A stretch of DNA of 64,000 nt, taken from assembly GCA_017529425.1 (NCBI GenBank), contig JAFXNQ010000045.1, forward strand, positions 1 to 64,000, read 5' to 3'. The notes below the pieces were generated by a model. The model was not told the DNA's origin. It saw only the letters and a list, made by a program, of their open reading frames with translations, and did not search any database. Shown one piece after another: positions 1 to 64,000 of the stretch. This DNA comes from Bacteroidales bacterium (lineage in GTDB: Bacteria > Bacteroidota > Bacteroidia > Bacteroidales > UBA932). The stretch's first letter is position 1; each line of letters begins with the position of its first letter. The position numbers and the translations under genes were made by a program.

Positions 1-439
<439 letters not shown>

Positions 440-456
440 TTATGATTTTTACCTGG

Positions 457-486
457 CAAATCTACATAAAAAATGTAAATATCAAA
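457..486 (-). promoter_or_regulatory. Promoter of the CD-NTase gene
   Basis: On the minus strand TTTG (486-483) is followed after 18 bases by TAGATTTG (464-457), a full match to the Bacteroidetes -33/-7 consensus. Transcription would begin near 450, leaving a leader of about 17 bases. The gene therefore appears to be the first of its operon. Confidence 0.7.
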
Positions 487-690
487 AATAAAACCACAAT
501 GTTCCGATTTTAGTTTTTAATTTCTGACGATTATCTGCAATTATGACGTGCGGTCTTGGCGCTGAAATAAAGGGGAAAGGTGTAGAAGTGCCTATATAGA
601 AACTTAGGAAACTAGGTGAAGTGTTCCATATCCAAATCCGGTTCCATGTGGGAAATAACTGAATAACAGAGGATTAGTCATATATGCTGC

Positions 691-742
691 ATTTTTCTCA
701 ACGACTTTTTGCCTGTCCGTTGTCATTTTTCCAACGACTTTT
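691..742. repeat. Two near-identical 18-19 base direct repeats
   Basis: Positions 691-709 and 725-742 read ATTTTTC(T)CAACGACTTTT and differ by one inserted base. They lie 15 bases apart, between the CD-NTase and the core genome. They could be recombinase arm sites, an att-like duplication or chance. Confidence 0.45.
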
Positions 743-823
743 GGGAATCCCTTTGTTTCAGCCGTGATTTAAACTCAAAACCCAGTATTTTGGGGGGGCA
801 ACATCCGAAAACTCACCAAACTG

Positions 824-945
824 AAGCACGAGGATACCCCTCACAGTGCATTCTGAGATGGGGTGACGTGCTTTAAGCGACGATATCGTCCTCTGGAGCA
901 CACGAGGGTGCCCCTGATAGCGCTCTGAGGCCACTTGTCGTGCGC
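824..945. repeat. Cluster of dyads: two hairpins flanking a 12-bp palindrome
   Basis: Positions 824-873 form a long imperfect hairpin. Its outer arms are AAGCACG (824-830) and CGTGCTT (867-873), its inner arms ACCCCTCA (836-843) and TGAGATGGGGT (854-864). GACGATATCGTC (879-890) is a perfect 12-bp palindrome. A second, weaker hairpin with related sequence (GCAC...GTGC) follows at about 898-945. The two hairpins resemble diverged copies of one unit. No U-tract follows, so this is not a simple terminator. Confidence 0.6.
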
Positions 946-970
946 CAGTTGGACGGATTGTCCGCTTCTG

Positions 971-1017
971 ACCAAAGAAAAAGAGAGTGACCAATAATAT
1001 CTTATTAGTCACCCTCT
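971..1017 (-). terminator. Terminator of the galKM operon
   Basis: A stem with arms 982-997 and 1002-1017 has two mismatches and a four-base loop. On the minus strand it is followed by CTCTTTTTCTTT, 40-90 bases after the galM stop. The plus strand also has CTCTTTT after the stem, so it may work weakly in both directions. Confidence 0.75.
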
Positions 1018-1058
1018 TTTCAGCATAGAGGACGAGAATCGTAAGCGGGTGATTCTCG

Positions 1059-2087
1059 TTATTCGGCACTGAACTGCCACTCTATCACGTTCAGATATGT
1101 TTCTCCCGGCAGCAGGGGCCGGAAGGGGAACTGCAGTTTGTTGGGAGAGTCGGGGAATGCCTGGCACTCCATTGCTACGCAGTCATAGTCTTTATAGGCA
1201 TAGCCTGTGGGTGCATTGGGGCAGCCTGAGAGCCAGTTGCCGGTGTAAATTTGCACACCCGGCTGGTTGGTAGACATCACCACCTTGCGGCCGTCGCAGG
1301 AGAGTTCTGCCGCAGGGCGGACTTTGCCGTCATAGCCGTCTATGCACCAGCAGTGGTCATACCCCTTGCCAAACTTCAACGGTTCATAATCGGCATCCAG
1401 GTCGCGCCCGATGGGCTTGGCCTCAGAGAAATCCATAGGAGTTCCTGCCACGGGGGCCATCTCGCCGTAAGGAATCAGGGTCGAATCGCCGGGAAGGAAG
1501 CGGGAAGCGTGTAGTTTGAGAATATGACTCCGGACACCATCGCCACCGAAAGCTTTTTCACCGCGAAGATTAAAATAGACGTGATTGGTGAGGTTAACCA
1601 CCGTGGGCGCATCGGTTACGGCAGAGATCTCCAGCCGCAACACATTGTCATCGTCAAATGTATATACCGCCTGAATATCAAGGGCGCCGGGATATCCGGC
1701 ATCGCCGTCGGGGCTGTGCAACTTAAAGCGGACACCTCCCTCAAACTCCTCTGCATCCCAGATACGGTTGGCAAAGCACTGCTCGCCGGGGCCGCCGTGC
1801 AAGTGGTTGGGGCCATTGTTGATGGCCAGCGAATACTCCTTCCCGCCAAGGGAGAACTTGCCGGCCGCAATGCGGTTGGCGTAGCGTCCGGGGATCTTGC
1901 CGGCGCAGGGGCCGTCCTCCATCCAGTCTTCAGGATGGGCGTATGTCAGGGCTACGTTGTCAAAGACACCGCTGGCATCGGGCACTACAATAGCAACTAT
2001 GCCGGCGCCAAGATTGCTCAAGGTAACCCGGCCGCCGGCATTGTTGGTGATTGTAAAGTGCTTTATTTGAGCTTGCGGACGTTCCAT
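1059..2087 (-). CDS. galM: Aldose 1-epimerase (galactose mutarotase)
   Basis: A 342-residue cytosolic enzyme that interconverts the alpha and beta anomers of galactose and glucose, feeding galactokinase with the alpha form. Family motifs are all present: GRYANRI (67-73), NHLHGG (94-99), NLTNHVYFNL with the catalytic His at 169, and near the C-terminus MECQAFPDSPN carrying the catalytic Glu. The length is normal. It overlaps the end of galK by 25 bases in another frame, so the two are co-transcribed and probably translationally coupled. A terminator follows. Confidence 0.95.
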   Translation of the reverse strand: MERPQAQIKHFTITNNAGGRVTLSNLGAGIVAIVVPDASGVFDNVALTYAHPEDWMEDGPCAGKIPGRYANRIAAGKFSLGGKEYSLAINNGPNHLHGGPGEQCFANRIWDAEEFEGGVRFKLHSPDGDAGYPGALDIQAVYTFDDDNVLRLEISAVTDAPTVVNLTNHVYFNLRGEKAFGGDGVRSHILKLHASRFLPGDSTLIPYGEMAPVAGTPMDFSEAKPIGRDLDADYEPLKFGKGYDHCWCIDGYDGKVRPAAELSCDGRKVVMSTNQPGVQIYTGNWLSGCPNAPTGYAYKDYDCVAMECQAFPDSPNKLQFPFRPLLPGETYLNVIEWQFSAE

Positions 2088-3235
2088 CTCTTTGCACCGT
2101 CAGAAATCGCAACGTTGATAACGCGCGGATCCAGGTTGAATTTCTTCTTGTATGCTTTCTGGACTGCTTCGATGTAGGCTTTCGCATCGCCGCTGCGTAC
2201 AATTGCAATAACGCAACCGCCAAAGCCGCCACCCATCATACGTGCGCCAACGACACCGTCGCATTTGCGGGCAACGTCAACAATAAAGTCGAGCTCTTCG
2301 CAACTTACGCCATAATCTTTGCTGAGGCCGTCGTGAGTCTCAAACATCTTTTTGCCAAATGCGGGGATATCACCCTTTGCCAGATCGCGGCAACCTGCCA
2401 GCAGGCGCGGTGATTCCTTTACTACAAATGAGCAGCGCTTGTAAACCATAGGGTCCAGCTTATCCTTGTACTGCTCCAGCATGGCGGGGGTCACGTCGCG
2501 CAGCAGCTCCACGTTGGGATGGTCCTTCTTGATTGCAGCCACGCCAGCCTCGCACTGTGCACGGCGCACGTTATACTCTCCGGAGGCGAGGTTATGCTTC
2601 ACCATAGTGTCGATGAGGACAATCTTGTAGCCTCTGGGGTTGAAGGGGACGCGCTTGTAGCTGAGAGAACGGCAGTCGAGGCGTATAACCTTGCCCTCCT
2701 TGCCCATCAGAGATGCAAACTGGTCCATGATGCCGCAGTTCACACCCACATAATGGTGCTCTGTCATCTGGCCGATTTTTGCCAGTTCCTCGCGTTTGAA
2801 ACCGAGCTTGAACAGAGTATTGATTGCAAAGCCAAATACACTCTCGAGAGCAGCCGACGATGACATTCCCGCACCCAGGGGGACGTCGCCGCCAAAGGCG
2901 CAGTCAAAGCCACCGGGAGCGGCGCCACGCTCTTTCATCTCCTGGATGACGCCAAAGATGTAGCATGCCCACTGCTGAGCGGGCTTCTTGGGGTCGTTGA
3001 TATCAAAAGTAAGCTTCTCGCCGTAGTCCATGGAGAACGCGTTCACCTTTGTCGTGCCGTTGGGAGCAATGGCCAGGCTGATGCCCTTGTCCACTGCTGC
3101 AGGGAGCACGAAACCGCCATTATAGTCGGTGTGTTCGCCAATCAGGTTGATACGGCCGGGTGAGGTGAAATAGCTGAATTTAACGCCGGGAAAATTCTTC
3201 TTGAAAGCGTCGATGACTTTTTTGGGTTTTAACAT
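2063..3235 (-). CDS. galK: Galactokinase
   Basis: A 390-residue GHMP kinase that phosphorylates alpha-D-galactose at C1 using ATP, the first step of the Leloir pathway. Visible motifs are the galactokinase signature RINLIGEHTDYNGGFVLP near residue 30, the ATP loop PLGAGMSSSAALE, CGIMDQFASL with the catalytic Asp, and the C-terminal GGGFGG motif. It is the first gene of a galK-galM pair. No galT or galE is seen here, so the rest of the pathway must lie elsewhere. The start ATG follows a promoter at 3273-3303. Confidence 0.96.
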   Translation of the reverse strand: MLKPKKVIDAFKKNFPGVKFSYFTSPGRINLIGEHTDYNGGFVLPAAVDKGISLAIAPNGTTKVNAFSMDYGEKLTFDINDPKKPAQQWACYIFGVIQEMKERGAAPGGFDCAFGGDVPLGAGMSSSAALESVFGFAINTLFKLGFKREELAKIGQMTEHHYVGVNCGIMDQFASLMGKEGKVIRLDCRSLSYKRVPFNPRGYKIVLIDTMVKHNLASGEYNVRRAQCEAGVAAIKKDHPNVELLRDVTPAMLEQYKDKLDPMVYKRCSFVVKESPRLLAGCRDLAKGDIPAFGKKMFETHDGLSKDYGVSCEELDFIVDVARKCDGVVGARMMGGGFGGCVIAIVRSGDAKAYIEAVQKAYKKKFNLDPRVINVAISDGAKRWNVRKLK

Positions 3236-3272
3236 ATTGCGTTAGAATTATTGTTGGTTGGTATAAGTCTTG

Positions 3273-3303
3273 TAAAGATACCAAATACTTTGAATTTTTC
3301 AAA
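3273..3303 (-). promoter_or_regulatory. galK promoter
   Basis: Minus-strand TTTG (3303-3300), 19 bases, then TATCTTTA (3280-3273). It interlocks with the plus-strand tRNA-Gly promoter at 3289-3319: each -33 box lies inside the other promoter's span. Confidence 0.6.
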
Positions 3304-3319
3304 AATGGTAGTACATTTG
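3289..3319 (+). promoter_or_regulatory. tRNA-Gly promoter
   Basis: TTTG (3289-3292), exactly 19 bases, then TACATTTG (3312-3319). This is a full Bacteroidetes consensus promoter ending 13 bases before the tRNA. Confidence 0.75.
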
Positions 3320-3332
3320 CAACGAAGCAAAA

Positions 3333-3405
3333 GCGGGAGTAGCTCAGTTGGTAGAGCGTTGGCTTCCCAAGCCGAAGGTCGCGGGTTCGAGACCCGTCTT
3401 CCGCT
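3333..3405 (+). tRNA. tRNA-Gly (anticodon CCC)
   Basis: A 73-base cloverleaf. The acceptor arms GCGGGAG and CTTCCGC pair with one G-U, the D arm contains AGCTCAGTTGGTAGAGC, the anticodon loop is TTCCCAA giving CCC, and the T arm holds GGTTCGAGACC. The discriminator base is U and CCA is not encoded. Confidence 0.95.
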
Positions 3406-3414
3406 CAAATACAG

Positions 3415-3450
3415 ACAAGTCCGTCCCACGCGGCAACGGGCTTGTTTTGT
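3415..3450 (+). terminator. Terminator after tRNA-Gly
   Basis: ACAAGTCCGT (3415-3424) pairs with ACGGGCTTGT (3436-3445) as a 10-bp stem with one G-U, followed by TTTGTCTT. It separates the tRNA from the downstream peptidase gene, although read-through could still supply that gene. Confidence 0.65.
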
Positions 3451-3469
3451 CTTACATAGATACTCTCCA

Positions 3470-4420
3470 ATGAAAAAAATATTCACACTAATACTCCTTA
3501 TTGCCATCGTGTGCCCGGCCCTGGCCCAGTTGCCGGGATATAAATACCAGATAGTCCCATATACCATAAAAAGGTGCACCCGTGAGATTAAAATCCCCAT
3601 AGACACCTTAAGCACCGACGATAAATTCATAGACATCATCATTTACGATAACCATACGTGGGAATATCTGTCATATGAACGTCCGGACATTGACAGCACC
3701 GCCGTATATGACGATTACTTTGACATCGAGGCGCTGCATGCACACTACCCCAACGAGAGCATTCCGGCCGAGGTGGATATATGCCTGACAGACGATGAGC
3801 ACGGATTCTGCGTCCCGATCCAGGGAAAGGTCAGCTCCAGATTCAAGATGCGTCGCCGCCGTCCCCACTATGGCCTGGACGTTGTGCTCAACACCGGCGA
3901 CAGCATTCACGCTGCCTTTGACGGTGTAGTCAGGATTGCCACCGGCAGCCGTACCGGAGGTTACGGCAACTTGATTATCCTGCGTCACTCCAATGGCCTT
4001 GAGACCTATTATGGCCACCTTTCAAAACTTCTGGTAGATGTGGGAGAGCCGGTTAAGGCGGGTGAAGTTATCGGCCTTGGCGGCAGCACCGGACGCAGCA
4101 CCGGCCCCCATCTCCACTTTGAGACGCGCTACCGCGGAAAGGCCTTTGACCCTGAAAGGTTATTCGACTTTGAAGAGGGAGAACTGCGTAGCAGCGATTT
4201 CTGCCTGAAGAAGGACTACCTCAACATCTATTCCCATTACGGACAGACCGATGCGCAGTCAAAGGCGGCCGGTCAGGCAAAATATTACAAGGTGCGCAAG
4301 GGTGACACTCTGGGAAAGATTGCCGCGCGTCACGGCACAACGGTTAACAAAATCTGCCGGTTGAACGGCATCAAATCCACAAAGACGTTGCGTGTGGGGC
4401 AGCGCCTGCGCGTACGGTGA
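3470..4420 (+). CDS. Secreted M23 (LytM) peptidase with LysM domain
   Basis: A 316-residue envelope protein with a signal peptide (MKKIFTLILLIAIVCPALAQ). The LytM endopeptidase fold occupies about residues 120-235. Zinc ligands are visible as HYGLD (His and Asp) and HLHFE, with YYGH as the other active-site His. A LysM peptidoglycan-binding repeat (YKVRKGDTLGKIAARHG) follows at the C-terminus. The likely role is cleavage of peptide cross-links in peptidoglycan, or activation of an amidase. The frame is open further upstream through the tRNA, but ATG 3470 with its signal peptide is the only sensible start. Its stop TGA overlaps the ATG of the next gene. Confidence 0.9.
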   Translation: MKKIFTLILLIAIVCPALAQLPGYKYQIVPYTIKRCTREIKIPIDTLSTDDKFIDIIIYDNHTWEYLSYERPDIDSTAVYDDYFDIEALHAHYPNESIPAEVDICLTDDEHGFCVPIQGKVSSRFKMRRRRPHYGLDVVLNTGDSIHAAFDGVVRIATGSRTGGYGNLIILRHSNGLETYYGHLSKLLVDVGEPVKAGEVIGLGGSTGRSTGPHLHFETRYRGKAFDPERLFDFEEGELRSSDFCLKKDYLNIYSHYGQTDAQSKAAGQAKYYKVRKGDTLGKIAARHGTTVNKICRLNGIKSTKTLRVGQRLRVR

Positions 4421-6426
4421 TGAAACGCGCGCTGGTCACAGTCTGCCTGATGGCGCTTGCAAGCTTCTGCCTGAAAGCGCAATACGACCCGTCGCACTTC
4501 TATTATGCAGGGCGTCAGGCACTCAGTGACGGTAAGTACTCGCTGGCCATAGAGAATTTCAACATTCTCTCCCGCATTGACACAGTCAGTCCCGAGGCGT
4601 TTTTTTTCCGGGGCATTGCAAAGTATAATCTGGGCGATTTGAACGGAGCCGAGCGCGATTTTGACTTGAGCCTGAAGCGAAATCCTCTCTACACATACGC
4701 CTATCACTACCGCGCCATAACCCGCAGCCGCCTTGGACGCTATGAAGAGGCGCTGGAGGACCTGCAGGAGGCATCTGAACTGCGCCCCGGCAATACCGGC
4801 ATCTACTTTAGCCGCGGCGTGACCTACTTCCTCTCACAGCAGTTTGACAAGGCGGTGGAGGACTTTAACAGCTTTATCCGCAAAGAGCCCAAGGAGAGCA
4901 GTGCATACCTCAACAGGGGGGCTTCTTACCTGTTTCTGGGCGATACAACCAAGGCTTTCAACGACTATAACAAAGCCATCGAGCTGAACAACCAGGACCC
5001 GGAGGGGTTTGTGCGCCGTTCCCGCATCTATGCCCTGCAGAACAACTACGACGAGGCTATCGCAGACCTGAACCGCGCCATCGCTCTGGACCCTGCAAAC
5101 ACGCTGGCATATTTCAACCGGGCGATACTGCGCTACGAGAAAAAGGACTGGATAAACGCCATTGACGACCTCAATGCGGTATTGAAAGAGGAACCTGGCA
5201 ACGCCCTGACCCTATACAACCGCGCATTGATTTATGCCCAGGTCGGGGAATATGACAAGGCGGTGGATGACCTCGACCGGGTAATCAACATCAACCCGGA
5301 GAATGTTCTGGCATATTTCAACCGCGCCGCCATGTTCATGCAGCAGGGGAAATACCAGCAGGCGATACGCGACTACGACCGCGCCATCGAACTCTATCCA
5401 GATTTTGCGAAGGCGTATATGAACCGCTCTTATGCAAAATCTATGACTGGCAGGCTGAGCGAGTCCAGGCAGGACTGGCAGACTGCCCAGCAGAAAGTGC
5501 AGGAATACAAGATTGCTACCTCCACAGAGGAGGGGTATGAGGCGTTCGCTGACACAACCCGCAAGTTCAACTCACTGCTGGCGCTGGACGCCGACTTTGC
5601 CAAGAAGAATTTTGACAACGAACTGCTGCAATACCGCGACGTGGACATCAAACTCAAGCCGATGTTCCAGTTTGTCCCGCGGGAAGATGCTGTGGGTGCA
5701 GAGAGCATCTCCACCATCAAGGGGAAGCTGATATATGAAAAGCTGGACAATTTTCTGGCGGCACTGCCGGTGGCGACACAGTTCGTGTCGGCAAAATCAT
5801 CGCAGCGCGAGAGCGCAGCCACAAAACTGGAACCGCTGTCGGAACAGATACGTCTGGGCAAGGGGACCCAGAATGTCCGCTTTGCCAAGGCTATGTATGA
5901 AACCCAGGCGAGCCGCTTTAACAATGCCATGGAGAGCTACAGCGTTGCTATTGACATGGATGGAACAAACCCATTCATCTATATCAACCGCGGTGTACTG
6001 CAGGCAGAGATGACCGATTTTATCTCCAGTATGGAGAACAGCGTGCAGACCCTCACCATGGACAACACCGGCAACACCACCAAGACGGTGGTGAAAGACC
6101 GCGCCAGCACAACCTATGACTACAGTGCAGCGATAGACGATATGATGCAGGCCGCGTCGCTGGCGCCAGATTTCCCATACGTATATTACAATCTGGGCAA
6201 CCTCTACTGCCTTTCTGACGACCTTCCGACGGCTGTGGTCAATTACACCCGCGCCCTGGACCTGTTCCCCTATATTGGGGAGGCATACTATAACCGCGGC
6301 CTTGTGCAGATTTTCCTGAAAGAGAAGGAGAAAGGGTGCATAGATATCAGCAAGGCGGGCGAGCTGGGCATTCCGGAAGCGTATGGGGTAATCAAGAAAT
6401 ATTGCACGGAAGAGCCCAAACAGTAG
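4420..6426 (+). CDS. Exported tetratricopeptide-repeat protein
   Basis: A 668-residue protein with a signal peptide (MKRALVTVCLMALASFCLKAQ) and roughly eight consecutive 34-residue TPRs over about residues 20-320. A linker of about 170 residues follows, then three or four more TPRs at the C-terminus. TPRs act as protein-binding scaffolds, here probably in the periplasm or at the outer membrane. The start ATG overlaps the stop of the M23 peptidase (TGATG), so the two are translationally coupled and probably act together in cell-wall turnover. A GTG three bases upstream is a less likely start. The binding partner is unknown. Confidence 0.85.
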   Translation: MKRALVTVCLMALASFCLKAQYDPSHFYYAGRQALSDGKYSLAIENFNILSRIDTVSPEAFFFRGIAKYNLGDLNGAERDFDLSLKRNPLYTYAYHYRAITRSRLGRYEEALEDLQEASELRPGNTGIYFSRGVTYFLSQQFDKAVEDFNSFIRKEPKESSAYLNRGASYLFLGDTTKAFNDYNKAIELNNQDPEGFVRRSRIYALQNNYDEAIADLNRAIALDPANTLAYFNRAILRYEKKDWINAIDDLNAVLKEEPGNALTLYNRALIYAQVGEYDKAVDDLDRVININPENVLAYFNRAAMFMQQGKYQQAIRDYDRAIELYPDFAKAYMNRSYAKSMTGRLSESRQDWQTAQQKVQEYKIATSTEEGYEAFADTTRKFNSLLALDADFAKKNFDNELLQYRDVDIKLKPMFQFVPREDAVGAESISTIKGKLIYEKLDNFLAALPVATQFVSAKSSQRESAATKLEPLSEQIRLGKGTQNVRFAKAMYETQASRFNNAMESYSVAIDMDGTNPFIYINRGVLQAEMTDFISSMENSVQTLTMDNTGNTTKTVVKDRASTTYDYSAAIDDMMQAASLAPDFPYVYYNLGNLYCLSDDLPTAVVNYTRALDLFPYIGEAYYNRGLVQIFLKEKEKGCIDISKAGELGIPEAYGVIKKYCTEEPKQ

Positions 6427-6429
6427 CCT

Positions 6430-7311
6430 CTACCAGTTGTCGTCATCCTCTTCTACAGTGAGGAAACGGGTCCCTCCAAGCGCCTCAATGGCATCTTCTA
6501 TATCCATCTGTACTGAAGAGTTACCCGCATTTGAATAGAGCATTTGTAAGAATTCCAGATACATTACCAGAATAGAGGCGTCCCTGCGGACCTTTGCCTC
6601 TCCGATGTCTACGTTCACACCCAGGGCCGACGCCTGGTTCTTTACCAGTTTGCTGATGTCGTTCTCTATGAATATCTCCCCCTTGTGAAAGACGTTGATA
6701 TTGAAGAGCACCCTGTCGTTCTCTACATATACCGGCACAAAGCCTCCGGTAAAGCATAACGGATATATCGGCAGACCCGCAGCCTGAGCAACCATGAAAT
6801 ACACCAGCGACAGGACTAACGGACTCCCTTTACGCTTTTCCAGGACATCCATAAGCAACGATCCCTCCAAAGACATGTCAAAGGGGTTGGAAGATGAAAA
6901 GCCGTATCTGTTATAGAAGATGTGGTTCAGCAGGTGGACATTCTCCACACCGGTCTTGGCATCTGAAATCTCGGCCATTACGGCCACCGCCGGCGGCATG
7001 ATCTTCTCCATGTAATCCTCCCTGGCAATGGTCGGATCTGTGAGCAATGCCAGCAGATATCCGGCCTCCAGCATACAGCACTCTCCGTCCCTGCACTGCT
7101 CAGCCAACCTCTTAAAGCCGGCTATCGCGGCCTTTTTGCCATATTTGCCCAGCATTCTGCCCAGCAATTCCTTGCGGGAGAGGTCCATTTCAATCCGGTA
7201 GCACTCCCTCAGATTCTGCAGCGGTTCCGGCCCGTTATCCAGAAAATAACGTTCCAGTGCGGCGGTGACAGCTGGGTCGCCGTCACGGAAAAGATCGACT
7301 ATATATTGCAT
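6430..7311 (-). CDS. SirB1-like transglutaminase-fold protein
   Basis: A 293-residue protein of the SirB1 family. The hallmark stretch is present: LLNHIFYNRYGFSSS, then LEKRKGSPLVLSLVYFMVAQAAGLPIYPL, and TGGFVPVY where the family has GHFLVRY. The usual catalytic Cys and His of transglutaminase folds are not evident, so it is probably a non-catalytic relative. The function of the family is poorly known. I chose ATG 7311; GTG 7320 is also in frame. The -7 box at 7325-7332 would put the transcript start only a few bases before the ATG. Confidence 0.75.
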   Translation of the reverse strand: MQYIVDLFRDGDPAVTAALERYFLDNGPEPLQNLRECYRIEMDLSRKELLGRMLGKYGKKAAIAGFKRLAEQCRDGECCMLEAGYLLALLTDPTIAREDYMEKIMPPAVAVMAEISDAKTGVENVHLLNHIFYNRYGFSSSNPFDMSLEGSLLMDVLEKRKGSPLVLSLVYFMVAQAAGLPIYPLCFTGGFVPVYVENDRVLFNINVFHKGEIFIENDISKLVKNQASALGVNVDIGEAKVRRDASILVMYLEFLQMLYSNAGNSSVQMDIEDAIEALGGTRFLTVEEDDDNW

Positions 7312-7324
7312 TTGCTCCACACCC

Positions 7325-7332
7325 CAAAGATA
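7325..7332 (-). promoter_or_regulatory. -7 element of the SirB1-like gene
   Basis: TATCTTTG on the minus strand, about 14 bases upstream of ATG 7311. The 5' leader would be very short or absent. Confidence 0.55.
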
Positions 7333-7354
7333 GCTCTTGTTTTGTGTTTTTTGC

Positions 7355-7362
7355 TACATTTG
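7355..7362 (+). promoter_or_regulatory. -7 element of the DUF4293 gene
   Basis: TACATTTG on the plus strand, 18 bases before ATG 7381. Confidence 0.55.
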
Positions 7363-7380
7363 TAAAAAACGTCCTCAACT

Positions 7381-7824
7381 ATGATAATTACCTGGCCCCG
7401 GATGCAAAACGTGCTGCTTGGGATCAGCGCCTTCCTGATGGTGACGCTGTTCTGGTCTGAGATGTGCTACGGCTACGATGCAGAGGGAATGCGCTACAGC
7501 ATAAAATTCACGGAACACATCCAGTTCCTGGTATTCACCTTCATCACCGCCTCTTTGGCCATCGCCGCCATCTTTTATCGCAAACAGTACATCCTGCAGG
7601 TGCGGGTGTGCATTATAAATATGCTCATTCTGCTTGGCTATCAGATATGGCTGATGGTGGCATTTTTCCAGCTGAAGAGTGCCTACACATTCACTGTTTA
7701 CACACTTTTCCCATTTGTGTGCATAATTCTCCACTTCCTTGCGATACGATATAGCTGGAACGACGCCACCGATGTGATTGCGCGCGATTTCCACCGCAAG
7801 ATGGGCAAATCATCAAAGAAGTAG
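7381..7824 (+). CDS. DUF4293-type inner-membrane protein
   Basis: A 147-residue membrane protein with four predicted helices, near residues 8-26, 47-65, 72-96 and 101-121. The N-terminal WPRMQNVLLGISAFLM and overall layout match DUF4293, a family confined to Bacteroidetes with no known function. The C-terminus is short, basic and presumably cytoplasmic. The next gene, rmuC, begins five bases after its stop, so the two are co-transcribed. Confidence 0.75.
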   Translation: MIITWPRMQNVLLGISAFLMVTLFWSEMCYGYDAEGMRYSIKFTEHIQFLVFTFITASLAIAAIFYRKQYILQVRVCIINMLILLGYQIWLMVAFFQLKSAYTFTVYTLFPFVCIILHFLAIRYSWNDATDVIARDFHRKMGKSSKK

Positions 7825-7828
7825 TTAT

Positions 7829-9280
7829 ATGTTTCTGACTGTTATACTCTCAATTGGCGGCAATCTGGTGCAGAAAGGTGTCGATGCCGTGCTGCAGCCG
7901 TTAATCAATATCATAATCTTCTCTTGCGTGGCGGCGGTCGCGATTGCGGTGCTGGTTACGGTGCTGATAGAGCGAGGCAAACGAGTAAAGATGCAACAGG
8001 AGGCAGAAGCGGCAAAGAACGACCTTAAGGGCCAGCTTCAGTTGAGTCAGGCGGAGGCGGCCGGCCTGCGCTCCTCCACAGAGCATCAGATCAAACTGAA
8101 GGACGAACTTATCGCGCAGATGGCCCGCAATTACGAGAAGAACCTGGAGGATATACGCAACAGCCACAAGGAGGCGCTCAAGGCACAGGCGGAGAGCCTC
8201 AAGGCGGAGCTTACCGCCCAGACGGAGCAGTTGCTCAAGCAGCGTGAGGCGGAACTGGACAAGCGTGCGAAGGAGAATTTTGAGAGCATTACCAAGAATC
8301 TGGGCAAGGATATCTCCGATATGAAGAGCGCCTTTGAAGAGAACAAGAAGACTCAGACAGAGACCAGTGCCACCCTCAAGGAGAACTTTGAAAAGGCGGT
8401 GAAGCAACTGGAGGACCAGACAAAATCTATCGGTGACAAGGCAGACAACCTGGCCGAGGCTATGCGCGGCAACAAGAAGTATCAGGGATGCTGGGGCGAG
8501 ACCATCCTGCTCAACCTGCTCACCGGCGAGGGGATGGCAGAGGGACGCGACTTCGATAAAGAAGAGACGCTGCGCGACGAGTTGGGCTTCGTTATAAAGA
8601 ATGAGGATTCGCAGAAGGCGATGAGGCCTGATTTTATACTGCACTTTGCGGATAATCAGGATATTGCAGTGGATTCCAAGGTATCCCTGGCCGCATACTC
8701 AGACTATCTGGAGGCCAAGACCGATGCCGAAAGGCAGGATGCCCGCCGCCGCAATGTGGAGGCTATCCGCAACCAGGTCAAGAACCTCAGCGGCAAGGAT
8801 TACAGCCGCTACCTGAAGCCCGGCCACCGCATGACCGACTTCGTAATCATGTTTATCCCGAGCTACTCTGCACTGCAGCTCGCCTATGAAGACGACTCCC
8901 GCATCTGGCGCGATGCATACGACAAGAAGGTGCTGATAACCAGCGAAGAGACCATCCTGCCGTTCGTGAGGATGATTGTGCTGGGGTGGCGAAACGTAGA
9001 GCAGGTGCGCAACCAGCAGAAGATTGTGGATGCAGCCAGCCGTATGATAGACCGCGTGGCCGATTTTACAAAGTACTACGCTGCGGTGGGCAAGAAGCTG
9101 GAGGAGGCGCAGAAGGCCTATAACGATGGCAAGGCCAAGCTGGGAGATAGCGGCAACAGTATACTTGTGTCGGCCAACCAGGTCCGCAAGCTGGGCGTTA
9201 CCACCAAAAAGAATCTTCCTGAACCGGGAGACGATCTCATAGTCAGCGCCCAGTTCGAAGAGGTAATTTCAGAAGAATAG
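7829..9280 (+). CDS. rmuC: DNA recombination protein RmuC
   Basis: A 483-residue protein with an N-terminal membrane helix (residues 18-46), a long coiled coil rich in Glu, Lys and Gln (about 50-220), and the C-terminal RmuC nuclease-like domain. The last is recognised by KVSLAAYSDYLEA and FVIMFIPSYSALQLAYEDD. RmuC limits inversions at short inverted repeats and is thought to have a PD-(D/E)XK-like fold. The start ATG 7829 follows the DUF4293 stop; an earlier in-frame ATG lies inside that gene and is less likely. It is preceded by the operon promoter at 7355. Confidence 0.9.
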   Translation: MFLTVILSIGGNLVQKGVDAVLQPLINIIIFSCVAAVAIAVLVTVLIERGKRVKMQQEAEAAKNDLKGQLQLSQAEAAGLRSSTEHQIKLKDELIAQMARNYEKNLEDIRNSHKEALKAQAESLKAELTAQTEQLLKQREAELDKRAKENFESITKNLGKDISDMKSAFEENKKTQTETSATLKENFEKAVKQLEDQTKSIGDKADNLAEAMRGNKKYQGCWGETILLNLLTGEGMAEGRDFDKEETLRDELGFVIKNEDSQKAMRPDFILHFADNQDIAVDSKVSLAAYSDYLEAKTDAERQDARRRNVEAIRNQVKNLSGKDYSRYLKPGHRMTDFVIMFIPSYSALQLAYEDDSRIWRDAYDKKVLITSEETILPFVRMIVLGWRNVEQVRNQQKIVDAASRMIDRVADFTKYYAAVGKKLEEAQKAYNDGKAKLGDSGNSILVSANQVRKLGVTTKKNLPEPGDDLIVSAQFEEVISEE

Positions 9281-9305
9281 TACAGAATTTTTCAAATCGT
9301 GGTGA

Positions 9306-9328
9306 TGTGTGTAATTATATTGCACACA
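9306..9328 (+). promoter_or_regulatory. 23-bp near-perfect palindrome (candidate operator)
   Basis: The arms TGTGTG (9306-9311) and CACACA (9323-9328) extend inward through AAT/ATT, broken only by one T-G mismatch and the central bases. It ends nine bases before the -7 element TATCTTTG at 9337, so it covers the -33 region. A repressor bound there would block the promoter. No regulator gene lies adjacent. Confidence 0.55.
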
Positions 9329-9336
9329 TGGCGGAT

Positions 9337-9344
9337 TATCTTTG
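9337..9344 (+). promoter_or_regulatory. -7 element upstream of the small gene at 9368
   Basis: TATCTTTG, an exact match to TAnnTTTG, about 24 bases before ATG 9368. It supports the short reading frame as a real transcription unit. Confidence 0.6.
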
Positions 9345-9367
9345 CATCAAATAAAAAGATAAAAGCC

Positions 9368-9493
9368 ATGAAGACTAAAACCTCAAGCACCATGCAGGAA
9401 GCCATGCAGTTCCTATTTCCTGATCTCCGTAGCGAAGTCTCTTCCTTCATCCACTCCTTCGACCTGGAAATAGTCACCGCAGCCCGCAAGTAA
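9368..9493 (+). CDS. Small hypothetical protein (41 aa)
   Basis: A short frame beginning MKTKTSSTMQEAMQFLFPDL and ending ...VTAARK. Codon use resembles that of its neighbours (GAC, CTG, ATC, GCC, CGC), and a full -7 element plus a palindrome lie directly upstream. It has no signal peptide or membrane helix; the middle could form an amphipathic helix. It stops two bases before the end of the convergent O-methyltransferase gene. I do not recognise it. It could be a real small protein or the end of a decayed gene. Confidence 0.45.
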   Translation: MKTKTSSTMQEAMQFLFPDLRSEVSSFIHSFDLEIVTAARK

Positions 9494-9495
9494 GT

Positions 9496-10119
9496 TTATT
9501 CTTTTACGGCAATCGTAAGGCCATCGCGAAGGGGGAGCATGACGCACCGGAAGCGGCGGTCCGCTTTTACCATATCGTTGAATGCCAGGATGCCGCGGCT
9601 CTGCGGGTCGTGGGCGTCTTCTGTGACTTTGCCGTCCCACAGGGTGTTGTCGGCAATTATAACTCCACCGGGGCGGACCTTATCGATGACCATTTCCCAG
9701 AACTGGGGATAGAACCGTTTGTTGGCGTCGATATACACCAAATCGTAGGTTGCTGTCAGGGTGGGGATTATATCCAGTGCATTGCCCAGCAGCAGGTTGA
9801 CTTTGCCGGTGATGCCGGCCCGCTCGTACCCCTCGCGGATTACATCTTCCAGTTCGTCGTTGATTTCTATTGCAACGATGCGGCCTCTGTCTGCAAGCCC
9901 TTCGGCCAGGCATACGGTGCTGAATCCGGTAAAGACCCCAAGCTCCAGGATATGCTGCGGACGCATCATCCTTGAGATGGCGCTCAGCAGTCCTCCGACA
10001 TCGCGGCCAGAGAGCATCCGGGCGCGGTTGGTGCGCAGGTGGGTTGCCCGCACTATCCAGTCCAGCGCATCGCTCTCAGGGAGTGACGAGTGGCTGTGGC
10101 AATACTCTTCTATGGTCAT
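9496..10119 (-). CDS. Class I SAM-dependent O-methyltransferase
   Basis: A 207-residue Rossmann-fold methyltransferase of the caffeoyl-CoA/catechol OMT type. The SAM motif ILELGVFTGFSTVCLAEGL is followed by IVAIEIND. The metal-binding Asp lies in DLVYIDANKRFYPQFWE, with a second site in GGVIIADNTLWDGKV. The length is normal. Bacterial members include TrmR, which methylates tRNA wobble uridine derivatives, and small-molecule catechol OMTs; the sequence does not decide between these. It starts two bases after the stop of the M16 peptidase gene, so they form an operon. Confidence 0.85.
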   Translation of the reverse strand: MTIEEYCHSHSSLPESDALDWIVRATHLRTNRARMLSGRDVGGLLSAISRMMRPQHILELGVFTGFSTVCLAEGLADRGRIVAIEINDELEDVIREGYERAGITGKVNLLLGNALDIIPTLTATYDLVYIDANKRFYPQFWEMVIDKVRPGGVIIADNTLWDGKVTEDAHDPQSRGILAFNDMVKADRRFRCVMLPLRDGLTIAVKE

Positions 10120-10121
10120 CG

Positions 10122-11354
10122 TTATCGGTATATCAGCTTGCAGAGTTTCTCTTCTGCAAAGATTTCGTTGGCAACGCGCTGCAGCTGTTCTGCAGAGATG
10201 GCTTCAATCCGTTCGCGGAGCTTCTGTGCTGTGGGATACTCCCCGCCGCGGAGGATGCTGCGCCCGATTGAGAGCGCCTGTGCCTCGCCGTATTCGCTGG
10301 CGATGGCGTTCTGGGCAATCATCTGCTTCTTTGCGGCTTTGAGGGTAGAGGGGGTGAGGGGAACTTCACGCACCTTCTTAAGCTCTTTGGCTACCAGCTC
10401 CAGGCACTTGTCTACATTACTCTTGTCGCTGCCAAAGTAGATTACGGAGACTCCGGCGGTGGAGTAGCGTACATAGGATGCGTCTATGTGATAGACAAGC
10501 GCTTTCTTCTCCCTCAATGCGCTGTTGAGACGGGAGTTGCTGGCCGGTCCGCCAAGTATGTTGGTCAGCAGAGAGAGTGCCATGCGGTCGGGATGGCCAA
10601 AAGGGTATGCCCGGCTTCCCAGCACGCAGTTGGCCTGGTGGAATTTGCGAGCCTTATCTATGCTGAACAGGTTGTCCGCAGGCTTCCTGGTCATAGGCGC
10701 AGGTGCCTTGCTCCCTGCAAAGTATGAGGTGTATTTGTCAAGATGCTTCTCAACCATGGCCAGCACCGCATCCTGCTCAAAATCTCCCACCACCACAAAA
10801 CTCATATTGTGCGGCACGTAGCGTTCGCGCACATAAGAACGTATGTCATCCGAGGTTATCTCCTTCAGCGAAGCGGCGGTCCCGAGAATAGTGCGGGAGA
10901 GGGGATGCCCTTTGAAGAGCTGCTTCTCATAATCTTCAAAGATGAAGTCCGAGGGGTTGTCCAGGCACATGTTTATCTCGTCTGCAACCACGTTTTTCTC
11001 TTTCTCCAGCTCATCCTCTTCAAACAGCGAGGTAAACACTATCTCAAACGAGAGGTCTATTGCCTTGGCAATGTCCTCTTTAAGCACGGTGCAGTATACA
11101 ACCGTCTCCTCCTTGGCGGTGTAGGCGTTCATGTCGCCGCCAAGTTTTTCGAGGCGGTCGTTTATGCTCTGTGCAGAGCGTTTTTCGCACCCGCGGAATA
11201 TCATGTGCTCTGTCAGGTGTGCCAGTCCGTGCTTGCCCGCCGGCTCGTTTGCCGTGCCCGCTTTGATGCAGAGGGCGCAGTATGCCACAGAAGAACCGGT
11301 CTTCTTGAAGGCGACTTTGAGCCCGCTTTTGAGCGTGAAAACTTGATTTTCCAT
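10122..11354 (-). CDS. M16 family zinc peptidase (insulinase/MPP-like)
   Basis: A 410-residue single-chain M16 protein. The inverted zinc motif HxxEH is seen as HLTEH in GLAHLTEHMIFRG (about residues 44-56), with the third ligand Glu in EKNVVADEI about 75 residues later. The second half is the usual inactive repeat domain. No signal peptide is evident, so it is probably cytosolic like PepR/YmxG-type M16B enzymes. It is the first gene of a two-gene unit with the O-methyltransferase and diverges from dnaX. Confidence 0.9.
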   Translation of the reverse strand: MENQVFTLKSGLKVAFKKTGSSVAYCALCIKAGTANEPAGKHGLAHLTEHMIFRGCEKRSAQSINDRLEKLGGDMNAYTAKEETVVYCTVLKEDIAKAIDLSFEIVFTSLFEEDELEKEKNVVADEINMCLDNPSDFIFEDYEKQLFKGHPLSRTILGTAASLKEITSDDIRSYVRERYVPHNMSFVVVGDFEQDAVLAMVEKHLDKYTSYFAGSKAPAPMTRKPADNLFSIDKARKFHQANCVLGSRAYPFGHPDRMALSLLTNILGGPASNSRLNSALREKKALVYHIDASYVRYSTAGVSVIYFGSDKSNVDKCLELVAKELKKVREVPLTPSTLKAAKKQMIAQNAIASEYGEAQALSIGRSILRGGEYPTAQKLRERIEAISAEQLQRVANEIFAEEKLCKLIYR

Positions 11355-11373
11355 ATTATGGATTTAGGGAGTG

Positions 11374-11381
11374 CAAAATTA
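11374..11381 (-). promoter_or_regulatory. -7 element of the M16 peptidase gene
   Basis: TAATTTTG on the minus strand, 19 bases upstream of ATG 11354. Confidence 0.55.
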
Positions 11382-11392
11382 ATAATAATTCG

Positions 11393-11400
11393 TATTTTTG
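11393..11400 (+). promoter_or_regulatory. -7 element of dnaX, giving a leaderless or near-leaderless mRNA
   Basis: TATTTTTG matches TAnnTTTG exactly and ends six bases before ATG 11407. With the normal -7 position, transcription would start at or within about two bases of the A of the start codon. Confidence 0.6.
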
Positions 11401-11406
11401 TATGAT

Positions 11407-13167
11407 ATGGGACAATTCATAGTATCTGCACGGAAATACAGGCCAGCCACTTTTGACAGGCTTATTGGTCAGGAAAATATAGCCCGCACCCTCAAGAACT
11501 CTATCTTGAGCGGGCAGTTGGCTCATGCCTACTTGTTCTGCGGTCCGCGCGGCGTGGGCAAGACCAGTTGCGCCCGCATTTTTGCAAAGACCATCAACTG
11601 CAGCAATCCCGGGCCCGACATGGAGCCTTGCGGGGAGTGCGAATCGTGCCGATCCTTTGCAGAGGGGCGCTCATATTGCATCCACGAACTGGATGCGGCC
11701 AGCAACAACTCGGTGGAGGACATCCGTACCCTCACCGACCAGGTGCGCATCCCGCCTCAGATAGGGCGCTACAGCGTCTATATCATAGACGAGGTACATA
11801 TGCTCTCGCAGGCCGCCTTCAACGCGTTTCTGAAAACGCTGGAGGAGCCGCCGGAGTATGCTATTTTTATACTGGCCACCACAGAGAAGCACAAGATTCT
11901 CCCCACCATCCTCTCCCGCTGCCAGACATACGACTTCAACCGCATCCGGGTGGAGGATATTGTCCGCAACCTTAAGGATATAGCTGCCTCTGAGAATGTT
12001 ACAATCAGCGATGACGCGCTCCATATCATAGCGCAGAAGGCCGATGGCGCGATGCGCGATGCACTCACGCTGTTTGACCAGACAGTCGCGTTCTGCGGCG
12101 GGGAGATCACCTACGAGCAGGTTATCGGCATACTGAACGTGTTGGATTATGAGTATTATTTCCGTCTCACCGACATGTTCCTTGCAGGTGACTTTGCATC
12201 TGCGCTGGTACTCTTTGACGAGATTCTCTCAAAGGGGTTCAACGCGCTGCATTTCATCTCCGGCTTGAGCTCCCACCTGCGCGACTTGATAGTCTGCAAG
12301 ACGGCCACATCCCGCGGCCTGCTGGAGATGGCCCCCACTATTGCTGCAAAGTACGACCAGTACAGTGCCCGCTGCCAGATGGGTTTCCTCTACAAGGCGC
12401 TGGATGTAACCACCTCGTGTGAGGCGCAATACAAGGCCTCAGGCAATCCCAGGCTGCTGATAGAGTTTGCCCTGATAAAGATAGCGCGGCTGGTATCTGA
12501 ACCGGTCGCCGCCACGCAACCGACGGCTGTGCAAGGTGCTGTGAAGCCCGCGGCAAGGGTTGCGGTTGCTCCTCAGCCGGAGCCGGTTGCTGCACCTAAG
12601 CCGACACCTGCCCCGCAGCTGGAGAAACGTCAACCGAGTCCTCAACCTGCTACGGAATCCGCTCCCCAGCCCGCTCCGGCGGCTACCAAGGCTCCCGGCG
12701 TCTCCATCAAAGATCTGATGTCGCAGGCAAGTGCGGTGCCAGTTGCCAAACGCAGCGATGCCCAGGAAGATTCTGCCCCGGCTGGCAGGCAACCTTCTGA
12801 CATAACGGAGGAGGTTCTGAAAGAGGCGTGGGATGAATTCCTGGGGCAGATAGAGAAGCCCAACCTGAGAGCAGCCCTGGCGGTGAATAAACCCCAGTAT
12901 TCTGCAGAAAGCAACACCGTGACGCAATTTGTGGCAAGTGAGTTGCAGAAAAACTGGATTGTTGAGAAACAGCTGTTGCCGTTGCAGGCAAAACTGCAGA
13001 AGGCGTTGGGCGTGGCCGGGGTCCGGCTCCGGATAGAGGTCTTGCCTCAGAGCGAATTGCCCAAGACTGACGAGCCCTACATGCCCACGGAAATGGCCAA
13101 GGCAATGATGAAGGATTCGTCCCAGATGGAGAACTTCAGCCGCGAATTTGAACTTGAGGTATCGTAA
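11407..13167 (+). CDS. dnaX: DNA polymerase III subunit gamma/tau
   Basis: A 586-residue clamp-loader ATPase. It has the P-loop GPRGVGKTS (46-54), a zinc site made of Cys65, Cys75, Cys78 and Cys81, Walker B DEVHML (about 126) and the sensor/arginine-finger motif SRC. Clamp-loader domain III follows, up to about residue 365. A Pro/Ala/Gln-rich linker (about 370-460) leads to a C-terminal tau-like domain that would bind the polymerase. It loads the sliding clamp during replication. ATG 11407 is the first in-frame ATG; codons further upstream would lie in the promoter. No frameshift slippery site is obvious, so a separate gamma form is not predicted. Confidence 0.95.
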   Translation: MGQFIVSARKYRPATFDRLIGQENIARTLKNSILSGQLAHAYLFCGPRGVGKTSCARIFAKTINCSNPGPDMEPCGECESCRSFAEGRSYCIHELDAASNNSVEDIRTLTDQVRIPPQIGRYSVYIIDEVHMLSQAAFNAFLKTLEEPPEYAIFILATTEKHKILPTILSRCQTYDFNRIRVEDIVRNLKDIAASENVTISDDALHIIAQKADGAMRDALTLFDQTVAFCGGEITYEQVIGILNVLDYEYYFRLTDMFLAGDFASALVLFDEILSKGFNALHFISGLSSHLRDLIVCKTATSRGLLEMAPTIAAKYDQYSARCQMGFLYKALDVTTSCEAQYKASGNPRLLIEFALIKIARLVSEPVAATQPTAVQGAVKPAARVAVAPQPEPVAAPKPTPAPQLEKRQPSPQPATESAPQPAPAATKAPGVSIKDLMSQASAVPVAKRSDAQEDSAPAGRQPSDITEEVLKEAWDEFLGQIEKPNLRAALAVNKPQYSAESNTVTQFVASELQKNWIVEKQLLPLQAKLQKALGVAGVRLRIEVLPQSELPKTDEPYMPTEMAKAMMKDSSQMENFSREFELEVS

Positions 13168-13186
13168 AGAAGAAACGTAAGAGAGT

Positions 13187-13945
13187 ATGAAACTGTATAC
13201 AGAGAGTCTGGTTAAGAAATATGGAATGAGGACCGTGGTCAAGGGTGCCTCAATCGAGGTCGAGCAGGGGGAAATTGTGGGCCTTCTGGGGCCCAACGGT
13301 GCCGGGAAGACCACCAGCTTCTATATGATTACCGGCCTTGTCAGACCCAATGCCGGGAAAATCTTCCTGGGTGATGAAGAGATTACCAATCTCCCCATGT
13401 ACCGGCGTGCCCAGAAAGGGCTGGGATATCTGGCACAGGAGGCGTCGGTGTTCCGCCGCATGAGTGTAGAAGATAATATCGTCTCCGTGATGGAGATGAA
13501 CAATATTCCCCGCGATGTCCGCGAGCAGCGTCTGGAAGAATTGATCGGCGAATTCGGCCTCGGCAAGGTGCGCAAAAGCCTGGGTATACAGCTTTCAGGA
13601 GGTGAGAGGCGTCGTTGCGAGATTGCCCGCGCCTTGGCCACAAACCCCAAGTTTATCCTGCTGGACGAACCTTTTGCCGGCGTCGACCCCATTGCGGTGG
13701 AGGATATCCAGCATATCATCGCCCATCTTAAGACCCGCAATATCGGCATTGTTATCACCGACCACAACGTGCACGAGACACTGGCCATCACCGACCGCGC
13801 CTACCTTCTGTATGACGGCGAAATTCTTGAAAGCGGCACACCCGAACAACTGGCCTCTAACCCTGACGTGCGCCGCAAATACCTGGGCCAGAACTTTGAG
13901 CTGCGCAAGGCAGTGCTTCACAAGAGGCCAGGAGAAGAATTATAG
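13187..13945 (+). CDS. lptB: Lipopolysaccharide export ABC ATPase
   Basis: A 252-residue ABC ATPase. It has Walker [10 protein letters not shown] (about 33-41), the signature [15 protein letters not shown], and Walker [14 protein letters not shown] followed by the switch His in ITDHNVHET. The short ERRR signature and the [12 protein letters not shown] sequence are typical of LptB, which powers LPS transport from the inner to the outer membrane with LptFG and LptC. It starts 19 bases after dnaX and is probably co-transcribed with it. The other lpt genes are not in the window. Confidence 0.93.
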
Positions 13946-13949
13946 ACAG

Positions 13950-14204
13950 TTAATCCTTAGAAATCTCGCAGCCCCGGCAGGCAGTGCAACCAAGGTCACT
14001 GCAGTCGGGGTTGGCTTTGTTGTGCTTTTTGCCCCAGAGGCGCAACTCCTCTTCTTTGGCGCATACGATGCCACGCTTGCGCAACTCTTTGCTGTGGGCA
14101 ATCTCCCCGTCGGGGAACTTGCCGTCTTTGCGGAATATGATGTTGAAGCAGAGGCCAAACACGCAGAGGGCGACTACCGCCACCGCCAGCAAAAGGGTCT
14201 TCAT
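13950..14204 (-). CDS. Small membrane-anchored Cys-rich protein
   Basis: An 84-residue protein with an N-terminal membrane helix (residues 3-23) and a C-terminal tail carrying four cysteines in CSDLGCTACRGC. The spacing C-x4-C-x2-C-x2-C suggests a metal or Fe-S site, though I do not recognise a named family. A fifth Cys (GIVCAKEEE) lies mid-protein. It begins four bases after the nadE stop, as the last gene of an engB-prs-nadE unit. The predicted topology leaves the Cys cluster on the side opposite the N-terminus. The function is unknown. Confidence 0.7.
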   Translation of the reverse strand: MKTLLLAVAVVALCVFGLCFNIIFRKDGKFPDGEIAHSKELRKRGIVCAKEEELRLWGKKHNKANPDCSDLGCTACRGCEISKD

Positions 14205-14208
14205 GGCT

Positions 14209-15048
14209 TTAGATGCATTTGAAAGCGGGTGCCAGCGGGCACTTGCCCACAGTCAGCATCGGCGGGATCTGCATCACCTTGAAGCTGGACGCACGGCGGA
14301 GCTTGATTGCACGCGCTGCGGCTTCGCGGTCGGGGAACGACTCGAGAACCTGCTCTTCCGTGAGACCCTCTTCGTTAAGGGCGTGGAGCACCCGGTCAAG
14401 GGTTTCGTATTCCGGCAGCGAGTCGCTGTCCTTCTGGCCGGGGCGCAACTCGGCAGAGGGGGCCTTGGTGATAATATGCTCCGGGATGCGCTCTCCATTG
14501 CGGTTGATGTAGCGGCACAGTTCGTACACCTGCAGCTTATAGAGGTCGGCTATCACCATTATCGCTCCGGCCAGGTCGCCATAGAGGGTACCGTAGCCGG
14601 TGGAGAGTTCGCTCTTGTTGGAGGTGTTGAGCACCAGCGCGTTGTAGCGGTTGGAGTAAGCCATCAGTATCAGGGCTCGGATCCGGGCCTGAAGGTTCTC
14701 CTGGGTGGTGTCCCAGCGGCCGTCAGCAAAAAAGTGAGCCATCGAGGCCATCGCGCTCTCGTAAATCGGGCCGATGGGGATGGTCTCGCAGCTTATCCCC
14801 AGATTGGCCGCAAGCCGCTCGGAGTCTGTTACAGAATGTGAGGTGGAGAAGCCGCTGGGCATCAGTATGCCGTGGACGTTTTCTGCCCCCAGGGCATCAA
14901 CTGCGAGGGCTGCCACCAGTGCGGAGTCGACTCCGCCGGAGAGTCCAATCACCGCTTTTGTCATGCCCGCGCCTTTGAAATAGCTGCGGATCTTGCCCAC
15001 TAGAATCTCGTGGACCTCTGCAATGGAAATGCCGGGTTCTAGTATCAT
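14209..15048 (-). CDS. nadE: NH3-dependent NAD+ synthetase
   Basis: A 279-residue N-type ATP pyrophosphatase that amidates deamido-NAD with ammonia to give NAD. The P-loop SGGVDSALV (about 39-47) is intact. KSELSTGYGTLYGDLAGA and the ELRPGQKDSDSLPEYETLD segment near the C-terminus are family-specific. There is no glutaminase domain, so free ammonia is the nitrogen source. Its ATG overlaps the stop of prs. The pairing makes sense because PRPP is a substrate for making nicotinate mononucleotide upstream in NAD synthesis. Confidence 0.94.
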   Translation of the reverse strand: MILEPGISIAEVHEILVGKIRSYFKGAGMTKAVIGLSGGVDSALVAALAVDALGAENVHGILMPSGFSTSHSVTDSERLAANLGISCETIPIGPIYESAMASMAHFFADGRWDTTQENLQARIRALILMAYSNRYNALVLNTSNKSELSTGYGTLYGDLAGAIMVIADLYKLQVYELCRYINRNGERIPEHIITKAPSAELRPGQKDSDSLPEYETLDRVLHALNEEGLTEEQVLESFPDREAAARAIKLRRASSFKVMQIPPMLTVGKCPLAPAFKCI

Positions 15049-15998
15049 TAGAAAATGAATGAGTCGCTGATAGGGCGGTTGTTGTATACCTTGGTGATGA
15101 TATCGGCAAAGATGTTTGCAACCGAGAGCACCTTGAACTTGGAGGTGTCTTCACCCTCCTTTGGCCTCAAGGGGATGGTGTCAGAGACAATGAACTCCTT
15201 TAGGGCAGAGGCGCTTATGCGCTCGTATGCGCTGCCGCTGAGCACAGGATGCGTGCAGACTGCGCGTACGCTTAATGCGCCCTTCTCCATCAACATGTCG
15301 GCGCACTTGGTTATTGTGCCGGCAGTGTCAACCATATCATCTACGATAACCACGTTACGGCCTTCAACTTCGCCTATAGCGGTCATGGAACCCACAACGT
15401 TTGGCTTTTCACGTGATTTGTGGCAGATAATCATGGGCACACCCAGGATGCGGGAGTATGCATTTGCCCTCTTGGCGCCGCCCATATCGGGGGAGGCTAT
15501 GGAGAGATTCTCCAGCTTGAGGTCCCTCAGATAGGGGAGGAAGATGGAGCTTGCATATATGTGATCTACCGGAACGTCAAAGAAGCCCTGTATCTGGTCG
15601 GCATGCAGGTCGCAGGTCATAACGCGGTCGCAGCCGGCAGCTACCAGCAGGTTGGCCACAAGCTTGGCGCCGATGCTCACGCGGGGACGGTCTTTGCGGT
15701 CCTGGCGGGCCCAGCCAAAATAGGGAATCACAGCGATAACCTTATGCGCCGATGCCCTGTGGGCTGCGTCTATCATGAGCAGCAACTCAAAGATGTTCTC
15801 TGTCGGGGGGAAGGTAGACTGGACGATGAACACTGTGGCTCCTCGGACACTCTCGTCGAACGCCGGCTGAAACTCGCCGTCGCTGAAAGTGGTCACCTTC
15901 GAATTGCCGAGCTCGGTACCGAGGTTCAATGCAATCTTTTCTGCAAGATACTTGCTGCTGCGGCATGAGAAAATCTTAAGCGTGTGGTCGTATTCCAT
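15048..15998 (-). CDS. prs: Ribose-phosphate pyrophosphokinase (PRPP synthase)
   Basis: A 316-residue class I enzyme that makes PRPP from ribose 5-phosphate and ATP for nucleotide, His, Trp and NAD synthesis. Key features are FSDGEFQPAFDESVRG, the ATP-binding loop YFGWARQDRKDRPR, the pyrophosphate-binding segment CDLHADQIQGFFDVPVDH and the PRPP-binding loop VVIVDDMVDTAGTI. The length and motif order are normal. It lies between engB (20 bases upstream) and nadE (overlapping). Confidence 0.95.
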   Translation of the reverse strand: MEYDHTLKIFSCRSSKYLAEKIALNLGTELGNSKVTTFSDGEFQPAFDESVRGATVFIVQSTFPPTENIFELLLMIDAAHRASAHKVIAVIPYFGWARQDRKDRPRVSIGAKLVANLLVAAGCDRVMTCDLHADQIQGFFDVPVDHIYASSIFLPYLRDLKLENLSIASPDMGGAKRANAYSRILGVPMIICHKSREKPNVVGSMTAIGEVEGRNVVIVDDMVDTAGTITKCADMLMEKGALSVRAVCTHPVLSGSAYERISASALKEFIVSDTIPLRPKEGEDTSKFKVLSVANIFADIITKVYNNRPISDSFIF

Positions 15999-16018
15999 GT
16001 TGATATTGGTTATAGAAG

Positions 16019-16630
16019 TTATTGGTTGTTATTGTCTAAATCTTTGAGTACCTGTTCTATATAGTTTAGTACGTCCTCCTTGCCGGTGCCTTTCTCGCTG
16101 GAGGTGGCAAAAATGTCAGGGAGAGGCTCCCAGTACTCCCCAACCGCCGCTTTCATCTTCTCTATGCGGGCGGCAAGCGCATTGGTGCCAAGCTTGTCGC
16201 ACTTGGTGAGTACAATTGCAAAAGGGACTCCCTTCTCGCCAAGCGATATGAGGAAGTCCAGATCTATCTTCATCAGGTCGTGCCGGCTGTCAAGCAGCAC
16301 AAACAGCAGGACCAAATCGGCACTGTTGTCTATATAGTCTGCAATCATGCCCGCCAGGGCGTCGCGCCGCTCCTTTGACATCTTGGCAAAGCCATAGCCC
16401 GGGAGGTCCACCAGATACCAGCTGTCGTTGATAAGGAAGTGGTTTATGCACTGCGTCTTGCCAGGCTTGGATGAGGTGTGGGCGAGGGAAGAATTGCCTG
16501 TGAGACAGTTAATCAGGGAAGATTTGCCGACGTTTGAACGGCCGATAAAGGCGAATTCCCTTTTGGACGGGGATGGTCTCCCTGATGCAGAGACCGAACT
16601 TGCGACATATACCGCTTTGGAAATTTTCAT
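16019..16630 (-). CDS. engB: Ribosome-biogenesis GTPase EngB/YsxC
   Basis: A 203-residue TRAFAC GTPase. G1 is GRSNVGKSS (about 31-39), G3 is DLPGYGFAK and G4 is TKCD. The family helps assemble the large ribosomal subunit. It is the first gene of the minus-strand unit that continues into prs and nadE, and it diverges from xseA. Confidence 0.93.
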   Translation of the reverse strand: MKISKAVYVASSVSASGRPSPSKREFAFIGRSNVGKSSLINCLTGNSSLAHTSSKPGKTQCINHFLINDSWYLVDLPGYGFAKMSKERRDALAGMIADYIDNSADLVLLFVLLDSRHDLMKIDLDFLISLGEKGVPFAIVLTKCDKLGTNALAARIEKMKAAVGEYWEPLPDIFATSSEKGTGKEDVLNYIEQVLKDLDNNNQ

Positions 16631-16651
16631 GTGCCCAAGCCTTTACCAATG

Positions 16652-16659
16652 CAAAAATA
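16652..16659 (-). promoter_or_regulatory. -7 element of engB
   Basis: TATTTTTG on the minus strand, 21 bases upstream of ATG 16630. Confidence 0.55.
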
Positions 16660-16672
16660 TAAATAATTTCCG

Positions 16673-16680
16673 TATCTTTA
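16673..16680 (+). promoter_or_regulatory. -7 element of xseA
   Basis: TATCTTTA, one base off the consensus, 17 bases upstream of ATG 16698 and back-to-back with the engB promoter. Confidence 0.5.
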
Positions 16681-16697
16681 TTAGGTTAAAAAGAATA

Positions 16698-17867
16698 ATG
16701 GAAGAAACCATTTATACTCTGCAGCAGCTGCTCAATCAGGTGAGAGGGGCAATAGATTCATCTTTTCCCGTTTCTGTGTGGGTAAAGGGTGAGATTCAAG
16801 GCCTTAGCGTGAACCGCAGTGGTCATTGCTATTTTAATCTGATAGAGAAGAGTCTTCTCACCGGGGCACTCCTGGCAGAGGTGAAGGCGATAATATGGAG
16901 CTCCCGCTACCGCAGTCTCGCCACCCGCTTTGAGCAGGAGTCGGGGCGCACCATAGCAGACGGTATGAATGTTCTGGTCAGGGTCACAGTGCAATTCTCG
17001 GAACTTTACGGCCTGTCGCTGATTATTGAGGATATCGATTCTGCCTTCACCGCCGGCGAGGCTTTCCTGGAACGTCAGCGGACCATCCTCCGGCTGGAAG
17101 AAGAGGGGATGATGGAGTTGAATTCTGCCCTGGAATTACCCCCGCTGCCGCGTCGTCTGGCGGTTATATCGGCCGGGACAGCGGCGGGCTACGGCGACTT
17201 TATGGAGCATATCAACGGCAATCCGTACGGCTTCAAGTTCTCCTGTGAGTTATTCCCGGCTCCGATGCAGGGGGCGGAGGCCCCGGAGGGGATAATAAAG
17301 GCCTTGGATGCGGTGGCTGTCCGCCAACAGGAATTTGATGCGGTTCTGGTTTTACGCGGCGGCGGGTCCGCAACCGACCTGGCTTGTTTTGACAACTACG
17401 ACCTGGCGCTGAACATCGCCCAGTTCCCGCTCCCTGTGCTCACAGCAATAGGGCATGAACGTGACGTTCATGTGGCCGATATGGTCGCGTATGAACATTT
17501 AAAGACTCCGACCGCCCTTGCAGATTATTTTGTTGATATATTTGCTCAGGAGGATTATGCCGTAACTACCCTTGCGGGCAGGCTCTCCCTGGCGGTGCGC
17601 AATAAGGCTGCCGACCAGCGCTCGCGTCTGGACCGCAACGTTTCACGCATCCGTGCTGCGGTTTCGGCTTCAATCTCTTCCCAGAGGCAGAAGGTTGACA
17701 TGCTTTCATATAGGGTAGGGGCGCTGAACCCAGCCTCCGTCCTGGCCAAGGGGTTTACCCTCACGCTTAGAGAGGGCCACAGGGTCAACGAGGCGGAACT
17801 GCTGCAGGCGGGCGATGTCATAATCACCGTGTTCACAGACGGCAACGTAAAGAGTAAAGTTATTTAG
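16698..17867 (+). CDS. xseA: Exodeoxyribonuclease VII large subunit
   Basis: A 389-residue protein. The N-terminal OB fold (about 1-100, including SVWVKGEIQGL and GHCYFNLIEKS) precedes the catalytic domain with PRRLAVISAGTAAGYGDFMEH, VLRGGGSATDL and TAIGHERDVHVADMVA. The OB start, ATG 16698, is the natural N-terminus although the frame stays open upstream inside engB. It is a little shorter than the E. coli enzyme because the C-terminal helical region is reduced. With XseB it degrades single-stranded DNA from both ends. Confidence 0.93.
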   Translation: MEETIYTLQQLLNQVRGAIDSSFPVSVWVKGEIQGLSVNRSGHCYFNLIEKSLLTGALLAEVKAIIWSSRYRSLATRFEQESGRTIADGMNVLVRVTVQFSELYGLSLIIEDIDSAFTAGEAFLERQRTILRLEEEGMMELNSALELPPLPRRLAVISAGTAAGYGDFMEHINGNPYGFKFSCELFPAPMQGAEAPEGIIKALDAVAVRQQEFDAVLVLRGGGSATDLACFDNYDLALNIAQFPLPVLTAIGHERDVHVADMVAYEHLKTPTALADYFVDIFAQEDYAVTTLAGRLSLAVRNKAADQRSRLDRNVSRIRAAVSASISSQRQKVDMLSYRVGALNPASVLAKGFTLTLREGHRVNEAELLQAGDVIITVFTDGNVKSKVI

Positions 17868-17869
17868 AT

Positions 17870-18061
17870 ATGGCTGAAGAACTGACATACAAGGATGCGC
17901 TGGAGAAGTTGGAGGCGCTGGTAGAGGTAATAGAGAGCCCTGACCATCCGCTGGACACTATTCAGGCGGAGGTGGCAGAGGCCATGAAACTTGTGGAATA
18001 TTGCCGCAAGTGCCTCGCCGCCACAGAGAAAGAATTAATGGAAATGATAGACAAACAATAG
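17870..18061 (+). CDS. xseB: Exodeoxyribonuclease VII small subunit
   Basis: A 63-residue helical protein. The family core is clear: YKDALEKLEALVEVIE followed by LVEYCRKCLAATEKEL. Several copies bind one XseA. It begins two bases after the xseA stop and ends four bases before glgB. Confidence 0.9.
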   Translation: MAEELTYKDALEKLEALVEVIESPDHPLDTIQAEVAEAMKLVEYCRKCLAATEKELMEMIDKQ

Positions 18062-18065
18062 GTGT

Positions 18066-20045
18066 ATGACCATGCTATACGATAATGACCCTTGGTTAAA
18101 TCCCTTCAGGGACTCGATAGACGCGCGAAAGAAAAGGATTCTGGATGCAAAGGCTCAGATTGCCTCCGGTGGCCGGATTTACAACTCTGTGAACAACCAT
18201 CTTTACTACACCCTGCATAAGGAGGATGGGTGCTGGGTATTCCGCGAGTGGGCCCCCACCGCAACCCGTATCTATCTTATAGGAGAGTTCAATCAGTGGA
18301 AGAAAGATGCCAGGTTTGCCCTCCAGCCTTGCGGAGGCGGTAACTGGGAGTTGCGCGTTCCCGAGTCAGAAATAACTCACGGAAACCTGTATAAATGGTT
18401 TGTGGAGTGGCCCGGAGGGGCCGGGGAGAGGATTCCGGCATACGCTACCAGGTGTGTACAGGATCCCCAGACAAAGGTTTTCTCCGCCCAGGTATGGGAT
18501 CCGGTTAAACCCTACCGCTGGAAGAGTCGCAGGCGTATCAGGATAGACAATCCGCTCATATACGAGACCCACATCGGAATGAGTTCCGAGGCGGAGGCTG
18601 TAGCTACGTTTACGAGCTTCAGGGAGAATGTTCTGCCCAGGATAATTGACCTTGGCTATAACACTATTCAGATAATGGCGCTGCAGGAGCACCCATACTA
18701 CGGCTCTTTCGGCTATCAGGTCTCTAATTTTTTTGCCCTGTCCAGCCGCTACGGCACTCCTGAGGAGTTCAAGGAACTGGTTGATGAGGCCCACAAAGCC
18801 GGCATAGCCGTTATCATGGATATTGTCCACTCGCATGCCGTTAAAAACGAGGCGGAGGGACTCAGCCGGCTGGACGGCTCTTACACTACCTATTTCCATG
18901 CCGGAGACCGCGGCAACCATCCGGCCTGGGATTCCAGATGTTTCGATTATGGAAAGGGACAGACGCAATTCTTCCTCCTGTCGAACTGCAAGTATTGGAT
19001 GGAAGAGTACCATCTGGACGGATTCCGCTTTGATGGCGTAACCAGTATGCTCTACCACGACCATGGCCTTGGCCGTGATTTCTGCAGCTATGATGACTAT
19101 TTCAACTGCGGTGTGGACGAGGATGCAGTGACCTATCTCGGCCTTGCAAATCTGCTGATTAAGGAGATAAATCCGCATTCGATTACCATAGCGGAGGATA
19201 TGAGCGGCATGGCGGGACTGGCGGCCCCGATAGATGCCGGAGGCGTGGGCTTTGACTACCGTATGAGCATGGGAGTCCCCGACATGTGGATCAAGATTAT
19301 CAAAGAGCAGGACGACCACGACTGGAATATGAACACCCTCTGGTACGAACTGACAAACAAACGTTCCGACGAGAAGACTGTAAGCTACGCCGAGTGCCAC
19401 GACCAGGCGCTGGTCGGCGACAAGACGATAATCTTCCGCCTTATGGACAAGGAGATGTATTTCTCTATGAGGCGGGATATACATAATCCGATAGTGGACC
19501 GTGGACTGGCCTTGCACAAGATGATCCGCCTGGTGACGATAGCAACGGCCGGTGACGGATACCTAACCTTTATGGGCAACGAGTTTGGCCATCCGGAGTG
19601 GATAGATTTTCCCCGTGAGGGGAATGGGTGGTCGTTTGCCCATGCCCGCCGCCTGTGGAGCCTCAGCGACCGAGATGACCTTCATTACAAGCCGTTGCGG
19701 GAGTTTGACAAAGAGATGATACACCTGTTCTCAAGTGAGAAACTGCTCTCCAAGGGGCATTACTGCTGGTGCGCGGACAATAACTCCAAGGTGCTGGCTT
19801 TTACCCGCGGCGACTATATGTTCGTATTCAACTTCAATCCTGAGTGTTCTTTCCCGGATTATGCCTTTGAGGCGCCAGAAGGGAGCTGGGCCGTTGTGAT
19901 TGACAGTGACAGCGTAGAATACGACGGATTTGGTCGCAACGATGATACGGTAGTCCACTCCACAATGACCAACGCGTATGGGAAACAGATTTTGCAACTG
20001 TATCTCCCATCGCGTACGGTCCTTGTCCTTAAGAAAATCTCTTAG
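18066..20045 (+). CDS. glgB: 1,4-alpha-glucan branching enzyme
   Basis: A 659-residue GH13 branching enzyme of the shorter, eukaryote-like form (GH13_8). A CBM48 domain (about 45-140, VFREWAPTATRIYLIGEFN) precedes the catalytic barrel. Conserved regions are DIVHSHAVKN, DGFRFDGVTSML with the nucleophile Asp, TIAEDMSGM with the acid/base Glu, and ECHDQ with the transition-state His-Asp. An all-beta C-terminal domain follows. It introduces alpha-1,6 branches into glycogen. It sits four bases after xseB, so it appears driven by the xse promoter. The remaining glycogen genes form an operon 2 kb downstream on the other strand. Confidence 0.94.
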   Translation: MTMLYDNDPWLNPFRDSIDARKKRILDAKAQIASGGRIYNSVNNHLYYTLHKEDGCWVFREWAPTATRIYLIGEFNQWKKDARFALQPCGGGNWELRVPESEITHGNLYKWFVEWPGGAGERIPAYATRCVQDPQTKVFSAQVWDPVKPYRWKSRRRIRIDNPLIYETHIGMSSEAEAVATFTSFRENVLPRIIDLGYNTIQIMALQEHPYYGSFGYQVSNFFALSSRYGTPEEFKELVDEAHKAGIAVIMDIVHSHAVKNEAEGLSRLDGSYTTYFHAGDRGNHPAWDSRCFDYGKGQTQFFLLSNCKYWMEEYHLDGFRFDGVTSMLYHDHGLGRDFCSYDDYFNCGVDEDAVTYLGLANLLIKEINPHSITIAEDMSGMAGLAAPIDAGGVGFDYRMSMGVPDMWIKIIKEQDDHDWNMNTLWYELTNKRSDEKTVSYAECHDQALVGDKTIIFRLMDKEMYFSMRRDIHNPIVDRGLALHKMIRLVTIATAGDGYLTFMGNEFGHPEWIDFPREGNGWSFAHARRLWSLSDRDDLHYKPLREFDKEMIHLFSSEKLLSKGHYCWCADNNSKVLAFTRGDYMFVFNFNPECSFPDYAFEAPEGSWAVVIDSDSVEYDGFGRNDDTVVHSTMTNAYGKQILQLYLPSRTVLVLKKIS

Positions 20046-21148
20046 TGATTTGCGGAGATAATCCTTTCAATTTGGGCGGGGTCATAGATGTCCTTGCCCA
20101 GAATGTTACAATCCCTGCTGATAATGAACATGGTGGGGATTGAGTTGAGGTTGTATGCCGCAACTGCGGGGGATGCGATTCCGAGACCGTCGTTCACGCA
20201 TATCCAGGGGAGGTTCTGGTTTTTTACAACAGATGCCCATACAGGTTTTTCATCCACGCAGACCTGGTATATCTCAAACCCGCGGCTGTGGTACTTCTCA
20301 TATATGGGAACCATCTCCTGATTGAATACCTTGTGCTCGTCCTGTGCGGTGCTCCAGAAAGATAGAAGTATGACTTTCCCGAAGAATTCGCTCAGGGCGT
20401 GTTGCTCGCCGGTGGTGTCGGTCATCCTGATATCCGGCATCCCATAGGTCGCCCCACTGAGGAGCTCATTCATCTGGTCGGCATTATGACGTGCATCTAT
20501 GGCCTTGGTGACCGCGGCAACCAGTTCGTTGTCGGGATACTTCTGGATCAGGGAATCACGGATTGCGGTGAAAATATACACGTCCGTCGGCTCCTGAAAT
20601 ACATAGAGCTGTTCGTTGAACTTCTGGAACAGGGCCGCAGCAGAGGTAATCGAGAAGGGATTCTCCATTATCTGCCGGAGGGTGGCCCGTTTGTGGTCTA
20701 TGTAAATGCGTGAGAGTTGTAAGTTCTCGTCGGCAGGAGCCTCGTCAAGTATCCGTTCAATCTTTGCAATGCTCTCCGCCATGCGGGTATCCATCTCCTG
20801 CAGCAGCCGGCTGTCTTCAGAGCCGTCTATTGTGGAGTTGCCCAGAGTGTCGGCCTCTACGCTGATGCGGTCTTTGTCGGAGGCTACTATCCCGGCCAGC
20901 TTTGTGCCGTTGTGGTACAGATAGTAGAACGCGGGATTGACGGCATCGGCAAGAGGGAGTTTACAGCGCAGGCGGCCGTTCTTGTTGGTGGCGAGGCTGT
21001 CTGTGAATGTGAGTCTGTTATAATCCAGCTTGTAAAGCTCTACATTTGTGGAAATTCCCTCTTTGAGGGTGAGGTTTACCACTGCGCCCGGCTTGTTGCA
21101 GGATGCGGCAAGCAGCAGCACGAGCAGGGGAAGAAGCACCTTTTTCAT
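20042..21148 (-). CDS. Thioredoxin-fold lipoprotein lacking the CxxC motif
   Basis: A 368-residue predicted lipoprotein (lipobox LLAASC, Cys17). An N-terminal DUF4369-like beta domain (about 20-130) is followed by a helical linker and a C-terminal TlpA/AhpC-like thioredoxin fold (about 235-368). Fold landmarks are MPDIRMTDTTGEQHALSEFFGK, then ILLSFWST, and SIPTMFIISRD with the cis-Pro. Where active family members have WCxxC, this protein has FWSTAQDEHK, so it has no redox cysteines in that position. It is the third gene of greA-HIT-tlpA-like. Its end overlaps the convergent glgB stop by four bases. Confidence 0.85.
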   Translation of the reverse strand: MKKVLLPLLVLLLAASCNKPGAVVNLTLKEGISTNVELYKLDYNRLTFTDSLATNKNGRLRCKLPLADAVNPAFYYLYHNGTKLAGIVASDKDRISVEADTLGNSTIDGSEDSRLLQEMDTRMAESIAKIERILDEAPADENLQLSRIYIDHKRATLRQIMENPFSITSAAALFQKFNEQLYVFQEPTDVYIFTAIRDSLIQKYPDNELVAAVTKAIDARHNADQMNELLSGATYGMPDIRMTDTTGEQHALSEFFGKVILLSFWSTAQDEHKVFNQEMVPIYEKYHSRGFEIYQVCVDEKPVWASVVKNQNLPWICVNDGLGIASPAVAAYNLNSIPTMFIISRDCNILGKDIYDPAQIERIISANH

Positions 21149-21156
21149 TTGCCAAA

Positions 21157-21555
21157 TCAGTTGTTGAATTCGGCAGCTATGGCCGCAGCAATCTCTTTGA
21201 AACGCTCCGGGGTGAGCTGCTTCTTCTCTGCACGGAAATCCATGTCGCTCTCCTTCTGGAGAGGTACCAGATGGATATGTGCGTGAGGGACCTCCATCCC
21301 AAGCACGGCTACGCCGACCCTCTTGCAGGGTATGGCGCGCTTGATGGCCTCTGCCACCTTCTTGGCAAAAGCGGTGAGTCCCAGATAGGTTTCATCGTCC
21401 AGATCAAAGATATAATCAACCTCCTTTTTTGGGATGACCAGAGTGTGCCCCTCCACCATCGGGTTGATGTCGAGGAACGCGAAGAACTTGTCGCTTTCTG
21501 CGACTTTGTAAGAGGGGATTTCCCCCGCTGCTATCTTTGAGAATATTGTTGCCAT
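21157..21555 (-). CDS. HIT family nucleotide-binding hydrolase
   Basis: A 132-residue histidine-triad protein. The triad reads HAHIHLVP in MEVPHAHIHLVPLQ, and the N-terminal IFSKIAAGEIPSYKV is the Hint/PKCI signature. It probably hydrolyses AMP-linked compounds or other purine nucleotide conjugates. I chose ATG 21555, four bases after the greA stop. The frame stays open upstream into greA, but the HIT fold starts here. Confidence 0.9.
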   Translation of the reverse strand: MATIFSKIAAGEIPSYKVAESDKFFAFLDINPMVEGHTLVIPKKEVDYIFDLDDETYLGLTAFAKKVAEAIKRAIPCKRVGVAVLGMEVPHAHIHLVPLQKESDMDFRAEKKQLTPERFKEIAAAIAAEFNN

Positions 21556-21559
21556 AGCA

Positions 21560-22030
21560 TTAGATAGAGATGTCCAGGATTTCAAACTGCATCAGGCCGG
21601 AGGGGACCTGAACTTCAACCGTTTCGCCCTTGTGATGGCCCAGCAGGGATTTTGCAATGGGGGTGCCGACCGCCAGCTTCCCTTCGCGGAAATTGGCTTC
21701 GCTCTCACCAACTATTGTATATTCCATCACGGCGCCGTTCTTGATATTTTTAATCTTGACCTTGTTGAGCATCTGCACGGTGTCGGTACTGATCTTGCTC
21801 TCGTCTATCACGCGTGCCGTGGCAAGCATATCCTGGAGTTTGCTTATCCTGAGTTCCAACAGGCCCTGCGCCTCGCGAGCGGCATCGTATTCTGCATTCT
21901 CGCTCAGGTCTCCCTTGTCGCGGGCTTCTGCAATAGCTTTGGATATCACTGGACGCTCTGCAATAGCATCTGCCAGTTGTTGTTTGAGGTCGTCCAGACC
22001 TTTCTGTGTCAAATAGTGTATTTCTGCCAT
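21560..22030 (-). CDS. greA: Transcription elongation factor GreA
   Basis: A 156-residue protein with the N-terminal coiled coil whose tip carries the acidic DLSENAEYDAA motif (about residues 42-52) that triggers RNA cleavage in the polymerase active site. The C-terminal FKBP-like domain has EYTIVGESEANFREGKLAVGTP and ends with the usual short hydrophobic strand. It is the first gene of the greA-HIT-thioredoxin-like operon. A small hairpin followed by a T-rich run lies in its leader. Confidence 0.95.
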   Translation of the reverse strand: MAEIHYLTQKGLDDLKQQLADAIAERPVISKAIAEARDKGDLSENAEYDAAREAQGLLELRISKLQDMLATARVIDESKISTDTVQMLNKVKIKNIKNGAVMEYTIVGESEANFREGKLAVGTPIAKSLLGHHKGETVEVQVPSGLMQFEILDISI

Positions 22031-22036
22031 TTCGAT

Positions 22037-22067
22037 AAAAAATTAAAGAATCCCCAGTTACCGGGGA
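22037..22067 (-). promoter_or_regulatory. Hairpin plus T-rich tract in the greA leader (possible attenuator)
   Basis: On the minus strand TCCCC and GGGGA (67-63 and 55-51 of the 22,000s) form a 5-bp GC stem with a 7-base loop. TTCTTTAATTTTTTA follows and runs almost to the start codon. It resembles a weak intrinsic terminator placed between the promoter and greA. Confidence 0.4.
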
Positions 22068-22093
22068 CCCTCTACCGTAGTCATATTTCAATA

Positions 22094-22101
22094 CAAATAT
22101 A
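22094..22101 (-). promoter_or_regulatory. -7 element of greA
   Basis: TATATTTG on the minus strand, 63 bases upstream of ATG 22030, which gives a leader of about 57 bases. Confidence 0.55.
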
Positions 22102-22122
22102 GTAAATATTTCAGAAATCCAG

Positions 22123-22515
22123 CTAATATTTTTCGTAGCCCGGTTTCATTATCTCAGAGTAGATAATCATATCTACGGGGTCGAAATCCATCTTGCCCTC
22201 ATTATCCTTTGCGGCAGTGCCCTTCTTTGGCTTGGCTGCCAGGGTGGTGTCAACCGTGGTAGTGGAGGCTATGCCCTCGTCAGCCGGGGTGAACTGTATC
22301 TTTCCCGGGGTGCTCTTCCAATCTGCTTTTGTGGCTTTGGATTGCTCCGCCTTGCTCTGGGCCTGTTGGATGTGCTCCAGAATCTCATCGAGAGTGGAGG
22401 TCTTATGTGCCGGGGCGCCGTTACCCTTTTCACGGGCATTCTTCACGGCTTTGGAAATCACGCCAATCGCTGCAAGGGCCAGCCATATAAGAAATATAAT
22501 AAGAGAGCGGTCCAT
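22123..22515 (-). CDS. Small single-helix membrane protein
   Basis: A 130-residue protein with one membrane helix (about 4-22, IIFLIWLALAAIGVI). A hydrophilic tail rich in Lys, Ala, Thr and Asp follows, ending DPVDMIIYSEIMKPGYEKY. The tail looks mostly disordered except for a short helix (DEILEHIQQAQSKAEQ). It begins 11 bases after the ribF stop and is the last gene of the glycogen-ribF transcript. ATG 22515 directly precedes the helix and is preferred over upstream starts inside ribF. I do not recognise the family. Confidence 0.7.
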   Translation of the reverse strand: MDRSLIIFLIWLALAAIGVISKAVKNAREKGNGAPAHKTSTLDEILEHIQQAQSKAEQSKATKADWKSTPGKIQFTPADEGIASTTTVDTTLAAKPKKGTAAKDNEGKMDFDPVDMIIYSEIMKPGYEKY

Positions 22516-22526
22516 ATAGGTAGGAA

Positions 22527-23411
22527 TTAAATGCCAAACAGTTTGCGTGCTTGCTCTATGTCCTTGGCCATCTGCGCCTTGAGCAACTCCACAGAGTCGA
22601 ATTTCTGCTCGTTGCGCAGCTTGGCGCAATAATCGAAACGGATATCTAGACCGTAAATCTCCTCATTGAAGTCAAGTATGTGGGTCTCAATAACCTGTGC
22701 GCGGCTGTCGCTCACGGTGGGGCGGGTGCCTATGTTGCAAACGCCATAATATTCTCCCCCCTCTACCCAGACCTTTACAGCATATACTCCCTGCTCCGGG
22801 ATAGCCTTGAGCGGCTCGTAAAGCTGCATATTGGCGGTGGGAAAGTTGAGCTGGCGGCCTATGCCGTTGCCGCTCACAACAACCCCGCGTAGGCTGTATT
22901 CATATCCCAGCAGCTGGTTGGCGCGCTCTATCCCCCCGGTGGTAACAAGGTTACGGATGTAGGTAGAACTTATTGTGTTATACTGGTCAGAGACGCTCTC
23001 CGCCTTTATTGTTTTTAACCCGAGGCGGGCGGCCACAGAGGCGATATCGGTAGAGTAGGCGGGATTTCCCAGATGATGATCGTAACCCACAATCATCTCA
23101 GAGACACCGAGTGTACCTATCAGATAGTCCCTTATGAAATCTTCGCAGCTGAGCTTACTGAACTGCCGGGTAAAGTCGAGCACGTGAATCTGACCCACGC
23201 CGCACCCCTTCAGCAACTCTTTTTTCTCTTCCAGGGAGGTGAGCAGCCGCAATTCGCGGGCATCCTGGCGCAACACGTTGCGGGGATGGGGCCAGAAAGT
23301 GACCACGGCACTCTCTGCTCCGAGCTCGACGGCCCTGCGGCAGAGAGTGTCTATCACTTTGCGGTGTCCCAGATGGACACCGTCGAAGAATCCTGTGGTG
23401 GCTACAACCAT
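22527..23411 (-). CDS. ribF: Bifunctional riboflavin kinase/FAD synthetase
   Basis: A 294-residue enzyme that phosphorylates riboflavin to FMN and adenylates it to FAD. The N-terminal FAD synthetase half has GFFDGVHLGHRKVI (7-20) and the YDHHLG and ISSTYIR motifs. The C-terminal flavokinase half has GRQLNFPTAN and GVYAVKVW. The protein starts only six residues before the nucleotide-binding motif, so it lacks the usual N-terminal strand. An in-frame TGA four codons upstream rules out a longer start. Its ATG overlaps the stop region of the synthase-phosphorylase gene by 10 bases. Confidence 0.94.
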   Translation of the reverse strand: MVVATTGFFDGVHLGHRKVIDTLCRRAVELGAESAVVTFWPHPRNVLRQDARELRLLTSLEEKKELLKGCGVGQIHVLDFTRQFSKLSCEDFIRDYLIGTLGVSEMIVGYDHHLGNPAYSTDIASVAARLGLKTIKAESVSDQYNTISSTYIRNLVTTGGIERANQLLGYEYSLRGVVVSGNGIGRQLNFPTANMQLYEPLKAIPEQGVYAVKVWVEGGEYYGVCNIGTRPTVSDSRAQVIETHILDFNEEIYGLDIRFDYCAKLRNEQKFDSVELLKAQMAKDIEQARKLFGI

Positions 23412-26400
23412 TTTACAAGTTCAAAGTCCTGGCGGTGAGCCATATCGGGACTCACTGCAAACATCCTGGTAGCATACTGGTAGGTGCCAACCTTCTCAGG
23501 GGTGATGTCGGTGCGGTAGGTTGCCACGCAATCTTCAAAGCTGACGACTTCGTAGGGGTGAACCTCCTTGATATGGTATGCACCCTTGCTGTCCTGCTCG
23601 GTGATTACGCACTCGATGCCGATTTCGTCGGGTGTCAGGCCGGCCAGATAGACCTCAACCTCTGCAAAGTGCTTGTCTCCCAGGGCAAAGCGGACGGCGC
23701 TTCCGTTAAGGTTGTCGAACCGGCGGATATCGATGTCAGGCCATGCGCGATACATGCGCTTCTTCCACTGTGCAATCTCGCGAGCCTTGAGGAAATCTTT
23801 GTCCACCATCTTGTTGTAGCGCTTAGCCTGTGGTATGTAGTACTGATTCAGGTAATCCTCCATCATGCGGTTGGTGGTAAAGTTGCATGCCACCTGGGCG
23901 ATGGTGTTCTTGATGTACTTGATCCACTCGGGAGAATAGTCTTTGTCCCAGTCTTTCTTGTAGAATGCAGGGGCGATGTCGTTGGCGATGATGTTGTATA
24001 TCATGGCGGAGTCGAGGTCGTCCTGGAATTCCTGCTTCTCATAGGTACGTTCCATGGGGAGTGCCCAGCCGGCACCCTCCTTGTAACCCTCTACCCACCA
24101 TCCGTCAAGCACGGAGAAGTGCATTACACCGTTCATGACGGCCTTCTCGCCGCTGGTGCCGGAAGCCTCCTGGCGACGGGTCGGGTTGTTCATCCAGATA
24201 TCCACGCCCTGGACAAGGAGTTTGGCTACGGTAATGTCGTAGTTGGGCACGAATACGATCTTGCCGATAAACTGCGGCATCTTGCTAATCTCCACTATGT
24301 GCTTTATAAAGTCGCTCCCGGCTTTGTCGGCAGGGTGTGCCTTGCCCGCAAAGAGGAACTGTACGGGGCGGTCGGGGTTGTTTACCACCTTATCCAGACG
24401 GTCGAGGTTGCGGAACAGCAGGGTAGCGCGCTTGTATGTTGCGAAACGGCGGGCAAAGCCGATGGTGAGTACGTCGTTGCGCAGGGTCGATTTAATCTTG
24501 ACGATCTGGCTGGGTGAATAATGCGCGGTGGATTTGGTGTCGGAGATGGTCTTCTTTACATAGTCGATAAGTCGCTTGCGCAGCACGCTGCGGACATTCC
24601 AGATCTCCTTGTCAGCAATCTTGTAGATGCCGGAGAAGCACGATTTGTCGTAGTGGTGTGTGGCGAACTCCTTGCCAAATACGCGGGCGTGGATCGCTTT
24701 CCATTCAGGAGCGGTCCAGGTCGGGTAGTGGACGCCGTTGGTCACGTAGCCCACATTTACCTCTTCCGGGAGGTAGCCAGGCCACATGCCCGCCAGAATC
24801 TCCTGGCTGACCTTGCCGTGGAGCCAGCTGACGCCGTTGATGCCCTGAGACATATTTGCGGCCAGGACACTCATGGAGAATTTCTCGCCGCTGTCGTTGA
24901 TGTTGTAGCGGCCCAGCCCCATAAATGTGTGCCAGTCAATCTTCATGCGTTCAGGGAAAGAGCCGAAGTAGACACGCATCATATCTTCGTTGAAGAAGTC
25001 GTGGCCTGCGGGAACGGGGGTGTGGGTAGTAAAGAGAGAAGAACTGCGTACCACCTCAAGGGCCTCGGCAAAGGTAAGGTTGTCGTCCTCTACATACATC
25101 CGTATGCGCTCAATGCCGGTAAATGCTGCGTGACCCTCGTTGCAGTGGTAGACCTCGGCCTTGATGCCAAGGGCGTTGAGGGCGCGGATGCCGCCCAGGC
25201 CCAGCAGAATCTCCTGTTTTAGACGGTTCTCCCAGTCGCCACCGTAAAGCTGGTGGGTGATGGGACGGTCTTCCGGCATGTTATCTTCAAAATCGGTGTC
25301 CAGCAGGAACAGGTCTGTTCGGCCCACTTCTACCTTCCAGATACGGATGTTGAGGTTGCGGCCCGGCATAGGTACAGACACCGTGAGCCACTTGCCATCC
25401 TTGTCAAGTACGGGTTGTGCAGGCGATTCACGGAAATTCTGAGGGTCATACGATGCAACCTGATCGCCGTCTCCGGAGAGATACTGGGTGAAATAGCCGT
25501 ATTTGTAGAGAAGACCCACAGCGGTGAGGTTGACACCCATGTCGCTGGCCTCTTTTAGGTAGTCACCGGCCAGGATGCCGAGACCTCCGGAATAAATCTT
25601 GAGGGATGTGTCAAGACCGTACTCCATGCAGAAATATGCGATCTTGGGGGACTTGCGCTGCTCCTTGCCCTTCATATAATCTGTGAAGTGTCCGTGAACG
25701 GTCTTCAGGCTGGCCATGAACTCCTTGTCCTGCTCAAGATTCTTGTATTGCTCAAGCGAAATGCTGTCCAGCATCACAATGGGGTTACCCTTGCTCTCTT
25801 CCCAAAGGGCGGAGTCTATGGATTTGAACAGGTTGATTGCCTCGTCGTTCCAGCACCACCAGAGGTTCTTGGAGATGTCTTCGAGTCCGCTCAGGCGGCT
25901 GGGGAGCGAACGGTTTACTACTATGCTGTTCCAGTTTGGACGGTTTGCTATCTGTTTTCGGTATCCCTGGTCGTTATCCTCCTGAAGCAGGGGATAGGGT
26001 CCGAATTTCTCAATCACTTTGTCTATAGCCATATCATAGGCGGTTTTGTAAAATTTTATGTTGTTTTCCCAGAGTGCGAGGTGCGATACCTCCTTTGCGT
26101 TTGCGGCACATGCCGCATACTCCTTGGAGCTCATAGCTCCGAAACGCTCAATGCTCTGCGCCGCAGCATCCACTACTTCTGAATAATTGAAATCGTCGCG
26201 ATTAACGATTGTTACGCCGCAGAGGGGCTCCTTGCCGTTATAGTGTTCCTTGATCCACAAGCCAAATCCGGCCAGGGTCGTGGTGACCGTGGGGACACTG
26301 TATGCGAGTGACTCCAGAGGGGTATATCCCCATGGCTCGTAGTAGGAGGGGAACAGTGTCAGGTCGGCACCGGAAAGCAGAGAGATGTAACTCTTGTTAA

Positions 26401-27640
26401 AGATACCGTCGTTGCCGTTAAGGTAGCTGGGAACAAAGTACACATCCACCATCCGCTCAGGGGCGTTGTCCAGTCCGACTTCTGAGAGTTGGCGGCGGAT
26501 GCAGTCAAAATCGTCCTGCAGATAGTGGGTGACATTGGTGGTGTGCTTGTGGGCAGGATTCTCGAGTTTTTCTACAAGATCCTTGTCCGGGCCGTTGTTT
26601 CCGCTGGGCACCATGATGAACGCTGCAATCCTCTTGGATGGATTGGCGTTTTGTACTTTTGCCAGGGCGTCTATGAATACGTTGATGCCCTTGGTTTCAT
26701 ATTCGTAGCGGCCGCCAATCCATACTATCTCTGTGTTGGCGTCGTCATATTGTTTGTCGCTCATCGCAGATGCCACCTTGAGCAGGCTCTTGCGGGCTTC
26801 TGCCCGCATCTTTGAGAGCGATTTGCTGTCGGGGGCATAGGTGGAGTCGATACCATTGGGGGTGACTACATCGGGTTCGCGTCCAAGCAGTATCTTGCAT
26901 TCGTATGCTGTGAGGTCGCTGACGGTGGTGAATACGTCGGCATTCAAAGCGGCAGCTTTCTCAACCGAGTGGCGGTCAGAAACGCCATAGTCGTGTGCCA
27001 CAGTGTCTCCGTTCATGGTGGGGAGCTCCTTGTAGAAGGGGATGTGCTTGCAGGCCATGCAGCGCCCCACTACAGTCGCGTGGGTGGTGAAGATGGTGCC
27101 TATCGGAAGCCCGGAGCTCTTGAGGTAGAGGATTCCGGCGCCCGCCATCCACTCGTGGAACTGAGCGACTATCTTGCTTGAAGAACGTATATAATAGCGG
27201 GAGAAACTCTCGATTACCTTGCTTGCGGCGTGGCCGAACAGGAAGGCCTCTATGTACTCCCAGTTGCCGTTGAGGGAGTCTACGCCGTATTGCTCCCATG
27301 CCTTGGCAAATATCTGGTCTTTGCTGGTGATTAAGGTCTTGAAATCGACCAGTATGGCAACGGGTTTGCCGGGGATGTTCCAGCGTCCTACGCGTACGCG
27401 CAGCCCTTCATGGGCAGCGAGTTCTCTCCAGGACTTGAAGAGTTCGTTGTCAACTATGAATTCAGGATTCTGACGAGTGTGCATCCACACGTCAGGCCCT
27501 ATATGGATATGCTTGTCCTTGAGTTCTTCGTTAAGGTTTAATGCTTTGGTTGCTAATACTGTGTGAATGCCACCTACCTTGTTGCAGACTTCCCAACTGA
27601 CCTCGAACAGATAGTCTGGCATCGATGTGTTAGTTTTCAT
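23402..27640 (-). CDS. Glycogen synthase (GT3) fused to glycogen phosphorylase (GT35)
   Basis: A 1412-residue two-enzyme fusion. The N-terminal part (about 8-560) is a eukaryote-like GT3 glycogen synthase: LFEVSWEVCNKVGGIHTV at the start and the donor-site motif EPWGYTPLESLAYSVPT. At about residue 587 a DUF3417 segment (LEDISKNLWWCWNDEA) opens an alpha-glucan phosphorylase. That half contains YFCMEYGLD, YSGGLGILAGDYLKEASD and, near residue 1160, EASGTSGEKAVMNG, where the Lys binds pyridoxal phosphate. The chain thus carries glycogen elongation and phosphorolysis together. It lies between the GH57 gene and ribF. The frame is continuous through the junction, with no stop or restart. Confidence 0.93.
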   Translation of the reverse strand: MKTNTSMPDYLFEVSWEVCNKVGGIHTVLATKALNLNEELKDKHIHIGPDVWMHTRQNPEFIVDNELFKSWRELAAHEGLRVRVGRWNIPGKPVAILVDFKTLITSKDQIFAKAWEQYGVDSLNGNWEYIEAFLFGHAASKVIESFSRYYIRSSSKIVAQFHEWMAGAGILYLKSSGLPIGTIFTTHATVVGRCMACKHIPFYKELPTMNGDTVAHDYGVSDRHSVEKAAALNADVFTTVSDLTAYECKILLGREPDVVTPNGIDSTYAPDSKSLSKMRAEARKSLLKVASAMSDKQYDDANTEIVWIGGRYEYETKGINVFIDALAKVQNANPSKRIAAFIMVPSGNNGPDKDLVEKLENPAHKHTTNVTHYLQDDFDCIRRQLSEVGLDNAPERMVDVYFVPSYLNGNDGIFNKSYISLLSGADLTLFPSYYEPWGYTPLESLAYSVPTVTTTLAGFGLWIKEHYNGKEPLCGVTIVNRDDFNYSEVVDAAAQSIERFGAMSSKEYAACAANAKEVSHLALWENNIKFYKTAYDMAIDKVIEKFGPYPLLQEDNDQGYRKQIANRPNWNSIVVNRSLPSRLSGLEDISKNLWWCWNDEAINLFKSIDSALWEESKGNPIVMLDSISLEQYKNLEQDKEFMASLKTVHGHFTDYMKGKEQRKSPKIAYFCMEYGLDTSLKIYSGGLGILAGDYLKEASDMGVNLTAVGLLYKYGYFTQYLSGDGDQVASYDPQNFRESPAQPVLDKDGKWLTVSVPMPGRNLNIRIWKVEVGRTDLFLLDTDFEDNMPEDRPITHQLYGGDWENRLKQEILLGLGGIRALNALGIKAEVYHCNEGHAAFTGIERIRMYVEDDNLTFAEALEVVRSSSLFTTHTPVPAGHDFFNEDMMRVYFGSFPERMKIDWHTFMGLGRYNINDSGEKFSMSVLAANMSQGINGVSWLHGKVSQEILAGMWPGYLPEEVNVGYVTNGVHYPTWTAPEWKAIHARVFGKEFATHHYDKSCFSGIYKIADKEIWNVRSVLRKRLIDYVKKTISDTKSTAHYSPSQIVKIKSTLRNDVLTIGFARRFATYKRATLLFRNLDRLDKVVNNPDRPVQFLFAGKAHPADKAGSDFIKHIVEISKMPQFIGKIVFVPNYDITVAKLLVQGVDIWMNNPTRRQEASGTSGEKAVMNGVMHFSVLDGWWVEGYKEGAGWALPMERTYEKQEFQDDLDSAMIYNIIANDIAPAFYKKDWDKDYSPEWIKYIKNTIAQVACNFTTNRMMEDYLNQYYIPQAKRYNKMVDKDFLKAREIAQWKKRMYRAWPDIDIRRFDNLNGSAVRFALGDKHFAEVEVYLAGLTPDEIGIECVITEQDSKGAYHIKEVHPYEVVSFEDCVATYRTDITPEKVGTYQYATRMFAVSPDMAHRQDFELVKWL

Positions 27641-27655
27641 TAGTTTGATAATGGT

Positions 27656-28858
27656 TTATTTTTTCTTGGTAAAGTTGTCAACCCTGATCTCAAAATCGCT
27701 GAGCACGTTCATATAGTTGATAAATGCCTCGTAGGGTGTGTCATAGGGGTTGAAATAGCTGTGAACTGCTCCGTCAGAGAAGAATTTAGTGCACATATAG
27801 TATAGATGGTCGCTCTCCTGGAGACGGCGGAATACCTCCATCAAGTGTTCATCTCCGCTCTTGCGAACCTTTGCTTCAAGGGCGTAGAGTTTATTGAAGG
27901 CCTCCCTCTGAAGTTCGTTACCGAGCCAGGCGGAGGTGTCGCGCTCTTCATCTGCCCATGAGATTGGGAACGGTACGTTAAGCTCTGACACGCTCTGATG
28001 CTTTTTGGCAGCTTCGCTGGCAGTGCAGAAACCGAACTGTTTGTTTTTGAGAACCTCTTTGGGGAGTGCCTTGAAGAATTCAAATATGCCGCTGGCAGCC
28101 TTCTGGTGCTCGCCAAAGGTCTCATAGTCCATAAACAGGTTCACGATATCGTCTTTTTCCAGGGCTTCTGCAAGCCATCCGGTGTATTTCTCTGCTGTGA
28201 GAGGCCACTCGTTCCAGGCGGTGTTAGAGAAACGGAAAGCGATGTCATCTGACAGTGAGGAGTTCTTGAGCAACAGATGCAGCTTGGGGTTGAGAGGGTT
28301 GTGATAGACATAATTGGGACTCTTCCAACCCAGGACGTGCTTGGCTCCCTCGGTGAGGATGGTGCGATAGCCCATTGCAGCCACCATCTCGCCAATATGG
28401 TCGGAATAGATAAGCTCCGTGTTGCGGAAAGCCTTGGGTTTGAAGCCGAATTCTTTCTCTATGGTCTGGGCGTGCAGCTTGACCTGCTCCTTGAATTCCT
28501 TCTCATTGGCAAGCGAGGCCAGGGAGTGGGAATAGGTTTCTGCCAGAAACTCTACGCAACCGGTTTCTGCGAGCTTCTTGAAACTCTCAAGTACCTCTGG
28601 TGCGTACAGTTTGAACTGTTCAATGGCGGTGCCGGAGATGGAGAAAGTCACCTTGAAGTTCTTGCCGTTGGCCTTGATAAGCTCCAGGATGAGCTTGTTC
28701 ATGGGCAGGTAGCATTTTGCCGCAACACGCCTGACTATGGCGCTGTTGTCAAAATCGTCAAAATAATGGTCATCTGCCCCTATGTCAAAGAATCTGAAGA
28801 GGCGGAGCCTGTCGGGCTGGTGAACCTGGAAATACAGGCAAATACTTTTTGTAGCCAT
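27656..28858 (-). CDS. GH57 family alpha-glucan hydrolase/transferase
   Basis: A 400-residue GH57 enzyme. Family regions are YFQVHQPDRLR near the N-terminus, FRNTELIYSD with the catalytic Glu, and NLFMDYETFGEHQ with the catalytic Asp. GH57 includes alpha-amylases, 4-alpha-glucanotransferases and branching enzymes. The short single-domain form and glycogen context suggest action on alpha-1,4-glucan, but the exact activity cannot be told. It has no signal peptide, so it acts on cytosolic glycogen. Gaps of 11 and 15 bases join it to its operon neighbours. Confidence 0.88.
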   Translation of the reverse strand: MATKSICLYFQVHQPDRLRLFRFFDIGADDHYFDDFDNSAIVRRVAAKCYLPMNKLILELIKANGKNFKVTFSISGTAIEQFKLYAPEVLESFKKLAETGCVEFLAETYSHSLASLANEKEFKEQVKLHAQTIEKEFGFKPKAFRNTELIYSDHIGEMVAAMGYRTILTEGAKHVLGWKSPNYVYHNPLNPKLHLLLKNSSLSDDIAFRFSNTAWNEWPLTAEKYTGWLAEALEKDDIVNLFMDYETFGEHQKAASGIFEFFKALPKEVLKNKQFGFCTASEAAKKHQSVSELNVPFPISWADEERDTSAWLGNELQREAFNKLYALEAKVRKSGDEHLMEVFRRLQESDHLYYMCTKFFSDGAVHSYFNPYDTPYEAFINYMNVLSDFEIRVDNFTKKK

Positions 28859-28869
28859 ATCTGTAATAT

Positions 28870-30162
28870 TTAATTATTCGTGGAATTGATAGCGTCGGAA
28901 TATACCGCTTTCATCTTTGCGGCGGCATTGTTCCATTTGAGAGTGCTCACCTCTTCAAAGCCTTTCTCGCTCGCAATCTTTGCGATGGCAGGATAGTTTA
29001 CCAATGCGTAGATAGAGTCCGCGAGTGCGTCGATGTCCCAGAAATCGACCTTGATTGCGTGTCTGAGCACCTCGGCCACACCAGACTGCTTGGAGATGAT
29101 GGTGGGTACATTGCTTATCATAGCCTCCAGCGGGGAGATACCGAACGGCTCTGATACGGAGGGCATCACATATACATCGGAATATGCAAACATCTTCTGT
29201 ACGTCGGCGCCGCGCAGGAATCCGGTGAAGTGGAACTTGTCTGCCATACCCAGCTGGGCCACGCGACGGACGCTGCGGTTGAGCAGATCTCCGCTGCCTG
29301 CCATTACAAAACGGACGTTATCGCAACGGTCAAGCACCTTGCGGGCAGCCTCGATAAAGTATTCCGGACCCTTCTGAAGAGTTACACGGCCAAGGAACGT
29401 GACCACCTTTTCTTTCACGGTGCGGTTTACCTTGATGTCGCTGCGGCCTGAAAAATCCACGGCATTGTGTACGGTGACCACTTTGGAGGCATCGATGCCG
29501 TAGCGGTTGATCACTATGTTGCGGGTCCAGTCGCTTACGGTAATCACGCGGTCCGCCTCGCTCATTCCGCGCTTCTCAATGTCGTAAACTATTGTGTTGT
29601 AGTCTTCGCCGTCACGGTCAAATTCCGTGGCGTGGACGTGTACCACCAGCGGCTTGCCGCTCACTCTCTTGGCGGCGATGCCGGCCAGATATGTGAGCCA
29701 GTCGTGGGCGTGGATTACATCAAAGTCGTTCTCTGCCGCTATGGCTCCACCGACCATTGCGTATCTGGCTACCTCTTCATAAAGGTTGGCGCCGTACTTG
29801 CCGGAGAATTTGTATTTGCTGCGGAAGTGGGTGGTGAACTCCATTGTCTGGAAGTGGCGCTCCTCTTCACTGAGCAGGGAATAGTTTTCCGGAGAAATAT
29901 AGGGCATCAGGTTGCTCCCGACGCGCAGGAACTGGACCTTGCCCAGATATTCGTCTATGTTGGTGAACGAGTCGTAAACGGCCACGTCGCTGGCGTTGAT
30001 TATCCGCGCCGAACTCTGGTCCTCGTCGCCGCTGGCGGAGGGCATCACAAACAGAACCTCCACGCCGTTGGCGGCGAGACCTTTGGTGATACCGTAGCAG
30101 GCGGTGCCCAGACCTCCTGAAATGTGCGGGGGGAACTCCCAGCCAAACATCAAAACTTTCAT
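28870..30162 (-). CDS. GT4/GT5-like glycosyltransferase
   Basis: A 430-residue GT-B fold retaining glycosyltransferase. The start MKVLMFGWEFPPHISGGLGTA resembles starch/glycogen synthases. DVIHAHDWLTYLAG follows, then the donor site with FLGRVTLQKGPEYFIEAA and SVSEPFGISPLEAMISNVPTI (the E-x7-E motif). Its position beside debranching and GH57 genes suggests a role in alpha-glucan synthesis, for example ADP- or UDP-glucose-dependent priming or elongation. It starts one base after the debranching enzyme stop. The substrate is not decided by sequence. Confidence 0.85.
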   Translation of the reverse strand: MKVLMFGWEFPPHISGGLGTACYGITKGLAANGVEVLFVMPSASGDEDQSSARIINASDVAVYDSFTNIDEYLGKVQFLRVGSNLMPYISPENYSLLSEEERHFQTMEFTTHFRSKYKFSGKYGANLYEEVARYAMVGGAIAAENDFDVIHAHDWLTYLAGIAAKRVSGKPLVVHVHATEFDRDGEDYNTIVYDIEKRGMSEADRVITVSDWTRNIVINRYGIDASKVVTVHNAVDFSGRSDIKVNRTVKEKVVTFLGRVTLQKGPEYFIEAARKVLDRCDNVRFVMAGSGDLLNRSVRRVAQLGMADKFHFTGFLRGADVQKMFAYSDVYVMPSVSEPFGISPLEAMISNVPTIISKQSGVAEVLRHAIKVDFWDIDALADSIYALVNYPAIAKIASEKGFEEVSTLKWNNAAAKMKAVYSDAINSTNN

Positions 30163-30163
30163 C

Positions 30164-32095
30164 TTAGACCTCCTCCGAATATTTGTTGATGAGATATTCT
30201 ACTGTAAGGATAGCGCCGGTGGCGGTGGCGGAGTTGATGGCTCCGTGAGGGTTGTGGGGCGGATTGCCATCGTACAATTCAGCAACGGCCCCGATACCGT
30301 GAACGGTCATATCCTCTGCAAATCCCTTGATCATCTCGCGTGCCTCGCGCAGGAATGCACTGTCGTAAAGTTTGAACCCTGCCATCGCATAATACTTGAG
30401 CAGCCAGGGACGGGTGCTTCCGTTGTGGTATGCGAGGTCGCGGTCGTGCTGGTTGCCGTCGTATATCCCCTTGAACAGCGGGTTCTTGGGGGTCAGGGTG
30501 CGGATGCCGCGGGTGGTTAGCAGATCCTGGCGGACAGCCCTGAACACCATATCCTGAACCTCTTCGGTCAGGGGGCTGTATGGGAGGGCAACTGCAAACA
30601 GCTGGTTGGGGCGGGTGGAATTGTTCTGCCCTTCAGGGCCGATATAGTCCGCCAGATGGCCCCGCTCTTCGCACCAGAACATGTCGTAGAAGTTGCGGTC
30701 TATCTTGTCTGCAATGTCCTCATAGCGGCTTGCCTTTTCAACATTCTTGGCGTGTTTGCGTTCCATATTTGCGGCAAAGCGCAGCGCGTTGTACCACAAT
30801 GCATTGGTCTCAACCTGATAGCCCGCACGCTCAGTGACGGGATGCCCCTCGGTATATGCGTTCATCCAGCTCAGGGCCGTGCCGGGTATTGAAGACCATA
30901 GCATGCCGTTGTCGTGAAGCCTGGCCTCCGGGCGGCCGCCGGCCATATAGCTGCCCAGGATTGCATTTACAATGCTGCCGTATTTGTCCCACACAGATTT
31001 ACCCCGGCCGGTGAAGGCTGCCAGTTCCTGTATGAGCGTGATAAAGCCCAGCGGAGCTTCCACCTCGTTGCAGGAACTCATCAGGGCGGTGTTCCACTTC
31101 TCTGCCTGGCCGTCCAGCACTGCGGTATAATCCTTCACGCTGCCAGTGTTGTGGAGTATGATTCCGGGTGCGGAGATATAAGTGCCACGCAACTCTCCAA
31201 CCCCCATCCACGTGAATCCGCTGCTGATTTCCAGCCACTGACGGTGGAACAGCAGGCGTGACGCTGCAAAGCGCAATGTGGAATCAAAGTCATCGAGAGT
31301 TCCGATGGCGGCGACCTCCTTGGTGAACTGCCGTTTGAAAGAGGCGGGGTCGCAGGCTGAGGTGGAGGCGGAGAAAACTATGCTTTCACCCTTCTTGATC
31401 GGCATCTCGAAATAGCCGGGATTGAAGAGATCCTCAGTGCAGTCAAAGCCGCGGCGGTACTCTTCAGGATATGTGACGCCGTTGTACCAGGATGCATCTG
31501 AGGTGAAGGAGGCCTTCTTGCTGAGCTGCATATAGAGTGTGGGGAGCACCTGATAGAGCTTATAAGCCATGCCGTTTTCCACCTCTCTGCCGCGGGTGTC
31601 GGCCACATCGTTCTTGCTTGTGAGGGCGTGTATGCTGCGGAAAGAGAGCATCGGGCGCAGCCTCAGTGTGGTTTGAGAGTGTGCGTCAAGCAGGGTGTAT
31701 TTGATAAGGACGCGGTCTTCATTCTCAACCATCAGCAGCTGTTTTTGCAATTTTATGCCGCCTATGTGATATGTAATGGTGGGGACAGGTTCGTTTTCGT
31801 AATCTACGATATACTTGTGTCCTCGTGGCTCGAAAACCTTGCCGTAGCAATGGATTCCAAGGTTAAACTCCTTCTCGTGCTGGATAAGGGTCTCGTCCAG
31901 TGAAGAGAGGAGGATGTGCCTGCGCCAGTTCATCTCCTCTATGGGGACAGCCAGCAGGCAGTGGTATTTACGTGTATTGCAGCAAACTATCGTTGTGTTC
32001 GCGTATGCGCCGGTGCGGTTGGTGGTAATTAATTCCCGCTTCAGCGAGTATTCCAGATTGACCAGTTCCGCTTTGTTGAATTTGAGATACGCCAT
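30164..32095 (-). CDS. Glycogen debranching enzyme (amylo-alpha-1,6-glucosidase, GH133)
   Basis: A 643-residue protein. The N-terminal GDE_N domain (about 1-240, with ELITTNRTGAYANTTIVCCNTRKYHCLL) precedes a C-terminal (alpha/alpha)6 barrel. That barrel shows FIVSAPGIIL-like glycosidase context, GYQVETNALWYNALRF, RPNQLFAVALPY and the final GSTRPWLLKYYA. It removes alpha-1,6-linked glucose from glycogen branch points. It is the first gene of the glycogen operon and has its own promoter. Confidence 0.9.
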   Translation of the reverse strand: MAYLKFNKAELVNLEYSLKRELITTNRTGAYANTTIVCCNTRKYHCLLAVPIEEMNWRRHILLSSLDETLIQHEKEFNLGIHCYGKVFEPRGHKYIVDYENEPVPTITYHIGGIKLQKQLLMVENEDRVLIKYTLLDAHSQTTLRLRPMLSFRSIHALTSKNDVADTRGREVENGMAYKLYQVLPTLYMQLSKKASFTSDASWYNGVTYPEEYRRGFDCTEDLFNPGYFEMPIKKGESIVFSASTSACDPASFKRQFTKEVAAIGTLDDFDSTLRFAASRLLFHRQWLEISSGFTWMGVGELRGTYISAPGIILHNTGSVKDYTAVLDGQAEKWNTALMSSCNEVEAPLGFITLIQELAAFTGRGKSVWDKYGSIVNAILGSYMAGGRPEARLHDNGMLWSSIPGTALSWMNAYTEGHPVTERAGYQVETNALWYNALRFAANMERKHAKNVEKASRYEDIADKIDRNFYDMFWCEERGHLADYIGPEGQNNSTRPNQLFAVALPYSPLTEEVQDMVFRAVRQDLLTTRGIRTLTPKNPLFKGIYDGNQHDRDLAYHNGSTRPWLLKYYAMAGFKLYDSAFLREAREMIKGFAEDMTVHGIGAVAELYDGNPPHNPHGAINSATATGAILTVEYLINKYSEEV

Positions 32096-32123
32096 AATAA
32101 TTTGTAACTTCTGTTTGAAGCCG

Positions 32124-32131
32124 CAAATTTA
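32124..32131 (-). promoter_or_regulatory. -7 element of the glycogen operon
   Basis: TAAATTTG on the minus strand, 29 bases upstream of ATG 32095. No other good promoter is seen down to the end of the small membrane gene at 22123, so this may drive about 10 kb. Confidence 0.6.
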
Positions 32132-32157
32132 GCAAATTCAGCAGTTTAACCCAAGGT

Positions 32158-32862
32158 TTAACCTAAGATTTTTTTCTTGTTTACGCCTATTGCGAATTCT
32201 TTTAGGTAGAAGGGCTCCATATATGCCACATCTTCAAAGTTTTCGTTCATAAAGTTTATATAGGCGAGACGGGAAATATAGTCTGCAGAAGGGTCGCATG
32301 AGATAAATATAGCACCCTTTCTTTCTATAATACTTTCAAATTTAAAGCAGCCGTTTCCGCAGAAAAGCAGCCGCTTGCCAGAAGGCAGTTCGCTGTAAGA
32401 AGAGCCGTCCAGAATCTTTGGTGAGATTTCGCCAATCCGGGCTCCGGTGCCGTCGTAGAGTGCCTGGTAGACCTCCATACGGCGGGCATCTATCATCGGG
32501 ATTACGTAATCTGCGCCTGTCTGGGACAAGGCGATGCCCTGTGCGGCCAGAATAGCCAGCGTGCCTACTCCTATCAGGGGGATGCCGGCGCCAAAGCATA
32601 GTCCCTTGGCCATGGATACCCCCACGCGCAGACCTGTGTAGGATCCCGGACCGCTGCTCACTGCAACTGCAGAACAATCTTTCACGGAAAAGCCGTTTCT
32701 TTTGAGCAGTTCCTCTATCATAGGGGCCAGCCGGGCTGTCTGCATCCTGGACCCGGTTTCAACGATACTGTCCATCGTCACTCCGTTTGCAGAAAGTGCT
32801 GCAGAGCAGACGTCGGTGCTGGTTTCAATTGCCAGAATGATTGTCTCTTTGTTAGGTGCCAT
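32158..32862 (-). CDS. tsaB: tRNA threonylcarbamoyladenosine synthesis protein TsaB
   Basis: A 234-residue ASKHA-fold protein that partners TsaD in making t6A37 in tRNAs. Family features are ILAIETSTDVCSAAL at the N-terminus and AVSSGPGSYTGLRVGVSMAKGLC in the middle. The length is normal. I chose ATG 32862, which overlaps the end of the HlyD gene by 11 bases; TTG 32868 is a less likely start. The overlap ties this housekeeping gene to the peptide-export operon. Confidence 0.93.
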   Translation of the reverse strand: MAPNKETIILAIETSTDVCSAALSANGVTMDSIVETGSRMQTARLAPMIEELLKRNGFSVKDCSAVAVSSGPGSYTGLRVGVSMAKGLCFGAGIPLIGVGTLAILAAQGIALSQTGADYVIPMIDARRMEVYQALYDGTGARIGEISPKILDGSSYSELPSGKRLLFCGNGCFKFESIIERKGAIFISCDPSADYISRLAYINFMNENFEDVAYMEPFYLKEFAIGVNKKKILG

Positions 32863-34024
32863 TGCCAATGTTTATCCTGTCACCCTCCTTGAGGGTCTTG
32901 TTTATCAACTGATAGGGGCCGGCCACAATCAAGTCGCTCTCTTCCAGTCCGCTGCAAATCTCTATCCGGCCAAAATCCTGGATGCCGCATTGCACCTGTT
33001 TCAGGTGGACCTGCTGTTGGGAATCTACCGTCCAGACGCACTCTTTCCCCCCGTTTATCACAATTGCCTGCAAAGGTACAGTTAAAATGTCATTTTTGGA
33101 ACCGGTATAAATTACAACTGATGCGGACATGCCCGGGAGGAGTGTTGTAAGTTGTTTTGAATCAATACTTATGTGGACTTCAAAATCGGTTGCGGATGAT
33201 AATGCTCCGCTCCTTGACGCGCTCACTGCCGTCTTGGTGACCTGCCCGTCCAGTGTGACGGAGGGGGAGGAGTCTGGCTTGATCTGCGCCTTGTCGCCAG
33301 CTTTGATGTTGCAGATATCGTTCTCTCCGACCTGCACAACAAGTTCCATGCTCTCCAGATTGGCGATGGTCATAATTTCTGTCCCCGCCATAGTGCTCGT
33401 GCCGACAACCCTCTCTCCAGGCTTCACCCTCAGGGATGTTACCGTGCCCGACATGGGGGCATATACAGTGGTCTTGGCCAGTTCGCTCCGGGCCGCTTCC
33501 AGTTGTGAGCGGGCCACCGCAATCTGACATTCGCACTCTTCGCACCGGGCGGTGGCGGTTTGCAGGGCTATGAGAGTCTGATCAAGCTGGCCGGCGGGGG
33601 CGGCATCATTCTCCACCAGATGTTTTAACTGGTTGTACTCCAGCTCTTTGAGCCGTCGCTCACACTGCTGTACGTCGCGTGCCTTTACGGCACTGCCGAG
33701 GGTCGCCTCGCACCTTGATATTGCAAGCAGATAACTCTCCTGTTTTATCTTGAACAGCAGGTCGCCTTTGTTCACGCGTTTCCCCTCCTCAAAGCGCAAT
33801 TCTACAATCTCCCCGGATACGTCTGGGGAGATGGTTACCTCATTCACTGCTCTGATCAGTCCGTAAGCAGAGGCTGTCTGTACTATTTCGCCACGTTCCG
33901 GATAGACCGTTTCTGCGGCCGTATCCCCCTTGTGTGAAGGGAGTAATGCAAGTGTGGCTGTCAATGCGGCCGCCGCAATTGCAATCCACCATCCGCGTCT
34001 CTTTTTACTCTTTCTGGCACCCAT
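32852..34024 (-). CDS. HlyD-family periplasmic adaptor of peptide exporter A
   Basis: A 390-residue membrane fusion protein. It has a basic N-terminus, one membrane helix (about 13-29), a biotinyl-lipoyl half (EVTISPDVSGEIVELRFEEGKRVNKGDLLF), a helical hairpin (about 100-175) and the second lipoyl half (APMSGTVTSLRVKPGERV). Beta-barrel and membrane-proximal domains follow. It would link the ABC exporter at 35793-37859 with the TolC channel. It overlaps the TolC gene by 20 bases upstream and tsaB downstream. Confidence 0.88.
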   Translation of the reverse strand: MGARKSKKRRGWWIAIAAAALTATLALLPSHKGDTAAETVYPERGEIVQTASAYGLIRAVNEVTISPDVSGEIVELRFEEGKRVNKGDLLFKIKQESYLLAISRCEATLGSAVKARDVQQCERRLKELEYNQLKHLVENDAAPAGQLDQTLIALQTATARCEECECQIAVARSQLEAARSELAKTTVYAPMSGTVTSLRVKPGERVVGTSTMAGTEIMTIANLESMELVVQVGENDICNIKAGDKAQIKPDSSPSVTLDGQVTKTAVSASRSGALSSATDFEVHISIDSKQLTTLLPGMSASVVIYTGSKNDILTVPLQAIVINGGKECVWTVDSQQQVHLKQVQCGIQDFGRIEICSGLEESDLIVAGPYQLINKTLKEGDRINIGNGT

Positions 34025-35306
34025 TGTAGTATAGATTCAATATTATATTTTGGAACAGATATTTGCACCTGCACTGGAGATGGTCGCACGCGCTTTGCGC
34101 ATAGTCCTCGCCCGCCTCCAGCCATTGGGCGGTGGAGATTGACCCCAGTTCGTACTCCCGGTCGGCGAGACGCAATTTCTCCGCACAATATTCCTGACGC
34201 GCCCTGAGCGACTCCTGCTGGTTTTTCAGCAGAGCACATTGCTGCCTGAGTTGCAGCAGATTATAGGCGGATTCTTCTGTGATTTGCTGCAGTCGGAGCC
34301 GTTGCGTTTCAAGGTCATTTCTGGCACGGGCCAAATCTCCTGCGGCCTTGCCGCAATCCAGTATCGGGACCACCAGCGAGAGCGATACAGATGGGTTGCG
34401 GTTGTTGCTGACCTGCTCCCTGAATACGGCATCGGAAGCATCGCTATAGTAGGTTCCGTATGCGGCGGAGAGTGACAGAGTAGGGAGCAGTGCCCCCCTG
34501 GCGGCTTTCAACGAGTTCTCGGCAGCCTTGACAGAGTGCTCCGCGGCCGCTACCGCAGGGATATGTGGGAGATAATCCTCTTCAGGGTGTATCTCCATGG
34601 CGGGATGGAATTCATATTCTGCCATGTCGGTTGAAAAAGGTTCTTCCCGGCCGGTAAGTTTGCGTAACTGTTGCATCTGTACAGCCTCCTCCGATTCTGC
34701 CTGGGCAATGCGGGCGCTGATGTCAGCCGCCTTGGCCTCCAGCTCCAGCAGGTCGGCGGTGGTGCGCTGGCCACGTATTGTAAGTGAATGAACTTTTCCA
34801 ATCTGCCGCAATACATTCTCGTAGCTCTCAGTCAAGCGCTCTGCGGTGAGGCGTGCCAGTATATTCCCGAGATAGGCGCGGGAGATATCTGCCTTAATCT
34901 CCAGAGCGGTTTGTGCGGCTTCGTCCGCTGCAGCCTGAGCCAGCGCACGGTTCGCCGCAATTGTGCTAAGTGTCGCAAATCCGTCAAATATTGAAAACGA
35001 TGCGCCGACAGAGGCGCTGGTCTGTCGCGTAAGCCGGTTTCTTACAATGACCAGTTCCTGCATATCGACGCTTCGTCCCCAATTGTAATACTGATTGACA
35101 TATAATTGAAGAGTGGGGAGCAGTTTCATCTTTGATTGCATCAAATCTATCTGGCTCCTGCGCTTCTGCGCTTCTGCAAGCAGTATGGAACTGTTGTGAG
35201 ACAGTGCGTAGTCTATACAGCTGTCAAGCCTCCATGAAGGGGCCTGGGCCTTAGACCCGGTCCATATTGCTGTCAGCATAACCAATATCGTTGCAAATCG
35301 TTTCAC
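34005..35306 (-). CDS. TolC-family outer-membrane channel of peptide exporter A
   Basis: A 433-residue outer-membrane efflux protein with a signal peptide (KRFATILVMLTAIWTGSKAQ). The two repeats of the TolC fold are visible: long helices with ALAQAAADEAAQTALEIKADISRAYL and later AEHSVKAAENSLKAARG...LPTLSLSAAYG. The start is GTG 35306, just before the signal peptide; TTG 35324 is in frame but adds a non-signal-like extension. It follows the second peptide gene by 31 bases. It provides the exit duct for the secreted peptides. Confidence 0.87.
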   Translation of the reverse strand: MKRFATILVMLTAIWTGSKAQAPSWRLDSCIDYALSHNSSILLAEAQKRRSQIDLMQSKMKLLPTLQLYVNQYYNWGRSVDMQELVIVRNRLTRQTSASVGASFSIFDGFATLSTIAANRALAQAAADEAAQTALEIKADISRAYLGNILARLTAERLTESYENVLRQIGKVHSLTIRGQRTTADLLELEAKAADISARIAQAESEEAVQMQQLRKLTGREEPFSTDMAEYEFHPAMEIHPEEDYLPHIPAVAAAEHSVKAAENSLKAARGALLPTLSLSAAYGTYYSDASDAVFREQVSNNRNPSVSLSLVVPILDCGKAAGDLARARNDLETQRLRLQQITEESAYNLLQLRQQCALLKNQQESLRARQEYCAEKLRLADREYELGSISTAQWLEAGEDYAQSACDHLQCRCKYLFQNIILNLYYNGCQKE

Positions 35307-35337
35307 TGCCCCCCGCTCATTCAAAAGTCAATACAGC

Positions 35338-35517
35338 TTACAATGTTTCAGCCTCCACAACGGGCCCCTTGGGTGTGAAGAGGCTGACAATGCATTTTAC
35401 AAGAAAACCGATTGCGTAACCGATGTAGTAAATCGCGCTCTGGGCGTTCTTGTCGATACCGCCGGTAACCAGGCAGCACTCCTGCAGGGAGATGGCTTCA
35501 AATGAATTCTTTGTCAT
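35338..35517 (-). CDS. Double-glycine-leader peptide B (59 aa, bacteriocin-like precursor)
   Basis: A 59-codon gene. The first 20 residues (MTKNSFEAISLQECCLVTGG) form a double-glycine leader, with hydrophobic positions before the Gly19-Gly20 cleavage site. The predicted mature peptide has 39 residues. It is largely hydrophobic with a central helix YYIGYAIGFLVKCIV containing the GxxxG motif Gly33-Gly37, and has a near-neutral net charge. A single Cys remains after cleavage, so no internal disulfide is possible. It lies between peptide A and TolC, downstream of a C39-peptidase ABC exporter that would cut and export it. No ribosomally encoded immunity protein is recognisable nearby. Confidence 0.8.
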   Translation of the reverse strand: MTKNSFEAISLQECCLVTGGIDKNAQSAIYYIGYAIGFLVKCIVSLFTPKGPVVEAETL

Positions 35518-35530
35518 GGCTGGACCCTCC

Positions 35531-35725
35531 CTATTTTAAAGCGTTATAACCATCTTTGAACCCATTGATCAGGCTGGGGATGTAGTCATCCAGAAAATCC
35601 ATTATCTTGCGGATCAGGGCAACGATGTTCCCCAGATTGAATTCGGCGCTTACGCCGCCGCAGATGTAAAGTTCGGAAGAATCCAATCCCTCCAGAACTG
35701 AACCACAAAATCTTTGTTCTTCCAT
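35531..35725 (-). CDS. Double-glycine-leader peptide A (64 aa, bacteriocin-like precursor)
   Basis: A 64-residue precursor whose first 24 residues end in LDSSELYICGG, close to the classic leader pattern LSxxELxxIxGG. Cleavage after Gly24 would release a 40-residue peptide starting VSAEFNLGNIVALIRKI. It would be an amphipathic helix with a C-terminal GxxxG (Gly55-Gly59) and slightly acidic net charge. The gene is 13 bases upstream of peptide B and 67 bases downstream of the exporter. The pairing of two leader peptides, each with GxxxG, is the pattern of class IIb two-peptide bacteriocins. A signalling role is also possible. Confidence 0.82.
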   Translation of the reverse strand: MEEQRFCGSVLEGLDSSELYICGGVSAEFNLGNIVALIRKIMDFLDDYIPSLINGFKDGYNALK

Positions 35726-35744
35726 AGTAATAATTGTTTAAAGT

Positions 35745-35768
35745 GTCTGCAAAACCGGGCGTGCAGAC
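35745..35768 (-). promoter_or_regulatory. Hairpin upstream of the peptide genes
   Basis: GTCTGC (35745-35750) and GCAGAC (35763-35768) form a perfect 6-bp stem with a 12-base loop, 20 bases before the peptide A start. It could be a processing or stability element that separates exporter and peptide expression. Confidence 0.4.
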
Positions 35769-35780
35769 TTCGCCCTATAA

Positions 35781-35796
35781 GTGAATGCGCATTCAC
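35781..35796. promoter_or_regulatory. Perfect 16-bp palindrome at the exporter stop codon
   Basis: GTGAATGCGCATTCAC is fully self-complementary and includes the exporter's TGA stop (35795-35793). No T-run follows on the minus strand, so it is more like a protein-binding site than a terminator. Confidence 0.5.
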
Positions 35797-37859
35797 ATTT
35801 CAATAAGTTTGTCCGCTATCGGGATTTCATCGGCCTTGTGTGTGATCATTATCACTGTAAGGCCGCGGGTGGTGTTTTCCCTCTTTATCACCTCCAGCAT
35901 TTTCTGCTGGGAGGCGGCATCCAGAGAGTTGGTCGCCTCATCAAGTATAAGTATGTCGGGCTGGCGATACAGTGCCGCAGCAATGGCAATCCTCTGCTTC
36001 TGCCCTCCGGAGAGACGGCATCCCGACTCCCCCACAAGGGTCATTATGCCCCGGGGGAGGTCCCGGGCGATGTTCTCCAAACCGAGGTCTACCATAAGGC
36101 GGGCTACCCGTTCCAGATCGTAATCTTTCCGTTGACCGGTTATGTTAAACAGTATCGAGTCGTCGAACAGTCTCACATCCTGGGGCACTATCGTCACTTT
36201 TCGACGCCATTTTGCAAGGTCAAACAGAGCTATGTCAATCCCGCCCAGGGTGATAGTCCCTTTGGAAGGGGAATAGAGCCGCATGGCCAGCGCCGCCAGA
36301 GAGCTTTTGCCGCATCCGCTGCGCCCCTTTACTACCGTTATCTTGCCGGCCGGAATCGTGGCCTGGAAATCTTCAAGCAGGTTCATGGAGCCCGGGTAGC
36401 AGAACGTGACACCGTCAAACACCAGGTCGCCCTTCACCGGTGCCGGGTCGCTCCCGTCCGGGCGCTCTTCCTCCAGGTCCATAACTTCGAACAGTCTCCG
36501 GGTGGAGATACGGGTCTGCGTGACCAGGGAACTGACACCCACCAGTTGACCCAGCGGGGCGGAGAAGAAGGTGGTGATGGAGTAGAACCCCACGAGCGTA
36601 CCTACGCTCAGATCCCCTTTCAGGATAATCAGTGATCCGGCAGAAAGGAGTACTACCGTGAGCAGTTTTGATGCCGTTTCTGCCAGCACGCCGTACCCGC
36701 CTGCGACGCTTCCGCCCTTGTAAATCTTATCGCACAGGGCGGTGTACTGGGCCCCGATATTCCGGGAGGCCTCGCGCTCCGCACCGGCGTACTTGATGCT
36801 TCTCACCGCTGCGATGCTCTCCACGCATTTCTTCTCAAAAAGGGTGCTGCCGGCTATGATCTCCCGGTTGTAACGGTTGCCCGCTCTGGTCGCCAGATAG
36901 TAGATAACTGTGTAAACCGGCACAAACAGGGCCGTCAGCAGAGCCAGCCTCCATTGGAACGTGAACATCAGTATAAACGATGTCAGCAGGGTGAACAGAC
37001 TTATTATCACAGATGATATGCCCTCGGTTACAAACCGTCGGACTGTATATGCATCGCCTATGCGGGAATTAATCTCGCCGGCGCCCCTTTGGCTGAAGAA
37101 AGCCACAGGCAACCGGAACAGATGCAAGATGAATGAACCGATAATAGTCTGGTCGATGCCTGTGGCTGCGGTCAACAGAGTGTTGATCCTGATTTTACCG
37201 ATAAGGAAAGCAAGAAATGAAAGAATAGTCATCGCCAGGGCGGGACCTGCAATGCGGCCGGCATCGCCCGAGGGGATGATTTTGTCTATGAAATATTGCA
37301 GGAACAGGGAGAAACTTATTCCCGCAAGGATGTATAACAGTGAGAAGATAATACTGGCGGCAATCTCACCCCCAAACATCGAGAGGAGTTTGCCAAGCCG
37401 TTCGCGGGTGGATATGGTTTCGTTGCCGGGGCGGAACCCGCTGCCCGGGGTAATTTCCACCAGGTAGCCGCTCCACCGGCGGCATAGTTCCTCTTTTGAG
37501 ATATGCAGGTTGCGCCCCTCTGCGGGATCCATGACCAGTGCGCCCCTGGCGTCGCAAGATATCAAAACTATAAAATGGGGGTCGCCCTCTGCAGTGGCTA
37601 CGTGCAGGATCGCTGGCAATTGTGAAGGGTCTATTGCGTTCAGATCCTTTCCTGCAGACTTCAGGGGGCGGGCCTCCAGATTGATAGCCTGGCAGGCATC
37701 CATGATACCCTTGATTGTTGTTCCCTCTATGGACGCCCCGCACGCCTGGCGGATATTGGCCAGCGGCAGTGAAAGTCCCCAGTATCGGGCTATGGCGGCT
37801 ATGCAGGCCACCGCGCAGTCGGTACGGTCGTGTTGCTTGACAGGTTTAAAGTGTTTCAT
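35793..37859 (-). CDS. Peptidase-containing ABC exporter (C39, bacteriocin type)
   Basis: A 688-residue PCAT. The N-terminal C39 peptidase (about 1-130) has the catalytic Cys15 in QHDRTDCAVAC with Gln9, His95 (DPHFIVL) and Asp111 (MDPAEG). All are present, so it should be active. Six membrane helices (about 160-440) precede the ATPase: Walker A GRSGCGKSS, signature LSGGQKQRIAIA and Walker B ILILDEAT. It cleaves double-glycine leaders and exports the mature peptide. Directly downstream are two such precursors, then TolC and HlyD, forming a complete one-step secretion machine. Confidence 0.94.
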   Translation of the reverse strand: MKHFKPVKQHDRTDCAVACIAAIARYWGLSLPLANIRQACGASIEGTTIKGIMDACQAINLEARPLKSAGKDLNAIDPSQLPAILHVATAEGDPHFIVLISCDARGALVMDPAEGRNLHISKEELCRRWSGYLVEITPGSGFRPGNETISTRERLGKLLSMFGGEIAASIIFSLLYILAGISFSLFLQYFIDKIIPSGDAGRIAGPALAMTILSFLAFLIGKIRINTLLTAATGIDQTIIGSFILHLFRLPVAFFSQRGAGEINSRIGDAYTVRRFVTEGISSVIISLFTLLTSFILMFTFQWRLALLTALFVPVYTVIYYLATRAGNRYNREIIAGSTLFEKKCVESIAAVRSIKYAGAEREASRNIGAQYTALCDKIYKGGSVAGGYGVLAETASKLLTVVLLSAGSLIILKGDLSVGTLVGFYSITTFFSAPLGQLVGVSSLVTQTRISTRRLFEVMDLEEERPDGSDPAPVKGDLVFDGVTFCYPGSMNLLEDFQATIPAGKITVVKGRSGCGKSSLAALAMRLYSPSKGTITLGGIDIALFDLAKWRRKVTIVPQDVRLFDDSILFNITGQRKDYDLERVARLMVDLGLENIARDLPRGIMTLVGESGCRLSGGQKQRIAIAAALYRQPDILILDEATNSLDAASQQKMLEVIKRENTTRGLTVIMITHKADEIPIADKLIEM

Positions 37860-37910
37860 TGGTCGCTATGTTTTATATGCGAGGAAGGCTTGGAAACAGG
37901 AGAGGACCTC

Positions 37911-37982
37911 TGGCCCCGGGCCGGCCGTAACAAGAGAGCTTATACCCACTATAGAGCCGGAAGTTCCGACGGGCCGGGGCCA
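37911..37982 (-). promoter_or_regulatory. GC-rich stem in the exporter leader
   Basis: TGGCCCCGG (37911-37919) pairs perfectly with CCGGGGCCA (37974-37982). The loop contains a smaller CGGAA/TTCCG hairpin. It lies about 50 bases before the exporter start, within the 254-base gap after cvpA, and could control read-through or translation. Confidence 0.4.
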
Positions 37983-38029
37983 TGGCCGCTCTCCATTCCG
38001 TCTGCACAAATCCTTCCCTTCGTCAGCGG

Positions 38030-38037
38030 CAAAGATG
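38030..38037 (-). promoter_or_regulatory. Weak candidate -7 element of the peptide-export operon
   Basis: CATCTTTG on the minus strand is one base off TAnnTTTG, about 170 bases upstream of the exporter ATG. A TTTG lies about 25 bases further upstream. This is the best match in the gap but below consensus. Confidence 0.3.
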
Positions 38038-38113
38038 GCCTCTAAACTGGCGATACGTGCGACAAATTCTCAAAATCTGAGGGCTTTGAGAGCCGGAAAC
38101 AGAAAAACTTTTT

Positions 38114-38599
38114 TTAAAAAAGCGACTTCAAATGTGGAAACACAGTTTCTACCAGATGGAGAAGTGGCTTGTATAGCCGTGATTCGGCTATTTTCTCCTC
38201 AGGAATGAACTCGAGCAGTCCATTGGCAGAATTCAGCACATATATGAGGGTGCCGACAATAAGTGCGGTGGTAATCAGGGCAAAGACCAGGCCCAGCAGC
38301 CGGTTGAGCCATCCGAGCATTGTGATTTTGATGACCTTCTCCAGAAGTTTGCCCATCAGGTTGAGCACCAGAGCCACCGCTATGAATATGACAGAGAAAG
38401 AGAGGACCTTTACCCAGAATGGTTCCAGATGCCACCTCTCTGTGATCCAATGCCCCATCGTGGCTGAGAATTTTACCGAAAGGTAGAGTCCGAGGACAAG
38501 GGCTGCAAGGGCGACTATCTGCCTTACGATTCCGTCCTTTAGCCCGATGACTACGGCGGGGAGGAAGCAGGCCAGAATTATGAGGTCTATCGTGCCCAT
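38114..38599 (-). CDS. cvpA: CvpA family membrane protein
   Basis: A 161-residue inner-membrane protein with four predicted helices. The family start is recognisable (MGTIDLIILACFLPAVVIGLKDGIVRQ). WLNRLLGLVFALITTALIVG follows in the third and fourth helices. CvpA proteins influence envelope homeostasis and, in E. coli, colicin V export. It is transcribed toward the peptide-export operon but is separated by 254 bases, so a functional link is uncertain. Confidence 0.88.
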   Translation of the reverse strand: MGTIDLIILACFLPAVVIGLKDGIVRQIVALAALVLGLYLSVKFSATMGHWITERWHLEPFWVKVLSFSVIFIAVALVLNLMGKLLEKVIKITMLGWLNRLLGLVFALITTALIVGTLIYVLNSANGLLEFIPEEKIAESRLYKPLLHLVETVFPHLKSLF

Positions 38600-38613
38600 T
38601 CAAAGAGATTTGA

Positions 38614-38647
38614 TTTGCCGCAAATTTAGCAAATAATATTATCTTTG
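38614..38647 (+). promoter_or_regulatory. ileS promoter
   Basis: TTTG (38614-38617), 22 bases, then TATCTTTG (38640-38647), 22 bases upstream of ATG 38670. It overlaps the cvpA promoter on the other strand. Confidence 0.65.
38621..38628 (-). promoter_or_regulatory. -7 element of cvpA
   Basis: TAAATTTG on the minus strand, 22 bases upstream of ATG 38599. Confidence 0.55.
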
Positions 38648-38669
38648 CCCTTCATTAATCGACAATAGT

Positions 38670-41600
38670 ATGAGTTTTCCCGAGTATAAGAATTTTGATT
38701 TGGTTGAGGTTAACCGCACAGTGCTGGATCTCTGGCGTAAAGAGGATGCATTCAAGAAAGTTTTGAAGCTCAGAGAGGGCGCTCCCAAATTCATCTTTTT
38801 CGAGGGTCCCCCGTCGGCTAACGGAATGCCGGGTATCCATCACGTGATGGCGCGCTCCATTAAAGATGCTGTGTGCCGATTCAAGACTCAGAGCGGTTAT
38901 CTGGTAGAGCGCAAGGCTGGTTGGGATACTCACGGTCTCCCCGTAGAACTCGGAGTGGAGAAGATGCTGGGCATAACCAAAGAGGATATCGGGAAAAAGA
39001 TATCCGTAGACGATTATAACCACGCCTGCCGCAAGGAGGTTATGAAATACACTGCGGAGTGGGTAAACCTTACTGAGAGGATAGGCTATTGGGTGGATAT
39101 GGACAACCCCTATGTTACCTATGACAACGCTTATATAGAGACCCTCTGGTATCTGCTCAAGGAGATATACAAGAAGGGTTATCTTTACAAGGGATACTCA
39201 ATCCAGCCGTATTCCCCCGCTGCCGGGACCGGCCTGAGCACCCACGAGCTCAACCAGCCTGGTTGCTATCGCGACGTGAAGGACACTACCGTCACCGCTC
39301 AGTTTGAGATTGTCAAGAACGGCATTTCCCAGAAACTGTTCGATGATACGACCCTTCCGGTGTTCTTCCTGGCATGGACCACTACTCCCTGGACACTCCC
39401 TTCAAACACTGCGCTTTGCGTAGGCCCTAACATCGATTATGTCCGGGTTGAGAGTGTGAATCCTTACACTAAAGAGCCTGCGGTATATGTCCTGGCAAAG
39501 GCTCTGGTTCCGGCACATTTCAACGACAAGAATCCGTTCCGCGTGCTCGACGGCGAGTTCAAGGGACGCGAGCTGGCCGGTATCGCATATAGGCAGCTGT
39601 TCCCATGGGTTAACCCTGGCGAAGGCGCTTTCCGCGTGATTACAGGCGATTATGTTACAGTTGAAGACGGTACCGGTATCGTACATATCGCACCCACCTT
39701 TGGCGCGGACGATGACAAAGTCGCAAAGATTGCCGGCGTACCTCCGATGCAGATGGTGGATGCCGCAGGCAACCGCATGCCTATGGTAGACCGCACCGGA
39801 AAGTTCTTCCGTCTGGAAGATCTCGATCCCGCATTTGTCAAGGATAACGTCAATACAGAGCTATATGGCGTGTATGCCGGCCGTTATGTGAAGAATGCAT
39901 ACGATGCCACCCTCGGTCCGGACGACGCCACCCTTGATATTGACCTCTGCGTTGACCTCAAGCAACAGGGCAAGGCCTTCAAGATAGAGAAGCACGTCCA
40001 CTCGTATCCCCACTGCTGGCGTACCGACAAGCCGGTTTTGTATTACCCGCTGGATTCATGGTTTATCAAGACCACTGCAGTGCAGGATAAGATGGTAGAA
40101 CTGAACAAGACCATCAACTGGAAGCCGGAATCGACCGGTACCGGCCGGTTTGGAAAGTGGCTGGAGAATATCCAGGACTGGAACCTCTCCCGCAGCCGTT
40201 ACTGGGGCACCCCGCTCCCGGTTTGGCGCACAGAAGATGGCAAACAGGCCAAGTGCATCGGCAGCGTAGAGGAGCTCTACAACGAGCTTGACAAAGCTGT
40301 TGCAGCCGGCATCATGGCCAGCAACCCTCTGCGCGACAAGGGTTTTGTGCCGGGAGATTATTCTAAAGAGAATTACAATCGCATTGATCTCCACCGTCCG
40401 TATGTCGATGGGTATTTCCTGGTAAGCGACGATGGCCGGAAGATGGTCCGCGAGACCGACCTGATTGACGTATGGTTTGACTCCGGTTCAATGCCATATG
40501 CACAGGAGGGACTCAATAATATTGATAAACCGCAGTTCACCCAGTCGGCAGACTTCATTGCAGAGGGGGTGGACCAGACGCGAGGATGGTTCTATACGCT
40601 GCACGCAATCCACACTATGGTGAGCGGTACTTGTGCGTTCAAGAATGTGATTTCCAACGGCCTGGTGCTGGACAAGAACGGCAACAAGATGAGCAAGCGA
40701 CTGGGCAACGCAGTGGATCCGTTCAAGGCTCTGGACCAATATGGTGCCGATGCGCTGCGCTGGTATATGCTCACCAATGCCCAGCCTTGGGATAACCTGC
40801 GCTTTGACGAGTCCGGGGTGGATGAGGTCCGTCGCAAATTCTTTGGTACACTATACAATACATACTCTTTCTTTGCGCTATACGCGAATGTAGATAAGTT
40901 CGATCCCAAAGCGCCCAAGGCTCCGGCAAGCGCCCTTCGCGAGATTGACCGCTGGCTGGTGTCGCTGCTCAACACCCTTGTCAAGGATGTTACCGCCGCT
41001 TACGAAAACTTTGATATCACAACTGCAGGCCGTCTGATTCAGGACTTTGTATGTGACAACCTGAGTAACTGGTATGTCCGCCTGAACCGCAAGCGTTTCT
41101 GGGGTGGCAGTATGAACAGCGACAAACAGGCTGCTTACCAGACATTGTATGAGGCGCTTAAGGTTGTTGCCCAGCTCTCTGCGCCCATTATGCCGTTCTA
41201 CAGTGACCGCATCTGGCGCGACCTCGATCCCGAAGCATGCAGCGTTCATTTCACTATGATGCCCAAGGCGGACGAGAGTCTCATAGATTCCGAGCTGGAA
41301 GAGCGTATGAACCTGGCTCAGCAGAGCACCTCGATGGTGTTGGCCCTCCGCCGCAAAGTCGGTATCAAGGTCCGCCAGCCACTCGCCAAACTGGTTATCC
41401 CTGTGCTCAACGAGCATCTCCGCAGCCAGTTCGAGAGGGTAGAGTCGCTTGTACTGGGAGAGGTCAATGTGAAGGAGGTGGAGTACATCACCGATACAAC
41501 AGGCCTGATTACCAAGAAGATAAAGCCCAACTTCAAGACTCTTGGAAAGAGGTACGGCAAGCAGATGAAAGAGATTGCCGCATTCTTCGCTATGATGGAC

Positions 41601-42038
41601 CAGCCTGCAATAGCGGCAATAGAGAGGGCAGGGGATTATACCCTTGCGCTCCCCTCTGGCAGCGTAGCCCTTACCCCTGAGGATTATACCGTTTCTTCTG
41701 AGGATATGGAGGGATGGCTGGTTGCAAGTGAAGGCCAGCTCACAGTTGCGCTCGATGTCACCCTCACCGACGAACTACGCCGCGAAGGTGTTGCCCGCGA
41801 ACTTGTCAACCGTATCCAGAATCTGCGCAAGGACAGTGGCTTTGACGTTACCGACCGCATTGATGTTACCATAGAGAATCTCCCGGAGGTTGCCGATTCC
41901 CTCGCATATTTTGAGGATTATCTGAAAGATCAGGTGCTGGCACTCAATGTATCTCTGGCTAAGGATTTTGGCGGTGCCAGGGTAGAGTGGGGCGATGATG
42001 GCGAGATAGAAATAAAGGTTGCCAGAGTTGCTTTATAA
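38670..42038 (+). CDS. ileS: Isoleucyl-tRNA synthetase (eukaryote-like type)
   Basis: A 1122-residue class I synthetase. The HIGH-equivalent is GIHHV in PPSANGMPGIHHVMAR (about 50-65) and the KMSKS loop is GNKMSKRLGN (about 673-682). The editing domain lies between, with the TTPWTLPSNTALCVGP signature. The GIHHV and KMSKR forms and the long C-terminal region without the zinc-finger tail of E. coli IleRS mark the eukaryote-like (IleS2) type. That type is generally little inhibited by mupirocin. It has its own promoter and heads an operon reaching to 43662. Confidence 0.95.
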   Translation: MSFPEYKNFDLVEVNRTVLDLWRKEDAFKKVLKLREGAPKFIFFEGPPSANGMPGIHHVMARSIKDAVCRFKTQSGYLVERKAGWDTHGLPVELGVEKMLGITKEDIGKKISVDDYNHACRKEVMKYTAEWVNLTERIGYWVDMDNPYVTYDNAYIETLWYLLKEIYKKGYLYKGYSIQPYSPAAGTGLSTHELNQPGCYRDVKDTTVTAQFEIVKNGISQKLFDDTTLPVFFLAWTTTPWTLPSNTALCVGPNIDYVRVESVNPYTKEPAVYVLAKALVPAHFNDKNPFRVLDGEFKGRELAGIAYRQLFPWVNPGEGAFRVITGDYVTVEDGTGIVHIAPTFGADDDKVAKIAGVPPMQMVDAAGNRMPMVDRTGKFFRLEDLDPAFVKDNVNTELYGVYAGRYVKNAYDATLGPDDATLDIDLCVDLKQQGKAFKIEKHVHSYPHCWRTDKPVLYYPLDSWFIKTTAVQDKMVELNKTINWKPESTGTGRFGKWLENIQDWNLSRSRYWGTPLPVWRTEDGKQAKCIGSVEELYNELDKAVAAGIMASNPLRDKGFVPGDYSKENYNRIDLHRPYVDGYFLVSDDGRKMVRETDLIDVWFDSGSMPYAQEGLNNIDKPQFTQSADFIAEGVDQTRGWFYTLHAIHTMVSGTCAFKNVISNGLVLDKNGNKMSKRLGNAVDPFKALDQYGADALRWYMLTNAQPWDNLRFDESGVDEVRRKFFGTLYNTYSFFALYANVDKFDPKAPKAPASALREIDRWLVSLLNTLVKDVTAAYENFDITTAGRLIQDFVCDNLSNWYVRLNRKRFWGGSMNSDKQAAYQTLYEALKVVAQLSAPIMPFYSDRIWRDLDPEACSVHFTMMPKADESLIDSELEERMNLAQQSTSMVLALRRKVGIKVRQPLAKLVIPVLNEHLRSQFERVESLVLGEVNVKEVEYITDTTGLITKKIKPNFKTLGKRYGKQMKEIAAFFAMMDQPAIAAIERAGDYTLALPSGSVALTPEDYTVSSEDMEGWLVASEGQLTVALDVTLTDELRREGVARELVNRIQNLRKDSGFDVTDRIDVTIENLPEVADSLAYFEDYLKDQVLALNVSLAKDFGGARVEWGDDGEIEIKVARVAL

Positions 42039-42050
42039 GCAAAACATAAG

Positions 42051-42058
42051 TATATTTA
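42051..42058 (+). promoter_or_regulatory. Possible secondary -7 element before the DksA-like gene
   Basis: TATATTTA, one base off TAnnTTTG, 24 bases before ATG 42082. It may give extra expression of the downstream genes. Confidence 0.35.
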
Positions 42059-42081
42059 CACTGTAAACATTTTTCGTCGTT

Positions 42082-42474
42082 ATGGCAGACAATACAGATA
42101 ATAAAGAGAAGGTCAGGTATACCGATGCCGAACTTCAAGAATTCAAGGAGATGATTCTTGAGAAACTCGCAAAGGCAAAGGAGGAGTATGCAATCCTCAA
42201 GGGTAATGTGGACCACAGTTCCAGCAACGATACCGAGGATACATCCCCCACATTCAAGGTGCTGGAAGAGGGTGCGACATCTTCTGCAAAGGAGGAACTC
42301 GGCCAGCTGGCTGCCCGCCAGTACAAGTTCATCCAGAACCTTGAGGCTGCACTGGTACGCATCGAGAACAAGACCTACGGCATCTGCCGCGAAACCGGCA
42401 AGCTTATCCCCAAGGAGCGTTTGCGCCTGGTGCCTCATGCCACCCTTTCGGTAGAGGCTAAAAACAAGCGTTAA
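42082..42474 (+). CDS. DksA/TraR family protein with degenerate zinc finger
   Basis: A 130-residue protein. A charged helical region (about 10-95) ends in QLAARQYKFIQNLEAALVRIENKTYG, the usual lead-in to the DksA/TraR zinc finger. The finger itself reads YGICRETGKLIPKERLRLVPHATLSVEA, in which only one of the four Cys positions is kept. Such forms are common in Bacteroidetes and probably fold without zinc. DksA proteins bind the RNA polymerase secondary channel and modulate rRNA and stress promoters. Its stop TAA overlaps the lspA ATG. Confidence 0.88.
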   Translation: MADNTDNKEKVRYTDAELQEFKEMILEKLAKAKEEYAILKGNVDHSSSNDTEDTSPTFKVLEEGATSSAKEELGQLAARQYKFIQNLEAALVRIENKTYGICRETGKLIPKERLRLVPHATLSVEAKNKR

Positions 42475-43091
42475 TGAAGATCTCCAAAGGGACCCGCCTG
42501 ACGATTTTTGTGGTCGCCCTGTTAGTGATTGACCAGGTCATCAAGATTCTGGTCAAGTCTAACATGACTCTGGGGCAGAGTATCCCTGTGTTTGGCAACT
42601 GGTTCCGGATCCATTTCATAGAGAACATGGGGATGGCGTTCGGAATGTCTTTTGGCGGAGGTATCGGCAAGTTGCTGCTCACCCTGTTCAGGATAATCCT
42701 TGGGACCGCCATAATTTTCTACATCCGCGCACTGCTTAAGAAGCCCGAAACTCCCACCGGAGTGTTGTATGGCCTTGCTGCAATCATGTGCGGTGCATTT
42801 GGCAATATCATAGATTCTCTCTTCTACGGCCTGATTTTCTCCGAGAGTACATATACCCAGGTTGCAACCATGTTCCCGGAGGGGGGCGGCTATGCAGGGT
42901 TGTTTTTCGGCAAGGTTGTAGATATGTTTTATTTCCCGATTATAGACACCACATTCCCGGATTGGATGCCCCTCATAGGTGGTAAACCTTTCCGCTTCTT
43001 TGATGCAATCTTCAATTTTGCCGATTCATGCATTACGGTGGGTGCATTCTACCTGCTGATATTCCAGTGGAAGTATTTCAGCAAGAAATAA
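42474..43091 (+). CDS. lspA: Lipoprotein signal peptidase II
   Basis: A 205-residue inner-membrane aspartyl peptidase with four helices. The conserved Asn in FIENMGMAFG, the first catalytic Asp in GNIIDSLFYG and the second in FNFADSCITVG are all visible. An extra periplasmic loop between the last two helices makes it longer than E. coli LspA (about 165), as is usual in Bacteroidetes. It cleaves lipoprotein signal peptides at the lipobox; several lipoproteins in this window would be substrates. Confidence 0.94.
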   Translation: MKISKGTRLTIFVVALLVIDQVIKILVKSNMTLGQSIPVFGNWFRIHFIENMGMAFGMSFGGGIGKLLLTLFRIILGTAIIFYIRALLKKPETPTGVLYGLAAIMCGAFGNIIDSLFYGLIFSESTYTQVATMFPEGGGYAGLFFGKVVDMFYFPIIDTTFPDWMPLIGGKPFRFFDAIFNFADSCITVGAFYLLIFQWKYFSKK

Positions 43092-43119
43092 CTCTATAGA
43101 CAAGCACCTGCCAGGAGTC

Positions 43120-43662
43120 ATGGATAAGAACCGCATCTCCCGCATCCAGAATATGGAAGAAATCTACGACCGCGTCCGGAAGGACATTGCAACTCTGAAG
43201 GAGTATGAGGAGAGTGGCTTGTGGCTCCAAGATTATGAGGCAGATGAGATGGGAGAGCTTCCGCGTGACCTCAAGCGCGGCGTACTGTCGCAGGACGGTC
43301 TGGATGAGGTGTTTGAGGAATCGAAAGAACTCACGTCTCTATCTCGCAGATACCCCGTCATAACCCTATGTGGCAGTACGCGTTTCAAGGAGCAGTTCAT
43401 GGAAGTGCAGAAGCGCCTGACTCTTGAGGGCAACATTGTCATCAGCGTTGGCCTTTTCGGTCACAGCGGTGATGACGAGGTGTGGACTGAGGGTACAAAA
43501 GAGATGCTGGATGATATGCACAAACGCAAGATTGATATGGCCGATTCGATATTTGTTATTGATGTGGATGGCTATATCGGCAGTAGTACCCGTTCTGAAA
43601 TTGAGTATGCCAAATCTAAGGGCAAGGGGATAAAGTATTACAGCGTAGATATGGTAATTTAG
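43120..43662 (+). CDS. DUF4298 fused to a nucleoside 2-deoxyribosyltransferase-like domain
   Basis: A 180-residue protein with two parts. Residues about 5-72 match DUF4298 (RIQNMEEIYDRV, then GELPRDLKRGVLSQDGL). Residues about 78-178 form a Rossmann-like deoxyribosyltransferase/TIR-related fold beginning VITLCGSTRF. It contains FVIDVDGYIGSSTRSEIEYAKSKGK, where GSSTRSEIE is the conserved substrate-site segment. Free-standing relatives of the second domain are often near mobile or phage genes. It starts 28 bases after lspA with a good AGGAG site. The activity is unproven; it may act on nucleosides or nucleotides. Confidence 0.8.
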   Translation: MDKNRISRIQNMEEIYDRVRKDIATLKEYEESGLWLQDYEADEMGELPRDLKRGVLSQDGLDEVFEESKELTSLSRRYPVITLCGSTRFKEQFMEVQKRLTLEGNIVISVGLFGHSGDDEVWTEGTKEMLDDMHKRKIDMADSIFVIDVDGYIGSSTRSEIEYAKSKGKGIKYYSVDMVI

Positions 43663-43742
43663 GGATTGTGCTCGGCAGCAGAGCTGCCTGTGCATTCCCT
43701 GACGGGATTGTGCTCGGCGCTGGCGCGCCTGCGCATTCCCTG
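43662..43742 (+). repeat. Two 39-40 base direct repeats with covarying hairpins
   Basis: Units 43662-43701 and 43704-43742 share GGGATTGTGCTCGGC at the left and GCCTG(T/C)GCATTCCCTG at the right. The centres differ but each forms a hairpin: GGCAGC-AGA-GCTGCC in the first and GGCGC-TGGC-GCGCC in the second. Changed sequence with kept pairing argues for selection on the fold. The first unit begins at the stop codon of the upstream gene. Confidence 0.65.
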
Positions 43743-43784
43743 TCTCCTCGCCGGAGGGGTCCTTGCAAAGAATGGGCGATGGAA

Positions 43785-43812
43785 GCCACGAGCATAGCTC
43801 GTGGCGTTTTTT
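43785..43812 (+). terminator. Strong intrinsic terminator of the ileS-lspA operon
   Basis: GCCACGAGC and GCTCGTGGC form a perfect 9-bp stem with a 3-base loop, followed by GTTTTTT. Confidence 0.9.
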
Positions 43813-43865
43813 CTGTGTGCGGCTGCCACTCGGAAAGCTAGCTTTCCAGATGGCAGCCATTCACA

Positions 43866-43890
43866 GAAAAAGCCGGCTTGCGCCGGCTTC
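43866..43890 (-). terminator. Terminator of tRNA-Ser
   Basis: On the minus strand AAGCCGGC-GCAA-GCCGGCTT forms an 8-bp stem followed by TTTCTG, 16 bases after the tRNA end. Confidence 0.8.
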
Positions 43891-43905
43891 CATCTATTTC
43901 TTTGC

Positions 43906-43989
43906 GGAGAGGGAGGGATTCGAACCCCCGGAACGTCGCCGTTCAACAGTTTTCAAGACTGCCGTAATCGACCACTCTACCACCTCTCC
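43906..43989 (-). tRNA. tRNA-Ser (anticodon TGA)
   Basis: An 84-base class II tRNA. The acceptor arms GGAGAGG and CCTCTCC pair fully, the D arm contains TGGTAGAGTGG, the anticodon loop is CTTGAAA giving TGA, and there is a long variable arm as expected for Ser. The T arm contains GGGTTCGAATCCC. The discriminator is G and CCA is not encoded. Confidence 0.95.
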
Positions 43990-44049
43990 TTATCCGTTTA
44001 TCCAACGGGACTGCAAATATAAGAAATAATTTTATATGCAATAAATAAG

Positions 44050-45975
44050 TTAGTCTGTTGTAATAAGGTAAGACCTCAGGAGTTCAATCTCTTCTTCGCT
44101 CAGGGGGTCTATAGTGCTGTTATTGTAGCGCGTCTTTGCCCAGGCTTTGATCTGCTCGTTTATGGTTCCGTTTGGTGCAAAGGTTCTCAGGTATTTGACC
44201 AGCGGAGGGTAGTACCATCCGGCTGAACCGTCTCGTTTTCTGGTGGAGCCGGAATAATAGGTGACCTCGTAATCCTTGCACAGGTCAACCTCAGAGACGC
44301 CTAAGAGTGCCTCTATCAGGAAGGCAAGCGTGCCGGTGCGGTCTGAGCCGCCGTGGCAGTGGAAATATACCGCCTTGCCCTCCCCAAGCCAGCCGATTAT
44401 TCTCCGGATGGCATATTGGTACTGGTCTGAAGAGGTGCCGTCGGATATCTTGATACTGCTGTCGTATTGATTGGGACCATAAACAAGGTAGTGCCATAGC
44501 TTGAAGTTGTAATAGTCTATGGGATCGCTCCCTGCCCAGGGGTTTTTCTCTCCGCTGCCGCCCTGGCTTCCGGGGGGCAGGCCACGAAGATCAAGGTCCA
44601 CGCTAATGTGAAGTTTGTTGAAGAGATAGTCTTTTGCGGTGGCATTATAACTTCTCTGGATATCGTCCAGTCGGGATCCGCGGTACAGTTTGCCGTATGC
44701 TATATGACCGCCGTCGGCATTCCATCCTCCCAGGTCGCGCATATTGCGCACATAGCTGTAATTATAGGGGACGTAAATGGTTCGTAAAGGTCCGACAGGG
44801 GTGATGCACGCCGCTTTAAGCACATTGCCGTTATTCCCTGTTACTTTGTAATAATACTTTTTGCCGGGGATAAGGTTGTAAACGGAAACGGGGGAGGTTG
44901 TCCCTGATACGTCGATAGGGTCGGAGAAATCGGGAGAAGCGGATAATAATATCTGGGATGCGTTGCCGCCTGTCCAGGTCAGTTTAACGGGTTCGGGCTT
45001 GTCGGAACCGGAGAAATTGGCTACCCGGGAAAAGGTATACTCGGTATCGTTCTGATATTCTTGAGTAACTGAGTCACTCTCCAGAAAACTCCTGACGCCC
45101 GCATTTTCTATATCACAGGTTTCATCATATACATAGTCTATTGCATTCTGGCTCCACTGGAACCTGGCCCTGTTGACGGTCATTGAGGTCAGGACGGTGC
45201 GGGTATTGCCGTCGCTGAAATCTACTGTAAAGCCGTTTGTGAACTCGACAGGGAGGGTCACAAAGAAGTAATCCACTCCGGTCTGGAAACCGTCCTGGCA
45301 GGTGATGGTTATTTCGCTGGAGCCCTCGAGAATGTTGCTGACTTGCGGATGGCCGTCGGAATCGATGATTATCTGGACCTTGCCGGCAATCACTTCGTTA
45401 TTGTTGCCTCTCAGTGTGACGCTGGTTATGCCTGAGTGGCTCACATTGAATTTGATGCCGCCGCACAGATGATAGAAGGTCATTGTGAGGTTGTCGGAAC
45501 AGCTTACGGATATGAACTGCCCGTCGGCAAAACTCCCTGCGGCAGCGACTTGCAACGAGGGGACTGTGGCTGTCAGATATGTGCCATCAAAGCTGTTTTC
45601 TTCGCTATATGGATACAATGCGTAGAATTTGCCGCAGTCGGGGGCGTCAAGGGCTGCAACGGGGGCCTGGCCCACGAACTGCGCCTGGGTGGCGGGTTCG
45701 GTGTTGGTTGAGGTCATCTTCCAGGCGCTCGCTCCCCGGAAAACGCTTATTTCATCGTTTGCAGACCAAAAGAATGTTCCGGAAGCATCGCGGCTGCTCT
45801 TGGTGAAAACATCTCCAGAAGATGCAGACAGTGTTATCTCTCTGAACTCAACTGATTCAGGAATCGCGGAAGGGTCTGGTTCTATGACGTCAATACTGTC
45901 CGGGACATCGGTGCGTGAGCAGGCCACGAACAGTACCGCTGCCATTAAGGCATATATCAGATTATTCTTTTTCAT
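44050..45975 (-). CDS. Lipoprotein: fimbrillin-like domain plus tyrosine phosphatase
   Basis: A 641-residue predicted lipoprotein (lipobox AAVLFVAC, Cys19). Residues about 45-300 resemble Bacteroidetes fimbrillin/Mfa-like proteins: TKSSRDASGTFFWSANDEISVF, then a beta-rich region. A fibronectin-III-like module (about 325-405) follows. The C-terminal domain (about 410-641) is a tyrosine/dual-specificity phosphatase with the P-loop HCHGGSDRTGT, in which Cys and Arg have the Cx5R spacing and a WNADGGHIAYGKLYRGSRL lead-in. All catalytic residues are present. It would be a surface or periplasmic phosphatase on an adhesin-like stalk. ATG 45975 is favoured because a signal peptide follows directly. 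Confidence 0.82.
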   Translation of the reverse strand: MKKNNLIYALMAAVLFVACSRTDVPDSIDVIEPDPSAIPESVEFREITLSASSGDVFTKSSRDASGTFFWSANDEISVFRGASAWKMTSTNTEPATQAQFVGQAPVAALDAPDCGKFYALYPYSEENSFDGTYLTATVPSLQVAAAGSFADGQFISVSCSDNLTMTFYHLCGGIKFNVSHSGITSVTLRGNNNEVIAGKVQIIIDSDGHPQVSNILEGSSEITITCQDGFQTGVDYFFVTLPVEFTNGFTVDFSDGNTRTVLTSMTVNRARFQWSQNAIDYVYDETCDIENAGVRSFLESDSVTQEYQNDTEYTFSRVANFSGSDKPEPVKLTWTGGNASQILLSASPDFSDPIDVSGTTSPVSVYNLIPGKKYYYKVTGNNGNVLKAACITPVGPLRTIYVPYNYSYVRNMRDLGGWNADGGHIAYGKLYRGSRLDDIQRSYNATAKDYLFNKLHISVDLDLRGLPPGSQGGSGEKNPWAGSDPIDYYNFKLWHYLVYGPNQYDSSIKISDGTSSDQYQYAIRRIIGWLGEGKAVYFHCHGGSDRTGTLAFLIEALLGVSEVDLCKDYEVTYYSGSTRKRDGSAGWYYPPLVKYLRTFAPNGTINEQIKAWAKTRYNNSTIDPLSEEEIELLRSYLITTD

Positions 45976-45998
45976 CGCTGGGAAAGAGTGCTTATAAA

Positions 45999-46006
45999 CA
46001 AAAATA
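45999..46006 (-). promoter_or_regulatory. -7 element of the phosphatase lipoprotein gene
   Basis: TATTTTTG on the minus strand, 24 bases upstream of ATG 45975. It lies only 16 bases from the divergent -7 element of the hydrolase gene. Confidence 0.55.
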
Positions 46007-46022
46007 ATCAAAAAAAACCTGA

Positions 46023-46030
46023 TATCTTTG
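46023..46030 (+). promoter_or_regulatory. -7 element of the SGNH hydrolase gene
   Basis: TATCTTTG, 16 bases upstream of ATG 46046. Confidence 0.6.
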
Positions 46031-46045
46031 CAAAAAGCAAGAATT

Positions 46046-46840
46046 ATGAAAAAACTGATCATTGCCCTTTTTATACTTGTATCCTTCACCTCGCAGGCAC
46101 AAGAGATCAACCCTATCGCCACTATTTCTCAACAGCCCGGATGGTGCACCATAATTCACCGCTGGGGATTCATCGGGGATTCGCTGTGCAGCGGCGAGTT
46201 TGAATACTCCAGGGAGGATGGCTCCACTGTATGGCACGATGTGTATGAGTATTCCTGGGGTCAGCGTATAGTGGCCGCAGTTGGCGGGGCCGTTGGATTT
46301 AACTTCTCGCAGGGCGGAGAGACAGCAAAGGGCTGGATCGAGAATTTCTGGGATTATCCGCTTAACCGCAATGCCGACATCAGCGCCAAGGCGCACCCTT
46401 GTCAGGCATACATTATTGCGCTGGGGTGTAACGACCGGAACGGGTTCGCGCCCGGGGATGCACATAAAGACATTAATCTTGAGGATTATACAAAGAACGC
46501 AGAGACCTTTATTGGCTATTATGGCGGCATTATACAGCGCGTCAAGACCCTGCAGCCGCGGGCCCGCTTCTTTGTGGTAACGCTGCCCACCCTTTATGGA
46601 AAGGAGGAGTTCAGCGCTGAGATCCGCAAGATGCCCGAGATTTTTGACAATGTATATCTGATTGACCTGGAGAAGTATGGGCAGGATTTTAACGATCCGC
46701 AACTGAAAGAGCGTTATTTTGAAAAAGGACACATGAACGCCGCAGGCTATCAAATGATGGCCTGGACATTCATGACCTATATCAACTGGATTATCGAGAA
46801 TAATCTATCCGATTTCTCAGATATCAGTCTTGTGAAGTAG
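46046..46840 (+). CDS. Secreted SGNH/GDSL-like hydrolase
   Basis: A 264-residue protein with a signal peptide (MKKLIIALFILVSFTSQAQ). Block I reads GFIGDSLCSGEF with the nucleophile Ser, block III is ALGCNDRNG with the oxyanion Asn, and block V is KGHMNAAGYQMMAW with the catalytic His. The Asp usually three residues before the His is absent (EKGH), so a Glu may replace it or a dyad may be used. The likely substrate is an ester, such as an acetylated or acylated glycan. It shares a divergent promoter region with the phosphatase lipoprotein. Its 3' end overlaps the convergent MarR gene by 24 bases. Confidence 0.85.
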   Translation: MKKLIIALFILVSFTSQAQEINPIATISQQPGWCTIIHRWGFIGDSLCSGEFEYSREDGSTVWHDVYEYSWGQRIVAAVGGAVGFNFSQGGETAKGWIENFWDYPLNRNADISAKAHPCQAYIIALGCNDRNGFAPGDAHKDINLEDYTKNAETFIGYYGGIIQRVKTLQPRARFFVVTLPTLYGKEEFSAEIRKMPEIFDNVYLIDLEKYGQDFNDPQLKERYFEKGHMNAAGYQMMAWTFMTYINWIIENNLSDFSDISLVK

Positions 46841-47269
46841 GCGGTTTATGATGTCGTCCAGCATACGGAAGAGGTCCGGAGCGGTATCGGGCGTAACGCT
46901 GTCGCACATCACGGCTTCACCCATGGAGAACGGTACATCGGCGAGCTTTTCCTGCAGTTTCTTCCCCTTACTGGTAAGGGAAACGATTATCTGACGTGCA
47001 TCTTTCTCCCCTTTAGTGCGGGTCAGGATCCCTTCCTTCTCCATCCGCTGGAGCAGGGGAGTGACCGTGTTTGTCTCCAGGAGCAGACGTTTGGCAATGT
47101 CGTTTACCGGCTGGGCATCCTTCTCCCAGAGTACCAGCAGCACCAGATACTGAGGATAAGTCAACCCCTGCTTTGTAAGCAGGGGATGGTAAGCCTGCGT
47201 GATAAGACGTGAAGCGGAGTAAAGCCGGAAGCAGAGCTGGTTTTCCAGTTTGAATTCTTCCTTTACCAT
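46817..47269 (-). CDS. MarR-family regulator, OhrR-like
   Basis: A 150-residue winged-helix protein. The start ENQLCFRLYSASRLITQAYHPLL, with Cys13, and LTYPQYLVLLVLWE are the OhrR signature. In OhrR the N-terminal Cys senses organic hydroperoxides. The wing and recognition helix (ETNTVTPLLQRMEKEGILTR) are intact. It is the third gene of a ferritin-GPx-regulator operon, which implies autoregulation and control of peroxide defence. Its ATG overlaps the GPx stop by one base. Confidence 0.85.
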   Translation of the reverse strand: MVKEEFKLENQLCFRLYSASRLITQAYHPLLTKQGLTYPQYLVLLVLWEKDAQPVNDIAKRLLLETNTVTPLLQRMEKEGILTRTKGEKDARQIIVSLTSKGKKLQEKLADVPFSMGEAVMCDSVTPDTAPDLFRMLDDIINRLLHKTDI

Positions 47270-47886
47270 TAGAGCATTGCTTTGATGTCCTTCTCGATAT
47301 CCTCCGGCTTGGTGGTGGGGGCATAGCGCTTGATGACTGTGCTGTCGCGGTTCACGTGGAATTTTGTGAAGTTCCAGCGGATGTCACTCTCCTTGCTCAT
47401 ACTTTTGCTCAAGCCCTTGAGCATTTTTGCAGCGGCTTTGGCTTTGAACCCTTTATATTCTTCTGTGGGAGCCTGTGCCTTGAGATACTCAAAGATGGGC
47501 TCTGCATTTTCGCCGTTCACATCGGTCTTGGCCATCAGCGGGAAGGTGACTCCATGGTTCAGGCGGCAGAACTCGGCAATCTCCTCGTTGCTACCGGGCT
47601 CCTGGCCGGCGAATTGGTCGCAGGGGAAACCGGTAATTACCAGTCCCTGGTCTTTATACTTCTGATAGAGTGCCTCCAGGCCGTCATACTGCGGGGTAAA
47701 ACCGCATTTGGAAGCGGTGTTGACAATCATCAGAACCTTGCCTTCAAACTGGGCGAAGTCCACTTCTGCACCTTTATTACTGGTAGTCTTGAAATCGTAA
47801 ATCTTTGCCATATTCTTGCTGTTTTGAGCAACTGCCGGCAGTACAATAATCGCTGCCAGCAGTGCAGTAAGTATTCTAAATTTCAT
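47269..47886 (-). CDS. Exported glutathione peroxidase-family protein
   Basis: A 205-residue protein with a signal peptide (MKFRILTALLAAIIVLPAVAQ). The active site NTASKCGFTPQY holds the peroxidatic Cys; GFPCDQFAGQEPGSNEEI supplies the Gln and a possible resolving Cys, and WNFTKFHV the Trp-Asn pair. Cys-type GPx proteins of this kind usually reduce hydroperoxides with thioredoxin. The signal peptide puts it in the periplasm. It lies one base after the ferritin-like gene. Confidence 0.92.
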   Translation of the reverse strand: MKFRILTALLAAIIVLPAVAQNSKNMAKIYDFKTTSNKGAEVDFAQFEGKVLMIVNTASKCGFTPQYDGLEALYQKYKDQGLVITGFPCDQFAGQEPGSNEEIAEFCRLNHGVTFPLMAKTDVNGENAEPIFEYLKAQAPTEEYKGFKAKAAAKMLKGLSKSMSKESDIRWNFTKFHVNRDSTVIKRYAPTTKPEDIEKDIKAML

Positions 47887-47887
47887 A

Positions 47888-48343
47888 TTAGAGCTGTTTT
47901 ACCAGCCAGTTCTGGTAGCCTACTTTCTCGATGAGGTCCAGCTGCTCCTCGTCCCAATAGAGATCCTCTTCCTCGTCCAGCAAATATGCTTTGGTAAGGT
48001 CGTAGGTTGTGGGATCTGTTGCAAGAGAGGGCATTGCCTTGTAGAGAATCTCTACGCCTTCTTTCTGCAGTTTGAGGTCAGCCTCGAGGTAAGCCTTGGG
48101 ATCTTCAATCAAAGTGGTCTGGTTGCATACTTTCACTTCAGGCACGCATCCGAGGTCAAGCAGGCGGTCGGTATATTTCTCGACCCAGCCCATCTCCTCA
48201 GTATAGTGGTCCAGGTACTTCTGGCCAAGCTTTGTGAAGCCCTGGCTCTTGAAGAGCTGCCCCTGCATCTTGTGTACAAATGCGCTGCCGGCAAGTTCGT
48301 TAACAATCATCTGAGAGAGTTGGATAGTAGTAGTAAAGTCCAT
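47888..48343 (-). CDS. Ferritin-like (bacterioferritin-type) protein
   Basis: A 151-residue four-helix protein. Iron-ligand candidates are the Glu of IVNELAGSAFVHKMQGQ, the EE in DHYTEEMGWVEKYTDRLL and the EEE cluster in YLLDEEEDLYWDEEQLDLI. The pattern with LLDLGCVPE is that of bacterioferritin rather than Dps. It would store or detoxify iron. It is the first gene of a stress operon, with dyads flanking the promoter. Confidence 0.8.
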   Translation of the reverse strand: MDFTTTIQLSQMIVNELAGSAFVHKMQGQLFKSQGFTKLGQKYLDHYTEEMGWVEKYTDRLLDLGCVPEVKVCNQTTLIEDPKAYLEADLKLQKEGVEILYKAMPSLATDPTTYDLTKAYLLDEEEDLYWDEEQLDLIEKVGYQNWLVKQL

Positions 48344-48371
48344 GATAAAAATATTTTTAGTTGTTAATTAT

Positions 48372-48383
48372 ATCGTTCACGAT
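48372..48383 (-). promoter_or_regulatory. Candidate operator 1 (ATCG-TTCA-CGAT)
   Basis: A perfect dyad with ATCG and CGAT half-sites, just downstream of the -7 box and covering the likely transcription start. It shares its half-sites with operator 2. Confidence 0.55.
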
Positions 48384-48384
48384 G

Positions 48385-48392
48385 CAAATATA
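48385..48392 (-). promoter_or_regulatory. -7 element of the ferritin-GPx-MarR operon
   Basis: TATATTTG on the minus strand, 41 bases upstream of ATG 48343. Confidence 0.6.
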
Positions 48393-48405
48393 GAACAATA
48401 ATTTT

Positions 48406-48421
48406 ATATCGCAAGCGATAT
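48406..48421 (-). promoter_or_regulatory. Candidate operator 2 (ATATCGCAAGCGATAT)
   Basis: A 16-bp dyad with 7-bp arms, in the -33 region. Its core ATCG-CAAG-CGAT repeats the half-sites of operator 1 at a centre-to-centre distance of 36 bases. The regulator at 46817-47269 is the obvious candidate to bind both. Confidence 0.6.
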
Positions 48422-48476
48422 TTACAAAAATTTACAAATAAGGCTAAAAATGGCTATAAGAGGGGTGCAGGAAGCG

Positions 48477-49310
48477 TCACTGAGCCTTTGTGACGATGGC
48501 GGTCATACCGGGCATGAGGTTGGGGTGGGGCTGTAGCGTTGCCTCCATGTGTACCATGCCATTCTTTTCCACCACCGGGCTGATGGCCGAGATATAGGCC
48601 TCGTGAGCTTCTGCCGGATATGCTACGCTGTAGACCAGAATCTTTGTGCCCGGTTCAAATTTGTGCAATTCGTTTTCCAGCACGTCAAAACAAACTTTCA
48701 GGTGTTCGGTGTCCACAATGTAGAACAGCGGGACTCCCGGAGTCGCTGCACTGTACAGGGTGGCGTCTATACGACTCACGGCACCTGTCAGAGGGGCAGT
48801 GATGGTGCAGTAGGTGAGCTCGTGTTCAAGCTGCTGGAGCGAAGCCTTTGCGGTGTTATAGCCGCTGTTTACCCTTGCCTGATCCCGCAGTTCCTGTGGA
48901 GCATTCTCCAGATCCTGGCGCTTGTAACCCTGCCCGATCAGGATGGACTGGTACTGATATTCTGCCTTCTCCAGCTCGGCCTTGTTGCGGTTGATCTTGT
49001 CCAGCAGCACGTCCCGGCTCAGACGGGCTACCACCTCTCCTTTACGCACGCGCTGGCCCAGCACAAGGTCAAAGCTGACAATCTGCTCTGCGATACGGCT
49101 GTACACCGGGACCTCCATTGTGGCCTGAATGGTCCCCTTGCTGGAGAAACCTTCAGTCTCTATGGAATGCTGCAGGTTCTGCGCCGGGGTAACTTCCGCC
49201 TGAGGGACGATTGCAGGCTGCGGCTCCGCCACCGGGGCAGAGTTGCGGCTCTGGCACGCGGTAAGCGCTATGGCGATGGCTATGGCTATGATGATGAAAG
49301 ACCTATTCAT
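48477..49310 (-). CDS. RND/HlyD-type adaptor lipoprotein of exporter B
   Basis: A 277-residue membrane fusion protein with a lipobox (IALTAC, Cys19). Lipoyl halves are EVPVYSRIAEQIVSFDLVLGQRVRKGEVV and later CTITAPLTGAVSRIDA, separated by a short helical hairpin. It lacks the long N-terminal helix of HlyD proteins and resembles RND-pump adaptors. It is the last gene of the NHLM-like operon, overlapping the TolC gene by eight bases, so it probably bridges the ABC pair or a second pump to TolC. Confidence 0.85.
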   Translation of the reverse strand: MNRSFIIIAIAIAIALTACQSRNSAPVAEPQPAIVPQAEVTPAQNLQHSIETEGFSSKGTIQATMEVPVYSRIAEQIVSFDLVLGQRVRKGEVVARLSRDVLLDKINRNKAELEKAEYQYQSILIGQGYKRQDLENAPQELRDQARVNSGYNTAKASLQQLEHELTYCTITAPLTGAVSRIDATLYSAATPGVPLFYIVDTEHLKVCFDVLENELHKFEPGTKILVYSVAYPAEAHEAYISAISPVVEKNGMVHMEATLQPHPNLMPGMTAIVTKAQ

Positions 49311-50712
49311 ACTGAGTAAGGGTTAAGAGATGGTAGTAGGTGGTCCAGTATACGGCCAGTGCAGACAAATACTGATTATAGGCATTGTCTCGGCGGTTCT
49401 GGGCCAGGGAGTAGGTATTTATGTCGCAAAGTCCGTTGGCGTAGTTCTCTGCCGTCAGGGCAAAAACATCATCGGCCAGGGCCACCGCCTCAGTAGTTTG
49501 TGCTAGCATCTGCTCATGGGCGCGGAGATTGGCCAGAGTGGTGCGGACATCCTCGGCCAGGGCACGTTCCACCTCCCGCAGGGCCTGTGTTTCACGCTCC
49601 TTCCAGGCTACGGCTGCTTCGTGCCCACTTTTGGCTGCGCCGTGGTCCACAATCGGAATGCTTAGGGTGACGGCCCCCATCATATAGAATCGGGGGTCTT
49701 TTATGGAACCGACCAGATTGGAGCTGAGCTGCTGCATGCCGACGTTCAGATCCACGCCTACCTTGGCACCCTGTTCCCGACTTGCTTTTTCCTGTTGCTG
49801 ACGAGCCTCGGTGAGTGCCATCTGACACTGCTGGATATCGGGACTGTTGGAGCGGGCCAACTCCAAAATATCATCGTCGGAGAGGGCGATCTGTCTGGTG
49901 AGAGTGGGAATGGTGAGCCGGCCTCCGTCCGGGAAGTCATCTGTACGGAGATATGAACTCAGGGATTCGCGAGCCAGTTGCTCCTCGTTACGTGCGCTCT
50001 GGAGTGCATTGTAGGCGTTTAGCCTCTGAAGCTCCAGAGAGCGGAGTTCTGCCAGCGTCACCATGGCGATGCCGGCTTTCTCTTTGGCTATGGCATAGAG
50101 AGTATCGGCCGTCTGCATGTTGCGCTCGCACATGTCCAGAGTACCCTGGGCACAGGCAAGGCGGAAGAAACGGCGGGTGGTCTCTTCTGCTATGAGGTAC
50201 AACTGATGTTTTAACTGCTTGCGGGCAGATTCCATCCGGGCCTCCTCCACGGCCTTCTCCCAGCGGTAAGGATTATATCCCATAAGAGATTGCTGATATC
50301 CCATTACCAGAGGCATAGTCACGAATTCGCGGGGCATGTCCCTCTGGTCGTTCAGGAAGTACTCGCTCCAAAGAGCCTGGCTGCCCACATAGGCGTCTCC
50401 ACCCAGCCCGGGGACTTTTTGAGAAAGCATCAGTTGGGCGTTGGTAGAGAACCGGTTGAAGTTACGCAAGTACACATAATCCCGGGTAGGATCTGTGATC
50501 AACTTCATATAGCTGGGTGTGATATTCAACTCCAGCTGTGGCTTTCTGAGAGCTTCAAACCGAGCAAATTGCCGGGTATGATATTCGTATTCGTAGCGGC
50601 TCTGAAAAGCGGCTATGGTACTGTCCTGAGCCAGCCGGATCACTTGCTCAAGGCTTTGGGCCTGACCCAGCAGCGGGATAGTACAGAGTAAACCAATCAA
50701 GAACTTTCTCAT
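49303..50712 (-). CDS. TolC-family outer-membrane channel of exporter B
   Basis: A 469-residue protein with a signal peptide (MRKFLIGLLCTIPLLGQAQ) and the two long-helix repeats of the TolC fold. The second repeat starts near ILELARSNSPDIQQCQMALTEARQQ. It overlaps the ABC gene upstream (ATGA) and the adaptor downstream. It would form the outer-membrane exit for this export system. Confidence 0.86.
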   Translation of the reverse strand: MRKFLIGLLCTIPLLGQAQSLEQVIRLAQDSTIAAFQSRYEYEYHTRQFARFEALRKPQLELNITPSYMKLITDPTRDYVYLRNFNRFSTNAQLMLSQKVPGLGGDAYVGSQALWSEYFLNDQRDMPREFVTMPLVMGYQQSLMGYNPYRWEKAVEEARMESARKQLKHQLYLIAEETTRRFFRLACAQGTLDMCERNMQTADTLYAIAKEKAGIAMVTLAELRSLELQRLNAYNALQSARNEEQLARESLSSYLRTDDFPDGGRLTIPTLTRQIALSDDDILELARSNSPDIQQCQMALTEARQQQEKASREQGAKVGVDLNVGMQQLSSNLVGSIKDPRFYMMGAVTLSIPIVDHGAAKSGHEAAVAWKERETQALREVERALAEDVRTTLANLRAHEQMLAQTTEAVALADDVFALTAENYANGLCDINTYSLAQNRRDNAYNQYLSALAVYWTTYYHLLTLTQYE

Positions 50713-52811
50713 GCCGTTTGCCGTTTAATGATTTCACTGAACAGGCCGCCCTTGGCCATGAGCTCATCAAAGCTGCCGTCTTCTGCCACCTTTCCGCCGT
50801 TAAGCACGATGATGCGGTCGCAGCCCCGGATGGTGCTCATCCGGTGGGCGATGGTGATGCGGGTGCAATTCATCTTGGCAAGATTCTGCGTAATGATGTG
50901 CTGACTGATATTGTCCAGAGCAGAAGTGGCCTCGTCCAGGAAGACGATTTGTGGTTTGCGGATCAGGGCACGAGCCATCAGGATGCGCTGACGCTGACCA
51001 CCGGAAACACCCTGGCCGTCGGCAGAGATGGGGGTTTCCAGCCCCAGTGGCAGCTCTTTGATATCCTTGTCCAGGGCTGCCATGCGGGCGGCCTCCCAAA
51101 CATCCTCGTCGCTGTACACGTCGTTGCCGAAAAGGATATTGTCCCGGATGGTCCCTTCAACCAGCTGGCCATCCTGCAGGCAGATGCTAACGCAGTAACG
51201 GCGGAGACTGGGCTTGTTGATCTCATCCAGATTATGCTCGTCGTAGAAAATAGAACCGGCCTCAGGCTGTTCAAAACCCAGCAGCAGGCGCACCAGAGTG
51301 GATTTTCCGCAACCGGATGGTCCCACAAACGCCACGTATTCCCCGGGCAGGATGTGGAGGTCCAGATCGTCGAAGATATAGGGCATGTTTTCCGAATAAC
51401 GGAACTTGAGGCCGCTCACATCAATCTTACCGCTGATGTTCTTGAGAATCACGTCCCCCGACCCGGCCTCCGACGGGGCTTCCAGGATGGGGGTGCAGAG
51501 CTTCAGTTCCGGTCCCAGCACGGCCACGTCCTTGGTAATGCGTTCAAAATCCTCCACGGCGCGGACGGCTATGGTGAGAACGCTGCAGTAGGCGATGTAG
51601 TCCGACAACCCAAGCCCGTAATGCCAGGCGGCCAGCATGGTCACCAGAAGCGGGACCAAACGGAAATTATAGCTGATGGAATTGCCGATGCTGAACATGG
51701 CCGGATACCGGCTGCCGTTGGGTTCGGAGGGTTCATATGCCACAGCCCAATGGCGGAAGGCCCTGATTTCTGCCCCGTTGGTGCGGATCTTCTGGGCGCC
51801 GGAAACCAGGTTGTAGATAATGCCGGTGAGCTTGGATGCGCTCTCGTTGGCGCTGTTCTGTACGTCCTTACGGAAGTAATAGACACTGTAGATGGCCAGC
51901 ATATACAGCGCAATCACCAGAATGCCTGTCCACAGGAGCGGGCCACCGTAGGTGAAGAACTGGATGAACATCACGGCCGTGAACAACAGGGAGAGGATGG
52001 TGGAGAGCATATCCTCCGTAAGCTTGGTAAACAGTCTCACGACCGAAAGCACGCGGTTGGAGAGATCACCCGGAGCGTACTGCTTGAAGAATGTGGTGGG
52101 CAACATCAATAGCCGGGCCATCAGCGGCGTCTGCATGGCGTACTCCGTCTTGTCTTTCATTCTTACTACCAAGTAGTTGCGGGACAGTTGAACCGTGACC
52201 AGGCCGATGGCGGCCGTAAAGAGCAGTACGGCGATTGGCGTCAGCTGGGCTGCGTCTCCTGAAGGGATGACCTCGTTGAAGAGTAGCTTACAGATGTATG
52301 GTGTGACCATGGTAAGAAGGACGACGCCCAGGCAGGCCAGCATTCCGCAGAGATAATCAAAAACGCTGAGTTGTCGCAGGGCATGCTTCAGGAAAGATGT
52401 GAGGGTCAGTTTTTCCCCGGGCAGCGGATAGCAGAGTGAGAACGCCTCTGGCTTCAGCAGGTTACTGTCTTTACGGGCAGAGCAGCGCTTTCCCGTGGAG
52501 GGATGGGCAAAGGAGTAATCGGCAAATCCGGGGGTTAATATCACCGGCAGGTCCTCCCCGGCGGTAAAGGCCAGCAGTTTTCCCGAGCAGCGGGACCACC
52601 AGTTACCTTCCAGTTGGACAGGCGTGAAAAAGATCTGATGCCGATAAAAAAGCTCTTCCAGTTGGTTCAGGTCCGTAGGGATCTCCCGCTGCCGGGTAAG
52701 CTGTTTCCACAGTTTCCGGTCAATCATGGCGCGGAAAATGTCGGCCGACTGGTTCAGTGCTTCACGGTCGCCCTCAATGCGCTGTACGAACTGTTCAAAG
52801 AAAGGATTCAT
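50709..52811 (-). CDS. NHLM-type bacteriocin ABC exporter, subunit 2
   Basis: A 700-residue ABC permease-ATPase. An N-terminal cytosolic region of about 150 residues without C39 catalytic residues is followed by six membrane helices (about 155-430) and an ATPase. The ATPase has Walker A GPSGCGKST, signature VSGGQRQRILMARAL and Walker B IVFLDEATSALD. The layout matches the second ABC protein of NHLM (nitrile hydratase leader microcin) secretion systems. It lies three bases after the first ABC gene, with which it probably forms a heterodimer. Confidence 0.85.
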   Translation of the reverse strand: MNPFFEQFVQRIEGDREALNQSADIFRAMIDRKLWKQLTRQREIPTDLNQLEELFYRHQIFFTPVQLEGNWWSRCSGKLLAFTAGEDLPVILTPGFADYSFAHPSTGKRCSARKDSNLLKPEAFSLCYPLPGEKLTLTSFLKHALRQLSVFDYLCGMLACLGVVLLTMVTPYICKLLFNEVIPSGDAAQLTPIAVLLFTAAIGLVTVQLSRNYLVVRMKDKTEYAMQTPLMARLLMLPTTFFKQYAPGDLSNRVLSVVRLFTKLTEDMLSTILSLLFTAVMFIQFFTYGGPLLWTGILVIALYMLAIYSVYYFRKDVQNSANESASKLTGIIYNLVSGAQKIRTNGAEIRAFRHWAVAYEPSEPNGSRYPAMFSIGNSISYNFRLVPLLVTMLAAWHYGLGLSDYIAYCSVLTIAVRAVEDFERITKDVAVLGPELKLCTPILEAPSEAGSGDVILKNISGKIDVSGLKFRYSENMPYIFDDLDLHILPGEYVAFVGPSGCGKSTLVRLLLGFEQPEAGSIFYDEHNLDEINKPSLRRYCVSICLQDGQLVEGTIRDNILFGNDVYSDEDVWEAARMAALDKDIKELPLGLETPISADGQGVSGGQRQRILMARALIRKPQIVFLDEATSALDNISQHIITQNLAKMNCTRITIAHRMSTIRGCDRIIVLNGGKVAEDGSFDELMAKGGLFSEIIKRQTA

Positions 52812-52814
52812 ACA

Positions 52815-54530
52815 TCAGGCGTATTTAAGAAGTTCCCGGTACAGGCCTTCCTGCTGCGCGAGTTCGTCGTGCGTCCCCTGCTGTAGCAGTTTTCCATGTT
52901 CCATTACAAAGATGCGGTCACAGTCCCGGATGGTACTGAGCCGGTGCGCAATGAGTACCAGCGTGATGCCCAGGCCTCCGATATGGTTCATCACCAGTTC
53001 CTCGGTCTTGGGATCAAGGGCAGAGGTGCCCTCGTCCATAATCAGGATGGAAGGGTCTTTGGCCAGGGCGGTTGCAATCTCGATGCGCTGGCGCTGGCCG
53101 CCGCTGAAGTTCTTTCCGTTCTCGGACAGATGGGACTGGTAGGCACCAGGACGTCCGGCGATATCCTCGTGGATCTGCGCGTTGTAAGCGGCCATCACCA
53201 TGGAGAAGTCCTCAATGGAGTTGTCCCACATCTTGATATTGTCCGCGATAGGACCCTCAAACAGGGTGATATCCTGGTTGACCACCGAGAGGGAATTGTT
53301 CTTGAGGGCGCGGTCCAGTTTCCCGACCGGAATGCCGTCCAGCAAGACCTCTCCTTCCCAGGGTTCATACAAGCCGGAGATGAGTTTGGCGATAGTGCTC
53401 TTTCCACAACCGGAAAATCCCACGAAAGCTACCCGCTCCCCGGGCGCTATCTTGAGGGAGAAATGCTCGAGTATCGGCGGGTTGTTGCGATCGTAGCCGA
53501 AGGTTACGTCGCGCAGTTCCACCTCCCCGCGGAGTTTTGGAGTGTCCGGCAGGGCATCCACGTCTGACAGTTTGAGGGAACGGCCCTCCGTGGCCGTTTC
53601 CACCTCTTCAAGCCGTTCCATTGCGGCCTGTGAACGGTAAATCTCCTGGGTAGAGCTGACTACCGAGTTGATGGGGAAAGTGATGCTGGTGGCGAGTGCC
53701 TGCGAGGCCAGCAGCATACCTGGCGTCAGTTCTCCCTGCAGGATATACCAGGCTCCCAGGCTGAGGATGAGGGCGTTGCACAGGTTGAGGACAAGCAGAG
53801 GCAGGGAGCCTATGCTCATGGTTCCCATGGTGGTTTTCACCCTGGCATTCAGGGCTTTGACATAAGTCTCCTGCCATTTGTTGAAGAAGGTGCGCTCCCC
53901 GCCCATGGACTTGATGGTCTCCATGTTCTTGATTCCTGTCATAGTCACGCCCTGCAGGCGGGCATCCGTTTCTTCTGATCCCCGGGCCCTCTTTTTGATG
54001 GTGTTGGCCGTGGTCCGCATAACCACCACCAGCAGCACCATGGAGAGCACCACCACCAACCCCAGTTTCCAACTGTACAGGACAAGCAGCAAGGCGCAGA
54101 TAAGGGGGCGCAGCACCATCACCAGAGCGTAGGAGAAGTGGTCCATGGCTGCTCCGATGTTCTTTATGCTGGAATAACGGGCCACCAGTTCGCCGGCAGA
54201 AAAACGGTCAATGGCGTTCATCGGCAGATTCAGCAGGCTCAGGACGTAGCGAGAAGAGGAGGAGATCCCCAGCTTGGCAAATTCCCGCCGGCGCAGCGGG
54301 TTGAGAAGCAGCCACAAGGTGAGCTCCAGCACGAACAGCATCCCATAGAAGATCATCAAAGGGGTAAACCATTCGGGGTTCTTGTGCGTGATGATGTTGT
54401 CCGTATAGACCTGCTGGAAGAAGGGAGGCAGCAGGTAAGAGGCCATATCAGCCAGAAGGAGCAGGAAGGTGACCAGGAAAAAGCCCTGGCACCCCCGGTT
54501 GAATCGCCGTATCAGGGTGGCCAGTTTCAT
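52815..54530 (-). CDS. NHLM-type ABC exporter, subunit 1, lacking the C39 peptidase
   Basis: A 571-residue ABC permease-ATPase that begins almost directly with the first membrane helix (FFLVTFLLLLADMASYLL). In NHLM systems this partner normally has an extra N-terminal C39 peptidase of about 140 residues, absent here. The ATPase motifs are GFSGCGKST, FSGGQRQRIEIATAL and SILIMDEGTSALDP. Loss of the peptidase means leader removal, if any, must be done by another protease. Its ATG overlaps the stop of the HlyD gene. Confidence 0.85.
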   Translation of the reverse strand: MKLATLIRRFNRGCQGFFLVTFLLLLADMASYLLPPFFQQVYTDNIITHKNPEWFTPLMIFYGMLFVLELTLWLLLNPLRRREFAKLGISSSSRYVLSLLNLPMNAIDRFSAGELVARYSSIKNIGAAMDHFSYALVMVLRPLICALLLVLYSWKLGLVVVLSMVLLVVVMRTTANTIKKRARGSEETDARLQGVTMTGIKNMETIKSMGGERTFFNKWQETYVKALNARVKTTMGTMSIGSLPLLVLNLCNALILSLGAWYILQGELTPGMLLASQALATSITFPINSVVSSTQEIYRSQAAMERLEEVETATEGRSLKLSDVDALPDTPKLRGEVELRDVTFGYDRNNPPILEHFSLKIAPGERVAFVGFSGCGKSTIAKLISGLYEPWEGEVLLDGIPVGKLDRALKNNSLSVVNQDITLFEGPIADNIKMWDNSIEDFSMVMAAYNAQIHEDIAGRPGAYQSHLSENGKNFSGGQRQRIEIATALAKDPSILIMDEGTSALDPKTEELVMNHIGGLGITLVLIAHRLSTIRDCDRIFVMEHGKLLQQGTHDELAQQEGLYRELLKYA

Positions 54531-55396
54531 TACTCAACCCTCAGTTTTAAGGCGCGGAACCAGGTTCTGGCCCCCTCGAACAGATACTGGAACATACTGC
54601 GGCGCCGCGTCTCCGTGAGCACCGAGCAGTAGGTACCGACATTCATATTGACATCTTCCGGCTGACCAAAAGACCAGTAGAATTCAGAAGGATTTTTTGG
54701 TGAAGGGAGCAAATCGATCTGTACCTGGAACATCATCTCTCCCGAAGAGAGCAGGCGCTGGGCCATCTCCTCGTTCTTGAGGGTCTGTCGCACCTCGCTT
54801 GCGGAAACGGGGTAACGGTCAATCCGCGATACAATCCCCCGGACATAGCCGATCTCATCTCTCTTTTCGTCTTCCGGCCAAACCTGGGCGGCCATCCCTT
54901 CCCGCAGGTCCCGCTGGCCGGCGTTATCGATGTAGGCTATGAGCATCGACCGCTGCGTTGGAACCTGAGTCCCGCTCACTACACTGATGATGGGTTCAAA
55001 GGCCTCGAACGGTTCATTGTCCACCTTGGTGCTGATGACTGTCCCCTCCACCGTGCTGGTGAGGATGCTATAGCTCTCCTCCATAGATATAAGGGCCACG
55101 GATTGCCCTTTTTCAACGCGGTCGCCGCTATGCACAAATATTGACCTTACCATACCACGGTTGGGGAGGGAGACATCCGTGGTGCCTTCCGGCGGAAATA
55201 CAACGCCGCTGTAATATACTTTGTCTGAGACGGTTCCCAGGAATCCCCATACAAAGAAAGACCCCAGTAGAAGAATGGCGGTGAGGGCCAGCAAATAGGT
55301 TGGCAGCGCCGTAATTCTGAGGGTTTTTCCTATCTGATGAGGGGACCGGAGCTTATCCTGGCGACTTTCTTGGGAAAAGGGGTTCTGATCTTCCAT
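54530..55396 (-). CDS. HlyD-like NHLM secretion protein
   Basis: A 288-residue protein with one membrane helix (about 33-52), a short lipoyl-like domain (RGMVRSIFVHSGDRVEKGQSVALIS) and a beta-barrel region. There is no long coiled coil between the lipoyl halves. This compact form is that of NHLM system secretion proteins. It is the first gene of the five-gene export operon, with TATCTTTG upstream. Confidence 0.8.
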   Translation of the reverse strand: MEDQNPFSQESRQDKLRSPHQIGKTLRITALPTYLLALTAILLLGSFFVWGFLGTVSDKVYYSGVVFPPEGTTDVSLPNRGMVRSIFVHSGDRVEKGQSVALISMEESYSILTSTVEGTVISTKVDNEPFEAFEPIISVVSGTQVPTQRSMLIAYIDNAGQRDLREGMAAQVWPEDEKRDEIGYVRGIVSRIDRYPVSASEVRQTLKNEEMAQRLLSSGEMMFQVQIDLLPSPKNPSEFYWSFGQPEDVNMNVGTYCSVLTETRRRSMFQYLFEGARTWFRALKLRVE

Positions 55397-55416
55397 TTAA
55401 ATAATTGTTTCCGAAC

Positions 55417-55424
55417 CAAAGATA
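55417..55424 (-). promoter_or_regulatory. -7 element of export operon B
   Basis: TATCTTTG on the minus strand, 21 bases upstream of ATG 55396 and inside the 42-base gap after the ZIP gene. Confidence 0.6.
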
Positions 55425-55438
55425 ACAATTTTTTTAGT

Positions 55439-56197
55439 TTATCCCATCACCACATCCAGCACCATCATCAGTGCAAAACCGATAGCAAAGCCTATCGTGG
55501 CGATGTTGGAATGCTCACCTTGTGATGCTTCCGGTACCAGTTCCTCTACCACGACATAGAGCATTGCGCCGGCGGCAAAGGCAAGCAAGAATGGCATCAT
55601 CGGCGTGACAGCCGCAGCCAGCAGTATAACCAGCGCACCGCCGAGGGGTTCTACGATTCCGCTCAGTGCACCCACCCAGAAGGATTTACAGCGGCTGTTT
55701 CCGGCAGCACGCAGAGGCATGGAGATAATGGCGCCCTCAGGGACATTCTGGATAGCGATACCCAGCGCCAGTGCCAGCGCTCCGGCAGCCGTCATCCCCG
55801 TTCCGCCGCTCAGCACACCGGCAATCGACACACCCACAGCCATTCCTTCCGGAAAGTTGTGTATGGTTACGGCCAGCGCCAGCATCGTGGTCTTGGAGAG
55901 TTTGCTCCTGGGACCTTCAGGGCCGCCTGCCGGATGGAGGTGAGGCGTTATCTGGTCAATAAGTAAGAGGAAAGCGAAACCGCCCAGAAGGCCGATTGTT
56001 GCAGGCCAGATGCCGCCAAGTTCAATTCCGGGAATCAGCAGCGACCAGACTGAGGCAGCTACCATAACGCCGGAGGCAAAGCCCAGGAGGATTTTCTGCA
56101 GCAAATCCGGCATAGCCTTCTTCATAAAAAACACGAAGGCTGCTCCTATGGTGGTTCCAAGGAATGGTATAAGTAGAGCCAGAAGTGTGTTATTCAT
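55439..56197 (-). CDS. ZIP family divalent-metal transporter
   Basis: A 252-residue inner-membrane protein with about eight helices. The two metal-site motifs are HNFPEGMAVG and QNVPEGAIIS, and the His-bearing loop ITPHLHP lies between helices 3 and 4. It resembles bacterial ZupT, importing zinc and possibly iron or manganese. It has its own promoter. Confidence 0.92.
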   Translation of the reverse strand: MNNTLLALLIPFLGTTIGAAFVFFMKKAMPDLLQKILLGFASGVMVAASVWSLLIPGIELGGIWPATIGLLGGFAFLLLIDQITPHLHPAGGPEGPRSKLSKTTMLALAVTIHNFPEGMAVGVSIAGVLSGGTGMTAAGALALALGIAIQNVPEGAIISMPLRAAGNSRCKSFWVGALSGIVEPLGGALVILLAAAVTPMMPFLLAFAAGAMLYVVVEELVPEASQGEHSNIATIGFAIGFALMMVLDVVMG

Positions 56198-56217
56198 AGA
56201 ATCGTATACGTTTATTG

Positions 56218-56225
56218 CAAAGATA
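56218..56225 (-). promoter_or_regulatory. -7 element of the ZIP gene
   Basis: TATCTTTG on the minus strand, 21 bases upstream of ATG 56197. Confidence 0.6.
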
Positions 56226-56241
56226 GCTATTATCTATTGGC

Positions 56242-56276
56242 TTTGTTGCCGGGCAGGCGGTTTTTGCTTAGCTTTG
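56242..56276 (+). promoter_or_regulatory. Promoter of the rhodanese fusion gene
   Basis: TTTG (56242-56245), 23 bases, then TAGCTTTG (56269-56276), 33 bases before ATG 56310. Confidence 0.55.
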
Positions 56277-56309
56277 TACCAGCATTAAATCGAGCAAGAA
56301 ACTTGTGAT

Positions 56310-57113
56310 ATGAAACACCTGATTATGTGCATACTTTCTTTAATGGGCCTGTTTGGCTGCAAAGGTTACGAAGACCTTACGGTAGATGAGTTTGAGCAGA
56401 TGCTCTTGGAGGACGATACACTGCAACTTGTGGATGTCCGTACTGCAGAAGAGTACGCCGACGGCCATCTGCCCGGCGCCATCAACATTGACTGGCGCGG
56501 TGGAGATTTTATGGAGAAAGCCACGACCCTTTTGGGCAAAGACCGTACGGTAATGGTATATTGCCGGAGTGGCAAACGCAGCGCAGCGGCAGCTGCCAGG
56601 CTGGACGGAGCCGGCTTCAAGACATACAATATGCTGGGAGGCATCCTGGCCTGGAAAGAGGCCGGAAAACCGGTAGATATTGTCAACCCGGAGGATTATC
56701 AATCACTTAATCCCGATAATATGCAAAGAGTACGTGATTTCCTGCATCAGACAGGGCACTATTTCCTGGCAACGGCAGACGGAGACCAGCCGCAGGTACG
56801 TCCTTTCGGAACCGCCGAGATAATAGAGGGGAAGCTTTACCTCCAGACCGGCCACATAAAAAATGTCGCTCATCAGATAGCCGCTAACCCCAAAGTTGCC
56901 ATCTGTGCATTTAACGGCAGTGAGTGGCTGCGAATCACCGCCACACTGGTAGAAGATCCCCGTGTGGAGATAAAGAGGGCAATGCTGGACGCGAATCCCG
57001 GCCTGCGCTCAATGTATAACGAGAATGACGACAACACGGCAGTCTTCTTCCTGAAGGATGCGAAGGCCACAATCAACTCTTTTACAGCAGCTCCTGTGGA
57101 GATAAACTTCTAA
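56310..57113 (+). CDS. Lipoprotein fusion of rhodanese and PNPOx-like flavin domain
   Basis: A 267-residue protein. It has a signal peptide with a lipobox-like LMGLFGC (Cys17), then a rhodanese domain (about 22-128) with the active loop YCRSGKRS (Cys active site) and DVRTAEEYADGHLPGA. A pyridoxamine-phosphate-oxidase-like split-barrel (about 140-267) follows with FLATADGDQPQVRPFG and NPKVAICAF. Flavin-type split-barrels bind FMN or F420. The pairing suggests sulfur transfer or persulfide handling coupled to a redox step in the periplasm. No partner gene is adjacent. Confidence 0.85.
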   Translation: MKHLIMCILSLMGLFGCKGYEDLTVDEFEQMLLEDDTLQLVDVRTAEEYADGHLPGAINIDWRGGDFMEKATTLLGKDRTVMVYCRSGKRSAAAAARLDGAGFKTYNMLGGILAWKEAGKPVDIVNPEDYQSLNPDNMQRVRDFLHQTGHYFLATADGDQPQVRPFGTAEIIEGKLYLQTGHIKNVAHQIAANPKVAICAFNGSEWLRITATLVEDPRVEIKRAMLDANPGLRSMYNENDDNTAVFFLKDAKATINSFTAAPVEINF

Positions 57114-57140
57114 ATAGGATCGATTATCGGCGGGAAAGGG

Positions 57141-58781
57141 TTATTTCTCAACGATTTCGATATCGGTAACATCCTTGCGGTTGATGGTGAGGATGTTGTT
57201 GCAGCCTCTCCAGGAGCCGAACTTCCAGCATGATTTTGGGAGGGGCTCTCCGCCAGAAAGGACCTTGGGCTCGAATGAGAGTTTCAGTATTTCGGTGCCG
57301 TTATTCTCAAGTGCGGTGTATTTGATGCTGCCGGGGGCGTATTCAACATCCTTGAGCATGCAGGTGGTGCTGAAGATGTGATTTGTCCCCTCCGGGATGA
57401 TCTCCGGCCATGCGGCCATACCCTCGAGGTAGTGGGGCAGGTAATCGAAGTAGCTGTCGGAATACCAGACTCCGTACCATTCGATGCCCACCGAATTGAC
57501 GGAGATGTTGCCCTTGGATGTATGGTTGCAGGCAGAGTATTCAGCGAGAGCCAGGGTGGCGAGCGCCTCTTTCTTGGCCTGTTCGCAACCGGTTTCAGCC
57601 GCCCAGCGCGCCAGCACGGAGCCGTATCTGGCCGTGTGGCTGCTCATCTCAAAGAAGCAGACATCCTACTCGCAGATACTGGTGCCGCCAAAACGGGTCA
57701 GGCCGCCGAAACGCCCTTTTACAAAGGCCAGCAAATCCAGAACGACCTGTTTGTAATCCTTGCAGGTCTCCGGGTTGTTGAGCAGGTACCTTGCGGTCTC
57801 CATGGGGGCGAACTGGTTCATATTTGACAGGCTTTCGCTGTCGATATCCTCGAAATAGCCCGACCAAAGACCGTTTTTTACCGGATAATCCATAACCCAG
57901 TTGAAGGCCAGATCCCGCTTTGCCTTAACCTCCGCCTTGTCCAGCGAGGTGTTTGAAGCGAGTATCTTGTCAAAAAATTCCACCACGAATATCATGTCGG
58001 AGGTGTATGCGTCTTCGCTCTCGCCAGTGCGCATGTTAACACGGAAGGGGAGCGGAGAGACTTTCTCTGAGCCCTCCTTGATGTTTTTCATCAGGAGGTC
58101 GGCAATATGGTCTGCCATTGCCTGATATTTCTCTTCTCCTGTAAATGTTGCATAATCCATATATGCAACGCCTACCATTGCGGCCTTGTCGGTCTCAATA
58201 CGCTCGTCCAGATAGATGCCGTCCGGGTCGTCGTTGTCCTGAGTGCGTACCATTCCGGGCCATGCCCAGTCATCGGGAGTTATGAACATCAGCATCCTGT
58301 CCAGAAAGTCCTTTACAGGGACAAGCGCCCGGATGTCTCCGGTATATGGATAGTAATAACGGAACAACTTCATCGCAAAATAGGCGTTGCTGCCCTGGTT
58401 GTTGACAACCCTGCGGTCGTGGTAAAGGCCGTCTTCTGTCAATACGTCGGGATATGCGGCCCTGTATGTGCCGTAAGATGAGGTCACGATGTAGCCGGGG
58501 AGCCGCCCTTCCGGCATCTCGAACTGCGGACCGTCAATGATAAAATTCATTGACCACACCAGAAGGGAATCGTAGTCCATCCAGGGCTGCAACCATCCGT
58601 CCTTTACCATCACCTGGTGGTCAAGAATCTCCTGCTTGTGTTCTTTGTGTTCCACGCCCGGCAATCCTTGCGAATTGTAAACGGGAATCCTGGGGGTCAT
58701 CACGGTTGAGGTTGAACTCTGTTTGCATCCTGCCAGAAGAAGGGCGCAGGCTATGACAATTATAAAATTGAGTGCTCTCAT
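57141..58781 (-). pseudogene. Lipoprotein with (alpha/alpha)-barrel-like fold, split by an in-frame TAG
   Basis: Reading begins at ATG 58781 with a lipobox (LLLAGC). It continues for 371 codons to TAG at 57668-57666, then stays open in the same frame for 174 more codons to 57141. The first part is helical with six-hairpin-glycosidase-like repeats (QGSNAYFAMKLFRYYYPY, MVGVAYMDYATFTGEEKYQAMADH). The second part continues it (SSHTARYGSVLARWAAETG) and ends in a beta domain. A single base change explains the break. It is a recent nonsense mutation, a sequencing error, or less likely a readthrough codon. The substrate is unknown; the family was not recognised. Confidence 0.7.
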
Positions 58782-58843
58782 CTTGTTGTATTTGCTATTG
58801 ATATGCAAAATTACAAATATTAGTCAAATACACCGTATTGTTT

Positions 58844-58851
58844 TAACTTTG
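58844..58851 (+). promoter_or_regulatory. -7 element of the Nudix operon
   Basis: TAACTTTG, 31 bases upstream of ATG 58882. Confidence 0.5.
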
Positions 58852-58881
58852 TCTCTCTTGAGTAAAGCAGGCACGTCAGAT

Positions 58882-59442
58882 ATGGAAAACACGATAAATG
58901 AAGATCGCAAGTGGAAGGTGCTCGAGAGCGAGTATCTTATACGGAGGCCGTGGCTGACGGCCCGCAGGGACCGGGCAGAGTTACCGGACGGCCGTATCAA
59001 CAATGAATACTACGTGCTGGAATATCCCGACTGGGTAAACATTATTGCCGTGACGGAAGATGGTGACATAGTGCTGGAGCGGCAATACCGCCACGGGTTG
59101 GGCAACACCTGCTACGAGCTGCCTTGCGGAGTGATAGAGAAGGGGGAGACACCGCTGGAGGCGGCAAAGCGCGAACTGCTGGAGGAGACCGGTTATGCCG
59201 GAGGCCAGTGGCAGGAGTGGATGATTCTCTCTCCCAATCCCGCCACAAGCAACAATCTGGCGCACAGTTTTCTGGCGTTAGGCGTAAAGAAGGTGGCGGG
59301 CCAAAGTCTGGATGCAACGGAGGATATAGAGGTGTATCTCAAAAGGCCGGAATATGTGCGCGAACTGCTGGTGAACAACCAGATCCTTCAGGCGCTTATG
59401 GCAGCTCCCCTGTGGAAATATTTCTTTGGTAAGGACAAATAA
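58882..59442 (+). CDS. Nudix hydrolase (ADP-ribose pyrophosphatase type)
   Basis: A 186-residue protein with the complete Nudix box GVIEKGETPLEAAKRELLEETGY (Gx5Ex7REUxEExGU), about residues 83-105. The preceding VLERQYRHGLGNTCYELPCG is typical of ADP-sugar pyrophosphatases. I chose ATG 58882 over upstream in-frame starts, which lie before the promoter. It is followed after five bases by the MMPL transporter gene. Confidence 0.9.
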   Translation: MENTINEDRKWKVLESEYLIRRPWLTARRDRAELPDGRINNEYYVLEYPDWVNIIAVTEDGDIVLERQYRHGLGNTCYELPCGVIEKGETPLEAAKRELLEETGYAGGQWQEWMILSPNPATSNNLAHSFLALGVKKVAGQSLDATEDIEVYLKRPEYVRELLVNNQILQALMAAPLWKYFFGKDK

Positions 59443-59447
59443 AAGTT

Positions 59448-62291
59448 ATGTCGGCATTCACCAGGTTCCTGGCGCGGAGGCGCGTATTGGTTTTTTGCCT
59501 TGTGGCGGGCCTGGCGGTGGCTGCGGCTATGATGGTGCCGCACATCAATATAAACACCGACATGACCAAATACATGCCCGACGATTACCCGATGAAGGTC
59601 GGGCTGGATATAGTCCGGGAGCAGATTCCCGGGATGGAGGAACAGATCAGCAGCCTTGGGGCAACGTTTGGCGACGGAGCCGACCTGATGCCCACCGACC
59701 TGCCGCGAACCTTGGCGATAGGGGTATCGCTGCTTTTTGTGGTGCTGCTGGTGATGTGCTCATCGCTGATGGAGGTTGTGTTGTTCCTGATTACCGCCCT
59801 TTGCGCAGTTGTGCTCAATATGGGTACGAATGCCCTCCGGGAGAGCGTATCCATGGTAACCAACACCTTGGCACCGGTGCTGCAGATGGTGCTCTCTATG
59901 GACTACTGCATCATCCTTATGAACCGCTACCGGCAGGAGCGCATGCAGGGTCTTTTGCCTCCAGATGCCATCCATATAGCGCTTAAGGGTTCCGCCTCCG
60001 CAATATTCAGCAGCGCCTTTACCACCATAGTGAGCCTGCTGATGCTCACTTTCATTAAGCTCAAGATCGGAGCCGACCTTGGTTATGCGCTGGCAAAAGG
60101 AGTGGCATTCTCGCTGCTGTGCTGCTTCACTATCCTTCCGACCCTGATGGTCTGGGCCGATAAGCAGGTCATCTTTAAGGTGAAGAAGACCCCGAAATTC
60201 CCGGCTGCGGCAGTGTCGCGCTTCCAGACCCGTTTCAAAGTGCCGCTCGCAGTGATGTTTGTGGCGATTGTGGCGTTGGCATTCTGGTTGCAGGGGCGTA
60301 CCCCAATCAACTTTGCCCCGACCTGGCAGAGCAAGGCCTCTGAGCACGTGCTGGAGAGCAATCCGATGTTGCTGTTATATGAAACGGAGAATGAGGATTT
60401 GGTGCCGAAACTGCTTGCGGCTCTGGAGAGTGACCCCAATGTGATACAGACCATAAGTTTCCCTACAACCCTCGGGCAGGAATGTACAGCCGTCCAGATG
60501 CGGGAGATGATGTCGGGTTTTGCTGCGGACTCCATCCCGGAGGATTTGCTGCAGATGGTTTATTATGCCCGTTCGCACCCCACTCTGGACGGTCGCCTCT
60601 CGTTTGCAGAAATACAGGATGCTGCGGAGAGCCTTGCCGCCTCCGGTCAGATGCCGGAAGGGGTAAACTTTGACGATATGGTGGCCGACCTGATGCGGCA
60701 GATGGAACCGGAGGAGCCGGCGGAGGAGGAAGTGCCGGTGCCTGTGCCGGACACCGTCCCGGCGGCTCCGCTGCCGGTAGCGCCTCTGTCGGAGGCCGAA
60801 ACTGCACCCGCTACTGCAGACACGCTGTATATCGCTCAGAATCAAGAAATCCCCGAGACGGTTGAACCGATGGTGCAAGAGTCTGCCGGGATAACCTATG
60901 AGGATGTAACTATGCAACGTACCGCGGCCGAGATTGCGGAGCTGATGGGGGTGGATAAAAAGCAGGTCAACATGGCGTTCCGCCTCGCCGGGAAAGCGGG
61001 TGGCACCATGAGCATGGCAGAGCTTTATATCTTTGTCCGCGACAATATCCTCACCAACAAGCGCTACGCCGCAATGGTGCCCAAAGATATGAAGCAAAAG
61101 TTTGCAGAGGCCGGGGTGCTGGTTGAGGATATACTGGCTGCGGGCCCTGCGGTTCAGCCAGAAGAAAAAGCTGTGGCTGAGGTAATTGCCGCATCCGATA
61201 CTCTTGCTTCGGAGTTGTCCGCGCCCGACACCATTCTGCTGTCAGAGGCTCCGGTTGTTGCAGAACCTGTTGTGGGAGTTACGCCTGAGACCTTGCCGGA
61301 ACCGGTTGAGCCGTCGCCTCTGGACAAACTCATCGACATGATGGTATCGGGGTGGCGTTACTCCTCCACCAGGGTTCATTCCGCCCTGAGTGCCGCCGGA
61401 GTGCCGGTATCCCGCGATGATATCGATATGCTCTATCTGTATGCACTCAGCAGGCGGGATTTTGACCCGGAGCAGACCATGACTCCGCAGGAGCTGGTCT
61501 GCTATGTGGCAGATACTCTCATGAAGATGCCGGCATTGCAGCGTATAGTCCCGGAACAGACCCGCAGCGCAGTGGACAGTGCCCGTGTGGTGATTGCGGA
61601 GAATGCCGGGATGCTGAGGGGAGAAAGATACTCCTTTGCCCTTGTCGGCACCAGCTATCCGCAGGAATCAGATTCTACATTCGCTTTTGTGGCATATGCC
61701 AATGCGGCTGCGGACTCTCTGCTGGGCGGAACCCATTACTGGATAGGGGAGTCGGAGATGTACAAAGAGCTCAAGGATGCATTCCCCTCTGAGTTGTTAC
61801 TGCTCACCATACTTACAGTGCTGGCTATCTACTTGATTGTGGCGGCCACATTCCGTTCTCTGCTGGTTCCTGTGCCGCTGGTGCTCTCTGTGCTCACCGG
61901 CGTATATGTAAACGTTATAGTGAGCGGCATCGGCGGCGGACAGATGTACTATCTGGCATACCTGATAATACAGGGAATCCTGATGGGAGCGGCGATAGAC
62001 TATTCTATACTGTTTACATCGTATTTCCGTGCGGCCCGCAAAAGTGGCGATGTACCGCATTCCATCCAGACTGCCTTCGAGGGCTCTTCCCACTCTGTGC
62101 TTACATCCGGGCTTATCCTGATTCTGGTGCCGATGGTGATGTCGTTTGTGATGGCCGACCCTATGATTGCCAGCATACTGAAGAGTTTGAGCATAGGTGC
62201 GCTGGCGGCGGTAATCATAATCCTGTTCCTGTTGCCCGCGATGCTGGCGGTGATGGATCCGATTATATCGTCAGACAAACGAAACAAATAA
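59448..62291 (+). CDS. MMPL/RND superfamily transporter with one short and one expanded loop
   Basis: A 947-residue inner-membrane protein with two blocks of membrane helices (about 85-260 and 783-935) plus helices at about 12-30 and 263-283. The loop after the first helix is only about 50 residues, whereas RND proteins usually have 150-200. The second loop is about 500 residues, with a Pro/Glu/Val-rich stretch (about 421-490) and repeated helical modules (SMAELYIFVRDNILTNKRYA and MTPQELVCYVADTLM). The TM4-like segment has SMDYCIILMNRYR, and the second half has AAIDYSILFTSYFR, the conserved proton-relay Asp region. The substrate is unknown, possibly lipid or hopanoid-like. Confidence 0.85.
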   Translation: MSAFTRFLARRRVLVFCLVAGLAVAAAMMVPHININTDMTKYMPDDYPMKVGLDIVREQIPGMEEQISSLGATFGDGADLMPTDLPRTLAIGVSLLFVVLLVMCSSLMEVVLFLITALCAVVLNMGTNALRESVSMVTNTLAPVLQMVLSMDYCIILMNRYRQERMQGLLPPDAIHIALKGSASAIFSSAFTTIVSLLMLTFIKLKIGADLGYALAKGVAFSLLCCFTILPTLMVWADKQVIFKVKKTPKFPAAAVSRFQTRFKVPLAVMFVAIVALAFWLQGRTPINFAPTWQSKASEHVLESNPMLLLYETENEDLVPKLLAALESDPNVIQTISFPTTLGQECTAVQMREMMSGFAADSIPEDLLQMVYYARSHPTLDGRLSFAEIQDAAESLAASGQMPEGVNFDDMVADLMRQMEPEEPAEEEVPVPVPDTVPAAPLPVAPLSEAETAPATADTLYIAQNQEIPETVEPMVQESAGITYEDVTMQRTAAEIAELMGVDKKQVNMAFRLAGKAGGTMSMAELYIFVRDNILTNKRYAAMVPKDMKQKFAEAGVLVEDILAAGPAVQPEEKAVAEVIAASDTLASELSAPDTILLSEAPVVAEPVVGVTPETLPEPVEPSPLDKLIDMMVSGWRYSSTRVHSALSAAGVPVSRDDIDMLYLYALSRRDFDPEQTMTPQELVCYVADTLMKMPALQRIVPEQTRSAVDSARVVIAENAGMLRGERYSFALVGTSYPQESDSTFAFVAYANAAADSLLGGTHYWIGESEMYKELKDAFPSELLLLTILTVLAIYLIVAATFRSLLVPVPLVLSVLTGVYVNVIVSGIGGGQMYYLAYLIIQGILMGAAIDYSILFTSYFRAARKSGDVPHSIQTAFEGSSHSVLTSGLILILVPMVMSFVMADPMIASILKSLSIGALAAVIIILFLLPAMLAVMDPIISSDKRNK

Positions 62292-62295
62292 TACC

Positions 62296-63336
62296 ATGAA
62301 AGCTAAAACATTGATACTGACCGCTATGGTCGCAGCCGCCCTCATTGCATGCGGATGCAGTGACAACACAGATAACAACCTGCCTCGCGGCAAGGCCACC
62401 GAGGCCCAGGCTGCCGCTTTTGACCGATGGTTTGAAGCTGAGGCTGCCGCAGGCCAGGAGATTCACAGTGCCATGCTGCTCCAGCACGGAAAGGTGATAG
62501 CGGAGTGCTGGATTGAACCCAACGCCCCCGACAGTGCTCATGTGATGCACTCTGTAAGCAAGACCTTCACCTCCATGGCGGTGGGACTTGCGATAGATGA
62601 AGGGTTGATAAAACTGGACGACCACCTTGTGGATTTCTTCCCGGACAAACTGCCTGGTGAGGTAAGCGATAACCTGCGGGCAATAACCGTGCGCGACCTT
62701 CTGACCATGAGCTGCGGCCATCAGATGGAGCATACAAATGAAATCCGCTATGGAGATGGAGAGGACTGGGTGGCGGAGTTTTTGAGTTTCCCCGTTGAAC
62801 ATGAGCCAGGAACTTATTTCTGCTATAATACAATTGGTACTTACATGCTCTCTGCAATCGTCTCCAAAGTAAGCGGAGAGAAGATGGTGGACTACCTGCA
62901 GCCCAGGCTATGGGAGCCTCTGGGCATTGAGAAGCCCTTCTGGAAAGAGTGTCCCAAGGGGAACAACTATGGCGGCTGGGGTCTCTATTTAAAGACAGAG
63001 GATATGGCAAAGCTGGGTCAGACGCTACTGGACGGAGGTAAATGGCACGGCAAGCAGGTTATTCCCGCCAACTGGGTTGCGGAGGCTGCCAGAGAGCAGA
63101 TGGACAACCGTCCGGAACACTATGATCCCGAGAACGACCCCAACCCCGACTGGCACCAGGGGTACTGCTATCAGATGTGGCGCTGCCGCCACAACGCCTT
63201 CCGCGCAGACGGAGCATATGGCCAATATATCATCGTTATCCCCGATAAGGATGCGGTGATGGCGATTACCGCCGAAGTGTCTAACATGCAGACCGAGCTG
63301 GCTTGGGTTTGGGATATCATTCTGCCGGTTCTTTAA
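62296..63336 (+). CDS. Serine hydrolase, class C beta-lactamase/PBP4*-like lipoprotein
   Basis: A 346-residue protein with a signal peptide and lipobox (LIACGC). The SxxK motif is SVSKTF (about residues 87-90) and the YxN motif is YNT in YFCYNTIGT. The third KTG-type motif is replaced by DGAYGQ. The usual targets are D-Ala peptides, amides or esters; a true beta-lactamase role is unlikely. It lies four bases after the MMPL gene, as the third gene of the Nudix operon. Confidence 0.88.
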   Translation: MKAKTLILTAMVAAALIACGCSDNTDNNLPRGKATEAQAAAFDRWFEAEAAAGQEIHSAMLLQHGKVIAECWIEPNAPDSAHVMHSVSKTFTSMAVGLAIDEGLIKLDDHLVDFFPDKLPGEVSDNLRAITVRDLLTMSCGHQMEHTNEIRYGDGEDWVAEFLSFPVEHEPGTYFCYNTIGTYMLSAIVSKVSGEKMVDYLQPRLWEPLGIEKPFWKECPKGNNYGGWGLYLKTEDMAKLGQTLLDGGKWHGKQVIPANWVAEAAREQMDNRPEHYDPENDPNPDWHQGYCYQMWRCRHNAFRADGAYGQYIIVIPDKDAVMAITAEVSNMQTELAWVWDIILPVL

Positions 63337-63342
63337 AGGATT

Positions 63343-64000
63343 TTACATCCCCATTCCGCCACCCCCGGGGATCATGCTTCCGTCAGAAGTGTTCTGGTCC
63401 ACGTCGTCGTTGTTGATGCCGCGACGTACTTTCTTGCTGCCACCGCGCATCTCGCCAAAGGTGTAGCTGATGTGAATGCCGACACTCTGGACAGGAACCT
63501 TGATGGTGTTCTTTACCTCAAAGTCCTTGCCCCAGGAGTATTCCTCTATGGTCAGGTAGCGGGAGAACAGGGGGGTCATACCCTCCAGGCTTACGCTGAG
63601 TTTCTCGTTGAAGAAGGTTTTTGTGAGGCCCATCATGCCAAACTGGAAGGGTGCGCTGCGACCCTGCAGGGAGATGTCCCCTCCGCGGATAAAGGTGTTG
63701 AGGCTGAGGCGTATATCCCAGAAGATGGAGGTTTGGAAGCCGGCGAACGCCCCGTAGTCCAATCCTGAATTTCTGAGGCCCAGCTCTTCGCTGTTGTAGA
63801 TGTTGTAGTCGAGGTCTCCGTTCACATACAGGCGTGTCTTGCCGCTGATGTTCCAGTTTGCATACAGGTCCAGTCCGGTGCTGCTGTGGTTGACAATGTT
63901 GCCGTAGGTGGTGTTGAGCACGTTGCCGTCGTAGAAAGAATATTCGCTGATACCGCCCTTGCCCAGGCGTTCGCGCATTTTGAGGCTGATTACCCACTTG
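63343..64000 (-). CDS. Outer-membrane beta-barrel family protein, C-terminal part
   Basis: The gene enters from the right edge; 218 codons are visible and no start can be seen. Alternating hydrophobic and polar strands with aromatic girdle residues (GLDLYANWNISGKTRLYVNGDLDYNIYN) and turns indicate a TonB-receptor-like barrel of the OMP_b-brl_3 type. After the barrel comes a short tail ending GGGGMGM, which is common in this Bacteroidetes family. It lies six bases from the convergent serine hydrolase gene. Confidence 0.85.
   Translation of the reverse strand, partial: KWVISLKMRERLGKGGISEYSFYDGNVLNTTYGNIVNHSSTGLDLYANWNISGKTRLYVNGDLDYNIYNSEELGLRNSGLDYGAFAGFQTSIFWDIRLSLNTFIRGGDISLQGRSAPFQFGMMGLTKTFFNEKLSVSLEGMTPLFSRYLTIEEYSWGKDFEVKNTIKVPVQSVGIHISYTFGEMRGGSKKVRRGINNDDVDQNTSDGSMIPGGGGMGM

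Follow-up and report, generated by a model that had tools for sequence, protein, structure and literature searches.

We describe here a five-gene operon in a 64,000-nucleotide stretch of a Bacteroidales contig (the whole stretch is referred to as the window) that, as judged from its genes, makes up a full exporter across both membranes, derived from the NHLM peptide exporters. Its ABC proteins have no C39 peptidase, which was most simply lost once, and one of them carries an N-terminal domain predicted to fold as C39-like. With somewhat better than even confidence, we read the system as an NHLM-derived two-ABC exporter that works without cleavage, probably moving an uncut polypeptide that is encoded in trans and recognized by the C39-like domain. 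The system is conserved, mainly in ruminant gut Bacteroidales; a literature search of partial coverage turned up no account of an NHLM lineage lacking C39 in this order.

Organization and family assignment of the operon

The five open reading frames (ORFs) lie at positions 48477-55396, all on the minus strand, with ends that overlap or nearly touch, and are ordered, 5′ to 3′, as MFP1, ABC1, ABC2, TolC, and MFP2 (Table 1).

Table 1. Features of the operon, in window coordinates
Feature	Position	Strand	Description
Likely own promoter	55417..55424	(-)	Bacteroidales -7 box TATCTTTG, 28 bases upstream of MFP1
MFP1	54530..55396	(-)	288 aa; inner-membrane adaptor related to TIGR03794 (NHLM HlyD), without the alpha-helical hairpin
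ABC1	52815..54530	(-)	571 aa; TIGR03796-type permease/ATPase without C39 peptidase domain
ABC2	50709..52811	(-)	700 aa; TIGR03797-type permease/ATPase with non-catalytic, predicted C39-like N-terminal domain
C39-like domain of ABC2 (residues 1-140)	52392..52811	(-)	Predicted fold and profile-profile match
TolC-like outer-membrane channel	49303..50712	(-)	469 aa; PF02321 (OEP) 78 bits, two matched stretches
MFP2	48477..49310	(-)	277 aa; lipoprotein adaptor with a helical hairpin region of ~65 residues

In profile searches, ABC1 matches TIGR03796 with 561 bits over model positions 144-710 of 710, and ABC2 matches TIGR03797, by far its best family, with 597 bits. The best non-NHLM family for both proteins is TIGR01846 (HlyB), which at 347 bits for ABC1 and 317 bits for ABC2 trails by 214 and 280 bits, respectively, and MsbA falls behind the NHLM families by an even wider margin. 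Drug or lipid exporter membership, and likewise the RTX exporter families, were ruled out for the pair by these scores, in which TIGR03796 and TIGR03797 lead by more than 200 bits. A preliminary description of this DNA had recognized five overlapping genes of NHLM style and had proposed a profile comparison in which a drug or lipid placement would speak against that view; all ORFs and their best profiles bear the description out, with both ABC proteins nearest the NHLM ABC1 and ABC2 families and no such placement occurring. Furthermore, by its nesting among C39-bearing NHLM pairs in both the ABC1 and the ABC2 tree, the pair shares descent with NHLM ABC1/ABC2.

Three curated cut-offs are missed, namely those of TIGR03796 by ABC1 (561 vs 853 bits), of TIGR03797 by ABC2 (597 vs 709 bits), and of TIGR03794 by MFP1 (130 vs 156 bits), for which TIGR03794 is still the best family. 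The shortfall of ABC1 arises at least partly because the peptidase part of the model (positions 1-143) is absent. Since these cut-offs are missed and the peptidase and precursor features described by Haft 2010 are lacking, we name the system NHLM-derived rather than an NHLM exporter. By its domain content it is also not a PCAT, a class defined by a C39 domain with Cys-His-Asp: ABC1 has no C39 domain, and the corresponding domain of ABC2 has no Cys in residues 1-73. Neither ABC protein is nearest to TIGR01846, as would be expected of the HlyB type, the scores for that family lying far under those for the NHLM families; by analogy, the system may work like HlyB without being HlyB. In both ABC1 and ABC2, the Walker A, signature, Walker B with catalytic Glu, and H-loop motifs are all intact, so both predicted ATP sites look active.

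The two adaptors differ in their predicted helices. In the MFP1 model, the only membrane-type helix is N-terminal (33-53) and the two lipoyl halves have no helix between them; the protein measures 264-293 aa in the window's family (f1) vs 370-434 aa in most C39-bearing relatives outside it. Because the hairpin is also missing in four C39-bearing relatives outside the family (266-300 aa), this trait predates the loss of C39. MFP2 matches TIGR01730 with 96 bits, above the cut-off of that model, has a lipobox Cys19 that is invariant in 18 relatives, and contains between its lipoyl halves a stretch of ~65 residues whose helicity was judged from sequence. Together, MFP1 and MFP2 probably stand in for one full HlyD. 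The TolC gene of the operon is truncated or split in two of 31 related loci (truncated at L045:11097-11423 and split at L067:4396-5810), reflecting either real decay or assembly error.

These 31 further loci (ABC2 identity 55-90%) emerged when 84,980 species genomes were scanned, and the five-gene order is kept in them wherever the contig is long enough. Comparison with three relatives gave dN/dS values of 0.05-0.15 for all five genes, and the operon is under purifying selection; chance is excluded by these values together with the recurrence of the same genes in the 31 loci. The selection values also contradict the view that the operon is a functionless, decaying remnant of a bacteriocin system, which is very improbable: although precursor and peptidase are gone and TolC is damaged in L045 and L067, the ATPase motifs are intact and the system is conserved across deep splits in about 40 loci. 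A ruminant sample is named for at least 24 of the 31 loci, a count in which sampling bias is possible, and three loci are labeled Prevotella. L057, a contig labeled uncultured Clostridiales, bears an operon copy of ordinary Bacteroidales type; misbinning is the probable cause. Within the window's family, 12 carriers of the window-type operon were found besides its own genome, plus more distant NHLM pairs, and none of the other 25 genomes of its genus has the window-type operon.

In 16 of 22 loci, where shuffles expect 1.2, a -7 box (TAnnTTTG) lies at most 70 bases before MFP1 begins; upstream of the internal gene ABC2, the count is 0 of 18. Clustering of flanking ORFs across loci returned no family at a consistent position, only scattered chance clusters of antisense frames, and the five genes are therefore regarded as the unit. 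The operon is now stand-alone, usually with its own promoter box. When congeners were searched for an empty insertion site, a ferritin-GPx-MarR block was found to be kept in G020, which lacks the operon; as the ZIP gene from the opposite flank is not next to this block there, no clean empty site is demonstrated.

The missing C39 peptidase and a predicted C39-like domain

The ATG of ABC1 overlaps the MFP1 stop codon by one base, which leaves no room for a C39 domain, and from this junction the C39 domain of ABC1 is judged absent, not decayed. An artefact of assembly or gene-start calling, by which a C39 domain or a precursor would be present but missed, is the least probable explanation considered: most of the loci come from metagenome assemblies and the window's own genome is 92% complete, but the lack of space at the junction contradicts this explanation for C39, and the same MFP1/ABC1 junction recurs in independent assemblies. 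The first ~130 residues of ABC2 are non-catalytic; residues 1-73 contain no Cys, and as the catalytic Cys of C39 would be expected there, the domain should not be a C39 peptidase. Both points had been anticipated in the preliminary description, which had ABC1 beginning at its membrane domain without C39, in agreement with a match starting at TIGR03796 position 144 and an ATG abutting MFP1, and had called the N-terminal region of ABC2 non-catalytic.

Structure prediction gives ABC2 residues 1-140 a C39-like fold. The best structural match of the N-terminal model is the C39-like domain (CLD) of HlyB (Z 8.1, 3.5 Å, 110 residues), for a model of mid-confidence (mean pLDDT 69; residues 1-13 under 50) in which a Z of ~8 alone is not conclusive. 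The peptidase domains of PCAT1 and ComA are also among the top matches, and every one of the best 17 is C39 or C39-like. Additionally, a profile-profile comparison supports this assignment with an E of 3e-4 when distant ABC2s are included and a weak 0.02 without them. The predicted domain is retained across the C39-less clade.

C39 is missing from the 38 ABC1s of that clade and present in 20 of 20 NHLM pairs sampled from other Bacteroidota families. In trees built without the C39 columns, with long branches as a caveat, all systems lacking C39 group together as one clade inside a C39-bearing background (97/92 in the ABC1 tree, 99/96 in the ABC2 tree). As C39 occurs in all outside relatives and the C39-less systems make up a single nested clade, one loss is the simplest history. 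In the window's family, C39 is also missing in eight more distant loci (L073-L079, L082), which are surrounded by unrelated genes; it is intact in L040, L072, and L081, and L080 has a fragmented ABC1. In the last of these C39-bearing loci, ABC1 is in three fragments (L080:4774-6915), and the system may be broken.

Precursors and the second exporter

The preliminary description had seen no leader-peptide gene in or beside the operon and had suggested a genome search for NHLP and Nif11 leaders; that search likewise found none. Leaders of the NHLP, Nif11, and GG types are lacking in both the window and the 92% complete genome, in which the NHLP and Nif11 models have zero matches at E<=1. Of 20 C39-bearing genomes outside the window's family, 11 carry NHLP leaders (TIGR03793) and nine carry Nif11 leaders (TIGR03798), 18 in all, often within a few kb of the exporter. 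Searches for both types came up empty in 20 genomes carrying the C39-less operon and in the C39-bearing genomes of the window's family. The genomes are related, and these tallies are accordingly counts rather than independent trials.

Within the family, double-glycine peptides adjoin C39-bearing loci (L040:14462-14590 and L081:10595-10816), and another (251-475) adjoins the incomplete NHLM locus L083. TIGR01847 matches to leaders of this double-glycine type occur in three genomes (G052, G112, and G264), and in neither the window's genome (G000) nor any genome with the C39-less type only. TIGR04149 found leaders only in G175, with two matches on a contig different from that of the operon. Being short, the leader models overlook some known cases: both TIGR04149 and TIGR01847 miss a visible leader in the congener G014, so the silence of TIGR04149 is weak evidence. 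A simple motif scan around the 38 C39-less loci gave no credible leader. The association of C39 exporters with GG precursors has been reported in Bacteroidales (PMC10352776), and the pattern of leaders and C39 seen here agrees with it.

The L081 and L083 peptides contain Cys and are possible new bacteriocin precursors. In G014, genes read from sequence as STAS, RsbW-like, and SpoIIE-like, together with a substrate-binding-type protein, precede the C39-bearing NHLM operon (L040:10774-14590), and the region encodes a 42-aa peptide with two GG sites. G052 holds both a C39-bearing (L072) and a C39-less (L082) NHLM-type operon, plus 14 double-glycine leader matches elsewhere, which makes it well suited as a natural test of how such systems divide their labor.

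A stand-alone operon without a precursor could also be an exporter that no longer moves peptides and now carries a small molecule or lipid, for efflux or self-protection. Many ABC exporters of this fold carry lipids or drugs, and MFP2 resembles RND-type adaptors (TIGR01730). However, the ABC proteins are nearest the NHLM profiles and, in the trees, C39-bearing peptide exporters, and the clade has kept the predicted C39-like domain, a type of domain typical of polypeptide exporters; we consider this alternative unlikely, though the most serious one.

The window contains a second exporter, 10.6 kb from the operon, whose ABC protein (35793-37859) bears a C39 domain that looks intact and whose TolC and MFP genes come next; the row (32852-37859) is succeeded by tsaB, and no leader peptide was found beside it. 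With 363 bits to TIGR03796, this ABC protein belongs to another branch, and it is the only protein of the genome that matches the C39 part of that model. The second, unrelated peptide exporter initially noticed at 11 kb is thus real, but two exporters are unremarkable and do not make the window unusually rich in such systems. Some RiPPs are processed in trans by a separate protease, and the operon might in the same way export a leader-bearing peptide that is cut by the C39 of the second exporter, the sole candidate of its kind in the genome, or by another protease. This is quite improbable, as no GG, NHLP, or Nif11 leader was found in the genome, the genes of the second exporter are not among the conserved flanks of other loci, and its ABC protein lies on a different branch.

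Proposed working and relation to known systems

The proposal that the system may export an unprocessed or distantly encoded product, already made in the preliminary description, is, as an inference, the best reading left. For an exporter of uncut polypeptide, ABC1 and ABC2 would pair as a heterodimer, and cargo recognition would fall to the C39-like domain of ABC2. This would parallel the CLD of HlyB, a non-catalytic C39-like domain on which secretion of the substrate mainly depends (PMC11026475). The cargo would be a polypeptide with its gene elsewhere in the genome and would leave the cell either uncut or after cleavage by a different protease. Its passage through the inner membrane would be driven by the ABC pair. 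MFP1 would act with the hairpin of the lipoprotein MFP2 in place of one HlyD, and the two adaptors would dock TolC and let the cargo out. A bolder proposal, tentative and on balance doubtful, is that one clean peptidase loss turned a peptide-maturation exporter into one devoted to secreting uncut proteins, in which the leftover C39-like domain serves recognition and the role of HlyB evolved independently.

Exporters that have the peptidase can here be set beside relatives that lack it, each with or without leaders; this natural before-and-after pair makes it testable how the cargo of an exporter shifts when cleavage is lost. An annotation such as "NHLP bacteriocin export" on genes of this kind need not mean a bacteriocin.

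Like the NHLM/NHLP exporter (TIGR03794/03796/03797; Haft 2010, PMC2887384), to which its best profile matches point, the operon encodes an HlyD-like protein and two different ABC proteins adjacently. Unlike that system, it has neither C39 nor an NHLP/Nif11 precursor, combines a hairpin-less HlyD with a second lipoprotein adaptor and TolC, and has an ABC2 of 700 aa rather than the about 970 of many relatives. With the C39-bearing Bacteroidales exporters that have double-glycine precursors (PCAT; PMC10352776), it shares the ABC fold, an adaptor plus TolC, and the bacterial order, and its C39-bearing sister loci have double-glycine precursors as PCAT systems do, whereas the operon itself has two ABC proteins and neither peptidase nor precursor. 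Type I secretion by HlyB/HlyD/TolC (PMC11026475) resembles it in the predicted non-catalytic C39-like domain, the expectation of uncut cargo, and the complete path across both membranes; the ABC pair, however, sits with NHLM by sequence, the C39-like domain is found on one of two ABC proteins, and no cargo gene lies nearby.
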